Below, piece by piece: positions 1 through 64,000 of a stretch of 64,000 bases of DNA (position 1 is its first letter; every line of letters starts with the position of its first letter). A program made the translations under genes and the position numbers. The stretch is from Pseudomonas sp. MWU15-20650 (GTDB lineage Bacteria > Pseudomonadota > Gammaproteobacteria > Pseudomonadales > Pseudomonadaceae), in assembly GCF_023242475.1 (NCBI RefSeq), contig NZ_JALJFG010000011.1, positions 62,001-126,000 on the forward strand. Direction: 5' to 3'. The notes under the pieces were generated by a model, which saw only the letters and a list, made by a program, of their open reading frames with translations, was not told the DNA's origin and did no database searches.

Positions 1-453
1 CTCACCACGCCGGACGGTGCGGCGCAGCAAGTCGACTTCCAGGTTGGCCACCCGCAGGTGCGTTTCCTGCGCCGGGGCCGAAGGTTCGCCGCGACGGCGG
101 TTCAGCGCATCCAGGCGCGCGGTCAGCTCGATGAACTCGAAGGGTTTGGTCAGGTAGTCGTCGCCACCGGCGCGTAACCCGCGCACGCGCTCATCCAGGG
201 CGCTCAACGCGCTGAGGATCAGCACCGGCGTGGTGGTGCCCGCCGCGCGCAGGGCGGTGAGCACGCCCAGGCCATCGACGCCACCGGGCAGCATGCGGTC
301 GAGCACGATCAGGTCGAAGGGCTCGCTCAAGGCTTTGAGCAGGCCGTCGCGGCCGTTCAGTACGGTGGTTACGCTGAAACCGTAGTCACTGAGGGCCAGT
401 TCGATTTCGCGGGCGGTGGTTGCGTCGTCTTCAACGACCAGAACATGAGTCAT
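1..453 (-). CDS. OmpR-family response regulator, C-terminal end cut off by the window edge
   Basis: The 151 visible codons encode a receiver domain and the start of a winged-helix output domain. The phospho-acceptor is D52 (in VLDRMLPGG), preceded by the acidic pair ED at residues 8-9, with the conserved lysine K103 in DDYLTKPF. The start is the ATG at 453. The gene points away from the response regulator at 571, and the two share a 117-base intergenic region. Its kinase would lie beyond the left edge. The stimulus cannot be told from the sequence. Receiver identity is secure; the DNA-binding part is mostly outside the window. Confidence 0.9.
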   Translation of the reverse strand, partial: MTHVLVVEDDATTAREIELALSDYGFSVTTVLNGRDGLLKALSEPFDLIVLDRMLPGGVDGLGVLTALRAAGTTTPVLILSALSALDERVRGLRAGGDDYLTKPFEFIELTARLDALNRRRGEPSAPAQETHLRVANLEVDLLRRTVRRGE

Positions 454-570
454 GGCAAGAGAACCGGTCACGTCTTCAGGGCAGAGGTGGCATAGTGTGG
501 CAAAGCCTGCGGTGACGCCACGTTCCCGCTGGATAAATTAAAGTTTAGATTCGAGCCGGGGGACGCAACC

Positions 571-1248
571 GTGCGCATTCTTGTGGTTGAAGACGACGAA
601 CCGACCGCCACCTACCTGCTGCGCGGGCTCACGGAAAGCGGGCATGTGGTCGATGTCGCCGCTGACGGCACCAGCGGCCTGGGCCTGGCCCTGGAAGGTA
701 TTCACGATGCCTTGATTGTGGACCGGCGTTTGCCCGGCCTGGACGGTATCGAGCTGGTCAAGGCGTTGCGGGCGCGCCAGTCGCGGGTACCGGTGCTGAT
801 GCTCAGCGCCCAGTCGTCGACCCAGGACAAGGTCGAGGGCCTGCAAGCCGGTTGCGACGATTACCTGGCCAAGCCTTATGCCTTTGCCGAAGTGCTGGCG
901 CGGCTTGATGCGTTGCTGCGCGGCCGCGACCAGCCGGGCAGCCCGGCGCGCACCCTGCAAGTGGGTGAATTGCTGCTCGATTGCGCGACCCGCACCGCTG
1001 TGCGCCAGGGCCGCACCATTGCCTTGCAACACCGCGAAGCCCTGCTGTTGGAAAAGCTCATGCGCCACAGCGGCCAGGTGGTGACGCGCGACATGTTGCT
1101 CGACAGTGCCTGGGACTACGACTTCGACCCTAACGATAACGTGATCGACAAACACATCCATCGTCTGCGGCGCAAACTGGACGAGGGCTTCGACTACTCG
1201 CTGATTAAGACCATTGCCGGTGCCGGCTATAGTTTCCAGGCTTCTTAA
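571..1248 (+). CDS. OmpR-family response regulator of an RND efflux operon
   Basis: This is a 225-residue two-domain regulator. The receiver spans about residues 1-115, with D51 as phosphorylation site (IVDRRLPGLDG) and K101 in DDYLAKPY. A winged helix follows at about 130-223 and contains DNVIDKHIHRLRRKL. It starts with GTG at 571, preceded by a purine-rich GGGGGA about eight bases upstream. It heads a cluster with an outer-membrane factor, fusion protein, RND pump and a histidine kinase, so it probably controls that pump with the kinase at 6959. A 97-base gap separates it from the outer-membrane factor gene, so a second promoter there is possible. Confidence 0.92.
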   Translation: MRILVVEDDEPTATYLLRGLTESGHVVDVAADGTSGLGLALEGIHDALIVDRRLPGLDGIELVKALRARQSRVPVLMLSAQSSTQDKVEGLQAGCDDYLAKPYAFAEVLARLDALLRGRDQPGSPARTLQVGELLLDCATRTAVRQGRTIALQHREALLLEKLMRHSGQVVTRDMLLDSAWDYDFDPNDNVIDKHIHRLRRKLDEGFDYSLIKTIAGAGYSFQAS

Positions 1249-1345
1249 ATAAAAGTTTATCGACGGACGAACGCCCTGGCAGGCGCCTCTGGCTATCTTT
1301 GCCGCATTCGTGGAGTGATCCACAGCGGCTTTAGCGGGGGAACGC

Positions 1346-2728
1346 GTGCCCAAGTCAGTGACAAGTACCTTTTTGTGGGCGGTCGGCCTGCTGCTCGGCG
1401 GCTGCTCGATGGTGCCCGATTACCGCACGCCCGGCTTGCCCCTGGCCCCGCAGTGGGAGGCTGCGCAGCCGGCGCAAGCGGCGTCGGGGGGCGCCTGGTG
1501 GCGAGAGTTCCACAGCCCTGAGCTGGACCAACTGATCGCCCGTGGCCTGGCCAGCAACTACACGCTCAAGGCGGCGGTCAGCCGTATTGACGAGGCGCGT
1601 GCCTCGGCGCAGGTAACCGGTGCGGCGCAGTATCCGGCACTCAACCTGGGCGGTAATTTCCAGCGCCAGAACAACTATGGCACTACGCAAAAACGCAGTG
1701 TGTTCGCAGAGGCCACCTATGAGCTGGATTTCTGGGGCAAACAGCGCGCCGCGGCGGACTCGGCCGATGCGCTGGCCAAGGCCACGGTCTTCGACGCGCG
1801 CACCTTGCGCATGACCTTGAGTGCAAGCATCGCCGACAGTTACTTCCAGGTCTTGTCGCTGCAAGAGCGCTTGCGCCTGGCCCAATCCATCGCCGACGAC
1901 GCGCGCCAAGTGCTCGAGCTGGTCGAGGTGCAGGCCAGCCAGGGCGCCGTGTCCAACCTGGAAGTGGCGCAGCAGCGCAACGCCATGCAGACCTTTGAAG
2001 CGGCGATGCCGCCGCTGCGCCAGCAGCGTGACCAGGCCCTGTATCAATTGGCGGTGCTGGTGGGCGCACCTCCTGAGGGTTTCCACTTGCAGGGCGAGGG
2101 GCTCAAGGGCTTGCAAGTGCCGCAACCGGCCAGCGGCTTGCCGATAGGTCTGTTGCGCCAGCGTCCGGATATTCAAGCCGCCGAAGCTCGGCTGGTATCG
2201 GCCAATTTCGACGTGGGCGTGGCCCGTGCGGCGTTTCTGCCCAACCTGTCCCTGGACCTGCTGGGCGGTATCGACACGCTCGCCGGCGGGCAAATCTGGA
2301 GTGCCGTCGGCACCCTGAGCCAACCGTTGTTCCAGGGGGGCCAGCTCAAGGGGCAACTGCATTTCGATCAGGCCCATGTGCAAGAACTCACGGCCAGTTA
2401 CCGCGAGTCGATCATCGAAGCGCTGCAAGACGTGGAAACCCAGCTCAGTGCCGCCCGTGAGCTGGACAAGAGCTACACGCTGAACCAGTCCGCCGTGGCC
2501 TCGGCCCGTGAAGCCGCGCGCCTGGCCCAGGTGCGTTATCGCTTGGGCTCCACCGACTTCCAGACGTTGTTGATCGTCGAACGTACCCAATACCAGGCCG
2601 AAGACAGCTTGCTCCAGGTGCGCCTGCAACATTTGCAGGCCGCCGTCGGTTTGTTTCGCGCCTTGGGCGGGGATTTTTCCGCCGCCAGCCTCGCTTCCCA
2701 ATCTCCTGTACAGGTGGCTCAGCCATGA
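1346..2728 (+). CDS. RND efflux outer-membrane lipoprotein, OprM/NodT family
   Basis: This 460-residue protein forms the outer-membrane exit duct of a tripartite pump. It begins with GTG at 1346 after a GGGGGA Shine-Dalgarno. The N-terminus is a lipoprotein signal with lipobox LLGGC, so Cys20 should be lipidated. Two OEP repeats follow. SGLPIGLLRQRPDIQAAEA is the family's characteristic PSxLLxRRPDIxxAE-like segment. The stop codon overlaps the start of the fusion-protein gene by four bases. An outer-membrane factor placed first, before the fusion protein and pump, is less common than the usual MFP-RND-OMF order. Confidence 0.93.
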   Translation: MPKSVTSTFLWAVGLLLGGCSMVPDYRTPGLPLAPQWEAAQPAQAASGGAWWREFHSPELDQLIARGLASNYTLKAAVSRIDEARASAQVTGAAQYPALNLGGNFQRQNNYGTTQKRSVFAEATYELDFWGKQRAAADSADALAKATVFDARTLRMTLSASIADSYFQVLSLQERLRLAQSIADDARQVLELVEVQASQGAVSNLEVAQQRNAMQTFEAAMPPLRQQRDQALYQLAVLVGAPPEGFHLQGEGLKGLQVPQPASGLPIGLLRQRPDIQAAEARLVSANFDVGVARAAFLPNLSLDLLGGIDTLAGGQIWSAVGTLSQPLFQGGQLKGQLHFDQAHVQELTASYRESIIEALQDVETQLSAARELDKSYTLNQSAVASAREAARLAQVRYRLGSTDFQTLLIVERTQYQAEDSLLQVRLQHLQAAVGLFRALGGDFSAASLASQSPVQVAQP

Positions 2729-3888
2729 GTGTCTTGAATTCACGTCGTCGCCTGGTCATGGGCGCCCTGGTTCTGCTGTCGTTGGCGCTTGTCGCTGGGG
2801 GTGTCCAATGGATCCGTCGGGCCCAGGCCGCGCCGTTGCAGGTTGAAGCGAGTGCCGTGCCGGTGCACCTGTCGGCGGTGAGCCGTCAGGATTTGCCGAT
2901 CTGGATCAGTGCGATTGGCAACGTGCAGGCCCTCAACAGCGTGAATGTGCGGGTACGGGTCGACGGTGAACTGCAAAAAGTCTTGTTCAATGAAGGCCAG
3001 ATGGTCAGCGCCGGCAGTCTGCTGGCGGTGATCGACCCGCGGGTGTACCAGGCGCAAGTGGCTCAGGCCCAGGCACTGGTCGCCAAGGATCAGGCGCAAC
3101 TGGCCAACCTGCGCGTCAACCTGGACCGCGCGAGCAAACTGGCCGCCGCCAAGGCCGGCCCGACCCAGGATGTGGACACGTTCCGCGCCCAACTGGCCGC
3201 GCAATTGGCCACCGTGCAGGCCGACCAGGCCGCGCTGGACAGTGCGCGCCTGCAATTGGAGTTCACCCAGGTCAAGGCACCCTTTACCGGGCGCACCGGC
3301 CAGCGCTTGCTGGACGTAGGCGCTATCGCCCACGGGGCTGAGGCCACGGGGCTGGTGACGATTACCCAGATGAACCCTATTTCGGTGGCGTTTGCCGTGT
3401 CCCAGGATGACCTGGCCGAGATCCTGGCTGAGAACGCCAAGGGCGCGTTGCAAGTGGTGGCAATGACCCGTGATGGTCGCCAGGCCCTGGCCAAGGGGCA
3501 ATTGAGTTTTATCGACAGCCAGGTGGCCGCCGCCAGCGGGCAAGTGCAACTCAAGGCGCAGTTCGATAACGCGACCGGCCAGCTATGGCCCGGCGAATTG
3601 GTCAGTGCGCGCCTGTTGGTGCAGACCCGCCAGGACGCGACGGTGGTGCCGGCGGAGGCGGTGCAGTTCGGTCGCCAGGGTAACTTCGTGTATGTGGTGG
3701 GCGACGACCAGCGCGTACAGCCACGGTGGGTCGACGCAGGTGCTGTGGTCGACGGCAAGCAGTGGATACGCCAAGGGCTCAGCGCCGGGGAAACCGTGGT
3801 GGTGCAAGGCCAGTCGCGGGTGGCGCCCGGGGTCAAGGTGACGCCGGCCGATACCGACACTGCCGCACTCGTCGAGGCCCGGCCATGA
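2725..3888 (+). CDS. RND efflux periplasmic adaptor (membrane fusion protein)
   Basis: This 387-residue HlyD-type adaptor links the inner-membrane pump to the outer-membrane duct. It has one N-terminal membrane anchor (about residues 10-30, MGALVLLSLALVAGGVQWI). A lipoyl-like domain surrounds a coiled-coil hairpin (about 105-170, rich in Ala, Gln and Leu), and a beta-barrel contains the motif VKAPFTGRTGQRLLDVGA. It resembles MdtA-type adaptors. The start ATG at 2725 overlaps the previous stop, and its TGA overlaps the ATG of the pump gene, so the three genes are translationally coupled. Confidence 0.93.
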   Translation: MSVLNSRRRLVMGALVLLSLALVAGGVQWIRRAQAAPLQVEASAVPVHLSAVSRQDLPIWISAIGNVQALNSVNVRVRVDGELQKVLFNEGQMVSAGSLLAVIDPRVYQAQVAQAQALVAKDQAQLANLRVNLDRASKLAAAKAGPTQDVDTFRAQLAAQLATVQADQAALDSARLQLEFTQVKAPFTGRTGQRLLDVGAIAHGAEATGLVTITQMNPISVAFAVSQDDLAEILAENAKGALQVVAMTRDGRQALAKGQLSFIDSQVAAASGQVQLKAQFDNATGQLWPGELVSARLLVQTRQDATVVPAEAVQFGRQGNFVYVVGDDQRVQPRWVDAGAVVDGKQWIRQGLSAGETVVVQGQSRVAPGVKVTPADTDTAALVEARP

Positions 3889-6800
3889 AGGGCCTGGCCG
3901 GTTTGATCCAGCGTCGCGTGGGCCTCAGCCTGTTGGCGGTGGGGGTGATGTTGCTGGGCGCGTTTGCGTACTTTCATCTGCCGGTGGCGCCGTTGCCCAC
4001 GGTGGACTTTCCAACCATCCAGGTCACCGCCAAACTCTCCGGCGCCAGTGCCGAGACCATGGCTTCGTCGGTGGCAACGCCCCTGGAACGGGCGTTTGCC
4101 GCCGTGCCGCAAGTCACCTCGATGACCTCCTCGAGTGCCGCCGGCAAGACACAGATTGTCCTGCAATTCGACCTCAATCGTGACATCGACGGTGCCGCCC
4201 AGGACGTACAGACCGCGATCAACACGGCCACCCCGAACCTGCCAAAGACCATGTCCAGTGCGCCGACCTTCAACAAGGTCAACCCCGCCGAAGGCACGGT
4301 GTTGTCGCTGGCGGTGACGTCTCCCACGCGTACCTTGCCGGAGCTGGACCGCTACGCCGACAACTACATCGCCCAGCGCTTGTCGCAAATGCCGGGTGTG
4401 GGCCTGGTGGATTTCCACGGTGAGCAGAAACCCGCCGTACGTGTACAGATTGACCCGGATGCGCTCGCCGCCCGTGGCCTGACCCTGGAGGACGTGCGCA
4501 GTGTCATCGGGGTCAGCACCCTCGACCAGCCCAAAGGCAGCCTCGACGGCCCGACCCGTTCCATCACCCTCGGAGCGACCGACCAGTTACTTGACCCGCA
4601 GCACTACCGTGACCAGGTCATCGCCTATAAAAATGGCATGCCGATCAAGCTGGGCGACCTGGGCCGGGTGATTGCCGGGGCGGAAGACACCCAGCAAGCC
4701 GCCCAGCTGGGGCGTGAACCGACGGTCATCGTCGATATTCACAAGCAACCGGGCTTCAACCTGTTATCGACCATTGCCACGCTCAAGGCCAAGTTGCCCG
4801 AACTCACCGCCTCCTTGCCACGGGATGTGCAGGTGCAAGTGGTCGGTGATCGCACCCAGACCATCGAAGCTTCGGTCAACGACATGCAATTTACCTTGTT
4901 GTTGTCCATCGCCCTGGTCGTCGTGGTGATCTTTATATTCCTGCGCAAGGCCACGGCGACGCTGATTCCCAGCCTGACCATCCCGTTGTCGCTGATGGCG
5001 ACTTTCGGGGTGATGTACCTGTTGGGCTACAGCCTCGACAACCTGTCGATCATGGGCCTGGCGATTGCCGTGGGGTTTGTGGTGGACGACGCCATCGTGG
5101 TGATGGAAAACATCGTGCGTCACCTGGAGATGGGCAAGTCCCGCGTGCAAGCGGCGGTGGATGGACTGCGTGAGGTGGCGTTTACCATTGTCTCGATGAC
5201 GGTGTCCTTGATTGCCGTGTTCCTGCCGATCCTGTTGATGTCGGGGATTGTCGGGCGCTTGATGCGCGAGTTTGCGGTGACCGTCAGCGTGGCGATCATC
5301 ATGTCGTGCATCGTGTCGCTGACCCTCACGCCCATGCTCTGCGCCTGGCTGCTCAAACCCCATGCCACGCACGAAGAAGGCCGCTTCGCACGGGCCTGCG
5401 AGCGAGCCTTCGACCGCTTGCACGACGGCTACCGGCGCAGCCTGGATTGGGTGCTGGAGCACCAGCGCATCACCTTGGCGGTCGCCGTTGCCACGTTGGC
5501 TGCCACGGCGGTGCTGTATGTCGGCATCCCCAAAGGTTTCTTCCCGCAGCAGGATAACGGCCTGATCCAGGGCGTGGCGGAGGCGGCGCCGGATATATCG
5601 CCGCTGGCCATGCGCGCCCAGGTCAACCGTGCCGCCGAAGTGATCGGCCAGGACCCGGCCGTGGCGCGGGTGTACTTCTGGATCGGCCCCAACCCTACTG
5701 TGAGCCAAGGCAAGGTGATGATTAACCTCAAGCCCTTCAGCGAACGCACCGCCAGTGCCGCCGAAGTGATTCGTCGCTTGCAGCCGGCGTTGGATCGCCT
5801 GGATGGCGTCAAGGTGTTCATGCAGGCCAACCAGGATATCCAGATTGGTGGGCGCGCCAGCAAGACCCAGTACCAGTACACCTTGCAGGACCCGGATAGC
5901 GTCGAGCTGGACCACTGGAGCGGCGTGCTGCTGGCCAAGCTCAAGACGTTGCCGCAGTTGCAGCACGTGACCTCCGACCAGCAACAGGCCATCGCCCAAT
6001 CGACCCTGGTGATCGACCGCCCGACGGCGGCGCGTATGGGCGTCACGGTGCAGGCCATTGATGATGTGCTGTATGACGCCTTTGGCCAGCGGCAGGTTGC
6101 GACGATGTTCACCCAGCTCGACCAGAACCATGTGATCCTCGAGCTCGACCCGAGCTGGCTGACCTCCACGGCCACCCTGGAACACCTGTTTGTGCGCGCC
6201 AGCGGCGGTGGCCTGGTGCCGCTGAGCCTGTTGGCGAGTGTGCAGACCGAACAGGTGCCGATCATCATTAACCACCAGGGCGTGTTTCCGGCCATCACCT
6301 TGTCGTTCGATCTGGCGCCGGGCCAGGCCCTGAGCGCGGCCGTGGACGCAATCAACCAGGCGGCCCTCGCGGTGTCGTTGCCGGACACCGTGGTTGGCAG
6401 CTTCCAGGGCACGGCCCAAGCGTTCCAGGACTCGTTGAAGTCGCAGCCGTGGTTGATCCTGGCGGCGATCCTGACGGTGTACATCGTGCTCGGTGTGCTC
6501 TACGAAAATGCGATTCACCCGCTGACAATTATTTCGACCTTGCCATCCGCCGGTTTCGGCGCGTTGCTCGCGCTGCTGCTCTGCGGCCAGGACCTGTCGG
6601 TGCTGGGCATGATCGGCATCATCTTGCTGATCGGTATCGTCAAGAAGAACGCGATCATGATTGTCGACTTCACGTTGCAGGCCCAGCAGCAGGGCCTGTC
6701 GCCCCGTGATGCAGTGCGCGAAGCGTGTTTGCTGCGCCTGCGGCCGATCCTCATGACCTCCCTGGCGGCGCTGTTGGGGGCGGTGCCGCTGGCGTTTGGG

Positions 6801-6962
6801 CATGGCGCCGGCTCCGAGTTGCGTCAACCCCTGGGGATCGCCATTGTGGGCGGGCTGGCGGTTTCGCAGATTCTCACGCTCTACACCACGCCCGTGGTCT
6901 ATCTTTGGTTCGAACGGCGTCGCCGTAAGGTATTATCCGGCCCATTGGATATTGCCGTTTGA
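3885..6962 (+). CDS. RND (HAE1) multidrug efflux pump, MdtB/MdtC-like
   Basis: This 1,025-residue proton-driven inner-membrane exporter starts at the ATG at 3885, which overlaps the fusion-protein stop; the reading frame is open further upstream but only through the fusion-protein gene. The first transmembrane helix is followed by the periplasmic pattern LPTVDFPTIQV and ATPLERAFA. The fourth helix carries the proton-relay aspartates (VGFVVDDAIVVMENI). A second half-repeat ends at about residue 1,020. The sequence resembles the MdtB/MdtC/MuxB type more than heavy-metal (CzcA) pumps. Only one RND subunit is present, whereas the Mdt and Mux systems use two. Substrates are unknown. Confidence 0.93.
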   Translation: MKGLAGLIQRRVGLSLLAVGVMLLGAFAYFHLPVAPLPTVDFPTIQVTAKLSGASAETMASSVATPLERAFAAVPQVTSMTSSSAAGKTQIVLQFDLNRDIDGAAQDVQTAINTATPNLPKTMSSAPTFNKVNPAEGTVLSLAVTSPTRTLPELDRYADNYIAQRLSQMPGVGLVDFHGEQKPAVRVQIDPDALAARGLTLEDVRSVIGVSTLDQPKGSLDGPTRSITLGATDQLLDPQHYRDQVIAYKNGMPIKLGDLGRVIAGAEDTQQAAQLGREPTVIVDIHKQPGFNLLSTIATLKAKLPELTASLPRDVQVQVVGDRTQTIEASVNDMQFTLLLSIALVVVVIFIFLRKATATLIPSLTIPLSLMATFGVMYLLGYSLDNLSIMGLAIAVGFVVDDAIVVMENIVRHLEMGKSRVQAAVDGLREVAFTIVSMTVSLIAVFLPILLMSGIVGRLMREFAVTVSVAIIMSCIVSLTLTPMLCAWLLKPHATHEEGRFARACERAFDRLHDGYRRSLDWVLEHQRITLAVAVATLAATAVLYVGIPKGFFPQQDNGLIQGVAEAAPDISPLAMRAQVNRAAEVIGQDPAVARVYFWIGPNPTVSQGKVMINLKPFSERTASAAEVIRRLQPALDRLDGVKVFMQANQDIQIGGRASKTQYQYTLQDPDSVELDHWSGVLLAKLKTLPQLQHVTSDQQQAIAQSTLVIDRPTAARMGVTVQAIDDVLYDAFGQRQVATMFTQLDQNHVILELDPSWLTSTATLEHLFVRASGGGLVPLSLLASVQTEQVPIIINHQGVFPAITLSFDLAPGQALSAAVDAINQAALAVSLPDTVVGSFQGTAQAFQDSLKSQPWLILAAILTVYIVLGVLYENAIHPLTIISTLPSAGFGALLALLLCGQDLSVLGMIGIILLIGIVKKNAIMIVDFTLQAQQQGLSPRDAVREACLLRLRPILMTSLAALLGAVPLAFGHGAGSELRQPLGIAIVGGLAVSQILTLYTTPVVYLWFERRRRKVLSGPLDIAV

Positions 6963-8260
6963 ACGCGCTAGTGGAACCACGCATGGGTATGGATTTCAGG
7001 CAAAGCCTGGCGAAACGGATCGTGACGGTTTTTGCGCTGATGAGCGCTTTCGTCGCGGGGGTATTTGCAGCAGGGATTATCGCCACCGTGCATGTGGTGG
7101 AACACAAACTTACCAGTGCCGACCTGGGTGGCGGGTTGAACCGCCTGTTGCGCCAGGACGACGCCGCAGAATGGAACCACCGCCCGGAAAAAGACGAACT
7201 GTTTTTCGCCCAGGGCGAGCAGGGCGACATGGCCCTCGACCCGACGCTGGCCGGGCTGGCGCCGGGGTTCCAGGAGATTGAATACCAGGGGCAAGCCTAC
7301 TACGCGGTGTCGCAGGTGGTCGACGGGCGCCAATACGTGTTGCTGCGCAATCAGGACAGCTTCGAGCAGCGCGAGCGCGTGCTGCTCGCGGTGGTGGCGG
7401 TGGGTTTTATCCTGAGCATCTTGTTGGCGATCCTGCTGGGCCGCTTGTTGGCACGCAAGGTGATGGCGCCGGTGATCCGCCTGGCGTTCCAGGTGCGCCA
7501 TCGTGACCAGTTGCTGGACATGGCGCCGCCGTTGCACCCGGATTACGCAGTGGATGAAGTGGGTGAGTTGGCCCTGTCGTTCGACAAGACCCTGGGACGC
7601 CTTCGCGCGGCGCTGAGCCGAGAGAAGCTGTTCACCAGTGATGTCAGCCACGAATTGCGTACGCCGTTGATGGTGTTGGCCAGCTCCTGCGAATTGTTGC
7701 TCAGCGACCCGTCCCTGGATCAGCGTTCAGTGGCCCAGGTCGGCCGTATTGCCCGGGCCAGCGATGAAATGCGGCAACTGGTGGAAACCTTCCTGATGTT
7801 GGCACGCGCCTCGGATGCCCGAGGCAACGGTGCCCAGGCCACCTTGAAAGAGGTGGCGGATGCCCTTGTGGAGATCTGGGGGCGCTTGATTCGCGAAAAA
7901 GGCCTCGAATTCATCTATGTCAGCGAGCTCGCCTCACCCCAGCAGTACAACCTGACGTTCCTGCAATCGGTCCTGGGCAACCTGCTGCGCAACGCCTGGC
8001 ACTACACCGACCGTGGCTTTATTCGCCTGACCCTGGGCGAACACGGCTTCAGCGTGGAAGACAGCGGCATCGGGATTCCCGATGACAAGCGCGAGGCGAT
8101 GTTCCAGCCGTTTGTCAGGGGCGAGCAAAGCCGCGGGGAGGGGTTGGGGTTGGGCCTGTCGTTGGTTCAGCGTATCTGCGGCATCCAACAGTGGAAGGTT
8201 GAACTCACCGCCAGGCAGCCCAATGGCTGTTGTTTTTCGGTGGACCTGGCGGCGGGGTAA
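6959..8260 (+). CDS. Sensor histidine kinase of the RND efflux operon
   Basis: This is a membrane kinase of up to 433 residues. Transmembrane segments lie at about 21-46 and 141-165 and flank a periplasmic sensor loop of about 95 residues. A HAMP segment follows, then HisKA with phospho-acceptor H231 (FTSDVSHELRTP), then HATPase with N-box FLQSVLGNLLRNAW and G-box GEGLGLGLSL. The longest frame starts with TTG at 6959, overlapping the pump stop. ATG codons at 6983 and 6989 would shorten the protein by 8-10 residues, and no start has a clear ribosome site. It probably phosphorylates the regulator at 571. Its stop lies six bases from that of the convergent cytochrome gene. Confidence 0.9.
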   Translation: MNALVEPRMGMDFRQSLAKRIVTVFALMSAFVAGVFAAGIIATVHVVEHKLTSADLGGGLNRLLRQDDAAEWNHRPEKDELFFAQGEQGDMALDPTLAGLAPGFQEIEYQGQAYYAVSQVVDGRQYVLLRNQDSFEQRERVLLAVVAVGFILSILLAILLGRLLARKVMAPVIRLAFQVRHRDQLLDMAPPLHPDYAVDEVGELALSFDKTLGRLRAALSREKLFTSDVSHELRTPLMVLASSCELLLSDPSLDQRSVAQVGRIARASDEMRQLVETFLMLARASDARGNGAQATLKEVADALVEIWGRLIREKGLEFIYVSELASPQQYNLTFLQSVLGNLLRNAWHYTDRGFIRLTLGEHGFSVEDSGIGIPDDKREAMFQPFVRGEQSRGEGLGLGLSLVQRICGIQQWKVELTARQPNGCCFSVDLAAG

Positions 8261-8266
8261 CTTCTT

Positions 8267-9616
8267 TTAGCGCATGTGCAGGATGATCGGGCTGCTGCTG
8301 GCCGGGTCGGTATGCCCGCGCAGCGTACCGACTGCTTTGGCATCCACCGCGCCACCCTGGTTGCCCCAGGTGCTGCGCACGTAGGTCAGGACCTGGGCGA
8401 TTTGCGCGTCGGACAACTGTTCGCGAAAAGCGGGCATGCGGTAGGCGTCCGGCATGCCGGCGGCCACGATGCGTTGCGAGCCGTTGAGGGTGATGTTGAT
8501 CGCCGAAGCACTTTCCTTTGCCAACGCCGAGGTCGCGCCGGCCAAGGGCGGCATCCACTCGGGCTGGCCCTTGCCGTCAAGGCCGTGGCAGGAGGCGCAG
8601 CGGGTCACGTAGGTGTGTGCGCCGGGCGTGTCCTGCTGGGGGGTGTTGGCGGACACGGCCTGGTACTGCCAGGGTGTGCCGTCGCGCTGTGGGTCGCCGG
8701 GCAGTGATTTAAGGTAATGGGCGATTGCGGCCAGGTCGTCGTCGGCCATGAACTGGGTTGAGTTGTTGAACGCTTCAGTCATCGAGCCGTAGACCACGGC
8801 ATGCTGGTTGCGCCCGGTCTTGAGGAATTGCACGATCTGCGGCTCGCTCCAGCGCCCCAGCCCGGTGTTGGCGTCTTGGCGCAGGCTGGGGGCGTACCAG
8901 CCGTCGAGCAGGGCGCCGGCGAGGAACGGCGCGCCGGATTCGTCCAGGGCTTTTTCGTTGAAGGCCAGGCCGCGCGGTGTGTGGCAACTGCCGCAGTGGC
9001 CCGGGCCCTGGACGATGTAGGCGCCTCGGTTCCACAACGCATCCTGGCCAGGCTTGGCGGCGTAGGGGGCGGTTGGGGCGAATACGCCATTCCACAGTGC
9101 AATCGGCCAGCGCAGATTGAGTGGCCAAGGGATATCGCTGGGAATGTTGGGTTGGTTGGCCGGTTGCACGCCTTTCATGAAAAATGCGTACAGCGCGCGC
9201 ATATCGTCGTCACTGAGCTTCACATAAGAGGGGTAGGGCATGGCCGGGTAAAGCCGCCGACCTCCCGGCGCCACGCCGTGGCGTACCGCGCGGTCGAAGT
9301 CGGCCAGGCTGTAGGCGCCGATGCCGGTGTTGCGATCCGGGGTGATGTTGGTGGCGTGAATCGCGCCCAGGGGCGTGGCCATCTCCAGGCCACCGGCAAA
9401 GGGCGCCTTGCCCGGCAGGCTGTGGCAGGCCACGCAGTCGCTCAAGCGGGCGACATATTCGCCGCGACTGACCAAGGCAGGGTCGACACTGGCGACTTGT
9501 TGCTGCTCAAAAGGCGAGGCGGGCTGGCGGGTGACATACCAGGCCAGCAGGCCTGCTGCGACCAGGCAGGGCAGCACCAGCCAGCCTGCGGTTCTTGCGA
9601 ATCGGCGGTTGTTCAT
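8267..9616 (-). CDS. Triheme c-type cytochrome subunit of a periplasmic molybdenum oxidoreductase
   Basis: This 449-residue protein has an N-terminal membrane anchor/signal (about 10-28) and three CxxCH heme sites: C61-H65 (CVACH), C208-H212 (CGSCH) and C340-H344 (CASCH). This architecture is the cytochrome subunit of membrane alcohol/aldehyde dehydrogenases. It should carry electrons from the molybdopterin enzyme encoded directly upstream into the respiratory chain. It is the last gene of a three-gene minus-strand operon, 16 bases after the large subunit. The substrate is not readable from the sequence. Confidence 0.92.
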   Translation of the reverse strand: MNNRRFARTAGWLVLPCLVAAGLLAWYVTRQPASPFEQQQVASVDPALVSRGEYVARLSDCVACHSLPGKAPFAGGLEMATPLGAIHATNITPDRNTGIGAYSLADFDRAVRHGVAPGGRRLYPAMPYPSYVKLSDDDMRALYAFFMKGVQPANQPNIPSDIPWPLNLRWPIALWNGVFAPTAPYAAKPGQDALWNRGAYIVQGPGHCGSCHTPRGLAFNEKALDESGAPFLAGALLDGWYAPSLRQDANTGLGRWSEPQIVQFLKTGRNQHAVVYGSMTEAFNNSTQFMADDDLAAIAHYLKSLPGDPQRDGTPWQYQAVSANTPQQDTPGAHTYVTRCASCHGLDGKGQPEWMPPLAGATSALAKESASAINITLNGSQRIVAAGMPDAYRMPAFREQLSDAQIAQVLTYVRSTWGNQGGAVDAKAVGTLRGHTDPASSSPIILHMR

Positions 9617-9632
9617 GGGCGTTCCCTGTCGG

Positions 9633-11882
9633 TTAGCTGAAGGTGTAGCGGCTCAATGGCAGGCTGCGGATGCGCTGGCCGGTCAGTTGCGCCACCGCAT
9701 TGGCCACTGCTGGCGCGACGGCGGGCAGTGGGGGCTCGCCGATGCCGCCCATTTTTTCGCCACTCTCGACGATCCGCACGTGCACCCGCGCCATACGCGA
9801 AGGCGGCAAGACCGGGTAAAGGTCGTAATTGCGCGCCCGTGGCTTGCCGTCCACGTACACCGCTTCTTCCAGCAATGCTTGCGACAGCCCCAAGGCCACG
9901 GCCCCGTTGACCTGCGCCTCGATAATCGCCGGGTTGACGATGCTGCCCGGGTCAATGGCCTCCCAAATGTCATGCACCTTGACCTGGCCGTTTTCGATCG
10001 AGACTTCGGCGATCACCGCAGCGTGGGAGCCGAATGGCGAGGCCATGGCGACACCACGGGCACGGCGGGTGCCGTCTTCGGCGGTGAAGGGGCCACGTTT
10101 CCAGCCACCGGACAGCTCGCCTACCGCTTGCAGCAGGGTGGTCAGCCGTGGGTTGTCGCGTAGCAGGTGCAGGCGCAGATCAAAGGGGTCATGGCCGCCC
10201 TTGTCCGCCAGTTCGTCGAGGAACGCTTCGTAGAAGAAGTCATTGAGCGAATTGCCCACTGAACGCCAATAGCCGAGCATCACCGGGCCTTTGACGTAGA
10301 TCTGCGCGATACGCTTGTTGGGGATTGCGTAGGCTTTGCCCGACAGCCCTTCGACGGCCGTAGGGTCGACTTTGTCGCCCTGTTTGCCCGCGAGGGCTTC
10401 GGTAGGGCCTTCGGTGGCGCTGACCGCCTCGATGGCCACCGGCAAGCCCTGGGCGTCCAGCGCGGCGCGGAACTTGACCACGGCGACCGGGCGCAGCACA
10501 TCGCGCAGGAATTCTTCTTCGCGGCTCCAGATCAGCTTGATCGGCCGCCCCACAGCCTTGGCCAGTGCGATGGCCTGCGGATAGGGGTTGGCCGAGTCAT
10601 AAAGGAAGTGCCGGCCAAAAAAGCCGCCCAGCAGCGGTGAGTGCAGGGTGATTTTCGCGGGGTCGAGGCCGGTACGCTTGGCGATGTCGGCGCGGAACAT
10701 GTCGGGCGCCTGGTTGGGCAACCACACCTCCAGCGTACCGTCGGGGTTGAAGCGTGCCAGGGCCGAGGGTGGCTCCAGCTGGGCGTGGTTGAGGTATTGG
10801 TTGTGATAGGTGGCTTCGACGTTGGTCTTGGCGCCGGCCAGTGCGGCGGCTACATCGCCTGCGGTTTCGTCGTCGCGGGCCGGGCCCTGCTGAGCGGCGA
10901 GAAAGTCGCGGTGCTTGTCACTGGAGAAGTCGGCGGGCATGACCCGCAGCGTCGAGTCGGCCGCCGCTTCCTGCCATTCGACCTGGATCGCTTCGACCGC
11001 GCGCTTGGCGTGCCACCAGCGTTCGGCAACCACGGCCACTGCGCCGGGCAGTTGATGAACGGAATGCACGCCCTTCATGGCCTCGACTTGCGCCTGGTTG
11101 CGCAGGCTGCCCACGGTCATGCCCAGGCGTGGTGCATGCTGGACTGCAGCGTGGAGCATGCCGTCTACCTTCAGGTCGATGCTGTACTGTGCCTTGCCGG
11201 TGGATTTGTCATAGGCGTCCAGGCGTTTCACCGGCTTGCCGATCCAGCGGAACTGGCTGGGGGCGCGCAGGGTGATGGTGGTAGGGTCAGGCACCGGCAT
11301 GTCCAGGGCGCGGCCGGCCAGTTCACCGTAGCCCAGTGAGCGGCCGGAGGCGGCGTGCACCACGCGGCCAGGTTGCGTGGACAGTTCGGCCAGCGGTACA
11401 CCCAATTGTTCTGCACCGGCCTTCAGCATCATGGCGCGGGCGAGGGCGCCGAGGCGCCGCATGGTCGGGTAGCTCATGCGTACCGACATGCTGCCGCCGG
11501 TGATGCGCAGGCCGTTTTCCATCACCACGTAGGCTTCGCCGGGCGGCGCACTTTCAACCATGAAGGTCGCGGGGTCGGCATCCAGCTCTTCGCCGACGAT
11601 CTGCGCCATGGCGGTGTGGGTGCCTTGCCCGCCTTCCATGAAGGGGCTGAGCAGGCGCACGGTGCCGTCCGGGCGAATCTCCAGGAATGCCGGCACCTGG
11701 GTTCCGCGTTCTGCGGTGGCGGTTGAGGCGGCATATACCCTGGCCGAGCCCAGCGGCAGGCCAAAACCGATCACCAGCGCACCCACGGCCGTACCGACCA
11801 GGAAGCGACGGCGTGACACGTTGATGGGCTCGCTCAATGGCATATCCGCCATGGCTGCAAAGGCGTCGTTGCGCGTATTCAT
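9633..11882 (-). CDS. Molybdopterin-binding large subunit, xanthine oxidase family (isoquinoline 1-oxidoreductase beta-like)
   Basis: This 749-residue catalytic subunit hydroxylates or oxidises aldehydes or N-heterocycles. The start is the ATG at 11882, whose TGA overlap with the [2Fe-2S] gene (ATGA) indicates coupling; the frame continues upstream only inside that gene. The N-terminus has a twin-arginine signal (SRRRFLVG at about residues 23-30, followed by a hydrophobic stretch), so the folded complex is exported to the periplasm. The protein is about 750 residues without a fused FAD domain, as in IorB. IorB in the literature acts on isoquinoline, but many homologues oxidise aldehydes, so I do not assign a substrate. 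Confidence 0.9.
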   Translation of the reverse strand: MNTRNDAFAAMADMPLSEPINVSRRRFLVGTAVGALVIGFGLPLGSARVYAASTATAERGTQVPAFLEIRPDGTVRLLSPFMEGGQGTHTAMAQIVGEELDADPATFMVESAPPGEAYVVMENGLRITGGSMSVRMSYPTMRRLGALARAMMLKAGAEQLGVPLAELSTQPGRVVHAASGRSLGYGELAGRALDMPVPDPTTITLRAPSQFRWIGKPVKRLDAYDKSTGKAQYSIDLKVDGMLHAAVQHAPRLGMTVGSLRNQAQVEAMKGVHSVHQLPGAVAVVAERWWHAKRAVEAIQVEWQEAAADSTLRVMPADFSSDKHRDFLAAQQGPARDDETAGDVAAALAGAKTNVEATYHNQYLNHAQLEPPSALARFNPDGTLEVWLPNQAPDMFRADIAKRTGLDPAKITLHSPLLGGFFGRHFLYDSANPYPQAIALAKAVGRPIKLIWSREEEFLRDVLRPVAVVKFRAALDAQGLPVAIEAVSATEGPTEALAGKQGDKVDPTAVEGLSGKAYAIPNKRIAQIYVKGPVMLGYWRSVGNSLNDFFYEAFLDELADKGGHDPFDLRLHLLRDNPRLTTLLQAVGELSGGWKRGPFTAEDGTRRARGVAMASPFGSHAAVIAEVSIENGQVKVHDIWEAIDPGSIVNPAIIEAQVNGAVALGLSQALLEEAVYVDGKPRARNYDLYPVLPPSRMARVHVRIVESGEKMGGIGEPPLPAVAPAVANAVAQLTGQRIRSLPLSRYTFS

Positions 11883-12337
11883 CAGGCGCTCACCGATTGG
11901 GCCAGGGCATGGACGGCAGTGTGGATGGCGTTGTAGGTGCCGCAGCGGCACAGGTTGATCATCGCCGCGTCGATTTGCGCCTCCGTGGGCGAGGGGGTGT
12001 GTTTGAGCAAGGCGGTGGCGGCCATGACCTGCCCGGACTGGCAGTAGCCGCATTGCGCCACTTGGTGTTCGACCCAGGCGGCGACTACGCGCTTGCCGAC
12101 CTCGTCGGTTTCAACGGCTTCGATGGTGGTGATTTCGCGTCCGACCACGCCCGCCACTGGCGTGACGCAGGACCGCACGACATTCCCGTCTACCAGCACC
12201 GAGCAAGCCCCGCATTGGGCCAGGCCGCAGCCGTACTTGGTACCGGTCAGCCCCAGGTCGTCGCGGATCACCCACAGCAATGGCGTGTCGGCGTCGGCAT
12301 CGACTTGATAGGTCTTTTGGTTAATTCGAAGTTCCAT
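11882..12337 (-). CDS. [2Fe-2S]-binding small subunit of the molybdenum oxidoreductase (IorA-like)
   Basis: This 151-residue protein carries two [2Fe-2S] clusters that pass electrons from the molybdenum site to the cytochrome. The plant-ferredoxin-type cluster uses C37, C42, C45 and C57 (YGCGLAQCGAC). The second cluster uses C96, C99, C130 and C132 (CGYC and CRCG). It is the first gene of the operon and starts at the ATG at 12337. It has no signal of its own, so it would be carried out with the Tat-signal large subunit. All eight ligands are present. Confidence 0.93.
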   Translation of the reverse strand: MELRINQKTYQVDADADTPLLWVIRDDLGLTGTKYGCGLAQCGACSVLVDGNVVRSCVTPVAGVVGREITTIEAVETDEVGKRVVAAWVEHQVAQCGYCQSGQVMAATALLKHTPSPTEAQIDAAMINLCRCGTYNAIHTAVHALAQSVSA

Positions 12338-12503
12338 CGCTCACCTGCTGATCATCGGTTGATGGTGCTGTATTTTTTTATGAGGTATCGCTCAACTCTA
12401 GACCACCGGGCAAGGGCCATCTATCCGATGGTCGAGAAGATCGGAGTATCAGGCAAGTATTCGAGAGGATTGGGCTACAGAGGGGCGGGGGGGCACTGGG
12501 TTA

Positions 12504-12533
12504 TTCAAGTCCAGCCAGGCTGCTGGACTTGAA
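12504..12533. terminator. 12-bp perfect inverted repeat after pmsB
   Basis: The arms 12504-12515 and 12522-12533 are perfect reverse complements around a six-base loop (CAGGCT). They lie 21-50 bases past the stop of the minus-strand siderophore gene pmsB. There is no run of T on either side, so this could be a terminator working with Rho, an RNA-stabilising hairpin, or a protein site. The dyad is seen directly; its role is inferred. Confidence 0.5.
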
Positions 12534-12553
12534 TCGGTCGTGCGGCTGGGGCT

Positions 12554-12886
12554 TCAGCCGGCTTTTTCGTTGCTGCGCTGCGGGTAAGTGGCCTGCCAGT
12601 GCAGGATCTGCTGCTGGATGTTCCAGTGAATGATGTGTTCGTAGAGCTTTTCGACAAAGGCCACCTCGAACCCGGCGTCGACGGCCCATTCGCGACGGTC
12701 TTGCAACATCGCCGCCACCCGCTCCGGAGCGGGGATGGCTTGCTCATTGGCTTTGAATTGCACGGCGGCTTTTACATAACCCAGGCGTTGTTGCAGTGCG
12801 TCGAGGATCTGGCGGTCGAAAAAGTCGATGCCCGCGCGGATGTCATTGAGGCTCTCGCAGGCCTGTGGTGCTTTAAGTGGCGACAT
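12554..12886 (-). CDS. pmsB: Isochorismate-pyruvate lyase for salicylate synthesis
   Basis: This 110-residue chorismate-mutase-fold enzyme splits isochorismate to salicylate and pyruvate. The start chosen is the ATG at 12886 (MSPLKAPQ), since the longer frame upstream has no similarity to the family. Residues matching the PchB active site are R17, R34 and K45 (VQFKANE), each three positions later than in PchB. It is the last gene of the minus-strand pmsC-E-A-B set, 32 bases after pmsA. That order is the one described for the pseudomonine cluster of P. fluorescens WCS374, where this gene is pmsB. Confidence 0.93.
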   Translation of the reverse strand: MSPLKAPQACESLNDIRAGIDFFDRQILDALQQRLGYVKAAVQFKANEQAIPAPERVAAMLQDRREWAVDAGFEVAFVEKLYEHIIHWNIQQQILHWQATYPQRSNEKAG

Positions 12887-12918
12887 GGTGCGTGTCTCTA
12901 TTGAAGATGAACAGGGGG

Positions 12919-14145
12919 TCAGATCACGTCGAATCGTGGGCATGCAGCCCTGGCGGCAAGGGCCGGGCGCTGTTCGTGAGCGCCTGGACGGGCATGGGCT
13001 TTGCCCAAACTCCAGGCATCGGTTTGATGCTCGGCGATGACTTCGTCGATCAAGGCGTCGATCATGCTGCTGTCGTGATGGTGAGGGGTGGTGATCAAGT
13101 GTGCGGTATTGCCGGACGTCGCCAGGCAATACTTTTTTGCGATCCGCTGCGAGGGGCAGGGGAAAACCACGGTGATGGAATTCTCGTTGCGCCAGGCATC
13201 AATACCGGCGGCCTGGAAGCGATCCACCGCGTACTGGGCCTGTTCCAGGCATTGGTGGATACGCCGGCGCCAGTCGGCAAACGAGTGGCTGCGCAGTGCC
13301 GCCCACATCATCAGCGGGGTGTGGCCATTGCGCGAGCCGCTGATGGTTTTGTCATGGGCCAGGATGTAGTCCACTTCCACCGAGATACGGGCAACGTCTT
13401 TACGCTTGGCCACCACGATGCCGCAGGGTATCGGTGAGCCGATCATCTTGTGCCCGGAGACGCAGATCGAATCGATACCGTCGGCGAACGAGAAGGGTTG
13501 CGGGTGGTCGACGAAGGGCAGGATCATCCCGCTCAACGCTGCGTCTGCGTGCAGGTAATAGTCGCGACGGGCAATGCCTGCCTGTTGCAGGCGTTGCTGG
13601 AGGGTGGCGATGTTATCGACGGCGCCGCGCATCGTCGTACCGATGTTGGCGAAGATGATGGGGTGACGCTCCTGGTCGGCGGCGATCTTGGCCATCAGGT
13701 CGTCATAGTCGATTTCGCCATTGGCCTGTGATTCGACGGCACGGCATTTGATCCGTAGCAACTTGACGATCTTCGCCACGGAGTAATGGGTGTCCTTGGA
13801 GTAATACAGGGTGCCGTCCGGGAACAGTTCGCGGGCCAGATAGCAGCCAAACATATTGCCTTCCGTGCCGCCGTTGGTGACGTAGCCCCAGCTGTCCTCG
13901 AGGGCGATCTCGAACAGCTCCGAGAAGTACGTCATGACGTCCTTCTCGAAGTCGAACGAGTTCAGCACATAGTTGCTGTACTCGTTCCAGTCCCCGCAGT
14001 TGTTGATCGAAAACTGCAGGAAACGGTGCAACTGGGAATAGTCAAAGTCGGCCGATTCGGGGTAGCCGATGTTGAAATACTGGTTTGTCACGCAGTGCTG
14101 CCAGAAGCGTTCAAGCTTGTTTTGGTCGGCCGTGGATAACGTCAT
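12919..14145 (-). CDS. pmsA: Pyridoxal-phosphate histidine decarboxylase
   Basis: This 408-residue group II decarboxylase turns histidine into histamine, a building block of pseudomonine and acinetobactin. The PLP lysine is K233 (SGHKMIGSP), the ring-stacking histidine is H120 (KDTHYSVAK), and the PLP-binding aspartate is D201 (HADAALSG). The overall sequence matches bacterial PLP-type histidine decarboxylases such as BasG. It lies between the salicylate ligase gene and pmsB. A general function in histamine production outside the siderophore is possible, but the context argues for the pathway. Confidence 0.94.
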
Positions 14146-14184
14146 TTCTAACTCCTTTTAAATCGACTTGGCGACGCTGCCCGG

Positions 14185-16020
14185 TCAGGCCGCTTTTTGT
14201 CGTGTGTCTACCAGCGCCCACCAGCTGGCGAGCGTGGGCGAATCGGCCAGCTCTTCAAAGCTGACGGCGATGCCGCGCTCCTTGAGTTCCGCGGCGAGTT
14301 TCATCACTTGAAGGGAGTCGAGGCCGTAGAAAATCAGGTTTTCTTCAGGGTCCAGCTCGTCGCCGTCTTCAATCAGTTGCAGGACGCGGGTGTGCAGCCA
14401 GGAGCGGGTGGTTTCTGCGGCGAGGAGTTGGCGCAGCTGCTTTTTATCGATCTTGCCCACGGCCGTGAGCGGCATGCTGTCGATGAGGCGGATACGGTCC
14501 GGCAATTTGTACTCGGCGATACCGAGCTCCATCAGATGGCGCCGCAAGACGGGGGGCTTGAGGTTGGGGTTACGCGACACGACGAAGGCGCAGCTCTTTT
14601 CTCCCAGCCTTTCGTCGGGCATGGCCACGAGGCCGGCGTGGGTCACGTCAGGGTGCAGGATGATCAGGTGCTCGATTTCTTCCGAGGCGACTTTTTCACC
14701 GCCGCGATTGATCTGGTCCTTGACCCTGCCGACCACGCGCAGGTCGCCGCTGGGTGTGCGTTGAACCAGATCGCCGGAGTAGTAGTAACCCTCATTGTCG
14801 AAGGCTTGGGCATTCTGTTCGGGGCTGCGGTAGTAGCCGCAGAAGGTGTAGGGACCGCGGGTGGCCAGCATGCCCGGTTCGCCATCCGGCACGGGGATAC
14901 CTTGCTCATCGACGATTTTGATTTCGTCACCCGGGCTGATCGGGCGGCCTTGGGTGGTGAATATCTGCTCGTCGGTGTCATCCAGCCGGGTGTAGTTGAT
15001 CAAACCCTCGGCCATGCCGAATACCTGCTGCAATTGGCAGCCGAGCACGCTCGGGACCTGGCGGGCCAGCGAGTCGGCAAAGCAGGCGCCGCCCACCTGG
15101 AGGAATTCCAGCGATTGCAACGGCTCGGTGTGCTCGGGCGCGGCCTGCAGCCACAACGCGACGGCGCTGGGCACCAGGGCGACGGTGTTCACTTCATGGC
15201 GCTGGATCAATGAAAAACAGGTGAGCGGTTCCGGGCTCGGGGCCATGATGATCGTGCCGCCTGCATACAGGACGCCGAGGGCACCCGGTGAGCTGAGCAG
15301 GAAGTTATGCGCCGCCGGCAGCGCGCACAGGAAGCGGGTTTGTGCCGTCAGGCCACAGATCTCGGCACTGGCGCGGGCGTTGTAGTGGTAGTCGTTGTGG
15401 GTGCGCGGGATGAGTTTGGGGGTGCCGGTGCTGCCGCCTGACAGCTGGAAAAGCGCCACCTCATCGGCTGCGCTGGGGGAGAAGTCTACGTGGCTGTCGC
15501 TTGGGGTCTGGATCCAGGCCGTGAGGTTGTGCTCGGGACGCTGTTCGCCCAGCAGGAGGGTGACCTGTGGGCTTGAGCCGACTTCCTTGAGGTCGGCGAG
15601 GTAGCCGTCGTCGCGAAACACTTCATGCTCGCGGGAGGCGACCAGCAACCTTGGCGTGATTTGTTCGGCGTAGCGCTTGAGTTCCAGTTTGCGGTGGCTG
15701 TAGAGCGCATTGAGGGGGGCAATCCCCGCTTTGAACAGCGCGAACAGGACAATGTAGAACTCCGCGATATTCGGCAATTGCACCAAGGCGGTGTCGCCTT
15801 GGCCAAGCCCGCTCGCCGCCAGGCGCGAGGCCAGGTTGGAGGACAGTTGATCGAGCTCGCCGTAGCTGAGCCGCCGATCCCCGCAAATAATCGCGGTGGC
15901 CAAAGGCTGCGACTGGCTGCGTGCCTGGAGCAGGTGGGTGAGGGGTTGGTCGATCCAATAGCCTTTTTCCCGATAGTGCTGTGCTCTGTCGAGGGGCCAG
16001 TGCGTGAATTCTATAGTCAT
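14185..16020 (-). CDS. pmsE: Salicyl-AMP ligase fused to an aryl carrier domain
   Basis: This 611-residue protein activates salicylate as the adenylate (residues about 1-530; A3 core [11 protein letters not shown]) and transfers it to its own C-terminal aryl carrier domain (about 540-605). The phosphopantetheine serine lies in [13 protein letters not shown]. It resembles PchD and YbtE in the ligase part, with the carrier fused as in BasF-like or DhbB-like systems. The ATG at 16020 is taken as start; a GTG at 16029 is in frame. It lies 25 bases after the pmsC stop and 39 bases before pmsA. Confidence 0.93.
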
Positions 16021-16045
16021 GAAGGTCACTGCTCAAAAGTGGAAA

Positions 16046-17191
16046 TTAGTGGGCCAATCCGCATGCACGCAGCATGGTGCCAAGCTTGGTCTGGACTTCT
16101 GCCCATTCGGCGTCGGGGCTGGAGGCTTCGACGACGCCGGCGCCGGCGAACAGGCGGACCTGGTTGCGCTTGATGGTGCCGCAACGGATGGTCACCACCC
16201 ATTCGCCGTTACCCTGGGCATCGCACCAGCCCACCATGCCGGTGAACAGGCCACGTTCGAAGGGCTCGACGAAGCGGATCAGGCGCCGGGCACGCTCGGT
16301 GGGGAAACCACACACGGCAGGGGTCGGGTGCAGGCGGCAGGCTAACTGCAAGGCCGAGACAGTGGGGTCGGCCAAGCGGCCTTCGATGCGGGTGGAGAGG
16401 TGCCAGAGCGCAGGCGTGCTGATCAGGCTGGGACGTTGGGGCACGTTAAGTTGCGTGCACAGTTCCCCGAGTTGGCTGGCAATGTCCTCGGTCACCAGGC
16501 GGTGCTCGTAGTGGTCCTTTTCCGAGTTGGATAACCAGTCTGCGTTGCGCTGGTCCGCTTGCGGGTCGGCCATGCGTTTGGCCGAGCCTGCCAACGGGTT
16601 GGAGATGAAGTTCAGGCCATCTTTATGGATCAGCAACTCAGGGCTGACACCGATCAACGTCGCACCGTCCGGCATGGGCACGCGGAAGTGATAACCGCCT
16701 GGGTTCTGCGCCCGCAGGTTATTTTGCATGGCGCCTACATCGACATCCTGCGCAAACAACAACTCGCGCTGCACCGAAAGCACGGCTTTGCGCACGTCGC
16801 TGTGGCGGAAGTTGACGATGGCGTGTTCGACCGCGCGCTTGAAGCCTTGCTCGTCCGGTATGTTCTTTTGTTCAAGCAGCTCGGGAAGGCTGGCGACCGT
16901 GGTTTTCACCGCGCCGCGTCGGGCCTGCCATTCGGCGTGTTCGGGGATGTAGAGGCAGGACGCTTCTGCGGGGTCGAAGGGGATGGCGCCCACGACAATC
17001 GGGTTGGCTTGGCCTGCTCTGCGTGCCTGATCGAAGGCGTGTGTCAGGGTTTTTTGGAACAGACTTGCCGCGTTTTCGCCGTCGATGGCCGGTGTTTCGA
17101 TTCTTTGCAGCATGCCGCTGACAGCGAGTTCGCGGTCACCGGAAGTGAATGAAAAACTCTCTTTGGCATCAAGCTGTTGCACCTCATCCAT
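16046..17191 (-). CDS. pmsC: Isochorismate synthase
   Basis: The enzyme converts chorismate to isochorismate, the first step to salicylate. The 381-residue product carries the chorismate-binding domain with family signatures, including RHRLVTEDI-like spacing (EHRLVTEDIASQL), LHPTPAVCGFPTERA and RLFAGAGVV. I chose the ATG at 17191, preceded by AGGA eight bases upstream. An ATG at 17221, which has GGAGG ten bases upstream, would add ten residues. It is the first gene of the minus-strand operon, and a strong Fur-box match lies at 17263-17281, just upstream. Repression by iron is therefore expected. Confidence 0.93.
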   Translation of the reverse strand: MDEVQQLDAKESFSFTSGDRELAVSGMLQRIETPAIDGENAASLFQKTLTHAFDQARRAGQANPIVVGAIPFDPAEASCLYIPEHAEWQARRGAVKTTVASLPELLEQKNIPDEQGFKRAVEHAIVNFRHSDVRKAVLSVQRELLFAQDVDVGAMQNNLRAQNPGGYHFRVPMPDGATLIGVSPELLIHKDGLNFISNPLAGSAKRMADPQADQRNADWLSNSEKDHYEHRLVTEDIASQLGELCTQLNVPQRPSLISTPALWHLSTRIEGRLADPTVSALQLACRLHPTPAVCGFPTERARRLIRFVEPFERGLFTGMVGWCDAQGNGEWVVTIRCGTIKRNQVRLFAGAGVVEASSPDAEWAEVQTKLGTMLRACGLAH

Positions 17192-17262
17192 GTCATTCGT
17201 CCTAAGGGTGCCCGTTCTCATTTGCAGAAAGCCTCCGTGGCTTGTGATCAAAAAAATACGAC

Positions 17263-17281
17263 TTGAATTATAATCATTATC
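17263..17281. promoter_or_regulatory. Fur box between pmsC and the Cy-Cy-A-T NRPS gene
   Basis: The 19 bases match 15 of 19 positions of the classical Fur consensus GATAATGATAATCATTATC, including the unbroken run ATAATCATTATC. The site sits in the 143-base divergent gap between pmsC (minus) and the NRPS gene (plus), where one Fur dimer could repress both promoters under iron-replete conditions. The match is counted from the sequence; binding is inferred. Confidence 0.85.
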
Positions 17282-17301
17282 GTTTTTAATAGGTGACGCT
17301 A

Positions 17302-17313
17302 ATCATTTAGATT
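17302..17313. promoter_or_regulatory. Motif ATCATTTAGATT shared with the receptor promoter
   Basis: These 12 bases occur again unchanged at 33453-33464, upstream of the TonB-dependent receptor gene. Here the motif ends 21 bases before the NRPS start codon and 20 bases after the Fur box. The AT-rich half resembles a degenerate Fur half-site (ATCATT). It may be a second iron-regulatory site or part of a promoter for the locus sigma factor. Confidence 0.45.
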
Positions 17314-17334
17314 TGTCAATCACATGAGTGAGCC

Positions 17335-20300
17335 ATGAGAGAGTTAACTTCAATGCAAGCCGCCTGTTGGATCGGGCGCACTGCTCATGCGTCTTTAGGG
17401 AGAGTTTCGGCTCATCTTTATGCCGAGTTCGATGGCCATGCCATTGCGCTGGGTCGGCTGCGCGAGGCACTTGAACGGGTATGCCAAGTGCATCCCATGC
17501 TACGGGTCAGGGTGAGCGCAGAAGGGCTGCAATCCATCGCGCCGATGGACCAGGCACCCCGGTTGGAGGTTGAAGACCTGCGCGCGATGACCGCGCAGGA
17601 GGCGACGCTTCACCTGCTGGCCAAACGTGACACGTGGACACACCAGCAGCTGGACCTCGGCCATGAGCCGGGCGCGCGGTTTGGCGTGAGCTTGTTGGCA
17701 GGCGATGGTTTTCGCTTGCATGTCGATACGGACATGATCGCTGTCGACCCCTCGAGCGTGCGCACGCTGATGGAAGACCTCGCACGTTTTTATGAACGGC
17801 CCGATGACGCGGTGCCGCACACCCCATCTTTCTTCGAATGGCATGATAAGGCACGTGCCGACACCTCCCTCAAGGCGGCTCGTGATCGTGACCGTGCCTG
17901 GTGGCGGGAGCGTCTGGCTGAGGTTGCGCCGGCACCGACCTTGCCCTTTCTTGAACACTCGGCAGGCCCGGCCCAAAGCCATCGCTTGACGACCTGGCTC
18001 AGTCCGGCCGAGCGCCAGGCGTTGCAGCATCTGGCGCGCGAACGTCGGATGACGCTGTCGACCTTGATGATGGGGCTCTTTGCAGCGGTGCTCGGGGCCA
18101 AGACCGGGGACCGGGCTTTTCGCCTGAATGTACCGACGTTCTGGCGTCAGCCATTGGTGGATGAGGTCGACAGAGTGGTTGGCGATTTTGCCAATGTGTT
18201 GATTCTTGATGTGGATACCGAGTCGGCCCGCACGCCGGCTGCGCTGTGCGAGCAGCTGGCAAAAAAGATGGTCCGCCTGCTTGAACATTGCGCTTACCCT
18301 GGGGTGAACGTGATGCGCGATCTTTCCCGTCATCAGGGTTCACCGCAACTGGCACCGCTGGTGTTTACCGCTGCACTGGACATGCCGGGTGGCGACCTGT
18401 TTTCGGACCGTGTGCGGCGTGTGTTCGGCCCGATGACCTGGGTCATTTCCCAAGGCCCTCAGGTGGCGCTCGATGCACAGATAGCCTGCGCCGATGGCGG
18501 TATCCTGATCAATTGGGACATCCGCCTGGATGCCCTGCCGTTGGCGTGGGTTTCTGAGTTCTTCGACCGCTTCGTGGCGATCACGCGCGAGGTGGCAGCC
18601 AATGCCGCTGCGCTTGATCAACCAATCAGCGCCAGCACCTCAAGCCGCACGCTGGCTCAGCAACCCTTGTCTGCCTTGCAGCAGGCTTACCTGCTGGGCC
18701 GTGGCACGCAGGTGCCCTTGGGCGGTGTGGCGATGCAGGAGTTCCGGGAATATCACGGGCGCATCGCCCCAGCCTTGTTGCGAAGCCGCCTGGCCGCGAT
18801 GGTCCAGCGCCATGCCAGCCTGCGCACACGGATCGATGCGCACAATCTTGTGTCTTGCGTCAGCGAAGAGGCCCGAGTCAACCTGCACGAGGTCGATCTT
18901 ACGACGCTGTCACTGGCGGCGGCGCTGACCCATATCGACGAACGCCGCGAAGCTTATGCCCACGGGATCTTCGAGCTCGACCGTTCGCCCTGGGACGTGA
19001 CGGTATTCCACCTGCCCGACGGTCTGTTGACGGTCTTCGTGCGTCTGGATGCATTGATTCTCGACGGACGCTCTATTGCTGCGTTGCTGGTCGAGTTGTT
19101 CGACGGTGTAGTCGACGACGAGTCCGTTGGCGAGCTGGCGTCGGTGCCGACAGACCTGGCCGAGCAGCGCAAGGTCGATGCTGTGTATTGGAAAACCAAG
19201 CTCGCAGCGGTGAGCGGCGTGCCACGCCTGCCCTGGCGCGTGCCGCTGGACCAGGTGCGTGCCTCGCGCTATGAACGCCAGAGCCGGCAAGTGCCCATGG
19301 TGCAGTTCAAGGCATTCTGCAAACTGGGCGCCCGGCAGCGCTTGTTCAAGAATTCGGCGTTGATGGCGCTGGTGCTCGAAGTGCTTTCACACTGGGTCGA
19401 GGAGGGCGGGCTGTGCGTGGCCGTGCCGGTTGCCCCGCAAACAGGCGGCGCCTTTGCCAACCGTTCGAGCTTTATCGCGATCAACCGATGCGATGCGCCG
19501 AGCACCTTTGCCGAGCGCGCGGCGAAACTGCAAGTGGATGTGCTAGAGGGGCTGCAGCACTTGGCCTTCTCGGGTGTGGACCTCGCCCGGCTGCTGTTCG
19601 AGTCCCACGGTCCCGGGCCGGTGCTGCCGGTGGTCATCACCAATGGGTTCTCCTGGCCGGTATCGGCGGCAGACAGCCCCATGCGCCCGCAGGGCGGGCT
19701 GACCCAGACGCCCCAGGTGGCCATGGATATTCGTTTCTCGGCCAACGCCGAGGGCGCGCTGGTGCTGGATATCGACTATGCACGCGAGGTGCTGGACCCC
19801 GCGCTGATCCGCGATATTCTGGATGCCCTTGAAAAGGCCATCCACCAGGTTGCAACCACCGGCGTGTTCGCCGTCGATGCCGCCGCGATGATCGACACCC
19901 ATCATTATCGCCTCAATAGCCCGGCCACTGAGGCATGCCAGGAAGGCTTCCTGGCGCACATCGCCCGGCACATTTTTAACCCCGCCAACCAGCGCATTGC
20001 GCTGATCAGCGGCGAACGGCAAATCAGTTATGCCGAACTGGGTGAGGGTGTGTCCCGTGTCATCGCGGCATTGAGGGCGCGCGGCATTGCTCAGGGCCAC
20101 GTGGTCGCCATCTGCCTGCCACGTAGCCCTGAGCACACCCTGGTGACGCTGGCGTGTGCGTTGACGGGCGTGATCTGGGTGCCCATCGACGCCTCGGCGC
20201 CGGGCGAGCGTCGCGCGTATCTGCTGGATAACTGCCGCCCTGATCTGGTGGTGGTCAGCCACGGAGAAGGGGGCGCGCACCCGCAGGCGACGCCCGATGA

Positions 20301-21696
20301 GCTGTTGGCTGGGCCGGCAGCCTGCCCGCCAACGCTGGATGATCGCTCCTTGAGCGAAGCGCCGGCGTATTACCTCTACACCTCGGGCACCACCGGCAAG
20401 CCAAAATGTGTGGTCCTGTGCAACCGCGCCACGGCCAATGTCATCGGCAGCACCCTGGCGCACTGGGGTGTGCAAGAGACCGATGTATTCATGTCGGTGA
20501 CCCCGTTGCACCACGATATGTCGGTGTTCGACGTATTCGGTTGCCTCACCGCAGGCGCCACACTGGTGTTGCCAGGTGCTGGCGAAGAAAAGGACGCAGT
20601 GCGCTGGAACCAGCTGATTGCCAGGCACCACGTGACGTTGTGGTGTTCCGTGCCTGCCATTCTTGAAATGCTCCTCTCTTGCCGTGGCACCCATGGCCTG
20701 GACAGCCTGCGTCTGATTGCCCAAGGCGGCGACTACATCAAGCCGGGGGTGATCGCCGAGTTGCGCGCGCTGCTGCCATCCGCTCGCCTGGTTTCCCTGG
20801 GAGGGCCGACCGAGACCACCATCTGGAGTATCTGGCACGACATCGGTCCACAGGATCAGGCGCACATTCCGTACGGACGACCTTTGCCAGGTAATCGCTA
20901 CTTTGTGCTTGACCCCCAAGGGTGTCACTGCCCAGCGGGCGTCGTCGGCCGAATTCACACAGCCGGCGTCAACCTGGCACTGGGGTACCTGGAAAACGGC
21001 GAGCTGGCACAGAGCGAATTCATCACGGTCACGGATGAGCATGGCCAGCCTGTTCGTGCGTTTCGTACCGGTGATTGTGGACGCTATCGCCGCGACGGCA
21101 CGTTGCTCTTCGACAGCCGCGTCAATGGCTACGTGAAGGTGCGGGGCGTGCGAGTTTCGCTGCCGGACATCGAGATCGAGCTGATCAAGCATCCTGGCGT
21201 CAGGCACGTGTTGGTCGTGGACTATGGCGAGCAGCGCGAGGGTGAGGTCAGCATCGGTGCGTTGTATGTCGCGGCCGCGGACGCCGCGCCGCTGACGGCC
21301 ACCGTATTGCGCCACTTTGCCCGCGAGCATCTGCCGCAGTCCCATGTCCCCACACGGTTTTTGAACGTCGATGAATTGCCGCTTTCGCAAAACGGCAAGC
21401 CCGATCGTCAGCGCGCCCGCAGCCTGCTGCTGGAACCCCTCGAGGACGAACTCCAGGCTGCGTCGGCGCCGCCTAACAAAGTCCTGGCGATCTACCTCAG
21501 CGTGCTGGGCCGCGTGCCAGACGACGCCGCGGATGCTGCCGTGGATTTCATCAGCCTGGGGTTGCGCCCTCAGCATTTGAAAGCCATTGCCGCGCGGTTT
21601 CAGGAGGAGCTTTCGGTGGTGCTTTCACCCGGGCAACTACTACGTTGCCGTAACGCACAAGACGTTGAACACCTGCTCGCCACCTTGGCGGCATGA
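17335..21696 (+). CDS. Nonribosomal peptide synthetase Cy-Cy-A-T with a degenerate carrier domain (PmsD/BasD type)
   Basis: This 1,453-residue synthetase should join salicylate to threonine and cyclise it. Two heterocyclisation domains come first. Cy1 (about 1-430) has D133-D138-S141 (DMIAVDPSS) and Cy2 (about 445-860) has D572-D577-S580 (DALILDGRS), both fitting DxxxxDxxS. The adenylation domain (about 880-1,375) has A3 [13 protein letters not shown]5 [11 protein letters not shown]7 RTGD and the A10 lysine in SQNGKPDR. The C-terminal carrier domain reads [12 protein letters not shown] where active carriers read DFFxLGGHSL, so the serine is replaced by proline (P1412) and it cannot be phosphopantetheinylated. 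Threonine specificity is inferred from the pathway, not from the pocket. No thioesterase is present. Confidence 0.92.
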
Positions 21697-21714
21697 GTAC
21701 AAATAAAGCGAGAG

Positions 21715-21733
21715 GGGCGCCTGCACGGCGCCC
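21715..21733. terminator. Hairpin between the NRPS and monooxygenase genes
   Basis: A perfect seven-base GC stem (GGGCGCC/GGCGCCC) with a TGCAC loop lies 18 bases after the NRPS stop and 40 bases before the monooxygenase start. It has no T-run, so it is more likely an mRNA-stability or attenuation element inside the operon than a full terminator. Confidence 0.4.
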
Positions 21734-21772
21734 ACGCATAACCCCACAGCAGTACCCAGGGAGACGGATTGG

Positions 21773-23092
21773 ATGAAGGATTTACCCACTGTAGATATCG
21801 CCGGTGTTGGCATCGGGCCTTTTAACCTGGGGCTCGCCGCGTTGTTGTCCAAACACCCCGATATCACCAGCATTTTCCTGGATCGCAAGGCGGAATTTCG
21901 TTGGCACGAAGGGCTGCTATTGCCCGGGACCACGTTGCAAGTGCCGTTCCTGGCCGACCTGGTCACGATGGCCGATCCCACCCACGAATTGAGCTATTTG
22001 AACTACTTGCACCAGCACGACCGCCTGTACCCGTTCTACTACTACGAAAACTTCCAGGTGCCACGCCGCGAGTACGACCATTACTGTCGGTGGGCATCGC
22101 AACAGTTGCCTACGTGTCACTTTGGCGAAGACATTTGTGATGTAACCTATGAGGCGGGGGCGGGGCGGTTCCTGATTGAAAGCCAGTCCGTGTCAGGTTT
22201 CAAACGGCACTACACCAGCCGTAACCTGGCGGTGGGGGTGGGGACGACACCGCTGTTGCCCCAGTGGGCGCAGGTGAAAAGTACCGCGCCGATCATGCAT
22301 TCAGCCGAGTTTGGCAAGCGCCAGGAGCAATTGGCGAAATGCCGGCGTGTCACCGTGATTGGCTCCGGCCAAAGTGCGGCCGAGTGCGTACTGGCGTTGT
22401 TCAGCGAACTGAAGCCCGAACGCATCGCGGCGGGCGCTTCGATTCGCTGGATCACCCGTTCACCAGGCTTCCATCCCATGGAGTATTCGAAACTGGGGCA
22501 GGAATGCTTTACGCCGTCCTACATGGAGTACTTCCACAGCCTTCCACGGGAGCGTCGCCGCGAAGTCGTGGCCAAGCAAGGGTTGCTGTACAAAGGCATC
22601 AGTTTTTCGACCATCGGCGACATTTACGACCTGATCTATGAGCGTTCGATCGGCGGCAGCGACCCCGGCCTGACCCTGCTGTCGAACTGTGAAGTGGAGA
22701 CGGTCGACGACATCGACGGTACGTTGCACATCGCCTATCGACACCGCGAGTTGGATCGGTCCAGCAGCCTGGAAGCCGATGCGATTGTGGCGGCCACCGG
22801 CTACGGGCATGCCTGGCCACAGTGGTTTGAGCGGCTCAAGGGCACGGTGCTAGAGACTGATGAGTACGGCGACTGTATTGTCGAAGACGACTTTACCGCG
22901 CGCCGTTGTGACGAGGGGGCAGGGCGCATTTTTGTGCAGAACGCGGAGATCTTCCAGCATGGTGTGGGCTCGCCGGACCTGGGCATTGCGGCGATTCGCA
23001 ACGCGACCATTGCCAACCAACTGCTCGGCCGCCAGCACTACCGCCTGCCCAAGCGGTCATCGTTCCAGCGCTACGGCATGCACGAGGATTGA
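21773..23092 (+). CDS. FAD/NADPH N-monooxygenase, probable histamine N-hydroxylase
   Basis: This 439-residue flavoprotein belongs to the lysine/ornithine N-monooxygenase family (IucD, PvdA, BasC). It has an N-terminal FAD motif GVGIGPFNLGLA (about 12-23), the family segment DLVTMADPTHELSYLNYL, an NADPH site GSGQSAAECVL (about 198-208) and a C-terminal VAATGYGHAWPQW. In this locus the expected substrate is histamine, giving N-hydroxyhistamine, as in acinetobactin and pseudomonine synthesis. It starts at ATG 21773 behind GGGAGA and follows the NRPS gene on the same strand. It is convergent with the T-C NRPS. Confidence 0.93.
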   Translation: MKDLPTVDIAGVGIGPFNLGLAALLSKHPDITSIFLDRKAEFRWHEGLLLPGTTLQVPFLADLVTMADPTHELSYLNYLHQHDRLYPFYYYENFQVPRREYDHYCRWASQQLPTCHFGEDICDVTYEAGAGRFLIESQSVSGFKRHYTSRNLAVGVGTTPLLPQWAQVKSTAPIMHSAEFGKRQEQLAKCRRVTVIGSGQSAAECVLALFSELKPERIAAGASIRWITRSPGFHPMEYSKLGQECFTPSYMEYFHSLPRERRREVVAKQGLLYKGISFSTIGDIYDLIYERSIGGSDPGLTLLSNCEVETVDDIDGTLHIAYRHRELDRSSSLEADAIVAATGYGHAWPQWFERLKGTVLETDEYGDCIVEDDFTARRCDEGAGRIFVQNAEIFQHGVGSPDLGIAAIRNATIANQLLGRQHYRLPKRSSFQRYGMHED

Positions 23093-23105
23093 CACCTGAC
23101 AGGCC

Positions 23106-23140
23106 GGGCCTTGGCAAAGCCGAACGCTTTGACAAGGCCC
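23106..23140. terminator. Bidirectional hairpin terminator between monooxygenase and T-C NRPS genes
   Basis: GGGCCTTG (23106-23113) pairs with CAAGGCCC (23133-23140), and CAAAGC pairs with GCTTTG inside it, giving a stem of 14 pairs with one mismatch and a CGAAC loop. It sits between two convergent stop codons, 10-14 bases from each. It lacks a long T-run. Confidence 0.65.
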
Positions 23141-23150
23141 TGCGCGAGGG

Positions 23151-25292
23151 TCAGATGCGGATGTGGTCCAGGGCGATGGCATCGGCCCCCGGTGTCGAAA
23201 ACAGCGCGAACATCTGCTCGATCATTGCGCTCATGCGCGCCATCTGTTCTGCACTGTAGCGGTCCGAGCGGTACGTGATCACCAGGCGTAGCGCGCGGTT
23301 GCCATCGATCATGTTTTCCATGATTTCGAATTGAATACCGAACATCGACTGGTTCTTGTCCGGGTCAATCTGGCGGTAACGGATGGCTCCGGTATCGGGG
23401 GTGTGCAAGGCACCATTCAAGGCGTTATTGGCATGAATCTGGATGTACACGTCGAACAGCAGGCCGTCGGCCGGTGTCATGCCCAGTGCCTGTTGAATCT
23501 GCTCCATCGGCACGTCGGCGTAGGCCATGGAGTCGTTGATCAGGCGGCTGACGCTTTCAATCATTGCGCCAACTGCCTGCTGCGGGTCGAATTGCACACG
23601 ATGCGCCACCATCGTGGTGAAGTAACCAACCGTGTCGTAATACGCAGGGTCGGTTCGACCAGAGGCCGACGTACCAATCACCAGGTCTTTGAGGCCGGCG
23701 AGTTTATGCAGGGACAGCACGATCGCCGAATACACCACGCCAAACAGCGAGGCGTTGTTTTGTCGGGCGAAGGCATACAGGTGATCGATGGTGTCTTGGG
23801 CAGGTTTGATTTCGAACCACTGTGCCTTCGTCGAGGCCTGCTCGGCCGGTTGGCCGGAGGCGGGCAGCGTCAGGCCGCGGGTTGCGTCACGCAGCATGTT
23901 CGTCCAGTAATCAAGGTGCTGCTGGTTGATGCCGGTGGCCTGTTGCCGCAGGGCGAACTCATGGAATGAAGGGGCCGGGCTTTTCCAGAGCGGCACTCTA
24001 TCGGCCGCGCGGGCCAGGTACGCCTGGGCCAGCTCTTCCATCATGACGTTCAGTGACCATTCATCAATTGCCATGTGATGCACGAGCAGCGACAGGGTCT
24101 GACGCTGGCGTTGCGCGTCTTCAATAAAGCGAACCCTGAGGGGCAGTTCACGGGTCAGGTCGAACTGATACGCAGCTTCGCTTTGCAGGGTTGCGCCCCG
24201 GCTTTCATGGCTTGGCCAGAACCACTTGTAACGGGACAACTGCGAGGCCGGCACGATCTGCTGGTACGCCTCATTACCGTCGAAGTGGAAGGTGCTGCGC
24301 AGGCTGGCGTGGCGCTCCAGCAGGTCATGGAACGCTTGCTCGAACAGCGCTTCATCGACCTTGTCGAGAAACTCCATGGCAAATGGCAGGTTGAAAATCG
24401 TACCGAACTCAAAGGCCGCATAAGCGCGCCCGAGTGAGGCTTGGGCCAGTGCGAAGGGGGCTGTCTGTACGTCGTGCGGCAAGGCGTCGCCAGTTGCTGG
24501 TGCATCGGCTTTAGCGATAAGCCGGGCGCGCGCGGCCAGGGCTGCTGCCGACGGTGCGCTGAAAAAATCATTGAACTGGACTTCGATGCCATGGCTGCTC
24601 AACAGCTTGCCGATGATGCGGGTCGCGAGCAGGGAGTGGCCTCCAAAGTCGAAGAAGTCATCCGTCGCGGCCATGCCGGGTTCCGCGAGGGCCTGGCGGA
24701 ACTCATTCAGGATAGTGGCGGTGATGGCGGGGTCATTCGCCTGGGCAATCGGTGCGCCAGCCGTTTCGCCATTGTCGGCCGGGCGATGCAGCCAGGGTCG
24801 TGGGACATCACGGATGGGATGGCCGGTGTAGGTGGTCAGGGCCTGGCGGTAAAGGTCGTGCGCCTGGCAGGTGTGGTCGAGGATTTTATGCAGCATCAAC
24901 GCCAGGATCGGCGCCTGCGTGGTTTGCACAATCAGCGCCTTGAACGGCGGCTGGCTCTGTGCGTCCCAGGGGGCCGCTTGCTCAGCTTGCAGATGGTCGC
25001 TGGCGTCGCCCGGCAAATGAATGCGTTCAACGCAGGATTGCCAGTCATTCGCCTGGAGTTTGTCGACCTCGCCGTCATCGTTGAAGGCGTAGCGAGTGTT
25101 CAGGTCGGGCAAGGATTCGATAACAGCCTGTAAGGCTGATTCCAGTCGTGAAAGGTCGATGTCCGTGTCGAGTTGCCAGGCGCTCAAATGCTTGAGCGTG
25201 CGCTCGGGATATTGCTGCTGCAAGAGCCAGATATTTTCTTCGTAATCGTTGGCAGATCGCTGCGATAACGTATCTGGAGTGAGTTCCATCAT
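23151..25292 (-). CDS. Nonribosomal peptide synthetase with vestigial C, carrier (T) and condensation (C) domains (BasB type)
   Basis: This 713-residue protein should hold the threonyl intermediate and release it onto N-hydroxyhistamine. The carrier domain (about 185-260) has an intact site, S220 in DDFFDFGGHSLLA. The following condensation domain (about 275-710) has HHMAIDEW at 405-412, fitting HHxxxD with Glu in place of the usual Gly. The first ~165 residues resemble the N-terminal lobe of a condensation domain with a decayed active site (LHKILDHTCQ). I start at ATG 25292; a TTG at 25313 is upstream, and a second ATG follows immediately. It is transcribed away from the ECF sigma factor gene. 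Confidence 0.9.
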   Translation of the reverse strand: MMELTPDTLSQRSANDYEENIWLLQQQYPERTLKHLSAWQLDTDIDLSRLESALQAVIESLPDLNTRYAFNDDGEVDKLQANDWQSCVERIHLPGDASDHLQAEQAAPWDAQSQPPFKALIVQTTQAPILALMLHKILDHTCQAHDLYRQALTTYTGHPIRDVPRPWLHRPADNGETAGAPIAQANDPAITATILNEFRQALAEPGMAATDDFFDFGGHSLLATRIIGKLLSSHGIEVQFNDFFSAPSAAALAARARLIAKADAPATGDALPHDVQTAPFALAQASLGRAYAAFEFGTIFNLPFAMEFLDKVDEALFEQAFHDLLERHASLRSTFHFDGNEAYQQIVPASQLSRYKWFWPSHESRGATLQSEAAYQFDLTRELPLRVRFIEDAQRQRQTLSLLVHHMAIDEWSLNVMMEELAQAYLARAADRVPLWKSPAPSFHEFALRQQATGINQQHLDYWTNMLRDATRGLTLPASGQPAEQASTKAQWFEIKPAQDTIDHLYAFARQNNASLFGVVYSAIVLSLHKLAGLKDLVIGTSASGRTDPAYYDTVGYFTTMVAHRVQFDPQQAVGAMIESVSRLINDSMAYADVPMEQIQQALGMTPADGLLFDVYIQIHANNALNGALHTPDTGAIRYRQIDPDKNQSMFGIQFEIMENMIDGNRALRLVITYRSDRYSAEQMARMSAMIEQMFALFSTPGADAIALDHIRI

Positions 25293-25450
25293 GGAAATTT
25301 CCCGCCTTATCAAACTGAACAGTAAGAAGTAGAGGTGGCACCAAGTGCCGGCAGACCCATCCTCGGTCTGGTGTAACGCCTGGGATCCCGGGCGTCAGAG
25401 GACGTGCAACGCAGGGCGCGTTGCAGGGGCATTATTTACACCGTATGATC

Positions 25451-25469
25451 ACAAATAATAATCATACAT
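25451..25469. promoter_or_regulatory. Weak Fur-box-like site between the T-C NRPS and ECF sigma genes
   Basis: Eleven of 19 positions match the Fur consensus, including the run ATAATCAT. The location, in the 229-base gap between two divergent iron genes, supports it more than the match itself does. AT-rich sequence could produce this by chance. Confidence 0.45.
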
Positions 25470-25521
25470 ATTCGCATTAGTCAAAAGCTGGTCGCGAGTG
25501 GAATTTCTCAGGAGAGGTGTT

Positions 25522-26040
25522 GTGAACAACGGAGCGTTCGCGTCCAAACAGCAATTTGAGCAGCTGTACGTCGACCATCACCGCTGGTTGTGCAGCCTGT
25601 TGCGTCGCAAGTTGGGCAACTCGGTCGATGCCGCGGACCTGGCCCATGACGTTTACCTCAACCTCATCAAAAAAGGCCAGGTGCCTTCCCATGAAGACTC
25701 GCGCTGCCACCTGACCCAAATCGCCAAAGGCATGGTGATCGACTTGTATCGCCGCCGTCGCCTGGAAGCCAGCCACCTGGAAGGGTTGATGCAACAGGCC
25801 GAGCCCCAGGTGCCGTCCGAAGAGATCCGCGCACTGGCCACCGAAGCCCTGGTGCAAATCGATGGCGCCCTGCACGCCAATCCTCCCAAGGCCCGTGAAG
25901 CCCTGTTGCTGTGCAAGCTGCACGGCATGGGCTACCGGGATATCGCCGCCGAATTGAAGGTGTCGGTGTCTTCCGTCGAAAAGTACATCGCGGCGGGGCT
26001 TAGGGCCTGTCGCCCCTTCGTGTCGGCGGCCGGTCTGTGA
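25522..26040 (+). CDS. ECF sigma factor (FecI/PvdS-like) of the siderophore locus
   Basis: This 172-residue sigma-70 factor has region 2 at about 8-75 (LYVDHHRWLCSLLRRKLGN, then DLAHDVYLNL) and region 4 at about 110-165 (LLLCKLHGMGYRDIAAELKVSVSSVEKYI). The start is the GTG at 25522, seven bases after AGGAG; an upstream GTG at 25498 is in frame but lies before that site. Iron-starvation sigma factors of this class direct transcription of siderophore receptor or synthesis genes. No FecR-like anti-sigma gene follows, unlike most FecI systems, so control may be by Fur alone, as for PvdS. Confidence 0.93.
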   Translation: MNNGAFASKQQFEQLYVDHHRWLCSLLRRKLGNSVDAADLAHDVYLNLIKKGQVPSHEDSRCHLTQIAKGMVIDLYRRRRLEASHLEGLMQQAEPQVPSEEIRALATEALVQIDGALHANPPKAREALLLCKLHGMGYRDIAAELKVSVSSVEKYIAAGLRACRPFVSAAGL

Positions 26041-26184
26041 AACGGCAAACAGATTAATCGGTTGTTCGATTGAGGGTTTTGCCGCGGCGTTCGGAATACA
26101 CAGTACGCACCGCGTAAAACGCTCGGACGCAAAGCAAGCCAGGCAGGCCGTAAGGCCACCGGCAGTGGTTATTCAGGAGAACTC

Positions 26185-27975
26185 ATGAGTGTTAAAGACA
26201 ACCCCGCCACCGGCTCGGTGTCCCAGGTATTACGCCCTATACGCGGGCGACTGATTGTCGCTGCGGTACTGGCCGCCGTCGGCACTCTATTGACGATGGT
26301 GCCCCTGGCCGGTATTGCCCACATCGCTCAACTGGCCCTGGGGCAGGCAGAGACGGCAACCAGCTGGAGCCAGTTGCAAGGGCCGATCTGGCGTGTGGTG
26401 GGTATCAGCCTGGGGTGCCTGTTCGTTGGCATGACTCTGATCTCGATGGGCGAGATGGTTGCGCACCTGGCCGATAATCAGATTACCGGCCACCTGCGCC
26501 TGGCCATTACCCGCCGGCTGGCCAAGGTGCCGCTGGGCTGGTTTACCAGCCGTGCATCGGGGGAAGTCAAGCAGGCCATGCAGGATGACATCGGTACGTT
26601 GCACAGCCTGACGGCGCACTTTTTCACCACCCTCGGCCGTACTCTCGGGGCGGTGTTGGCTGCGGTGGTGTACCTGTTTGCGATGGATTGGCGCATGGCG
26701 ATTGTTTCCCTGCTGCCATTCCCACTGTTCTTCCTGTTTTTCACGCGGGCGACCAAGGCCAGCGGCGCAAACATGCAAGCGTTCGGCGCCGGCATGGCGC
26801 GTATCAACAATGCGGTGGTCGAGTTCGTCAACGGGATCCCCGTGGTCAAGGCTTTCGGTGCCGAGGGCAAGGCCCATGGCAGCTACCGCAGTGCGGTCGA
26901 TGCCTTCGCCCTGGCGTTTACCGACTTCACCCGGCCACTGGTCAGTGCCATGGCCAACGCCCATGCCATGATCACGCCGGTTGCGGTACTCGGCGTGGTC
27001 TTGGCCTTCGGTACGTGGCTGGTGAGCCTGGGTTGGATCACCCCGGTAGAGGTACTGCCGTTTGCCTTGGTGGCGCCAGGCATCTGTGCGCCATTGCTGT
27101 TGTTGAGCTACATCACCCACGACCTGAACAACGCGACCGCGGCGGCCCAACGGGTGCAACGGCTGCTGGAAACCCCGGTGCTTGAAACCCAGGCCGGCGA
27201 ACCTGCACGGTTGCCCGACAGCGCCGAAATTTGCGTCGAACAAGTGGGCTATAGCTACGACGGCGAGCACCCCGTGCTCCAGGACCTGAACTTCACCCTC
27301 AAACCCGGCACGGTCACGGCGATCGTCGGCGCGTCCGGCTCCGGCAAGTCGACGTTGGCGCGCCTGCTGCTGCGCTTTTTCGATCCGACTCACGGGCGCA
27401 TCACCCTGGGCGGCGTCGACCTGAAGCAGATCGAGAGCGCGCAGCTGTACCGGCGCATCGGTTTCGTGCTGCAGGAGGTCCGCCTGATCCACGCCAGCCT
27501 GCGCGACAACATCGCCTTGGGCCGCCCCTCGGCCAGCCAGCACGACATCGAAGCCGCCGCGCGTATCGCGAACATCCACGACCGCATCCTGGCTCTGCCA
27601 CGCGGCTATGACGCGGTGATCGGTGAGGACGTACAGCTCTCCGGCGGCGAGTTGCAACGCGTGAGTATCGCCCGCGCCGTGTTGCTCGACCCGCCGGTAC
27701 TGGTGCTGGACGAAGCCACGGCGGCGGCCGACGCCGAGAACGAGGTGAAGCTGCAGCAAGCCCTGTCGCGGTTCGCCCAGGGTCGCACCTTGATGGTGAT
27801 CGCCCATCGGCTCGATACGGTGATGCACGCCGACCAGATCATCCTGATCGACAACGGCACGATCTGCGAACAAGGCACGCACCACCAACTGCTCGCGCGC
27901 AAAGGCCGCTACGCCAGGCTATGGGCGTTGGGGGGTTATGAACAGGCCAAGGAACAGGCGGTACCGACATGCTGA
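26185..27975 (+). CDS. ABC half-transporter (membrane domain + ATPase), siderophore export or import, subunit 1
   Basis: This 596-residue type IV ABC protein has six transmembrane helices (about 20-315) and a nucleotide-binding domain with Walker A GASGSGKSTLA, signature LSGGELQRVS and Walker B VLVLDEATAAAD. Homologous pairs are YbtP/YbtQ (yersiniabactin import) and BarA/BarB (acinetobactin export). The close match of this locus to the acinetobactin one favours export, but direction cannot be read from sequence. ATG 26185 follows CAGGAGA. It is the first gene of a six-gene chain with overlapping ends and overlaps the second half-transporter by seven bases. Confidence 0.9.
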   Translation: MSVKDNPATGSVSQVLRPIRGRLIVAAVLAAVGTLLTMVPLAGIAHIAQLALGQAETATSWSQLQGPIWRVVGISLGCLFVGMTLISMGEMVAHLADNQITGHLRLAITRRLAKVPLGWFTSRASGEVKQAMQDDIGTLHSLTAHFFTTLGRTLGAVLAAVVYLFAMDWRMAIVSLLPFPLFFLFFTRATKASGANMQAFGAGMARINNAVVEFVNGIPVVKAFGAEGKAHGSYRSAVDAFALAFTDFTRPLVSAMANAHAMITPVAVLGVVLAFGTWLVSLGWITPVEVLPFALVAPGICAPLLLLSYITHDLNNATAAAQRVQRLLETPVLETQAGEPARLPDSAEICVEQVGYSYDGEHPVLQDLNFTLKPGTVTAIVGASGSGKSTLARLLLRFFDPTHGRITLGGVDLKQIESAQLYRRIGFVLQEVRLIHASLRDNIALGRPSASQHDIEAAARIANIHDRILALPRGYDAVIGEDVQLSGGELQRVSIARAVLLDPPVLVLDEATAAADAENEVKLQQALSRFAQGRTLMVIAHRLDTVMHADQIILIDNGTICEQGTHHQLLARKGRYARLWALGGYEQAKEQAVPTC

Positions 27976-29738
27976 AAACCTTTATTCAACTGCTGGGCGA
28001 AGACGCCCCGGTATTGCGCCGCTACCTGGCGATGACGCTGGTCTACGGCCTGCTCTGTGGGCTGACCATCATCACCTTGGTGCCGGTTCTCAGCAGCCTG
28101 CTGGGTGGCGACACCCACACCGCCGGGCAATGGTTGATCGCCTTGGCGGTCGGCGTGGGGGTGTGTTGGGCACTGCGGCGCACCGTGGAAAAAGCCGGCA
28201 TTCGCGTTGGCATTGCGGTGCTCCAGCGTGGTCGCCATCGGCTGGGTGACCACGTGGCGCGTTTGCCCGTGGGTTGGTTCACCGCACAAAACACCGCGCG
28301 GCTCAGCCATATCGCCACCCAGGGCATGATGGAAATGGCACAGCTTCCCGCGCACGTGTTCACGCCACTGATCACGGGTGTGGTGACGCCGTTAGTGATG
28401 CTGCTGGCGTTGTTCGCGCTGCATTGGCCAATGGGCCTGGTTGCACTGGCGACGTTGCCGGTGCTGCTTGGGGTCTTTGTGTTGACCGCGCGCCTGGGGC
28501 AGCGGGCAGACCAGGACTTCCAACACAACGCGGCCCTCACCAGCCAGCGCATGGTCGAGTTCGCCCAGGCGCAATCGGTGCTGCGTGCCTTCAACGGCGA
28601 GGCGGGCGGTACGCAGTTCCTGGAGCAGGCCATCGGTCGCCAGCAGCAGGCGGCCAAGCGCTTGATTCACGTCTCGGCGATGTCGGTGGTGTTCAACGCC
28701 TGGGCCGTGCAGGTTGGTTTCGCGGCCCTGCTCGTGGCTGCCACGCTGTGGTTGGGTGAGCTGTTGGGTGCAAGCCTGGCGCCGGGTTCGGTGATCGCGG
28801 TGATGGTTGCGCTGCTGCTGGTCACCCGCTTTATCGACCCGCTGCTGGAAGTGGCGGGTTACAGCGAAGTGCTGCGTGGTGCGCGCAGCCAATTGGGCGC
28901 TGTGCGGGAGATCTTTGCAGTCCGGCCTCTGCCCGAACCCCAAGCGCCTCAGGCGCCCGTGGGTGGCTGCGTCGAACTGCGCAACGTCAGCTTTCGCTAT
29001 GCCGAGGGCCAGGCGGATGTGTTGCGTGATGTCAGCCTGCGTATCGAGCCCGGCAGCATGACTGCCCTGGTCGGGGCTTCCGGTTCGGGCAAGACCACGC
29101 TGGTGCGGTTGATCGCGCGGTTCTTCGATGTCACCCAAGGCAGTGTGATCGTCGGTGGGGTGGACGTACGGCAAATGTCCGGCGAGCAACTGGCGGGCCA
29201 GATCAGCCAGATCTTCCAGGATGCCTACCTGTTCCAGGGCAGCATCGCCGACAATATTCGCATCGGTAAACCGTCTGCCAGCGACGCCCAAGTGATGGAA
29301 GCGGCGCGACAAGCCGGCGTGGCGGAGATCATCGAGCGCCTGCCCCAAGGCTTGGACACGCCGGTGGGCGAGGGTGGGGCGCGCTTGTCCGGCGGCGAGC
29401 GGCAGCGAATCTCCATCGCCCGTGCGTTGATCAAGGATGCGTCGATCCTGTTGGTCGATGAGGCTACCGCCGCGCTCGATGCCGAGAACCAGGCGGCCAT
29501 CGCCGAGGCGCTGGCGCGTTTGCGCGGCACGCGTACCTTGATCGTCATCGCACACCAACTCTCGACCGTGGCCATGGCCGACCAGATTCTGGTGCTCGAT
29601 AACGGCCAGGTCAGCGAGCAGGGCTCCCACGCGCAATTGAGCGCCAAGCCTGGGCTCTACGCGCACTTTCTGGCCCAGCGCCGGGCGGCGAAGGGCTGGC
29701 GGATTGCCGGGGCGCTTGGCGGTGAGGACGCTTCTTGA
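27969..29738 (+). CDS. ABC half-transporter (membrane domain + ATPase), subunit 2
   Basis: This 589-residue partner of the preceding protein has the same layout: membrane domain at about 15-305, Walker A GASGSGKTTLVR, signature LSGGERQRIS, Walker B ILLVDEATAALD, and a switch histidine in VIAHQLST. Both ATP sites look catalytically complete, so the heterodimer should be fully active. Its start lies inside the previous gene, and its TGA overlaps the TTG start of the permease gene. Function as in subunit 1: siderophore traffic across the inner membrane. Confidence 0.9.
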   Translation: MLKTFIQLLGEDAPVLRRYLAMTLVYGLLCGLTIITLVPVLSSLLGGDTHTAGQWLIALAVGVGVCWALRRTVEKAGIRVGIAVLQRGRHRLGDHVARLPVGWFTAQNTARLSHIATQGMMEMAQLPAHVFTPLITGVVTPLVMLLALFALHWPMGLVALATLPVLLGVFVLTARLGQRADQDFQHNAALTSQRMVEFAQAQSVLRAFNGEAGGTQFLEQAIGRQQQAAKRLIHVSAMSVVFNAWAVQVGFAALLVAATLWLGELLGASLAPGSVIAVMVALLLVTRFIDPLLEVAGYSEVLRGARSQLGAVREIFAVRPLPEPQAPQAPVGGCVELRNVSFRYAEGQADVLRDVSLRIEPGSMTALVGASGSGKTTLVRLIARFFDVTQGSVIVGGVDVRQMSGEQLAGQISQIFQDAYLFQGSIADNIRIGKPSASDAQVMEAARQAGVAEIIERLPQGLDTPVGEGGARLSGGERQRISIARALIKDASILLVDEATAALDAENQAAIAEALARLRGTRTLIVIAHQLSTVAMADQILVLDNGQVSEQGSHAQLSAKPGLYAHFLAQRRAAKGWRIAGALGGEDAS

Positions 29739-30679
29739 GTCGTGCAGCCTTACTGATCCTGTTTGGCGTGCTGTGCTGCCTGTCGTTGATGGTGGGGGTC
29801 AAACAGGTCTCGTGGGCTGAGCTTTTCAGCTTTTCCGACGATGCCTGGCTGACACTCACGGCCAGCCGGCTGCCGCGCCTCGCCGCGTTGATTCTCACCG
29901 GGGTCGGGCTGGCCGTGTGCGGCGTGATCCTGCAGCAGATCGTGCGTAACCGGTTCGTCGAGCCTGGCACATCCGGTGGGCTGGATGCCGCCAAGCTGGG
30001 CATTCTGATCTCTCTCACGGTGGCTCCGGCGGCTGGCGCGGCCGGGCGGATGCTGTTCGCCTTGGTGTTCTGTTTCGCCGCGAGCCTGATCTATGTCGCG
30101 ATCATCCGGCGCATCCAGTTCAAGAACACGGTGATGGTGCCGGTCATCGGCCTGATGTACGGCAGCGTCTTGAGCGCCATCGCCGAGTTCTACGCGTACC
30201 GTCACAACATTCTGCAGAGCATGCAAGGCTGGATGCTGGGCGACTTCTCGAAGATCGTGCAGGGCAACTACGAGATCATCTACCTGATCCTGCCCATCGT
30301 CGTGCTCACCTACCTGTATGCGCACCGGTTTACCGTGCTGGGCATGGGCGAGGGCATGGCCACCAGCCTGGGCCTGAATTACGCCGCCAATGCGGCCCTG
30401 GGCCTGATGCTCGTGGCGGTGACCGTCTCGGCCACGGTGATTACCGTGGGCGCGATCCCCTTTGTCGGGCTGGTGATTCCCAACCTGGTGGCCCTGCATT
30501 ACGGCGAAAACCTGGAACGCACATTGCCCATCGTCGCCCTGTGCGGCGCGTCGTTGCTGTTGGCCTGTGACATCCTCGGCCGCCTGTTGATCTACCCCTT
30601 TGAAGTGCCCATCGGCCTGACCGCCGGCTGTGTCGGCGGCGTCGTGTTCCTGGTGCTGCTGATCAGGAAATACACATGA
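29735..30679 (+). CDS. FecCD-family ferric-siderophore permease 1 (BauD/BauC-like)
   Basis: This 314-residue inner-membrane permease has about nine to ten hydrophobic helices. It begins at TTG 29735, overlapping the preceding stop (TTGA) and supported by GAGGA eight bases upstream. Family features include GVGLAVCGVILQQIVRN near the N-terminus and GAIPFVGLVIPNLVA, the loop that contacts the ATPase. With the next three genes it makes a complete BtuCDF-type importer for the ferric siderophore from the periplasm. Confidence 0.92.
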   Translation: MSRAALLILFGVLCCLSLMVGVKQVSWAELFSFSDDAWLTLTASRLPRLAALILTGVGLAVCGVILQQIVRNRFVEPGTSGGLDAAKLGILISLTVAPAAGAAGRMLFALVFCFAASLIYVAIIRRIQFKNTVMVPVIGLMYGSVLSAIAEFYAYRHNILQSMQGWMLGDFSKIVQGNYEIIYLILPIVVLTYLYAHRFTVLGMGEGMATSLGLNYAANAALGLMLVAVTVSATVITVGAIPFVGLVIPNLVALHYGENLERTLPIVALCGASLLLACDILGRLLIYPFEVPIGLTAGCVGGVVFLVLLIRKYT

Positions 30680-31626
30680 AGCGTATGGCAACCCGTTACG
30701 GCCCCTGGCTGCTGGTCCTGATACTGGCGCTCGCCTTCCTGTTGCTGGGCTCGGGCCTGGACTTCAGCTATGTGATCCCCAAGCGCTTCACCCGGCTGGC
30801 GGCGATGTGCATTGCCGGTGTATGCATTGCGTATTCATCGGTGATTTTCCAGACCATTGCCGGCAACCGCATACTGACGCCGGCCATCATGGGCTATGAA
30901 GCCATTTACCTGTTGTTCCAGGCGCTGCTGATCCTGGTGCTGGGCACTCACAGCCTGGTGCTGCTGGGGCGCGACGGTAATGTCTTGTTGTCGGTGCTGT
31001 TGATGCTCGGGTATTCCTGGCTGGTGCACCGCTGGCTGTTCCGCGACGGCAGCCACAACGTGTATTTGCTGCTGTTGCTGGGGTTGGTGCTGAGCATGGT
31101 AATGGGCACCTTTACCCAATTTATCCAGCTGAAGATCAGCCCGGGCGAGTTCTCGATTTTCCAGGGCTTCAACTATGCCTCCTTCAACAAGGCCCAACCT
31201 GGGCAAGTGATCTATTCGGGTGTGCTGGTGGCGGCGGTGTGTTTCATCGCCCAGCGCACCTTGCCGGTACTCGATGTGTTGTCGTTGGGGCGTGACCAGG
31301 CCATTTCCCTGGGGGTCGATTACCCGCGCAGCGTGCGCCTGCAACTGGCACTCATCGCCGTGCTCGTGGCGGTGTCTACCAGCCTGGTGGGGCCGACAGC
31401 GTTCATGGGGGTGTTCGTGGCGAACATCGCTTATGCGCTGGCTCGAACCACACGCCATCAGGTCACGTTACCGCTTGGCTGCGCCATCGCCATCGGCATT
31501 TTCATCATCGCCCAGTACCTGGTCGAGCAACTGTTCAACTACAACACCTCCGTCAGCATCCTCATCAACCTGGTGTGTGGTGGGTATTTCCTCGCGCTGA
31601 TGATCCGAACCCGAGGCACTCCATGA
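30676..31626 (+). CDS. FecCD-family ferric-siderophore permease 2
   Basis: This 316-residue second permease forms a heterodimer with the preceding one. The family segments ACIAYSSVIFQTIAGNRIL-like (residues about 45-65) and SLVGPTAFMGVFVANIAYAL (ATPase-coupling region) are present, with about nine hydrophobic helices. ATG 30676 overlaps the previous TGA by four bases, and its own stop overlaps the ATPase start. FatC/CeuC-like by similarity. Confidence 0.92.
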   Translation: MKRMATRYGPWLLVLILALAFLLLGSGLDFSYVIPKRFTRLAAMCIAGVCIAYSSVIFQTIAGNRILTPAIMGYEAIYLLFQALLILVLGTHSLVLLGRDGNVLLSVLLMLGYSWLVHRWLFRDGSHNVYLLLLLGLVLSMVMGTFTQFIQLKISPGEFSIFQGFNYASFNKAQPGQVIYSGVLVAAVCFIAQRTLPVLDVLSLGRDQAISLGVDYPRSVRLQLALIAVLVAVSTSLVGPTAFMGVFVANIAYALARTTRHQVTLPLGCAIAIGIFIIAQYLVEQLFNYNTSVSILINLVCGGYFLALMIRTRGTP

Positions 31627-32405
31627 TCTCCCTGCATCACGTTTACAAAGCCTATGGTGCCAAGCCGGTACTCAGTGACGTCAGCGTGCAGTTCCCTCCG
31701 GGCCAGGTGACGTCGCTGATCGGCCCCAATGGCGCGGGCAAATCCACGCTGCTGATGTTGATCGCGCGCCTGCTGACGCCCACGCGGGGCGAGGTGTTGA
31801 TCGGCGGGCGGCGCATCTCGGACGTGCCCGTGCGCGACTATGCCCAGCGCGTCGCCACCTTGCGCCAGTCGCCGGATTTCAACCTGCGCCTCACCGTTGA
31901 AGAGCTGGTTGCCTTCGGGCGATTCCCCTACAGCCGTGGAGCGTTGACTGCCCATGATCGCCAAGTGATCGACGAGGCCATCGAATTCTTGTCGTTGCAG
32001 CCTCTGCGCCTTTGCTACATCGACGAGCTCAGCGGCGGGCAGCGACAGATGGCGTTTCTAGCGATGACCATCGCCCAGCAAACGGACTACCTGCTGCTGG
32101 ATGAACCGCTCAACAACCTGGACATGAAGCACGGCGTGCAAATCATGCGCGCCCTGCGCCGTTTGTGTGATGAACAAGGCCGCACGGTGATCCTGGTGGT
32201 GCATGACATCAACTTCGCCGCCAATTATTCCGACCACATCGTGGCCATGAAAGGCGGCACCGTCCACCGCCACGGCCCCGTGGAGCAGGTGGTGACCGAG
32301 GCCAACCTGCGCGAGCTGTTTGACCTGGATTTCGAAATCCTGCAGAGCGAACAAGGGTTCGTCTGCAACTACTTCAACCCATCACCGTCAAGGGAACTGA
32401 TATGA
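31623..32405 (+). CDS. ATP-binding protein of the ferric-siderophore importer (BauE-like)
   Basis: This 260-residue FecE-type ATPase has Walker [12 protein letters not shown] (about 35-45), a Q-loop in TLRQSPDFNL, the signature LSGGQRQMAFLA and Walker B YLLLDEPLNNLD, with H-loop VVHDINF. The start is ATG 31623, overlapping the permease stop; the longer frame upstream lies inside the permease gene. It energises the two permeases. Its TGA overlaps the binding-protein ATG. Confidence 0.94.
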   Translation: MISLHHVYKAYGAKPVLSDVSVQFPPGQVTSLIGPNGAGKSTLLMLIARLLTPTRGEVLIGGRRISDVPVRDYAQRVATLRQSPDFNLRLTVEELVAFGRFPYSRGALTAHDRQVIDEAIEFLSLQPLRLCYIDELSGGQRQMAFLAMTIAQQTDYLLLDEPLNNLDMKHGVQIMRALRRLCDEQGRTVILVVHDINFAANYSDHIVAMKGGTVHRHGPVEQVVTEANLRELFDLDFEILQSEQGFVCNYFNPSPSRELI

Positions 32406-33385
32406 GCACTGTTCACCCCCACAGAATCTGCGCGCTGCTGCTGGCAATGGCCGTCGCGGCGGGTTTGCAAGGTTGCGACAAGCCGACCGCAGAGGCCAAG
32501 GTGCCGGCGGCCGCCCAGGCACACTACGAGCCGATCACCATCGAGCACCCGCTGGGGACCACCGTGGTGTCCAAGTTGCCTGAGCGCGTGGTGGCCTTTG
32601 ACATGAGCGAACTCGATACCCTTGATCAATTGGGCGCGCCCGTGGTGGGTATCGCCAAGGACTACGTCGCCAGCTTCCTCACCCGTTACCGTGACGATGC
32701 GAATGTCGCGGACGTGGGCGCCACCATCCAGCCCAACCTGGAGCGGTTGCATGCGCTCAAGCCCGACCTGATCCTGATCTCCCCACTCCAGGCCCAAAGC
32801 TACCAGGCCCTCAGTGAGATCGCCCCAACCGTGTATGACGATGTGGACTTGACCAACAAGACCGGCAACCTCATCGAGACGGCCAAGGCCCACTTGACCC
32901 TGCTGGGGCGCATTCTCGACAAACCCGAGCTGGCGCGTCAGAAGGTCGCGGAAATGGACGCCAAGGTCGAACAGACTCGCCGCGTCACGGACGGGCGTCC
33001 GGAGAAAGCGCTGATCGTGTTGCATAACAATGGTGCCTTCACCTCCTACGGCGTGAAGTCGCGCTACGGTTTTGTCTTCGACACCCTGGGCGTGAAACCG
33101 GCCAGCACCGATATCGAAGCCGGTTTGCATGGCCAGCCGATTTCCAATGAATTCATCCAGCAAGCCGACCCCGACATTCTCTACGTCATCGACCGTACGG
33201 CGGTGATGGAGCATCGCCCGGCGCTGGACATCCAGAGCCTGGACAACCCGCTGCTGCGCAAGACCAAAGCCTGGAACAACGGGCGTGTAATCTTCGTCGA
33301 TGCCCAGACCTGGTACCTGTGCACCGCCAGCGTGACCTGCCTCAACCGCATGGCTGACGAAGTGGTCCAGGGCTACAAGGGCTGA
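32402..33385 (+). CDS. Ferric-siderophore-binding lipoprotein (BauB/CeuE-like)
   Basis: This 327-residue class III substrate-binding protein has a signal peptide ending in the lipobox GLQGC, so it is anchored to the inner membrane facing the periplasm. The PF01497 fold is indicated by ERVVAFDMSELDTLDQLG near residue 65 and by KPDLILISPLQ. It would capture the ferric siderophore after the receptor and pass it to the permeases. It is the last gene of the overlapping importer chain and is followed by a hairpin terminator. Confidence 0.93.
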   Translation: MSTVHPHRICALLLAMAVAAGLQGCDKPTAEAKVPAAAQAHYEPITIEHPLGTTVVSKLPERVVAFDMSELDTLDQLGAPVVGIAKDYVASFLTRYRDDANVADVGATIQPNLERLHALKPDLILISPLQAQSYQALSEIAPTVYDDVDLTNKTGNLIETAKAHLTLLGRILDKPELARQKVAEMDAKVEQTRRVTDGRPEKALIVLHNNGAFTSYGVKSRYGFVFDTLGVKPASTDIEAGLHGQPISNEFIQQADPDILYVIDRTAVMEHRPALDIQSLDNPLLRKTKAWNNGRVIFVDAQTWYLCTASVTCLNRMADEVVQGYKG

Positions 33386-33410
33386 TTCAACGCGCGTGTT
33401 CGTTGCCTTC

Positions 33411-33442
33411 AAGGCCGTTGCCGTTCAGGTTTCGGCCTTTTT
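33411..33442 (+). terminator. Rho-independent terminator after the importer operon
   Basis: AAGGCCG (33411-33417) pairs with CGGCCTT (33433-33439) and runs into TTTTT. It lies 26 bases after the binding-protein stop and separates the importer operon from the receptor gene. Confidence 0.75.
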
Positions 33443-33452
33443 AGGAATATTT

Positions 33453-33464
33453 ATCATTTAGATT
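33453..33464. promoter_or_regulatory. Second copy of ATCATTTAGATT upstream of the receptor gene
   Basis: This is identical to 17302-17313 and lies 70 bases before the receptor start codon. The flanking bases TTATCATTTAGATTGAG are AT-rich, as expected for a Fur-type or promoter element. Because the receptor gene follows a terminator, it needs its own promoter, and this is the best candidate region for it. Confidence 0.45.
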
Positions 33465-33534
33465 GAGGGTTTGTGGTTCTGGTACGGAAACCTAATGAAT
33501 GCACTTCACTACTTCGCATCGAAAGGAATCCAGT

Positions 33535-35802
33535 ATGTCGGAACACGGCCGCCCAACTCGCGCCAACCCTGATGTATCGCCCGCATCACAGCGTACTTTT
33601 CCATTCACCTTGAACCGCACGTTTTCTGCCGTGCAGATGGCACTGCTGCTGGGGTTGAGCGGGGCGGTGTGCGCGGCCCCTGAGACCGAGCCGTCACAGC
33701 AGCCGCGGGCAGAGGCTGGCAAAGACAGCCTGGTGCTGTCCGAAACCACGATTGAGGGCCAAATGCTCACCGCCGATGACTTGCCGCCGGCCTATGCCGG
33801 CGGGCAGGTTGCCACGGGGAGCCGGGTCGGGCTGCTGGGCAACAAGGACTTCATGGAGACGCCGTTCAACGCCATCAGCTACACCGATGAGTTTGTGCGT
33901 AACCACCAGGCCAAGGACATTGGCTCGGTGATTGGCGCCACCGATCCCTCGGTCAACGTGCCTTCCAAGCGCGCTATCCTCGAAACCTTCTTTGTTCGGG
34001 GCTTCAATACCGGCGCCAACGACATCACCTACAACGGCCTGGTCGGCATGGCGCCGAACCTGCGGGGCGCGACCGAACTGGCCGAACGCATCGAAGTGCT
34101 CAAGGGCCCCTCCGCGCTGCTCAACGGCATGCCGCCCGATGGCAGTGTCGCCGGCAGCATTAACATGGTGCCCAAGCGCGCCGCTGATGAGCCCCTGACA
34201 CGGCTGACCACCAGCTACGAGTCCAACGGGTTATACGGTGCCCACGCTGACGTGGGGCGACGTTTCGGTGAACAGAACCAGTTTGGTATTCGCTATAACG
34301 GCGTCTATCGCAATGGCGACACCAATGTGGACGACCAGAAACAAAAGATGCAGCTCAACGCCTTGGGCCTGGATTGGCGTACCGAGCGTGTGCGCCTGTC
34401 GTTGGACGCCTACAAACAGCGCGAACGCCTGGATGGCGTCAACTATTTCGGTATTGCCTCGATCTCCCCAACGGTCAATAAAGTGCCCAGCCCGAAGAAA
34501 GGCACTAACTCCCTGGCCCCGGACTGGGCCTACACCATCAACGACACCGAAACGGTGCTGGTCCGTGGCGAGGTCGACTTGAATGAATCGCTGACCGCCT
34601 TTGCAGCCTATGGGCAGCGCGACGGCGGGCGTAATGCGCTGATGACCCGCGACACGCTGATCAACAACGCCGGCGACATCAACGTCCTGGCCTATCGTTC
34701 GGACGGGCAGGGCACCCAGAAATCCGGCGAGGCAGGTCTCAAGGGCGTCTTCGACACCGGCCCGGTCGGCCACGCCTGGTCGTTGGCGGCGACTCAATAC
34801 AAGTCGCAGATGCGTTACAAGGATCTGCAAATCCCCAATTATGTGGTCACCAACTACGACAACCTCGACTTCGGCCCAACGCCGGACTTGAGCAAGTACG
34901 GTGCGGTCACTTCGCGCAGTGAAGCCAAGCTCAAGAGTTTTGCGTTTCTCGACACCTTGTCGTTCCTCGAGGGGCGTGTGCAGTGGACCGTGGGCTGGCG
35001 TAACCAGACCGTTGAAAGCGCTTCCCTGACACCGGCTCGTGTCAAGACCTCCCGTTACAGCGATAGCCGTGTTTCGCCGGCCACCGCATTGCTGGTCAAG
35101 GTGACCGACGATGTCTCGGTCTATGCGAACTACATCGAAGGCCTGTCCCAGGGCAGCACAGCACCCACCACCGCGAATAACTCGGGTGAAATCCTGGCGC
35201 CCTATCAGACCAAGCAGTATGAGGTGGGAGCCAAGTTTGACCTGGGCAGCTTCGCCACTACATTGGCGTTGTTCCAGATCGAAAAACCCAGTGCCTACAC
35301 CGACCCGACCACCAACATTTATGGCCTGAACGGCGAACAGCGTAACCGTGGCCTGGAGTGGAATTTCTTCGGCGAGGCTCAACCGGGTCTGCGTTTGATG
35401 GGCGGCGCGTCGTACACCAAGGCAGAGCTGACCAAGGCACTGGTCAAACGCAACGAGGGCAACCAAGTGACTGGCGTACCGAAGATCATCGCCAAGCTGG
35501 GGGCCGAGTATGACCTGCAGGCCGTGCCTGGGTTGACCCTGACCGCCGGCACCCAGTACATCGGTAGCCGTTACGTCACGGACGACCATCGCATGGAGTT
35601 ACCGTCGTACACGGTCTTTGACGTCGGTGGTCGCTACACCACCAAGGTCATGTCCAAGCCGGTCACCTTGCGTGCGAACGTGGAGAACGTGGCTAACCGC
35701 GCGTACTGGATCGGTTCCTACAACGGCGGCGATGGCAGCGGCCTGTCCGGTGGCCTGGGCACGCCGCGCACGCTGCAACTGTCGGCATCGGTGGATTTCT
35801 AA
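33535..35802 (+). CDS. TonB-dependent ferric-siderophore receptor
   Basis: This 755-residue outer-membrane protein is the probable pseudomonine receptor. The ATG at 33535 is preceded by AAAGGAA; an upstream in-frame ATG at 33499 lacks such a site. A rather long N-terminal stretch precedes the signal hydrophobic core (about 28-48, ending VCAA). The plug domain (about 95-210) shows VRGFNTGANDITYNG and ERIEVLKGPSALLNG, and the barrel ends with the typical terminal phenylalanine (SASVDF). It is of the catecholate/phenolate siderophore type, like BauA. It overlaps the convergent LysR gene by four bases. Confidence 0.92.
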   Translation: MSEHGRPTRANPDVSPASQRTFPFTLNRTFSAVQMALLLGLSGAVCAAPETEPSQQPRAEAGKDSLVLSETTIEGQMLTADDLPPAYAGGQVATGSRVGLLGNKDFMETPFNAISYTDEFVRNHQAKDIGSVIGATDPSVNVPSKRAILETFFVRGFNTGANDITYNGLVGMAPNLRGATELAERIEVLKGPSALLNGMPPDGSVAGSINMVPKRAADEPLTRLTTSYESNGLYGAHADVGRRFGEQNQFGIRYNGVYRNGDTNVDDQKQKMQLNALGLDWRTERVRLSLDAYKQRERLDGVNYFGIASISPTVNKVPSPKKGTNSLAPDWAYTINDTETVLVRGEVDLNESLTAFAAYGQRDGGRNALMTRDTLINNAGDINVLAYRSDGQGTQKSGEAGLKGVFDTGPVGHAWSLAATQYKSQMRYKDLQIPNYVVTNYDNLDFGPTPDLSKYGAVTSRSEAKLKSFAFLDTLSFLEGRVQWTVGWRNQTVESASLTPARVKTSRYSDSRVSPATALLVKVTDDVSVYANYIEGLSQGSTAPTTANNSGEILAPYQTKQYEVGAKFDLGSFATTLALFQIEKPSAYTDPTTNIYGLNGEQRNRGLEWNFFGEAQPGLRLMGGASYTKAELTKALVKRNEGNQVTGVPKIIAKLGAEYDLQAVPGLTLTAGTQYIGSRYVTDDHRMELPSYTVFDVGGRYTTKVMSKPVTLRANVENVANRAYWIGSYNGGDGSGLSGGLGTPRTLQLSASVDF

Positions 35803-36806
35803 CCGTCGGCCCTAAGGTGCGGGAGCGTTTTTGCCGCACCTTTTTCAGCAGTGCCCCCGCCGACCGGCTCAACGGTGTATTGAAAGCCCCCCGACAACTT
35901 GTCCTTTAGAAAGCCCACTAACGCACTGACCGATCTTGGTACATGGGGCGAGTACGGGCGGATCAAATAAATTTCATCGGCAAACGCCCCTTTGAGCGTC
36001 CAGTCCTTGAGCACCTGCACCAGCTTGCCACTGGCGAGCGCGGCATAGGCGCTGAAATCCGGCAGCAGGGCGATGCCCAAATGGCTGAGTGCCGAATCAC
36101 GCAACGCTTCGCTGTTGTTCGTGGAAAAACTGCCCGAGATGGGCACGGTCACTCGCTTGACCTCTTTTGTACCGTGCTCGAAGGTCCAGGCCGGCTGATC
36201 GGTTCCGCGTGGATAGTAGAGGCAATTGTGGGCGGTGAGATCGCCGGGTTCACGGGGTTCGCCGTGAAGTTGCAGGTAGTCCCGCGTGGCGACCAGCATC
36301 GACGAGGTGTCGCATAACTTCCACGCCACATGGGTTTCCGGCACCTGGAAACCGTGCCGCACTGCCAGGTCATAGCCCTCGGCCGCCAGCGAGCTCAAGG
36401 CGTCCGACACGTCCAGTTGAATCCGCACTTGCGGGTGTTGCCGCAGGAATTGCGACAGGTGAGGCACCAGTTGTTGCCGGGCGAACGCCACCGGTGCGGT
36501 CAGGCGCACCAGCCCGCGAATCTCCCCGGCAGCGTCACGCACCGAGGAGAAACTGCGAGCGATGTGGGCGTAGGCGCTGCGCACTTCGCGGGTTAACGAC
36601 TGCCCCGCATCGGTCAGCCGCACACTGCGGGTGGTGCGGGTCACCAGCCGGGTGCCGGTGGCTTTCTCCAGGTCGCAAATGCGCTGGCTGACTGCCGACT
36701 TGCTCACGCCCAAGCGCGCCGCGGCGGCGGTGTAGGTGCCTTGTTCCTCCAGTACCGACAGCCAGTGAATGTGAGTCCACAGCCCTTCGATCTCGGCCTT
36801 TTCCAT
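35799..36806 (-). CDS. LysR-family transcriptional regulator next to mmsA
   Basis: This 335-residue protein has an N-terminal winged helix ([21 protein letters not shown], about 21-41) and an effector-binding domain (about 97-300). The start chosen is ATG 36806, which gives the normal LysR length; the frame is open for 30 more codons upstream. It is divergent from mmsA with 109 bases between the start codons and probably regulates it. Its final codons contain the receptor gene's terminator. Confidence 0.9.
35814..35845 (+). terminator. Terminator of the receptor gene, inside the 3' end of the convergent LysR gene
   Basis: AAGGTGCGG (35814-35822) and CCGCACCTT (35834-35842) form a perfect nine-base stem with an 11-base loop, followed by TTTTT at 35841-35845. 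It begins 12 bases after the receptor stop. Because the two genes overlap at their stops, the hairpin is also coding sequence of the regulator. Confidence 0.8.
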
Positions 36807-36915
36807 GGTTGTATTGTTCGCATATGAAGACAATAAGTTCTGGATTCTGCTCTGGTTTGGAACAAATCGAAAGCCTATCGTGTGTCCCAACGCCACTCAC
36901 CTGGGATCAACTGCC

Positions 36916-38415
36916 ATGACCACCACGATCGAGCACTACATCAATGACCAGCGCGTGAGCCGCGATGATCGCTATCAGGACGTCTACAACCCGGCCACTG
37001 GCGCCGTGACCGGCCGTGTTGCCTTGGCCAGCCGCCAGACCGTGTCCGAAGCCGTCGCCGCCGCCCAGGCTGCGTTCGCCGGCTGGGCCGACACTCCGCC
37101 AATCCGCCGTGCCCGCGTGCTGTTCGAATACCTGCACCTGCTGCGTGAGCGCAAGGACGACCTGGCACGCATCATTGTCGCCGAGCACGGCAAGGTCTTT
37201 ACCGACGCCCAGGGTGAGGTCGACCGGGGTATCGATATTCTCGAATTCGCCTGTGGTATTCCCAACCTGCTCAAGGGCGAACATTCCGACCAGGTCTCCC
37301 GTGGCATGGACAACTGGACGATGCGCCAGCCCCTGGGCGTGGTGGCCGGCGTCACGCCGTTCAACTTCCCGGTGATGGTGCCGATGTGGATGTACCCCAT
37401 CGCCATCGCGGCAGGCAACACCTTCATCCTCAAGCCAAGCCCCACCGACCCGAGCGCTTCGTTGTTCATGGCCGAGCTGCTGCGTGAAGCGGGCTTGCCC
37501 ACAGGCGTGTTCAACGTGGTGCAGGGTGACAAGGAATCGGTGGACGCACTGCTCGAACACCCCGACGTCAAGGCCGTGAGTTTTGTCGGCTCCACGCCAA
37601 TTGCCCAATACATCTATGAAACCGGCGCCCGCCACGGCAAGCGCGTGCAGGGCCTGGGCGGCGCGAAAAACCATATGGTGGTGATGCCCGACGCGGACAT
37701 CGACCGCACCGTCGATGCTCTGATGGGCGCCGCTTACGGCAGTGCCGGCGAGCGTTGCATGGCGATCTCGGTGGCGGTGCTGGTGGGCGATGTGGGAGAC
37801 AAGGTGATCGCCGCTTTGACCGAACGCGCCAAGCAACTGCGTATCACCGACGGGCGCGACCTCAAGGCCGAAATGGGCCCGGTCGTATCGCGGGCAGCGT
37901 TGGAGCGCATCAGTGGCTACATCGAGCAGGGCGTAAAAGCGGGCGCGCACCTGTTGCTCGACGGCCGTGACTACACACCGTCCGAACCCGGTTTGGAAAA
38001 TGGTTTCTGGCTGGGCGCGACCTTGTTCGACCACGTGACTCAAGACATGAGCATCTACCGCGAAGAGATCTTCGGCCCGGTGCTGGCCTGTGTACGGGTT
38101 AACGATTTTGCCGAAGCGGTGAAGCTGGTCAATGACCACGAGTTCGGCAACGGCGTCAGCTGTTTTACCCGCGACGGCAACATCGCCCGCGAGTTTGCGC
38201 GGCGTATCGAAGTGGGCATGGTTGGCATCAACGTACCGATCCCGGTGCCGATGGCCTGGCATGGTTTTGGTGGCTGGAAGAAGAGCCTGTTCGGCGACAT
38301 GCATGCCTATGGCACCGAGGGTGTACGGTTCTACACCAAGCAGAAGTCGATCATGCAGCGTTGGTCGGAGAGCATTGAGCAGGGCGCGGAGTTTGCGATG
38401 CCGGTATCGAAGTAG
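36916..38415 (+). CDS. mmsA: Methylmalonate-semialdehyde dehydrogenase (CoA-acylating)
   Basis: This 499-residue enzyme oxidises methylmalonate or malonate semialdehyde to propionyl-CoA or acetyl-CoA in valine, inositol or beta-alanine catabolism. The catalytic cysteine is C281 ([11 protein letters not shown]), preceded by [11 protein letters not shown], which is diagnostic for MmsA rather than for general aldehyde dehydrogenases. The start is ATG 36916 ([12 protein letters not shown]); a longer frame upstream runs through the promoter region. No mmsB lies beside it, so whether valine or another compound is the source is open. Confidence 0.93.
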
Positions 38416-38443
38416 GGTTTAACCTGCGTCGCAGGGCTTGAAT

Positions 38444-38530
38444 GTGCGAGGGCGCTTGCCCCCGATAGCGGAGTGTCAGTCACTGTATCTGTGTCTGAAA
38501 CACCGCCATCGGGAGCAAGCCTCCTCGCAC
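38444..38530. repeat. REP doublet (REPIN), also a likely terminator of mmsA
   Basis: Two inverted REP-like sequences, GTGCGAGGGCGCTTGCCCCC and the complementary-type CGGGAGCAAGCCTCCTCGCAC-like arm, flank a short centre. The structure is imperfect compared with the copy at 42937. Seven T residues follow at 38531-38537, so it can stop transcription from mmsA. Confidence 0.75.
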
Positions 38531-38663
38531 TTTTTTTGCTGGTTTGCTGAATTGACGGATTGAACATAAAAGTCCAGTATGGATTTATAAGTACAAAAGT
38601 GCTTTCCCCGCGTTCCCTTTCTTCACTCTTGCCAAACCAACAACAACTTGCGAGAACCCGCTC

Positions 38664-39440
38664 ATGAAGAAACGCCACCTTATCCCCGCCCTGGCCCTGA
38701 GCCTGTTCGCCTCCAGCCACCTGCTGGCCGCCGAGAGAACCCTGCGCATTGGCATCGAGGCTGCTTACCCACCGTTCGCGTCCAAGACTCAAGACGGCAA
38801 GATCGTTGGGTTCGACTACGACATCGGCAATGCCCTCTGCGCCCAAATGAAAGTCAAATGCGTGTGGGTAGAAGGGGAGTTCGATGGCCTGATTCCTTCC
38901 CTCAAAGTGAAGAAAATCGACATGGCGTTGTCGTCCATGACCATCAACGAAGACCGTAAGACGTCGGTGGACTTCACCCACAAGTACTACTTCACCTCGT
39001 CACGCCTGGTGATGAAGGACGGCGCGGTGGTGGATGACCAGTACGCCAGCCTCAAGGGCAAGACCATCGGCGTACAACGCGCCACCACCACTGACCGCTA
39101 TGCCACCGAGGTGTTTGAACCCAAGGGCATCAACGTCAAGCGCTACAGCAACAATGAAGAAATCTACATGGACCTGGCGGCGGGGCGCCTGGATGCGATC
39201 TTTGCCGATACCATCCCGCTCACTGACTTCCTGTCGATGCCGCGCGGCCAGGGCTACGCCTTTGTCGGCCCGGAACTCAAGGACCCGAAATACGTAGGAG
39301 AGGGCGCGGGGATTGCCGTGCGCAAAGGCAATACGGCGCTGGTCAGCGAGTTGAACACGGCCATCGACGGCATTCGCGCCAATGGCGAATACCAGAAGAT
39401 TTCACAGCACTACTTCAAGACCGATATCTACGGCGACTGA
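38664..39440 (+). CDS. Periplasmic amino-acid-binding protein (lysine/arginine/ornithine type)
   Basis: This 258-residue protein has a signal peptide ([23 protein letters not shown]) and the type 3 extracellular binding fold. [20 protein letters not shown] is the family core, and [13 protein letters not shown] lies near the end of lobe 2. It is most like the basic amino-acid binders ArgT/AotJ. It sits beside the D-arginine genes dauR and dauA on the opposite strand, so a basic amino acid is the probable ligand. No permease or ATPase genes are nearby, so it must share those of another system. Confidence 0.9.
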
Positions 39441-39461
39441 AGCAGGGAAGGACGCGGTCAA

Positions 39462-39571
39462 TGTGGGAGCTGTCGAGCTTTAGCGAGGCTGCGAAAGCGG
39501 TGGGTCAGGCTCTGAAAATGTTGACCCTGCCGGCCCCTTCGCAGCCTCGCCGGGGCTCGACAGCTCCCACA
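39462..39571. repeat. REP doublet (REPIN), 110 bp
   Basis: Perfect 17-base outer arms (39462-39478 and 39555-39571, containing GTGGGAGCTGTCGAGC) enclose perfect 13-base inner arms (39483-39495 and 39538-39550, GCGAGGCTGCGAA). The family differs from the copies at 38444 and 42937. It lies between the convergent binding-protein and dauR genes and may act as a bidirectional terminator. Confidence 0.85.
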
Positions 39572-39599
39572 GGGTATCGGCGCTGTCATCAGAAAGAGG

Positions 39600-40225
39600 T
39601 CAACCCTTTAGTTCCTTCAAATGCTTGTAGACCGTCGCCCGGCCCATGCCCAGCACATTGGCCACGTAGTTGGAGGCGCTCTTGCCCTTGAAAGCGCCTT
39701 CGGCATGCAGCGCCAGCACCAACTCGCGTTTATGGTCACGGTTGAGCACGTTCAGGCTCAACTGACGCTCGCGCAGCCAGGCATGCAAAAAGGTATTGAT
39801 CCGTTCCTGCCAGTCATCGCGAAACAACGCCTTCGGCTGCGCGATCAGCTTGCTTGGCGACAGGAACAGGTCCAGCGCGGCCTTGGCGTTTTCGAACAAC
39901 GAGATATTCAGGTTGATGCACAGCACGGCGAGACGGCGGCCTTTAGTGTCGTGCAGTACGCTGCTCAGGCTGCGAATTTTCTGACCGTCCCAATTGAGCT
40001 TTTCGTAAGGGCCGATATTCACCTCGCTCACGTCGCCGTCGAGCATGTCCTCCAGCGCCGAGTCGTCACCGACGCTGCGTTTGGACAGGTTGTTGGCGAT
40101 GTAATCGACGGTTTGCGTGCGCAGGTCATGCAGGACGACTTCCGCGTGGGGAAAAAACAGCGTGGCGATCGCATCGGCGATCACGCGAAAGTTCTGCATC
40201 ACCTTGTCGTGTTCAGCGGTGTTCA

Positions 40226-40226
<1 letters not shown>
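39600..40226 (-). CDS. dauR: YheO/DauR-type transcriptional regulator of D-arginine catabolism
   Basis: This 208-residue protein has a PAS-like YheO domain (about 10-125) and a C-terminal helix-turn-helix (GKSASNYVANVLGMGRATVY, about 180-200). In P. aeruginosa DauR represses the dauBAR operon. The start is ATG 40226, which shares one base with the dauA stop (TGATG), a strong sign of translational coupling. The order dauA-dauR agrees with that operon; the long upstream frame is antisense to nothing useful and lies within dauA. Confidence 0.9.
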
Positions 40227-41614
<1,388 letters not shown>

Positions 41615-41619
41615 CTACG

Positions 41620-42363
41620 TTGAGTTGGGAAAAAGTCGGAAAATTTCTGGTGGCCTTGCTGGCTTGCATGGCGTCCATCACCGCGATTTATGTGGCGTTT
41701 AAGGACGACACCAAACTTGAAGCCGATCTCTCTTACCATTACCAGAGCACGCCCAGCCAATTCTCCGAGCGCCTGGCTAAAGCGGGTGAAACGCTCAAAT
41801 ATGGCACTGTCTATGACAGCATTAAACGGGTCGCTGGCGATGCGCTGAGCCATGAACAGATCGATAAGATGGTTGACCTAGTCCAGGCACCTTATCTCTC
41901 GATCTTCGACAAGCCTTTCCAAAAAGGGCCCGACAACTACCCGGTCAGGCTATTCATCCATTTGCAGAACACCGGTAGCAAGGTGGTCAAGGACGTTCAT
42001 ATCAAGCTGCCCGCCAAGGGGCTGGTGCAGATCAGGGATGACTCACACAACGAAACGGTGAAGCCCGAACTGACCAGCAGCGTGGAGATCCCTTCGATTG
42101 TGCAAAATGGCGTCTACAAACTCTGGATTTATTTTGAGGGTGATCTGGAAGCACTCAAGGCGCAAGGCGTGCATATCGGCTCCAGCGATGGTGTGGCGCA
42201 GGTTCGGGTGTATGAGGAAGTGATCGGCTTCAAGGCGCACGTAGCTGAAAACACGGGCGTGTTGATGGCGATGCTAGTGGCCTTGTTGGTTGCTGTCCTG
42301 ATGGCGCTTTATTTAGTGGTTACCACTCATGAAACGGCGGATGGGACTGCGCAGAATGCTTGA
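41620..42363 (+). CDS. Unknown protein with one transmembrane segment at each end
   Basis: I do not recognise this 247-residue protein. It begins with TTG at 41620, supported by an AAGGAAG ribosome site seven bases upstream. One transmembrane helix lies near the N-terminus (about 6-26) and a second near the C-terminus (about 213-237), with a polar region of about 185 residues between them. The middle contains a beta-rich segment (VRLFIHLQNTGSKVVKDVHI) that reads like an immunoglobulin-like or CARDB-type fold. It stands alone between dauA and a small minus-strand ORF. A role cannot be inferred. Confidence 0.8.
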   Translation: MSWEKVGKFLVALLACMASITAIYVAFKDDTKLEADLSYHYQSTPSQFSERLAKAGETLKYGTVYDSIKRVAGDALSHEQIDKMVDLVQAPYLSIFDKPFQKGPDNYPVRLFIHLQNTGSKVVKDVHIKLPAKGLVQIRDDSHNETVKPELTSSVEIPSIVQNGVYKLWIYFEGDLEALKAQGVHIGSSDGVAQVRVYEEVIGFKAHVAENTGVLMAMLVALLVAVLMALYLVVTTHETADGTAQNA

Positions 42364-42398
42364 CGGTGTGAGCGTCCAGTTAAGCCAATTGGCCCCAC

Positions 42399-42426
42399 TG
42401 TAGGAGCGAGCAAGCTCGCTCCTACA
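42399..42426. repeat. Single palindromic REP
   Basis: The arms TGTAGGAGCGAGC (42399-42411) and GCTCGCTCCTACA (42414-42426) are perfect reverse complements with a two-base centre. It lies 36 bases after the unknown two-helix gene and may serve as its terminator. Confidence 0.85.
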
Positions 42427-42435
42427 AAAGTGGCG

Positions 42436-42708
42436 CTATCGCGGTTTCATGCACTCGATAGAGCAGTCCACCGTGGTCTTGGCAATTTCCAGCAAATGCC
42501 ACACCGCCAGGATCTTCGCCCGCTCGGGGCTTTGCAGCAGCTCGCCGCAGTCCAGTGCGGTTGCTGAGGCGCTGTCGAGCAGGGCATCTTCGAAGCCCAG
42601 GTCTTCGTTGACGCAGTGAAAGCCTTGGGTGGGCAGGTAGTGGTCGATGGCGCGGTCTTTTGCGGGATCGTGGGGTGGCGGCTGTACGCAGGTTGGTCGA
42701 CCGGCCAA
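42436..42708 (-). CDS. Small DUF6124/DUF3077-like protein, start unclear
   Basis: The 90-residue frame ends in a stretch typical of a small Pseudomonas family of unknown function: KDRAIDHYL, then EDALLDSASATALDC and ERAKILAVWHLLEIAKTTVD. The only start inside the open frame is a TTG at 42708 with no ribosome site, and the frame is closed further upstream by a stop near 42755. The 5' end may therefore be eroded or missing. Some members sit next to REP sequences, as here (42399-42426). Function unknown. Confidence 0.45.
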   Translation of the reverse strand: MAGRPTCVQPPPHDPAKDRAIDHYLPTQGFHCVNEDLGFEDALLDSASATALDCGELLQSPERAKILAVWHLLEIAKTTVDCSIECMKPR

Positions 42709-43056
42709 AAGGCAAAATCCAGCGCACCCGAGGGCGCCCTGCGCACAGCCACCCTAAAACCCTGGTGGGTCATGCGCCTTTTGGAATACCGGGCGATTAA
42801 ACCCGATCACTGAATTGGCAGTGACGGACCGCACAAGGCGGCAGGGATTGTCCTGAAATTTAAAGGGATACCCCTTGCCGGCCCTTTAAAAACCATGACC
42901 AAATGCCACTCACCCCAATGTTGAAATACTGACAAATGTGGGAGGGGGCTTGCTCCCGATGGCGGTGGGTCAGTCACTAATGTGCTGACTGACACTCCCT
43001 CATCGGGAGCAAGCCCCCTCCCACAAAAGTTATGCGGTGGCTGCAAAAAATTGAGT
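42709..43056. other. 348-base stretch without a convincing gene
   Basis: This interval between the DUF6124-like ORF and xylH holds the REP doublet at 42937-43025. The rest (42709-42936) has short open frames on both strands but no ribosome site or recognisable protein. I see no promoter or operator that I would defend. Confidence 0.6.
42937..43025. repeat. REP doublet (REPIN), 89 bp, near-perfect
   Basis: Two perfect 24-base inverted arms (42937-42960 and 43002-43025, core GGAGGGGGCTTGCTCCCGAT) enclose a second perfect inverted pair, GTCAGTCA and TGACTGAC (42969-42976 and 42986-42993). It lies downstream of xylH and could terminate that operon. It looks young, since the arms have no mismatch. 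Confidence 0.9.
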
Positions 43057-44193
43057 TCAGCGCCTTCCCACCCGCGTACTCACATCCACCCACACCGCCA
43101 ACACCAAAATGCTGCCCTTCACAATCATCTGCCAGTAACTGTCCACGTCCAGCATCGACATCCCATTATCCAGGCTGGTAATCACCAACGCCCCGAGCAA
43201 CGCGCCATACACCGTGCCCGAACCACCGCGCATCGACGTACCGCCAATAAAACACGCGGCGATGGCGTCGAGTTCGCCCATATTTCCCGCCGACGGGGAG
43301 CCGGCGGCGAGGCGCGCGGTGTTGACCAGGCCGGCGAGGGCGCACATCACGCCCATGATGCCGAAGATCCACAGTTTCACCGCCTGCACATTGATGCCCG
43401 ACAGCCGCGTGGCTTCCATATTGCTGCCCACCGCGTACACCCGCCGGCCAAAAACGGTCTGGCGGGTGACGTAACTGAACACGCCAAGCAGCACCAGCAA
43501 CAGCAGCACCGGCACCGGGATGCCGTCGTAGCGGTTGAGGGTGGTGACAAACCCGGCGAGCACTGCGCCGATCAGCACTACACGTAACCCGTCACGCATT
43601 AACGAGTGCGCGGCCAAGCCATGCAGCGCGCGGTTACGCCGTTGTTTCCAGGTCAAAAAAAGCGTCAGCGCGAACAGCACTACACCCAGCCCTGTGCCCA
43701 CCGTGTGAGGCAAGTAGCCCTGGCCCACATACACCAGCGATGGCGACACCGGCGCAATGGTGGTGCCCCCGGTAATCCCCAGCAGAATCCCGCGAAATGC
43801 CAGCATGCCGCCCAGGCCGACAATAAACGACGGGATGCGCAGGTAGGCCGTCATATAGCCGTTGGCCAAGCCGATCATCAAGCCGCACAGCGCCACCAGG
43901 CTGAGGTTGGCCAGCAGCGGCACGTGATAGACCACGTCAAGAATCGCCGCCAGCCCGCCCAACAGCCCGAGCAACGAGCCCACGGACAAATCGATCTCGC
44001 CGCTGATGATCACCAGCACCATGCCGCACGCCAATATCCCGGTGATCGACATCTGCCGCAGCAGGTTAGAGAGGTTGCGCGGCGTAACAAACCCGCCCTC
44101 GGTCTGCCAACTGAAAAACAACCAGATGAACGCCACGGCGATCACCAGCGCGAGCATTTTGTAGCGGGTGAAAAGGTGTTTGACCTGGTTCAT
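43057..44193 (-). CDS. xylH: D-xylose ABC transporter permease
   Basis: This 378-residue membrane protein has about ten hydrophobic helices and the branched-chain/sugar permease motif GLVNTARLAAGSPSAGNMGELDAIAACFIGGTSMRGG-like, here at about residues 290-325. It also has the early segment ISGEIDLSVGSLLGL typical of RbsC/XylH. ATG 44193 follows the xylG stop directly (TAGATG). It is the last gene of the minus-strand xylAFGH set. Confidence 0.94.
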   Translation of the reverse strand: MNQVKHLFTRYKMLALVIAVAFIWLFFSWQTEGGFVTPRNLSNLLRQMSITGILACGMVLVIISGEIDLSVGSLLGLLGGLAAILDVVYHVPLLANLSLVALCGLMIGLANGYMTAYLRIPSFIVGLGGMLAFRGILLGITGGTTIAPVSPSLVYVGQGYLPHTVGTGLGVVLFALTLFLTWKQRRNRALHGLAAHSLMRDGLRVVLIGAVLAGFVTTLNRYDGIPVPVLLLLVLLGVFSYVTRQTVFGRRVYAVGSNMEATRLSGINVQAVKLWIFGIMGVMCALAGLVNTARLAAGSPSAGNMGELDAIAACFIGGTSMRGGSGTVYGALLGALVITSLDNGMSMLDVDSYWQMIVKGSILVLAVWVDVSTRVGRR

Positions 44194-45741
44194 CTACGCG
44201 GTCTTCCGATTATTTTTGTTTTGGCTGAGGGCCGCGGCGAGCACCTGTTCCTGGCTCAGCCCCTCGTTGATGAAGTCACCGCGCAGTTGGCCGTCGCCGA
44301 TCACCAGCACGCGGTCTGATACGCCGAGGACTTCGGCCAGCTCCGAGGAGACCATGATGATTGATACGCCCTCGGCCGCCAGTGCGCCCATCAGTTTGTA
44401 GATCTCATACTTGGCGCCCACATCCACACCGCGCGTGGGTTCGTCGAGGATCAGCACCTTGGGCTTGGCCATCAGCATTTTCGCCAGCACGGCTTTTTGT
44501 TGATTGCCGCCGGACAGGCTGGTGATCGGCAGGAACGGGCTGGCGGTCTTGAGGTGCATGCGTGCGATTTGCCGGTCGATGCTGCCCAGTTCGGCCTCGG
44601 CGTCGATGCGGCTCAGGTGCGCGTAGGTGTCGAGCACCACCAGGGTGATGTTATGGCCCACGCCCAGGTCGGGAATGATGCCTTGGCGCTTGCGGTCCTC
44701 AGGCACCATGCACAGCCCGGCACGGATCGACTTGAGCGGTGTGCGCGTATCGATGACCTGGCCGTCCAGCCGCACCTCGGCGCTGTAGCGGCCGGGGTAG
44801 GCGCCGAACAGCGCCGACACCAGCTCGGTGCGCCCGGCACCGACAAGACCTGCGATGCCAAGGATTTCGCCGCGTTTAAGCACAAAGGAAATATCATCGA
44901 CGCGCTTGCGCCTGGGATTATCGACGTCGTAGCAGGTGACGTTGCGCGCTTCGAACATCACCTCGCCCACCTCATGCGGTTCGGTGGGGTAGAGGTTGCT
45001 CATCTCGCGGCCGACCATCTGCGTGATGATCCGCGCAATGTCCATGTCCGCCATGGCCGTGGTCGCGATGTGCTTGCCATCGCGAATCACTGCGATGGTG
45101 TCACACACTGCTGCCACTTCATCGAGCTTGTGCGAGATGTACACGCAGGCCACGCCCTTGGCCTTCAGGCCCTGGATGATGCCCAGCAGCACCTCGATTT
45201 CCGAGCGGGTCAACGCCGAAGAAGGCTCATCAAGAATCAACAGGCGCGCCTGCTTGTTGAGGGCCTTGGCGATTTCCACCAACTGCTGGTAGCCGCCGCC
45301 ATACTGCGACACCGGCAGGGCGACGTTCATGTCCGGCACCTTGAGCTCACGCATCAGCGCTTCGGCGCGTTGCAGCATCGCCGGGTAGTTCATGCGCCCG
45401 CCGGGCAGGGTCAGCTCGTGGCCCATGAAGATGTTCTCGGCCACCGACAGGTCCGGCACCAGGGTCAGTTCCTGGTGAATGATGACGATGCCGGCGGCCT
45501 CGGTATCACGGATAGACTGGGCTTTAAGCGGTTGCCCGTCCCAGAGGATTTCACCCTCCCAGGTCCCATACGGATACACCGCCGACAACACCTTCATCAA
45601 GGTGGACTTACCGGCACCGTTCTCGCCGCACAGACCGACGCATTCCCCCGGACGTACCTTGATATCGATGCCATTGAGGGCATTGACACCGCCAAAGCTT
45701 TTGACGATGCCGTTCATTTGCAGCAGGTAATCGTTGGCCAT
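44194..45741 (-). CDS. xylG: D-xylose ABC transporter ATP-binding protein
   Basis: This protein of about 515 residues has two nucleotide-binding halves, the first with Walker [12 protein letters not shown] and the second with the usual degenerate [11 protein letters not shown], plus signatures in both halves ([30 protein letters not shown]). I chose ATG 45741 ([11 protein letters not shown]). A GTG at 45750 overlaps the xylF stop and would add three residues. It powers xylose import together with XylH and XylF. Confidence 0.94.
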
Positions 45742-45746
45742 GGCGG

Positions 45747-46748
45747 TCACTGCCCGGCGATCTGCTCTTTGGTATAAAACCCGTCCTTCTCCAACACGTC
45801 GATATTGGCCTTGGTCAGCGGCGTCGGGGTGAGCAGGATGGTGTCGACTTTCTTGCTGCCGTTGTCGTACTGCGAGCTATACGTCGGCTTTTCACTGCGT
45901 GCCAACTGCACCGAGAGCTTGGCGGCTTCGGTGGCGATCAGCTTGAGCGGCTTGTAGACGGTCATGGTCTGGGTGCCGTCGATCACGCGCTTGATGGCCG
46001 CCAGGTCGGCGTCCTGGCCGGAGATCGGCACCTTGCCCGCCAGTTTCTGTGCAGCCAGGGCCTGGATGGCGCCGCCGGCTGTGGCGTCGTTGGAGGCGAC
46101 GATGGCGTCGATCTTGTTGTCATTACGGGTCAGGGCGTTTTCGACGATGCTCAAGGCTTCGGTGGGGTTCCATTCCTTGACCCATTGCTGGCCGACAATC
46201 TTGATATCGCCCTTGTCGATAGCCGGTTGCAGCACCTTCATCTGGCCTTCGCGCAGCACCTTGGCGTTGTTGTCCGTCGGCGCGCCACCGAGCAGGAAGT
46301 AATTGCCCTTGGGCGCCGCTTGCAGCACGCCGTTGGCCTGCATCTCGCCGACTTTTTCGTTATCGAAGGAAATGTACGCGTCGATATCCGCGTTGAGGAT
46401 CAGGCGGTCATAAGACACCACCTTGATCCCGGCTTTCTTGGCTTCGGCGACTGCGTTGGTCAGCACCGTGGCGTTGAACGGCACTATTACGATCACATCC
46501 ACGCCCCGGGAGATCAGGTTTTCGATCTGCGAGATCTGCTTTTGCTCGTTGGCATCGGCGGACTGCACGAACACTTTGGCGTCGAGTTTTTCCGCCGCCG
46601 CGACGAAATAGTCACGGTCGCGGGACCAGCGCTCCAGGCGCAGATCATCGATGGAAAAACCGATTTTAGGATGGGCCGGATCGGCGATCACCGGCAACGC
46701 GAGCAGGGCCAGGGCAGTGGCGAGCAGGGTGCGTTTGAATGACTTCAT
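45747..46748 (-). CDS. xylF: D-xylose-binding periplasmic protein
   Basis: This 333-residue sugar-binding protein has a signal peptide ([22 protein letters not shown]). Family features include [20 protein letters not shown] (sugar contact region), [17 protein letters not shown] and [19 protein letters not shown]. The start is ATG 46748; the longer frame upstream runs through a REP doublet and is not coding. It overlaps xylG at the stop. Confidence 0.95.
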
Positions 46749-46835
46749 GGTGGTGCGTCCTTTTATTGTTGTTGGAAAGACACTGGGTGAAGACTCTAGG
46801 CGAACACTGGAGTTGTGGCTAACGGATGAGTGATG

Positions 46836-46930
46836 TGTAGGAGCGAGCTTGCTCGCGAAAAACCCATAGGCGACGCATTTATTCAGGAAACATGCGTTAT
46901 CGTTGACGATTTTCGCGAGCAGGCTCGCTC
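46836..46930. repeat. REP doublet (REPIN) between xylA and xylF
   Basis: GAGCGAGCTTGCTCGCGAAAA (about 46841-46861) is answered by TTTTCGCGAGCAGGCTCGCTC (46910-46930) in inverse, with inner ACGCAT/ATGCGT arms (46873-46878 and 46892-46897). It sits within the xyl operon, so it may reduce read-through from xylA to xylF or stabilise the xylA end. Confidence 0.85.
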
Positions 46931-46939
46931 GCCAGACTG

Positions 46940-48256
46940 TCACCGGTAAATAAACCGGTTGACCACCCCCTCCAGCATCTCCTGTCGGCCACTCACGGCC
47001 TGCGGGTTCAGTTCATGGGCAAACGCATGTTCGGCCAGCGACTCCAGGCTGAACTCTCCGGCCAGCACAGCTTGGCCCAGCGGCTGCTGCCAGCCGGCAT
47101 AGCGCTGGTCCTTGAACTGCTGCAACTGGTCGTTTTGCACCATTGCCGCCGCACGTTCGAGTGCCAGGGCGAGTACATCCATGGCGGCCACATGCCCGTG
47201 GAACAAGTCCACCTCGTCCAGGCTCTGGCGCCGCACCTTGGAGTCGAAGTTATAGCCGCCGTTCTTGAAGCCCCCGGCCTTGAGGATTTCATAGGTGGCC
47301 AGGGTCATCTCCTCGACGCTGTTGGGGAACTGGTCAGTGTCCCAGCCGTTCTGCGGGTCACCGCGGTTGGCATCGATGCTGCCGAAGATCCCCAGCGACA
47401 CGGCGGTGGCGATCTCATGATGAAAACTGTGCCCGGCCAATGTTGCGTGGTTGGCCTCGATATTTACCTTGATCTCCTGCTCCAGGCCGTACTCATGCAG
47501 GAAGCCGAACACCGTGGCGCTGTCGTAATCGTACTGGTGCTTGGTCGGCTCCTGGGGTTTGGGCTCAATCAGCAGGTCGCCCTTGAAACCGATCTTGTGC
47601 TTGTGCTCCACCACCATGCGCATAAAGCGTCCGAGCTGCTCGCGCTCGCGCTTGAGGTCGGTGTTGAGCAAGGTTTCATAGCCCTCGCGACCGCCCCACA
47701 GCACATAGTTGGCACCCTTGAGCCGCAGGGTGGCATTCATCGCACTGAACACCTGGGCGGCAGCGAAGGCGAACACTTGCGGGTCCGGGTTGCTCGCGGC
47801 CCCGGCGGCAAAGCGCGGGTTGCTGAAACAGTTGGCGGTGCCCCACAGCAACTGGATGCCGGTCTGTTCTTGATGACGCTCCAGGTGATCGACCATCTGT
47901 GCAAAGTGGTTGCGATACTCCTTGAGCGAGCTGCCCTCCGGTGCCACATCGGTGTCGTGAAAGCTGTAGTAGTCGATGCCCAGCTTGGAGAAAAACTCAA
48001 AGGCGGCCTGCGCCTTGCCGATCGCCAACTCCATCGGGTCGCCACTGCGCTGCCATGGGCGCTTGAAGGTGCCCATGCCAAACATATCCGCCCCCGGCCA
48101 CACCAAGGTATGCCAATAACAAGCGGCCATGCGCAGGTGTTCACGCATGGGTTTGCCGAGGATCAGCTTGTTGGCGTCGTAGTGACGAAAGGCGAGGGCG
48201 GAGTCGCTGTCGGGACCTTCGAAGCGAACCTTGTCGACACCGGGGAAGTACGGCAT
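46940..48256 (-). CDS. xylA: Xylose isomerase
   Basis: This 438-residue TIM-barrel enzyme converts D-xylose to D-xylulose. Active-site segments are [12 protein letters not shown] (catalytic His/Asp), [13 protein letters not shown] (metal-ligand Glu), [15 protein letters not shown] and [20 protein letters not shown] 48256 gives the usual length. It is the first gene of the minus-strand xyl set and faces xylR. No xylulokinase gene is present within the window. Confidence 0.95.
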
Positions 48257-48322
48257 GGCGTTTTCCTTATTGTTCTTGGCGGTGTCTGGATACTAGCAAC
48301 GGCACCTGGGCTGCTGATTATG

Positions 48323-48349
48323 AAAATCACCAAGGTGTAGTGCGATTTT
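48323..48349. promoter_or_regulatory. Compound inverted repeat in the xylA-xylR gap
   Basis: AAAATC (48323-48328) and GATTTT (48344-48349) face each other around CACCAAGGTG (48328-48337), itself a near-perfect dyad. The 139-base gap separates the divergent xylA and xylR starts, so an XylR-binding site is expected here. Assignment is inferred from position only. Confidence 0.4.
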
Positions 48350-48395
48350 GTGCAGTGAGGTCTAGTCTGTCCCGACCGGCCCCAGGACAAAAACA

Positions 48396-49571
48396 ATGAA
48401 AACCCTACCGCCCGTGCACCGCATTGCCTTGCTCTTCAACGGCAGCAAAATCTACGACCGTGGCATCATCACCGGCATTGGCAATTACCTGAGCAGCACC
48501 CGCGCGTCCTGGGACCTGTTCCTGGAAGAGGATTTTCTCTGCCGCCTGCGCGGTATCGAGCGTTGGCAGGGCGACGGCATCATTGCTGACTTCGATGACC
48601 CGCTGATTGGCGAGGCGCTGGCCGGGAGCAAGCTGCCGGTGGTGGCGGTGGGTGGTTCCTATGAAGACGCAAGCGCGTACCCCAGGGGCATTCCCTATGT
48701 GGCCACCGATAACCACGCCTTGATGAAGCTGGCCTACGAGCATTTGATCGAGGCCGGGCTGACACGCTTTGCCTGTTTCAGCCTACCCGAAGCCCAAGCC
48801 AATCGCTGGGCCCAGGAGCGCGAGAAAGCCTTTCGCCGCTTGATGCAGCGCGATGGTTTGCAGGTGCAGATCTATCGCGGTTTGGGCACCAGCGCACCGT
48901 TGTGGGACAGCGCGGTGGAGCAGCAGATTGCCTGGCTGCACAGCCTGCCCAAGCCTATCGGCATTGTCGCGGTTACCGATGCCCGCGCCCGACAGTTGCT
49001 GCAGGCTTGCCTGACGGCGGGCATTGCGGTGCCGGAAGAGGTCGCCTTGATCGGCATCGACAACGACCCGCTGACCCGCACCCTGACGCGGGTGCCGCTG
49101 AGTTCGGTGATCCAGGGCACCGAGACCATGGGCCGTACCGCCGCGGCCTTGCTGCACCAGATGCTGCATGGCAAGCCCTGTACCGGCACGCAGGTGCTGG
49201 TGCCGCCGGACGCCATCAACGTGCAAGCCTCCAGCCTGCATCAGCCCCTGGGCAACCCCTACGTGATGCAGGCGTTGCTGTTTATCCGGCAGTACGCTTG
49301 CCAGGGCATCAAGACCGACCAGGTCGCCGCCTATGTCGGTGTCTCACGCTCCTCGCTGGAAGCGCACTTTCGCAAGGTGCGCGGGTGCAGCGTGCATGAC
49401 GAGATCCTGCGTTTCAAACTGGCGGCTGCCGCCAAGGGTCTGGAGAACCACGCGCTGGCGATTGCCGATATTGCTCAGAGCTGTGGGTTCAAGTCGGCGC
49501 AATACCTGCACGCGGTGTTTCGTCGCGAATTCGGTTGTACGCCGAGGCAATACCAGCAGGGCAGCGCTTAG
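48396..49571 (+). CDS. xylR: Xylose operon activator, XylR (periplasmic-binding-like + AraC domain)
   Basis: This 391-residue regulator has an N-terminal sugar-binding domain of LacI-type fold (about 8-270; ALLFNGSKIYDRGIITGIGNYL at the start) and a C-terminal AraC helix-turn-helix (about 285-390; VAAYVGVSRSSLEAHFRK and IAQSCGFKSAQYLHAVFRREFG). It is divergent from xylA and should activate xylAFGH with xylose. ATG 48396. It overlaps the oprB stop by four bases on the other strand. Confidence 0.94.
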   Translation: MKTLPPVHRIALLFNGSKIYDRGIITGIGNYLSSTRASWDLFLEEDFLCRLRGIERWQGDGIIADFDDPLIGEALAGSKLPVVAVGGSYEDASAYPRGIPYVATDNHALMKLAYEHLIEAGLTRFACFSLPEAQANRWAQEREKAFRRLMQRDGLQVQIYRGLGTSAPLWDSAVEQQIAWLHSLPKPIGIVAVTDARARQLLQACLTAGIAVPEEVALIGIDNDPLTRTLTRVPLSSVIQGTETMGRTAAALLHQMLHGKPCTGTQVLVPPDAINVQASSLHQPLGNPYVMQALLFIRQYACQGIKTDQVAAYVGVSRSSLEAHFRKVRGCSVHDEILRFKLAAAAKGLENHALAIADIAQSCGFKSAQYLHAVFRREFGCTPRQYQQGSA

Positions 49572-50833
49572 AACACTGCCTTGACCTGCAAACCGAGCAC
49601 CAGCGCGTTGTCGATGTTCTCCCCGGAAAACGCTCCCGGTTCGATGATGTATTGCACATCCGGGCGCAACGTCAGCCACGGTGTGGCCTGGTAGCCATAG
49701 CTGAGCTCGATGAGCTGTTCGGCATTGTTCAGGTTGGGGTAGTCGGTACCTGCGTTGAACGCCGCCAATTCCTGCACCTCACGGCTGCGCGGGTTCGGTA
49801 CCGCGCGGCCATAACCCAGGGCGACGGTATCGCGCGGGCGGCCTTCGAAGGGCTTGTACAACACCACGCCTGCGCCATACCACCGGCTGAACGGCGAGGC
49901 CGCTTCGCTGGCGGCGGAGTACTGGCCGAAAGCGTGCAGCACGCGGCCAGACGAGGACGTGGACGCCCACACGGCCTGGTCGATCAACAGGTAGTGACCA
50001 CCGCGGCCATTCACCTTTTTGTCGCTGTCGATGCGTTTCACGTCGGAGCTGTCGTAGTAATACCCCAGCTTGTACTCACCCGGCAGGGGGCCGGCGTGTT
50101 TGTAGACCAGCTCGATCGGCACCACGGTGCCGGTGGTACGTTTCGGGTCCAGATGCCAGGCGCGGCTGGAGTTGCCGTTGCTGTCCGGGTCGACATTGAA
50201 CGCCGCTACACGCAATTGCCAGGACGGTGAAAAATCGTATTTCACCCGGGCCCCGAGGCGGGCGTTGGGGTAGTTGGTCCAACCGCTGCCGCCGGACATG
50301 TTCAGCGGGTGCCCGCAGAAACCGGCGTTCATGAAGTTGCACAGGATGCCGCTGTCGAGGCCGCCGAGGTCATTGCCCATGGCCATGTAGCCCAGCTTGA
50401 CGTTCAGCGCCGGGGTGAACAGCGTGCGCTCATAGCTCAGTTCGGTGAGGCGGGTATAGAGGCCGCCATAGTTTTCCTGGATCGGCAGGCGGTTGCCCAC
50501 CAGGTCTTCGGAGGCGCTGGTGCCGCGGCGGTCGTTGATCGTCAGCTGGATACGGTCGCCATGGTTCAGGCCGTACAGCTTGCCCAGGTCGAACTGTACG
50601 CCGAGTTTGATGTTTTGCGAGTAACGCGCCGCGCGGTGCAGGCCGCCGTCGGCGTTGTAGGCGGTTTCGCCGCTGTAGTCGCCGGTAAAGCGGATGCCTT
50701 GCTCGTCGAGTTCACGGCGCAGGCCGCCCCAGTCGCCGGTCAGGGTGGTGTCGTCGGCTTGGACGGGGAGGGCAGCAGCAAGGGCCAGGCCCAGCATCAG
50801 GCGCCCAAAAGACAGATGAGAAGTTGGGGTCAT
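49568..50833 (-). CDS. oprB: Carbohydrate-selective porin
   Basis: This 421-residue outer-membrane porin has a signal peptide (about 1-28, ending in PVQA) and an OprB-type barrel. The barrel opens with LTGDWGGLRRELDEQGIRF, the family hallmark, and ends in a terminal phenylalanine (QVKAVF). The start is ATG 50833; six more codons are open upstream. It follows gcd by 56 bases on the same strand, a pairing common in Pseudomonas for glucose uptake and periplasmic oxidation. Confidence 0.93.
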   Translation of the reverse strand: MTPTSHLSFGRLMLGLALAAALPVQADDTTLTGDWGGLRRELDEQGIRFTGDYSGETAYNADGGLHRAARYSQNIKLGVQFDLGKLYGLNHGDRIQLTINDRRGTSASEDLVGNRLPIQENYGGLYTRLTELSYERTLFTPALNVKLGYMAMGNDLGGLDSGILCNFMNAGFCGHPLNMSGGSGWTNYPNARLGARVKYDFSPSWQLRVAAFNVDPDSNGNSSRAWHLDPKRTTGTVVPIELVYKHAGPLPGEYKLGYYYDSSDVKRIDSDKKVNGRGGHYLLIDQAVWASTSSSGRVLHAFGQYSAASEAASPFSRWYGAGVVLYKPFEGRPRDTVALGYGRAVPNPRSREVQELAAFNAGTDYPNLNNAEQLIELSYGYQATPWLTLRPDVQYIIEPGAFSGENIDNALVLGLQVKAVF

Positions 50834-50889
50834 GCGGGATTTTCCAAACACAAAGCGCGGTGCGGGAGCACCGCGCGAACAGAGGGGGG

Positions 50890-53298
50890 TTACGGCAGGG
50901 CGTAGGCGATGACGTAGTCGCCACGGTCGGTGGACTGGCGGGCGCCGCCGGCGGTGATGACGATGTATTGCTTGCCGGTTTTCGGCGACACGTAGGTCAT
51001 CGGGCCGCCCTGGCTGCCCACCGGCAGGCGGGCTTTCCAGATTTCATCACCGTTGCCGCTGTTGAAGGCGCGCAGGTAGAAATCCTGGGTGCCGGCGATA
51101 AAGATCAAACCGCCCTGGGTCGACAGCGTACCGCCGAGCGTCGGCAGGCCGATCTTGATCGGCAGGTGCATGCGGATGCCCAGGGGGCCGGTGTCTTCAA
51201 CGGTGCCCACCGGGACTTGCCAGGCGACCTTTTGCGTCTTCATGTCGATGGCGGTCAGGGTGCCGAACGGCGGAGCCTGGCACGGGATGCCGGCCACCGA
51301 CAGGAAGCGGTTTTTGTTCACCGCATACGGCGTGCCCTTGAGCGGTACGGCGCCCATGCCGGTGTTCAGCGCTTCGCCACCGGAAGACGCCTGGGCCTTG
51401 TTCTGCGAGGGAATCATCTGGATCCACAGGCCCAGGCGCATGTCGTTGACGAAGATAAAGCCATGCACCGGGTCGGTGGAAATACTGCCCCAGTTCATAC
51501 CGCCCAGGGAGCCCGGGAAGCTCAGCGACTTGTCGGTGCCCGGCGCAGTGTACAAGCCGTCGTAGCGCATGCCCTTGAAGTCGATGCGGCACAGCAACTG
51601 GTCGTACGGCGTGGCGCCCCACATGTCCGACTCGCTCAGGGTTTGCGCGCCGATCTGTGGCATGCCCACGGATTTAGGCTGGGTCAGCGAGTAAGGTTCG
51701 TTGGGAATGTTCGCCGCCTTGACCGGCACTTCCTGCACGTCGGTCAGCGGCTTGCCGGTGGTGCGGTCGAGCACGTAGATCTGCCCGGCCTTGGTGCCGA
51801 TCACCACCGCAGGTACGGCCTTGTCGCTGCCCGGCGGGGTGAAGTCGATCAGGCTCGGCTGCATCGGCAGGTCGAAGTCCCACAGGTCGTTGTGGACGGT
51901 CTGGTACACCCATTTTTCCGCGCCGGTAGAGGCGTCGAGTGCCAGTACCGAGGCGCCGTATTTGTGGTTGAGCTGGGTGCGCTCCACGCCATAGATGTCG
52001 GTGGAGGAGCTGCCCATCGGCAGGAAGACGGTATTCATCAACGGGTCATACGACATCGGCGCCCAGCTGTTGGGCGTGCTGCGCACATAGGTGCTGCCCG
52101 CTGCAGGGGCGTGCTTGTCTTCTGGGTTGCCCGGGTCGAAGGCCCAGCGCATTTGGCCGCTGATCACGTCGAAACCACGGATCACGCCGCCCGGCATATC
52201 GGTTTGTACGTTATCCGCCACGCGCCCGCCAACCACCACGGTAGTGCCGGCGATCAAGGGGGCGGAGGACAGTTGGTAGTAGCTGTCCGGCACATCGCCC
52301 AGGCCGGCTTTGAGGTCCACCTGGCCGTGGGTGCCGAAGTCTTCGCAGAATTTACCGGTGTCGGCATCCACGGCGATCAGGCGCGCATCAATGGTGTTGG
52401 TCAGCAGACGGCGCTGGCATTGCGCACCGGCCGGCACGCTGGCGGCAATGATCGGCGAGCTGTTGGGTTGGGTTGGCTGGGCAATCGGCGCGGTGGCGTC
52501 GAAATACGCCATGCCACGGCAACGTTGCCAGACGGCCGACTTGGCGTTGACCTCGTTCTTCCACAGCTCTTTGCCGGTGTCGGCGTCCAGTGCGATCAGG
52601 TTGTTGTGCGGGGTGCAGATGAACACCTTGTTGCCGATCTGCAGGGGCGTCAGTTGGTCTTCGGCACCGTTGCCGTCGCTGATGGCCACGTCGCCGGTGT
52701 GGTAGGTCCAGGCGACTTTGAGTTTATTCACGCTGTCGCGGTTGATCTGGTCCAGCGCAGCGAAGCGGCTGCCACCTTCGGTGTTGCCGTAGTGCGCCCA
52801 GTCTTTCTGTGCATCGGCTGCCGCCACGGGCGTGATGCCGGGGCCTTTGCCGGTCGGCGCCACGCTGGGGTGGGCGACAAACATATTGCCTGCGGCCACC
52901 GCCACGCCCACTGCCAAGACGGCGGCGATGCCATAGGCGCCGCGTGCAGGTCGGCCGACCAGCAGCGGGTACACCAGTGCGACCACCAGGCCGATCACGG
53001 CAAACATGAACAAGCGCGAGAACAGCGGCCAGAACACCAGGCCCACGTCCGCCAACGCCCAGATGGCCGTGCCCACCAGAAAGGCCGCGAACAGCCACGC
53101 GCCAGTCGGTTTGCGCCGGGCAATCAACAGGCCGGAAACGGCCATCGCCACACCGCCCGTCAGGAAGTACCAGGAACCGCCCAGGCTGACCAGTTTGGCG
53201 CCGCCAACGGCCAGGGCTACGCCGAGCAGGGCAATGACGATGCCCAGGCCCAGCAGGAGAAATCTTGAGGCGCCAGCGGCGCGCGATGCTCTTTTCAT
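50890..53298 (-). CDS. gcd: Membrane-bound PQQ-dependent glucose dehydrogenase
   Basis: This 802-residue quinoprotein oxidises glucose (and some other aldoses) to the lactone in the periplasm and passes electrons to ubiquinone. Five hydrophobic helices in the first ~140 residues anchor it. The rest is a PQQ beta-propeller with DWAHYGNTEGGSRFAALDQIN, ALDADTGKELW and GGMNWGSISTDP. The length matches the family (about 800). It starts at ATG 53298 and forms a unit with oprB. Confidence 0.95.
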   Translation of the reverse strand: MKRASRAAGASRFLLLGLGIVIALLGVALAVGGAKLVSLGGSWYFLTGGVAMAVSGLLIARRKPTGAWLFAAFLVGTAIWALADVGLVFWPLFSRLFMFAVIGLVVALVYPLLVGRPARGAYGIAAVLAVGVAVAAGNMFVAHPSVAPTGKGPGITPVAAADAQKDWAHYGNTEGGSRFAALDQINRDSVNKLKVAWTYHTGDVAISDGNGAEDQLTPLQIGNKVFICTPHNNLIALDADTGKELWKNEVNAKSAVWQRCRGMAYFDATAPIAQPTQPNSSPIIAASVPAGAQCQRRLLTNTIDARLIAVDADTGKFCEDFGTHGQVDLKAGLGDVPDSYYQLSSAPLIAGTTVVVGGRVADNVQTDMPGGVIRGFDVISGQMRWAFDPGNPEDKHAPAAGSTYVRSTPNSWAPMSYDPLMNTVFLPMGSSSTDIYGVERTQLNHKYGASVLALDASTGAEKWVYQTVHNDLWDFDLPMQPSLIDFTPPGSDKAVPAVVIGTKAGQIYVLDRTTGKPLTDVQEVPVKAANIPNEPYSLTQPKSVGMPQIGAQTLSESDMWGATPYDQLLCRIDFKGMRYDGLYTAPGTDKSLSFPGSLGGMNWGSISTDPVHGFIFVNDMRLGLWIQMIPSQNKAQASSGGEALNTGMGAVPLKGTPYAVNKNRFLSVAGIPCQAPPFGTLTAIDMKTQKVAWQVPVGTVEDTGPLGIRMHLPIKIGLPTLGGTLSTQGGLIFIAGTQDFYLRAFNSGNGDEIWKARLPVGSQGGPMTYVSPKTGKQYIVITAGGARQSTDRGDYVIAYALP

Positions 53299-53767
53299 GT
53301 CGACAGGACTCGAGGGTGAGAGGGCAAAGACGCGATTTTAGCAACATAAGTAACCAGTTAGTACATTGTGCTGCGTAATAGTCTTTTACACCCTGAGCGA
53401 CGATCGCTCAGATTCACAAGCCCCTGAGTCCACGCCAAGGCATAGCGCTGCATCGACTGCAGATTCTTCTCGATGGTTTCGCAAATGGTTTCCATCGGCA
53501 TGTGGCGAAAGGTTCGAGGGTCATCTGTTTGGCGCCATTCATAGGTTGTTTGAAAACGGGTTGTGCGCGCCGCTATTTCAGCAAGTGCAATGCGCAGCTA
53601 TTAGCAACTAGCGCCACAAGTGCAGTTGGAACAACTTTGGTAGCGTTGCTGTGCTGCGCGGCAATCACTGTACATTGGGTTCTAAGGCAAAGCGCCAGTA
53701 CTGGCTGTTTACGACGTGGATGGTTTCGGGACCTGACTGCGTGAAGTGTGTAGTCGAGATCAGTGGA
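53299..53767. other. 469-base stretch upstream of gcd and of the putative regulator gene
   Basis: I see no protein-coding gene with a ribosome site here, although one frame is open from a GTG at 53651 into the following gene. It holds the 19-base dyad at 53393-53411 and a short dyad TAACCAGTTA near 53351. The base composition is lower in GC than in neighbouring genes. It should contain the promoters of gcd (minus) and of the next plus-strand gene. Confidence 0.55.
53393..53411. promoter_or_regulatory. Perfect 8-bp dyad CTGAGCGA-CGA-TCGCTCAG upstream of gcd
   Basis: The arms are exact reverse complements around three bases, the geometry of a TetR- or GntR-type operator. It lies 95 bases upstream of the gcd start codon and 357 bases before the chosen start of the plus-strand gene. 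It has no T-run, so it is not a terminator. The repressor is unknown. Confidence 0.5.
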
Positions 53768-54658
53768 ATGGAGTTGGTTGATCAGGGCTCTTGCATGCGC
53801 GTCAGTTCGTTAAAGTTGGATATCGGTAGTACCGCAAAAGCAATTGAGCGCCATAAGGACTTTGAATGTTGCATTCGTACGCATTACCAGATTCTTCTTG
53901 GCCCCTATTCAAAGCGGCCCTTTTTCTACAAGAGCACATTGAAACACAGCCGTTTGATGGTCTCCTTTGCCCTCCTGAGTGAGTACTTTTCCAAACCTAC
54001 CGCTTTGCTTTGCGACGTGAAGGCTTTGTGTGTGGCACGCAGGTATTGCTCGAGAAACAGCCTGGAGTCGATCTTTATGCTGTTCAGGGCGCTGGGGTTC
54101 ATGGCCATCGACGCGCACCCGGAGGACGGCCGTTTCAGGGTATACGCGCCGTCGGATGAGGCCTGTCGTGAAGTGCGGCTGATGCTTACCTCCATTACCG
54201 ACTCACTGGCGCTGATGTGCCCAGAGAAGGATCTGTTTCGCAAAATGCGCAAGATGGAAGACCGAGCGTTCCTCAGCCTTTACTTCAAAGGCTTCGCGCA
54301 GATCCTGGCCGATGACCTGATGGTGGATGTGCTGCAGCCTGATTGCTATTGGCTGGTGAAGAAAGACGCAGGGCATCTGTTGATGCTGGCGATTTACAAC
54401 GATGCGTTTGCGCCGGAAAACGGCCGGGTAACCTTCAAGTCGTCTTCTTATCTTGCGCTTGCCCAGCAGCTGTCAGTGTCGAAAACCCACGTTATTCGAA
54501 TGGTCCGGGAGGGCGTCCAGAAAGGCTATTTTAAAGTTCACCCCAAAAAACAGCTGGAAGTGCTGCCGGCTTTCGTCCGCCTGGTAAGGCGGTTTATGGC
54601 GTTTTCATTTGCAGTCGGCTTGCATGCGGTTGAACGGGGTCAGAGGGATGCCTGCTAA
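53768..54658 (+). CDS. Unknown protein with a possible C-terminal helix-turn-helix
   Basis: I do not recognise this ~296-residue protein. A segment near the end (YLALAQQLSVSKTHVIRMV, then GVQKGYF) reads like a winged helix, suggesting a regulator. The rest is helical, with seven cysteines in the first half (for example CCIRTHYQILLG, LLCDVKALCVARRYCS). The start is uncertain: ATG 53768 or ATG 53795, each with a weak upstream site; the frame is open back to GTG 53651. It overlaps the diguanylate cyclase gene by 11 bases, so the two are probably one unit. Confidence 0.7.
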   Translation: MELVDQGSCMRVSSLKLDIGSTAKAIERHKDFECCIRTHYQILLGPYSKRPFFYKSTLKHSRLMVSFALLSEYFSKPTALLCDVKALCVARRYCSRNSLESIFMLFRALGFMAIDAHPEDGRFRVYAPSDEACREVRLMLTSITDSLALMCPEKDLFRKMRKMEDRAFLSLYFKGFAQILADDLMVDVLQPDCYWLVKKDAGHLLMLAIYNDAFAPENGRVTFKSSSYLALAQQLSVSKTHVIRMVREGVQKGYFKVHPKKQLEVLPAFVRLVRRFMAFSFAVGLHAVERGQRDAC

Positions 54659-55688
54659 CTTGAAACTAAGACCCCGAATGCGCAGGCTGCTGTCGCCTGC
54701 CGTCACTCAGGCCGAGGTGATAGGCATTATTAGCTGGGTGGGCGTGTTGTTGCTCCACCCGGCCATCGAACTGGGCATTTATGTAGCGACGATTACCCTG
54801 TGCCTGTTGGCGGTGTGCCGGTTTCACCACCGTACCGCTAATTTTTTCATGTGGCGGGCACTGGGTGTTATCTATGTTGTGCTGCTGACGGTCGGTTTTG
54901 CCTTTGTCCTGCGAATGCACGAGGAATTGCGCATCTTTGGCTTACCGCTGGCCATCATCTTGGTGATCAGCAGCGCCATCTTGTTTATCAGTGTCCGGGA
55001 TTATCTGGTATGCGCTGCGCTGGTCTGGTTGATTTTTTGGCCGTGCATACCGACGGATAGTTACGGCGACGCACAGATCTATCTGTTTATTTTCTGCGCC
55101 GCGTCGGTGTGCATCGGCTTTATCTTGAGTTTTTCCTATTTGAAGAACTTGCGCTCGGTATTGCTGGTAGAAAGTGAGTTTCGCGAATTGGCGGAGACGG
55201 ACTATTTGACCTCCATCCTCAACCGACGAGCCTTCATGCAGGGGTTTGATGCGCTGATCGCCAATGGCCACAGCGGCTACTTCATGATGCTGGATATCGA
55301 CAGTTTCAAACTCAAAAATGACCGGTATGGCCACGATGTGGGCGACAAGATTCTACGGGCAATGGCCACCTGCCTGAAAACCACCAAGGGCAGCCATAGT
55401 TTCGGCAGGATCGGTGGGGAAGAGTTTGGCGTGTTGTTATTGGGTGATGACCCGGCATTCGCCTGCGATTTCGCCCTGGCGTTGTTGCAGGCGATCCGGA
55501 GCAGTGTCGCCGCGCCGCACAACTACACCTGCAGTGCGGGAATAGCGCGTTTTGCGGTCGGGGCCGAGATGTCCGCGGTGCTCAAGAACGCCGACAGGAA
55601 CCTGTATGGCGCCAAGCAGAACGGCAAGGATCGCGTGTATCTGGAGGGCAAGCGTGTCGATCCGCAGCGCTGTGCAACCACCCAATGA
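54648..55688 (+). CDS. Membrane diguanylate cyclase with an intact GGEEF motif
   Basis: This 346-residue protein has about five to six transmembrane helices (residues about 20-170) and a GGDEF domain (about 190-340). The active-site motif is GGEEF (FGRIGGEEFGVLL) with DIDSFKLKNDRYGHDVGD, so it should make cyclic di-GMP. The inhibitory I-site, normally RxxD five residues before the motif, reads KGSH here and is missing. ATG 54648 overlaps the previous gene, and that overlap suggests the putative regulator controls or senses with it. The sensor ligand is unknown. Confidence 0.88.
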   Translation: MPANLKLRPRMRRLLSPAVTQAEVIGIISWVGVLLLHPAIELGIYVATITLCLLAVCRFHHRTANFFMWRALGVIYVVLLTVGFAFVLRMHEELRIFGLPLAIILVISSAILFISVRDYLVCAALVWLIFWPCIPTDSYGDAQIYLFIFCAASVCIGFILSFSYLKNLRSVLLVESEFRELAETDYLTSILNRRAFMQGFDALIANGHSGYFMMLDIDSFKLKNDRYGHDVGDKILRAMATCLKTTKGSHSFGRIGGEEFGVLLLGDDPAFACDFALALLQAIRSSVAAPHNYTCSAGIARFAVGAEMSAVLKNADRNLYGAKQNGKDRVYLEGKRVDPQRCATTQ

Positions 55689-55796
55689 ACGCACCTTGAC
55701 CGGCGCCGATCCGGACCTCGACACCGCCTGATTGCTCAGCGCGGCTGTACCCAGGTGGCTGAACGTTTGACGGCAGTCATATTCCCCTATGGCATT

Positions 55797-55816
55797 GCGA
55801 CAAGCCCGCTCGCCAC
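55797..55816. repeat. Isolated REP half (GCGACAAGCCCGCTCGCCAC)
   Basis: This matches one arm of the Pseudomonas REP type with GGCGAGCGGGCTTGTC on the other strand, but no partner arm is visible nearby. It lies 108 bases after the diguanylate cyclase gene. It is likely a decayed or single REP. Confidence 0.5.
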
Positions 55817-55928
55817 GACAGCCGATGGGCCACAGATTTTGCGTTCGACGATAATTGTGTAGATGCAGGTGGATGCGTTGCGGCGTGTGTTGCCCACCGC
55901 ACTGACCCAGTGAGCGTAAACGATGGGT

Positions 55929-56651
55929 TTACAGCGGTGTCAGCACATTCATCACCGTGTCCAGCGCCACCCGCGTGTCATCCAGTTGCACCAGCGACGC
56001 GTGCCGGGCGCCGAGGGCGTCGCGGTTCTGGATGGCGGTGAGGATCGCCTTGTGGCGCGGCAGGCTCAGGCCCTGGATGTCCGGGCGGCGGTTGGTGATG
56101 TTGATCGACTCGCGCAACGGCAGCGACAGCATGTTGCACATGTAGGCGAGCAGGTCATTGCGGGTGGCGTCGGCAATGGCGCGGTGGAAGTCCAGGTCGG
56201 CCTGCAGCAGCTCGTCATGGGTCTTGGCGGTTTCCATGCCCAGGTAGGCGTTCTCGATGGTGGCGATGTCTTCGTCGGTGGCCGTGGTCGCGGCCATCGC
56301 GGCGATTTCCGGTTCGAGGATGCGCCGCACGCCGGCCAGGGTGTTGAAAAATTCGCTGTGGGGCGTGGTCTGCATCAGCCAGGACAGCACGTCCGGGTCG
56401 AGCAAATGCCATTTCAAGCGCGGCCGCACCACCGCGCCCACCCGCGGTTTGGAATACACCAGGCCCTTGGCGCTGAGCACACGCGTCGCCTCGCGCAATA
56501 CCGAGCGGCTGACCTTGTACTCCTCGCACAGCGTGGCCTCCATGGGCAGGCGCTCCTCGGGCTTGAAGCGGCCGGAAACGATGTGCATGCCCAAGTCCTG
56601 AACGATCTGGGCATGCATGCTCTTGCGCGGCTTGGGCGGCTGGTGATCCAT
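55929..56651 (-). CDS. GntR/FadR-family regulator of arabinose catabolism
   Basis: This 240-residue repressor has an N-terminal winged helix (about 12-78; LCEEYKVSRSVLREATRVLSAKGL-like) and a C-terminal FCD domain (about 90-230). It is 48 bases from the arabinonate dehydratase gene on the same strand. Two copies of TnGTnnnACnA, the FadR-type operator pattern, lie in the gap upstream of that dehydratase and the MFS gene. It should therefore control the pathway, with an intermediate such as 2-keto-3-deoxyarabinonate as a plausible inducer. Confidence 0.88.
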   Translation of the reverse strand: MDHQPPKPRKSMHAQIVQDLGMHIVSGRFKPEERLPMEATLCEEYKVSRSVLREATRVLSAKGLVYSKPRVGAVVRPRLKWHLLDPDVLSWLMQTTPHSEFFNTLAGVRRILEPEIAAMAATTATDEDIATIENAYLGMETAKTHDELLQADLDFHRAIADATRNDLLAYMCNMLSLPLRESINITNRRPDIQGLSLPRHKAILTAIQNRDALGARHASLVQLDDTRVALDTVMNVLTPL

Positions 56652-56698
56652 AACGAAAGGGAGGCTCTGGCTAAATAGGCGGCATCATAGCATCCCAA

Positions 56699-58435
56699 TT
56701 AGTGGGAATGACGCGGTACTTCAGCCCCACGGCAGCCCACCAGGAAGTCAAAGTCACAGCCTTGGTCGGCCTGCAGCACATGGTCGATGTACAGCTGGCG
56801 ATAGCCGCCGACGATCAACTTCTGCGGCGGTGCCAGGTCGGCCATGCGGGCGGCCAGCTCGGCGTCGGGGATGTCCAGGTGCAGGCGGCCATTGGCGCAA
56901 TCGAGTTCGATCCAGTCACCTTCTTGCACCGTGGCCAGCGGCCCGCCGGCGGCGGCTTCCGGGGCCACGTGCAAGACCACGGTGCCATAGGCGGTGCCGC
57001 TCATGCGCGCGTCGGAAATGCGCACCATATCGGTCACCCCCTGGGCCAGCAGCTTGGCCGGCAAGCCCATGTTGCCGACTTCGGCCATCCCCGGGTAACC
57101 CTTGGGCCCACAGTTTTTCATCACCAGGATCGAGTTGGCGTCCACGTCCAGGTCCGGGTCATTGATACGCGCCTTGTACATGTCGAAGTTCTCGAACACC
57201 ACCGCGCGGCCCCGGTGCTGCATCAGCGCCGGGCTGGCGGCCGATGGCTTGAGCACCGCGCCCAGCGGCGCGAGGTTGCCGCGCAGCACGCAGATACCGC
57301 CATCGGCGCGGATCGGGTTGTCGAGGGTGCGGATCACTTCGTCCTGGCCGTAGATCGGCGAATCCTGGGTGTTTTCGCCCAGGGACTTGCCGTTGACGGT
57401 CAAGGCATTCGGGTGCGGGATCAGGTTGGCTTCGCCCAAACGGCGCAGTACGGCGGGCAAGCCACCGGCGTAGTAGAACTCTTCCATCAGGAAGCGCCCC
57501 GACGGTTGCAGGTCGACGATGGTCGGTACGCCGCGGCCCATGCGGGTCCAGTCATCCAGGTCGAGCTCGACGCCGATGCGCCCGGCAATGGCTTTCAAGT
57601 GAATCACCGCGTTGGTCGAGCCACCGATGGCCGCGTTCACGCGGATCGCGTTTTCAAACGCCTCTTTGGTGAGGATCTTCGACAGCTTCAAGTCTTCGCG
57701 CACCATCTCGACCGCGCGCATGCCGGACATGTGCGCCAGCACATAGCGGCGCGCATCCACCGCCGGGATCGCCGCGTTGTGGGGCAGCGATGTGCCGAGC
57801 GCCTCGGCCATGCAGGCCATGGTCGACGCGGTACCCATGGTGTTGCAGGTGCCCGCCGAGCGCGACATGCCGCCCTCGGCCGCGAGGAAATCGTCCAGGG
57901 TGATGGTGCCGGCCTTGACCTGTTCGCTCAGCTGCCACACCACCGTGCCTGAGCCGATGTCCTGGCCCTTGTGCTTGCCATTGAGCATCGGCCCGCCGGT
58001 GACCACGATGGCCGGCACGTCGCAACTGGCCGCGCCCATCAGCAGCGCCGGGGTGGTTTTGTCGCAGCCGGTCAGCAGCACCACACCATCAATCGGGTTG
58101 CCGCGAATGGCTTCTTCCACGTCCATGCTCGCCAGGTTGCGGGTGAGCATCGCGGTGGGGCGCAGGTTCGATTCGCCGTTGGAGAACACCGGGAACTCCA
58201 CCGGGAAGCCGCCGGCCTCGATCACCCCACGCTTGACGTGCTCGGCGATCTGGCGAAAGTGCGCGTTGCACGGGGTCAGCTCCGACCAGGTGTTGCAGAT
58301 GCCGATGATCGGTTTGCCATGGAACTGATGGTCGGCAATGCCCTGGTTCTTCATCCAGCTGCGGTACATGAAGCCATTCTTGTCGGCGGTGCCAAACCAC
58401 TGGGCAGAGCGGAGGGCGGGCTTTTTATCAGGCAT
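56699..58435 (-). CDS. IlvD/Edd-family sugar acid dehydratase, probable L-arabinonate dehydratase
   Basis: This 578-residue iron-sulphur dehydratase has cysteines in ICNTWSELTPCN, LTGCDKTTPA and SAGTCNTMGTAS that match the [2Fe-2S] subgroup acting on arabinonate, xylonate or gluconate. ATG 58435 gives the usual length of the L-arabinonate enzymes; the frame is open upstream. It is divergent from the MFS gene, beside FAH-fold and aldehyde dehydrogenase genes, and would turn L-arabinonate into 2-keto-3-deoxyarabinonate. Another pentonate or hexonate substrate cannot be excluded. Confidence 0.88.
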   Translation of the reverse strand: MPDKKPALRSAQWFGTADKNGFMYRSWMKNQGIADHQFHGKPIIGICNTWSELTPCNAHFRQIAEHVKRGVIEAGGFPVEFPVFSNGESNLRPTAMLTRNLASMDVEEAIRGNPIDGVVLLTGCDKTTPALLMGAASCDVPAIVVTGGPMLNGKHKGQDIGSGTVVWQLSEQVKAGTITLDDFLAAEGGMSRSAGTCNTMGTASTMACMAEALGTSLPHNAAIPAVDARRYVLAHMSGMRAVEMVREDLKLSKILTKEAFENAIRVNAAIGGSTNAVIHLKAIAGRIGVELDLDDWTRMGRGVPTIVDLQPSGRFLMEEFYYAGGLPAVLRRLGEANLIPHPNALTVNGKSLGENTQDSPIYGQDEVIRTLDNPIRADGGICVLRGNLAPLGAVLKPSAASPALMQHRGRAVVFENFDMYKARINDPDLDVDANSILVMKNCGPKGYPGMAEVGNMGLPAKLLAQGVTDMVRISDARMSGTAYGTVVLHVAPEAAAGGPLATVQEGDWIELDCANGRLHLDIPDAELAARMADLAPPQKLIVGGYRQLYIDHVLQADQGCDFDFLVGCRGAEVPRHSH

Positions 58436-58449
58436 GATGGTTTCTCTTA

Positions 58450-58460
58450 TTGTATGACTA
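58450..58460. promoter_or_regulatory. GntR-type operator TTGTATGACTA
   Basis: It fits the FadR/GntR pattern TnGTnnnACnA. Its core, GTATGACTAT, is the reverse complement of ATAGTCATAC in the second site 74 bases away. It lies 15 bases upstream of the dehydratase start and so could block that promoter or translation region. Confidence 0.65.
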
Positions 58461-58523
58461 TATGTTCTATGTGTGGCTAAACATAAGCGCAAAATCGCTG
58501 CTTTGGAAGTGTTGTTTTGCAAA

Positions 58524-58534
58524 TAGTCATACTA
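58524..58534. promoter_or_regulatory. GntR-type operator TAGTCATACTA
   Basis: It fits TnGTnnnACnA with a perfect ATAGT-CAT-ACTAT dyad (58523-58535), followed by the palindrome ACTATATAGT. With the first site it gives a pair in the 192-base gap between the dehydratase and MFS genes. It is 93 bases before the MFS start codon. Confidence 0.65.
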
Positions 58535-58627
58535 TATAGTCGGTCTCAACTGAGGCATTGTCCCGGCAGATTTTCGCCGGCGGCGGCCCCCGAGCTTCTA
58601 TAAAAACAACAATCGGAGATCGACCCC

Positions 58628-59950
58628 ATGAGCGAGGAATTGCCGCTTATACGGCGCATCACGCTGAAACTGATTCCTTTCCTGATCCTGCTGTACCTGG
58701 TGGCCTACGTGGATCGCTCGGCGGTGGGGTTTGCCAAGCTACACATGGGCGCTGACGTGGGCATCGGGGATGCGGCCTATGGCCTGGGGGCAGGGCTGTT
58801 CTTTATTGGCTACTTCCTGTTCGAGATCCCGAGCAACCTGATGCTCGACCGCTTTGGGGCGCGGCGCTGGTTTGCGCGCATCATGCTGACCTGGGGCGCC
58901 ATCACCATCGGCATGGCCTTCGTGCAAGGGCCGCACAGCTTCTATGTGATGCGCTTTTTGCTCGGCGCGGCGGAAGCCGGGTTCTTCCCGGGCGTTCTGT
59001 ACTACATCACCCAATGGTTCCCGGTGCGCCATCGCGGCAAGATCCTGGGGCTGTTCATTCTCTCTCAACCGATCGCGATGATGATCACCGGCCCCGTGTC
59101 CGGTGGTTTGCTGGGCATGGACGGCATCCTCGGCCTGCACGGCTGGCAGTGGCTGTTCATGGTGATCGGCACCCCGGCGCTGTTGCTGACCTGGCCGGTA
59201 CTGCGTTGGCTGCCGGACGGCCCCCAGCAGGTCAAATGGATGAGCGCGGCGGAAAAGACCTGGCTCACCGGCGAGTTGAATAAAGACCTGCTGGCCTACG
59301 GCCAGACCCGCCACGGTAACCCGTTGCATGCGCTCAAAGACAAGCGTGTATTGCTGCTGGCGCTGTTCTACCTGCCGGTCACCTTGAGCATTTACGGGCT
59401 GGGCCTGTGGTTGCCGACGCTGATCAAGCAGTTCGGCGGCAGCGACCTGGTCACCGGCTTCATCTCAGCGGTGCCGTATCTGTTCGGCATCGTCGGGCTG
59501 CTGATCATTCCGCGCAGTTCCGACCGTTTGAATGATCGCTACGGCCACCTGGCCGTGCTCTATGTGCTGGGCGCCATCGGCCTGTTCTTCAGCGCCTGGC
59601 TGAGCCTGCCGGTGCTGCAAATGGCCGCGTTGTGCCTGGCGGCGTTTGCGCTGTTTTCCTGCACGGCGGTGTTCTGGACCTTGCCCGGGCGGTTCTTTGC
59701 CGGCGCCAGTGCGGCGGCGGGGATTGCGTTGATCAACTCGGTGGGCAACCTCGGTGGCTATATCGGCCCGTTTGTGATCGGCGCGCTCAAGGAATACACC
59801 GGCAACCTCGCCTCGGGCTTGTACTTCCTGTGCGGCGTGATGGTGTTCGGGCTTGTCTTGACCTACGTGGTCTACCGCGTGCTGGAGCGCAAGCACGTGC
59901 TGCCCACCGACCAATTTGCCGCCAGCGCCCGGGGCGCCACGCGGACTTAA
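58628..59950 (+). CDS. MFS sugar-acid transporter (ACS family)
   Basis: This 440-residue transporter has about 12 transmembrane helices. The motifs YLVAYVDRSAVGFAKL near helix 1 and LMLDRFGARRWFARIM in loop 2-3 are typical of the anion:cation symporter family (galactonate, glucarate and tartrate carriers). It is the first plus-strand gene of the pathway, with ATG 58628 after GGAG. It probably brings in arabinonate or a related sugar acid. Confidence 0.9.
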   Translation: MSEELPLIRRITLKLIPFLILLYLVAYVDRSAVGFAKLHMGADVGIGDAAYGLGAGLFFIGYFLFEIPSNLMLDRFGARRWFARIMLTWGAITIGMAFVQGPHSFYVMRFLLGAAEAGFFPGVLYYITQWFPVRHRGKILGLFILSQPIAMMITGPVSGGLLGMDGILGLHGWQWLFMVIGTPALLLTWPVLRWLPDGPQQVKWMSAAEKTWLTGELNKDLLAYGQTRHGNPLHALKDKRVLLLALFYLPVTLSIYGLGLWLPTLIKQFGGSDLVTGFISAVPYLFGIVGLLIIPRSSDRLNDRYGHLAVLYVLGAIGLFFSAWLSLPVLQMAALCLAAFALFSCTAVFWTLPGRFFAGASAAAGIALINSVGNLGGYIGPFVIGALKEYTGNLASGLYFLCGVMVFGLVLTYVVYRVLERKHVLPTDQFAASARGATRT

Positions 59951-59965
59951 CCCAGGAGAAGTTTC

Positions 59966-60958
59966 ATGCGTTTAGTTCAGTTTGAAGTGCGTCAGGGTGA
60001 GCGTCGCGTCGGTGTGGTGGAAGGTAGCAAACTGCGCGAAGTGAACAGTGCGCGCACGGTACGCGAGTTGGCCCTGGCCGCCATCGAAGCCGGCGTGGGC
60101 CTGGCGCAACAGGTGAGCAGCCTGGGCCTGGGCGACAGCCACGACTACGCGGCCCTGTTGGCCGACCTGAAAATCCTGCCGCCGCTGGACCACCCGGACC
60201 CGGCCCACATGTTGATCAGCGGCACCGGCCTGACCCACTTGGGCAGCGCCTCTGCGCGGGACAAAATGCACCAGCACGCCGCTGACGACAGCAGCCTGAC
60301 CGACACCATGCGTATCTTCAAATGGGGCGTGGAGGGCGGCAAGCCGGCGGCCGGCCAGGCCGGCGTGCAACCGGAATGGTTCTACAAGGGCGACGGCAGC
60401 ATCGTCGTGCGCCCGGGCCAAGCCTTCCCGGTGCCGCCCTTCGCCGAAGACGCGGGTGAAGAGCCGGAAATCGGCGGCCTCTACGTGATCGGCCACGACG
60501 GCCAACCCTATCGCCTCGGTTTTGCGGTGGGCAACGAGTTCTCCGACCACGTGATGGAGCGCAAGAACTACCTGTACCTGGCCCATTCCAAGCTGCGCAG
60601 TTGCAGCTACGGTCCCGAGTTGCGCGTGGGCGCCTTGCCCCAGCACCTGGCGGGTACCAGCCGTATCCTGCGTGACGGCCAGGTGATCTGGCAGAACGAA
60701 TTCTTGAGTGGCGAGGCCAATATGTGCCACAGCCTGGAAAACCTTGAATATCACCACTTCAAATACCGTCAATTCCTCAAGCCGGGCGATGTGCACATTC
60801 ACTTCTTCGGCACCGCCACCTTGTCATTCGCCGACGGTATACGTACCCAACCGGGGGATGTGTTCGAGATCAGCCAGGCCGAATTCGGCGCGCCGCTGGT
60901 CAACACGGTCGGCCAGGCCGACGCAGCGTTCGAACCCGGCAATGTCATCACCCTTTAA
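59966..60958 (+). CDS. FAH-fold dehydratase of a sugar-acid pathway (GguC/AraD1-like)
   Basis: This 330-residue fumarylacetoacetate-hydrolase-fold protein has metal-ligand region GEEPEIGGLYVIG (about 168-180) and later VMERKNYLYLAHSKL. Relatives are annotated AraD1 or GguC, and the FAH fold is known for 2-keto-3-deoxy-arabinonate and -xylonate dehydratases. Here it should convert 2-keto-3-deoxyarabinonate to 2-oxoglutarate semialdehyde. ATG 59966 has CAGGAGAAG upstream, and the gene lies ten bases from the aldehyde dehydrogenase start. Confidence 0.85.
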   Translation: MRLVQFEVRQGERRVGVVEGSKLREVNSARTVRELALAAIEAGVGLAQQVSSLGLGDSHDYAALLADLKILPPLDHPDPAHMLISGTGLTHLGSASARDKMHQHAADDSSLTDTMRIFKWGVEGGKPAAGQAGVQPEWFYKGDGSIVVRPGQAFPVPPFAEDAGEEPEIGGLYVIGHDGQPYRLGFAVGNEFSDHVMERKNYLYLAHSKLRSCSYGPELRVGALPQHLAGTSRILRDGQVIWQNEFLSGEANMCHSLENLEYHHFKYRQFLKPGDVHIHFFGTATLSFADGIRTQPGDVFEISQAEFGAPLVNTVGQADAAFEPGNVITL

Positions 60959-60968
60959 GGAGAACCCC

Positions 60969-62549
60969 ATGACCCAACGCCTCGGCCACAATTACATCGG
61001 CGGCCAGCGCAGCGCCAACGGCAGCGTCATCCTCAACAGTGTCGATGCCACTACCGGTGAAGCCTTGCCCCATGCGTTCTACCAAGCCACACCCGAGGAA
61101 GTCGACGCTGCCGCCAAGGCGGCCGCAGCGGCTTACTCGGCGTACCGTGGGTTGAGCGCTTCGCGTCGCGCGCAGTTCCTCGAGGCGGTGGCCGATGAGC
61201 TGGACGCGCTGGGCGATGACTTCGTCGCGCTGGTTTGCCGTGAAACCGCACTGCCCGCCGCACGTATCCAAGGTGAACGCGGGCGTACCAGCGGCCAAAT
61301 GCGTCTGTTTGCCAGCGTGCTGCGTCGCGGCGACTTCTACGGCGCCCGCATCGACAGGGCCTTGCCCGATCGCCAGCCGCTGCCGCGCCCGGACCTGCGC
61401 CAATACCGCATCGGCCTGGGGCCGGTGGCGGTGTTTGGCGCCAGCAACTTCCCCCTGGCGTTTTCCACGGCGGGCGGCGACACCGCGGCGGCGTTGGCGG
61501 CGGGTTGCCCGGTGGTGTTCAAGGCCCACAGCGGGCATATGGCCACGGCTGAGTGCGTCGCCGATGCAATCATACGGGCGGCCGAAGCCACCGAGATGCC
61601 GGCGGGCGTGTTCAATATGATTTTCGGCGCCGGCGTCGGTGAGGCGCTGGTCAAGCACCCGGCGATCCAGGCCGTCGGCTTTACCGGCTCGCTCAAGGGC
61701 GGCCGCGCCCTGTGCGATATGGCGGCGGCCCGCCCGCAGCCGATCCCGGTGTTTGCTGAAATGTCGAGCATCAACCCGGTGATCGTGCTGCCCCAGGCCT
61801 TGCAGGCGCGGGCGGACAGCATTGCCCGCGACCTGACGGCCTCGGTGGTGCAGGGCTGTGGCCAGTTCTGCACCAACCCGGGGCTGGTGATCGGCATTGC
61901 GTCGCCGTCCTTCAGTGCATTCACCCAACAGGTGGCCCGGCTGATCGCGGATCAACCGGCGCAAACCATGCTCAACGCCGGCACCTTGAGCAGCTATGGC
62001 AAAGGCCTGGAAAAACTCCTCGCCCATCCCGGCATCCAGCATTTGGCGGGCCAAGCCCAGGCGGGCCACCAAGCGCAGCCGCAGCTGTTCAAGGCCGACG
62101 CGCATTTACTGCTCGACGCGCACGCCCTGTTGCAGGAAGAGGTGTTCGGCCCGACCACGGTGTTTGTGGAAGTTGCCGACCGTGCGCAACTCAACGCCGC
62201 CTTGCACGGCCTGCACGGGCAACTGACGGCCACGCTGATTGCAGAACCTGGCGACCTGCAACAGTTCGCCGAACTTACCCCGCTGTTGGAACAGAAAGTC
62301 GGGCGCATCCTGCTCAACGGTTACCCGACCGGCGTGGAAGTGTGCGACTCGATGGTGCACGGCGGCCCATACCCGGCGACGTCCGATGCCCGTGGCACTT
62401 CGGTCGGCACCCTGGCCATCGAGCGTTTCCTGCGTCCGGTGTGTTTCCAGAATTACCCTGATAGCCTGCTGCCCGACGCGTTGAAAAATGCCAACCCGTT
62501 GCGTATCCAGCGGCTGGTGGATGGCACGCCATCCCGCGACCCGCTGTAA
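60969..62549 (+). CDS. 2-Oxoglutarate semialdehyde (2,5-dioxovalerate) dehydrogenase
   Basis: This 526-residue aldehyde dehydrogenase has catalytic C301 (VVQGCGQFCTNPG) and general base E264 (VFAEMSS), in the subgroup using NADP for alpha-ketoglutarate semialdehyde. It would complete the oxidative pentose route to 2-oxoglutarate. ATG 60969 follows AAGGAGAA; the frame runs back into the FAH-fold gene but without a ribosome site. The very similar spacing to its neighbours supports an operon. Confidence 0.9.
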   Translation: MTQRLGHNYIGGQRSANGSVILNSVDATTGEALPHAFYQATPEEVDAAAKAAAAAYSAYRGLSASRRAQFLEAVADELDALGDDFVALVCRETALPAARIQGERGRTSGQMRLFASVLRRGDFYGARIDRALPDRQPLPRPDLRQYRIGLGPVAVFGASNFPLAFSTAGGDTAAALAAGCPVVFKAHSGHMATAECVADAIIRAAEATEMPAGVFNMIFGAGVGEALVKHPAIQAVGFTGSLKGGRALCDMAAARPQPIPVFAEMSSINPVIVLPQALQARADSIARDLTASVVQGCGQFCTNPGLVIGIASPSFSAFTQQVARLIADQPAQTMLNAGTLSSYGKGLEKLLAHPGIQHLAGQAQAGHQAQPQLFKADAHLLLDAHALLQEEVFGPTTVFVEVADRAQLNAALHGLHGQLTATLIAEPGDLQQFAELTPLLEQKVGRILLNGYPTGVEVCDSMVHGGPYPATSDARGTSVGTLAIERFLRPVCFQNYPDSLLPDALKNANPLRIQRLVDGTPSRDPL

Positions 62550-62586
62550 CGCGCACCTGAGAACAATAAAAAAACCAGGAGGCAAC

Positions 62587-63450
62587 ATGCCGTGTACTGC
62601 CGTCACCACGCACCGCGCGCAATTGGGCGAGGGCCCGTTCTGGGACGCGCCGACCCAAGCGCTGTACTGGGTCGATATCGTCGGCAAACAGGCGCTGCGC
62701 CTGATGGGCGGGCAATTGCGCAGCTGGCAATTGCCCGAGCACGTCTCGGCCTTCATTGCGTGTGAACGCGGCGATGCGCTGGTGACCCTGTGCAGCGGCG
62801 TCTATCGGCTGGACCTGGCGACCGAAGCCTTGACCTTGCTGTGTGTCGCCGACCCGCAACCCGGTAACCGGGGCAATGAAGCGCGCTGCGATGCCCAGGG
62901 CCGCCTGTGGTTGGGCACCATGCAGAACAACATCGGCGAGCAGGGTGAAGACCTGCCCATCACCCGGCGCTCCGGCGGCCTGTTTCGCATTGATGCACAG
63001 GCGCAGGTCACGCCGCTGTTGAGCGGCCTGGGGATTCCCAACACCTTGCTGTGGCGCGAGGACGGTCACCAGCTGCTGTTTGGCGACAGCCTGGACGGCA
63101 CGCTGTACCGGCATGCGATCCAGGCGGGCGGCCAGCTCGACCCGGCGCAGGTCTGGTTCGGCCCGCACTCACGCGGCGGCCCGGACGGCTCGGCCATGGA
63201 CAGCGAAGGCTATATCTGGAACGCACGCTGGGACGGCAGTTGCTTGCTGCGCCTGACGCCTGGCGGTGAAGTCGATCGCGTCGTCGAGCTGCCCGTCAGC
63301 CGCCCCACCAGTTGCGTGTTCGGTGGCCCCAACCTCACCACGCTGTATATCACCAGCGCCGCCAGCCCATTGGAGCACCCATTGGATGGTGCGGTGCTGG
63401 CCTTGGAAGTCGATGTGCCAGGCACCGCCTGTCACCGCTTTGCCGGATAA
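62587..63450 (+). CDS. SMP-30/gluconolactonase-family sugar lactonase
   Basis: This 287-residue six-bladed propeller has ALGEGPFWDAPTQAL-like residues at the start (AQLGEGPFWDAPTQ), the metal-site segment GNEARCDAQGRLWLGTM and PDGSAMDSEGYIWNARW. It should open L-arabinono-1,4-lactone to arabinonate. The start is ATG 62587 behind a strong AGGAGG. It lies 37 bases after the semialdehyde dehydrogenase. The sugar is assigned from context. Confidence 0.9.
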   Translation: MPCTAVTTHRAQLGEGPFWDAPTQALYWVDIVGKQALRLMGGQLRSWQLPEHVSAFIACERGDALVTLCSGVYRLDLATEALTLLCVADPQPGNRGNEARCDAQGRLWLGTMQNNIGEQGEDLPITRRSGGLFRIDAQAQVTPLLSGLGIPNTLLWREDGHQLLFGDSLDGTLYRHAIQAGGQLDPAQVWFGPHSRGGPDGSAMDSEGYIWNARWDGSCLLRLTPGGEVDRVVELPVSRPTSCVFGGPNLTTLYITSAASPLEHPLDGAVLALEVDVPGTACHRFAG

Positions 63451-63488
63451 AACACCAGGCTTAAAAACAACAACAAGGAGTCATCCGT

Positions 63489-64000
63489 ATGAATCGTCGT
63501 CGTGGTATCCGTTCCCTGTGCTGCGCCGCTGTGGCGGTGTCGGCCCTGAGCTTGAGTGGCCTGTTGCTGGCCGCTGAACAAGTGAAAATCGGTTTTCTGG
63601 TCAAGCAGGCGGAAGAACCGTGGTTCCAGACCGAATGGGCCTTCGCCGAAAAAGCCGGCAAGGAACATGGTTTTACGGTGATCAAGATCGCCGTCCCCGA
63701 TGGCGAGAAAACCCTCTCGGCCATCGACAGCCTGGCGGCCAACGGTGCCAAGGGCTTTGTGATCTGCCCGCCGGACGTGTCCCTGGGCCCGGCCATCGTC
63801 GCCAAGGCCAAGGCCAACGGCCTGAAAGTGATTGCCGTGGATGACCGCTTTGTCGATGCCAAGGGCAACTTCATGGAGGACGTGCCCTACCTGGGCATGG
63901 CGGCCTTCGAGGTCGGCCAGAAGCAGGGCGCAGCGATGGCGGCTGAAGCGAAAAAACGCGGTTGGGATTGGAAGGACACCTACGCGGTGATCAACACCTT
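63489..64000 (+). CDS. araF: L-arabinose-binding periplasmic protein, 5' part
   Basis: The 170 visible residues show a signal peptide (hydrophobic core about 9-28) followed by IGFLVKQAEEPWFQTEWAFA and KIAVPDGEKTLSAIDSLAA, which match AraF from memory. ATG 63489 has an AAGGAG site. The rest, and the expected araG and araH genes, lie beyond the right edge. Confidence 0.93.
   Translation, partial: MNRRRGIRSLCCAAVAVSALSLSGLLLAAEQVKIGFLVKQAEEPWFQTEWAFAEKAGKEHGFTVIKIAVPDGEKTLSAIDSLAANGAKGFVICPPDVSLGPAIVAKAKANGLKVIAVDDRFVDAKGNFMEDVPYLGMAAFEVGQKQGAAMAAEAKKRGWDWKDTYAVINT

Follow-up and report, generated by a model that had tools for sequence, protein, structure and literature searches.

Trans loading and a dead carrier domain are both already known from this siderophore family. 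In the available text of the respective papers, threonine of pseudomonine is described as carried on PmsG and loaded in trans (PMC11308372), BasA of the acinetobactin system as loading BasB in trans (PMC12005286), and the threonyl group of serratiochelin as sitting on SchF3 (PMC7962358). For anguibactin, the accessible parts of PMC6836290 and PMC5577590 report that AngR has an active adenylation (A) domain, a carrier with serine changed to alanine, and a dead Cy domain, and that AngM is loaded in trans. The carrier state of PmsD finds no mention in the available text of the pseudomonine papers PMC11308372 and PMC3496975, and the corresponding parts of PMC3584223 and PMC5635690 give no description of the C-terminal domain of PmsD or BasD either. 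A conserved serine-less carrier domain of PmsD, BasD, and BasA, denoted T* in the following, was undescribed in the open-licence literature that we found; the primary pseudomonine papers lie outside this scope and may hold an earlier description.

The window (the whole stretch of 64,000 nucleotides analysed, from Pseudomonas sp. MWU15-20650; positions 62001–126000 of contig C3 in a 6.08 Mb genome) contains a pseudomonine-type siderophore cluster, in which the product of 17335–21696 is probably the synthetase subunit PmsD. The gene, with its domains in Cy-Cy-A order, lies beside homologues of pmsA, pmsC, pmsE, pmsF, and pmsG, and in the tree it fell into one group with genes from strains of P. 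fluorescens and P. entomophila, the compared sequences not being labelled as PmsD. The following genes and domains were annotated:

12554–13129, minus strand: ORF with probable pmsB (isochorismate-pyruvate lyase)
12919–14145, minus strand: pmsA-like histidine decarboxylase (NCBIfam PRK02769, 629 bits, cut-off 305)
14185–16029, minus strand: pmsE-like aryl-adenylating enzyme with C-terminal aryl carrier
16046–17251, minus strand: pmsC-like isochorismate synthase (NCBIfam TIGR00543, 324.5 bits, cut-off 224.75)
17335–21696, plus strand: pmsD-like gene, Cy1-Cy2-A-T* (ORF of 1453 aa, Pfam)
19990–21399, plus strand: adenylation domain of PmsD, aa 886–1355, core motifs intact (by eye)
21448–21693, plus strand: T*, serine-less carrier-fold domain, aa 1372–1453 (PP-binding 22.7 bits, AlphaFold2, PDB fold matches)
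21544–21582, plus strand: motif of T*, 13 residues from D1404 to 1416 (translation)
21773–23092, plus strand: pmsF-like histamine N-monooxygenase (NCBIfam TIGR04439, 802 bits, cut-off 700)
23151–25292, minus strand: pmsG-like gene, C1 remnant-T-C2 (ORF to 25313, probable ATG at 25292)
23208–24410, minus strand: C2 condensation domain of PmsG, HHMAIDE
24528–24716, minus strand: live carrier domain of PmsG (PP-binding 4.5e-10; GGHS at 24633–24644)
24870–25232, minus strand: C1 remnant of PmsG, condensation N-lobe with LHKILDH instead of HHxxxDG

The ORF at 12554–13129 is presumably pmsB, which we assume from its resemblance to PchB, and a PchB-like lyase at this place points to salicylate as the aryl acid. 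The aryl-adenylating enzyme exceeded the NCBIfam cut-off for 2,3-dihydroxybenzoyl-adenylate synthase, so that the NCBIfam score leaves the aryl acid unsettled. An ORF that by eye resembles a sigma factor (25498–26040) follows pmsG and is probably the regulator of the cluster; beyond it lie two genes for ABC exporters and permeases for iron transport.

Compared with PmsD/PmsG of P. fluorescens and P. entomophila, for which the available text of PMC3496975 gives the same gene content, no difference was found; the P. entomophila COR5 gene was 70% identical to PmsD of the window and read GLRPPHLK at the carrier site. An earlier sequence-only reading of the window had placed the loading of threonine in trans on the separate T-C protein, which fits the pseudomonine model already published (PMC11308372, as far as its available text goes). 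The PmsD/PmsG pair also revealed the AngR-type pattern of an A domain followed by a serine-less carrier, with the live carrier on a separate T-C protein as in AngM, though AngR, which is known here from parts of the cited papers alone, differs in its serine-to-alanine exchange and its dead Cy domain. In the acinetobactin system, BasD ended in GLRPHHLK and BasA in GIRPKQLM (gene names assigned in this analysis to a record stretch without annotation). Both are serine-less like PmsD of the window, but the Cy-Cy and A domains are on separate chains, each with a T* of its own. The Cy2-A proteins of Serratia likewise ended in a serine-less T* (GLKLPHIK or GLKLPHIR), and the serratiochelin partner is a C1-T-C2 protein whose C1 is without HHxxxDG, as in PmsG; the difference is that Cy1 is a separate protein there, with a tail weakly like a further serine-less carrier (SchF names assigned in this analysis from organism and gene order).

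Serine-less carrier domain of PmsD

The frame of PmsD revealed no internal stop over 1453 aa and gave Pfam matches for Condensation, AMP-binding, AMP-binding_C, and PP-binding. Its product was 64–82% identical to nine other Pseudomonas orthologues and 52% identical to BasD of A. baumannii. For PP-binding, the whole protein scored 17.2 bits (cut-off 20.8) and two other scans gave 22.0 and 22.7 bits, and T* was the weakest among the 47 above-cut-off carrier matches of the genome. Where GGHS is expected from the live-carrier motif DFFxLGGHSL, T* reads GLRP, and P1412 (21568–21570) occupies the position of the phosphopantetheine serine, which is expected at the start of helix 2. The sequence-only reading had reported this serine-to-proline exchange in an otherwise intact frame, behind an adenylation domain with its motifs present; all three statements were borne out (the motifs by eye). 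The position it gave, 21586–21640, lies in the same domain but begins just downstream of the motif. Judging from the residue at this site, T* cannot be modified by phosphopantetheine at the canonical position.

AlphaFold2 modelling of T* with 56 sequences (that of the window and 55 of the 81 available) resulted in four helices with a pLDDT of 77.7, helix 2 beginning at P1412. All 50 PDB matches listed by Foldseek were carriers or carrier-containing proteins by description, with TM values mostly of about 0.6–0.75; among these matches, the best E value was 5.8e-3 and none was at 0.001 or below. A search of PDB chains with the sequence of T* gave no match up to E = 1. By sequence and predicted four-helix fold, T* belongs to the peptidyl carrier family PF00550.

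The pmsD gene was present in 10 of 199 Pseudomonas genomes, including this one. At the carrier site, eight of the orthologues read GLRPQHLK, one GLRPTHLK, and one GLRPPHLK. Chance, a frameshift, or a sequencing error is an unlikely source of the exchange and was rejected, since all ten have the proline.

Chains with T* and their partner proteins

For a wider comparison, relatives were collected by a scan with two Cy-domain motifs, from which the best 80 of 112 relatives were taken, corresponding to 79 distinct loci; T* was present in all of them. Other searches used queries that included T* only as a small part and were made at the genome, plasmid, order, and genus levels. With their own thresholds, the order-level search matched in 7 of 394 genomes and the genus-level search in 29 of 227, and plasmid records added more. 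In a class-wide search for Cy-Cy relatives at E up to 1e-60, this genome was the only one of 274 with a match. The alignment of T* with its homologues, as the sequence-only reading had suggested, comprised 119 rows, of which 115 were distinct, and was built from loci other than the nine Pseudomonas orthologues (L010–L018). The T* count omits nine genus-level matches of 32–35% identity, in which the adenylation half alone matched (two were inspected and are other synthetases), and L148, which is the other half of the L141 gene.

None of the 115 distinct domains, from alpha-, beta-, and gammaproteobacteria, carried serine at the site. Proline was found in 107, leucine in seven (five Serratia, one E. 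coli plasmid, and L109), and alanine in one (L138). Several further columns were conserved, namely G1409 (113/115), L1410 (111/115), P1412 (107/115), H1414 (107/115), K1416 (99/115), and C1438 (108/115), so that T* has a signature of its own, GLxPxHLK ... CR, in place of GGHS. In the A-domain tree, the serine-less state occurred in every in-family group except a Paracoccus pair; this tree was midpoint-rooted, and the placement of Paracoccus and BasA in it is unsure, and long branches meet.

Some of the collected loci deserve separate mention. L138/L151 come from a 3.9 Mb genome of a genus presumed to be Vibrio on account of LuxQ-periplasm hits (the same search gave none in 274 class-level genomes); the PmsD-like protein there is diverged (38%) and retains little of the T* motif (GVQANDL), and its gene lies near an ORF matching the C1-T-C2 partner. 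By their titles, L034, L035, and L039 are from a Paucimonas MAG, from Pantoea sp. Cy-639, and from Xenophilus sp. AP218F; their PmsD genes group with Pseudomonas or Chromobacterium, which may reflect recent transfer or wrong labels on the genomes. L021 (NZ_CP146684.1) is a conjugative plasmid of E. coli that encodes a synthetase of the PmsD/SchF kind with 43% identity to PmsD. A C1-T-C2 partner, a TonB receptor, and an ABC transporter for iron chelates are encoded on it as well; the annotated genes of its stretch include neither a histidine decarboxylase nor a histamine hydroxylase, and a second record, NZ_AP022088.1, also matched. On the Agrobacterium salinitolerans plasmid L019, the gene is split over two overlapping frames (around 11185–11431), where its relatives have one ORF.

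With respect to chain architecture, T* ended Cy1-Cy2-A chains in Pseudomonas, Chromobacterium, Aeromonas, most Agrobacterium, and others, Cy2-A chains in Serratia, most Photorhabdus, Bosea, and Roseibium, Cy-Cy chains in BasD of Acinetobacter and in Marinomonas, and A chains in BasA of A. baumannii and two Marinomonas. It was also found in all five Cy-Cy proteins of the presumed Vibrio genus, which were taken as AngN type. Where BasD and BasA stand in place of a single PmsD, each of the two has a T*. In the set L019–L104, T* was present in every one of the 85 ORFs in which Cy2 was recognised (identity of 36% or more across 300 aa), and of the 81 ORFs with an A domain only Paracoccus L024 lacked it. 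Weak resemblance to a further serine-less carrier was also seen in the tails of 18 Cy1-only proteins (18 usable of 20, with L024 and L019 set aside); one of two scanned tails gave a Pfam match of 20.3 bits, below the cut-off, and hhalign a probability of 46.5%, which is suggestive only.

The exception, Paracoccus L106, has one open frame of 1917 aa with homologous Cy, A, T, and C2 domains in the order Cy-Cy-A-T(GGHS)-C. It differs from PmsD/PmsG in that the live carrier lies in cis and both T* and C1 are missing. The near-identical L024 (Paracoccus sp. MA) is likewise without T* and C1. Among the lineages examined, T* is thus absent from this one only, whose tree position is unsure, and the sole lineage without a protein break is the one without both domains. 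As a side observation, L024 contains an in-frame stop inside Cy2 (10047–10049), where the P. denitrificans frame of L106 is open. No fused VibF-type Cy-Cy-A-C-T-C protein was found among the matches listed in 227 genomes of the presumed Vibrio genus; long ORFs in that search matched over the A domain only, and two that were fetched are other synthetases.

On the partner side, PmsG of the window carries DFFDFGGHSL on the minus strand within 23151–25292, in agreement with the earlier statement that the separate T-C protein keeps GGHS. This also held for all 73 partner ORFs in which both T and C2 were covered (72 when a twice-fetched A. baumannii record is counted once); the count leaves aside partners outside the fetched stretch, and partner ORF L074 was cut before its carrier. 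C2 kept HHxxxD[E/N] in 70 of the 73, the other three being outside this pattern. Upstream of the carrier, HHxxxDG was found in none of the 73, two of which are the Paracoccus fusions, whose upstream region is not a C domain.

The C1 remnant of PmsG matched Pfam Condensation at 1.3e-4 with 21.2 bits, under the cut-off of 30.6. Of five C1 segments scanned, three gave this match (6.9e-7, 6.6e-7, and the 1.3e-4 of PmsG), all under the curated cut-off. BLAST tied the region before the carrier to the N-terminal region of PmsG in 64 of the 71 partner ORFs that are not fused, among them that of the window; no such match was obtained in the seven others, which are rhodobacterial (L022, L077, L079, L080, L086, L093, and L094) and in which the presence of C1 is uncertain. 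A longer C1, with about 420 residues, was found in Agrobacterium, Photorhabdus, and Serratia, whereas PmsG of the window and BasB have about 190. In L060 and L085 (Pseudomonas sp.), the region before the carrier reaches up to about 380–400 residues instead of about 190; the shortened C1 is therefore not genus-wide in Pseudomonas. By these sequence features, C1 is a catalytically dead condensation segment in most partners, so that, with the serine-less T*, two inert domains meet at the break between the proteins.

Possible tasks of T*

T* is not a recent defect, because many related bacteria share the altered domain. Since serine loss is both widespread and fixed, with a new motif standing where GGHS would be, T* is likely neither a working carrier nor junk, and counting it as one or the other is likely wrong.

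The explanation that we favour, and to which we give about an even chance, is that T* is a carrier that has been retired and retained in PmsD as a non-catalytic domain, probably for docking. The adenylation domain of PmsD would activate threonine and load it in trans onto the live carrier of PmsG, and both Cy domains of PmsD would then couple and cyclise it with the aryl group. T* would have retained the carrier fold with no phosphopantetheine at the usual place and be kept by selection for a non-catalytic task: at the ends of Cy-Cy, A, Cy2-A, and Cy-Cy-A fragments, it may hold the upstream chain near its partner. Docking is probably the likeliest task, and C1 at the start of PmsG is possibly the site to which T* docks. 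A comparison of distance matrices over 60 loci was not discriminating in this respect and did not single out C1 as the partner of T*, with partial correlations to T* given A of 0.446 for C1, 0.497 for C2, 0.366 for the partner T, and 0.469 for Cy2.

A more specific version, which we put forward tentatively, is that the protein breaks of PmsD, BasD, and SchF are bridged by a handshake of two dead parts, T* and C1 (present as the N-lobe only in PmsG and BasB), both of which are gone in the fused Paracoccus protein. If this is true, evolution would have turned carrier and condensation domains into docking domains. Should T* dock, this would help to explain how single-module siderophore synthetases work though cut at several points, and T* would be a natural part for joining synthetase fragments.

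Rather doubtful, in our view, is a purely intramolecular task, in which T* would bind no partner but cap or order the A subdomain (or the platform formed by Cy and A). An A domain does precede T* in most chains. Furthermore, when the AlphaFold2 model of Cy2-A-T* was compared with known structures, 5t3d (holo-EntF in the thioester-forming state) topped the 50 matches listed with a query-normalised TM-score of 0.75, a predicted likeness that would also fit a role on the A domain. However, T* of BasD directly follows Cy2 with no A domain in the chain, BasA has a T* of its own, and the Paracoccus A domain, which presumably works, stands in a chain without T*.

That T* is a functionless relic, passively persisting after an in-line module was split, is improbable. 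The canonical serine is lost, as such a relic would have it, and in L138 most of the motif has gone as well, but the new motif is conserved across classes and T* is absent from only one of the lineages examined. Selection also speaks against it. The dN/dS values (Nei-Gojobori, pooled pairs, dS about 1) were obtained from 19 PmsD-type genes, namely that of the window and those of 18 close relatives selected among the 79 loci. T* gave 0.183 and its motif half (residues 1404–1449) 0.108, which is lower still than the values of the catalytic domains (A domain 0.163, Cy1 0.175, and Cy2 0.200), and the linker between A and T* gave 0.425. T* is under purifying selection and, with a value near those of the catalytic domains, is selected as they are. 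A pseudogene was rejected, because the frame is intact and dN/dS is constrained.

The sequence-only reading had gone further and taken the locus for one caught halfway between an in-line and a split module. Members of the family do load in trans, as far as the available parts of the cited papers describe it, but this proposal did not hold and is now very improbable. The same state was found in all ten Pseudomonas orthologues and all 115 distinct relatives, T* has its own motif and is under purifying selection, and more fully split systems keep it, Acinetobacter on both BasD and BasA.

Loading of T* after all via another serine can practically be dismissed: though 46 of the 115 homologues have serine one residue past the site and S1407 lies nearby in PmsD, the residue past the site is glutamine in PmsD, as in 37 of the 115, position 1407 is serine in 50 of the 115, and neither position is conserved as serine.
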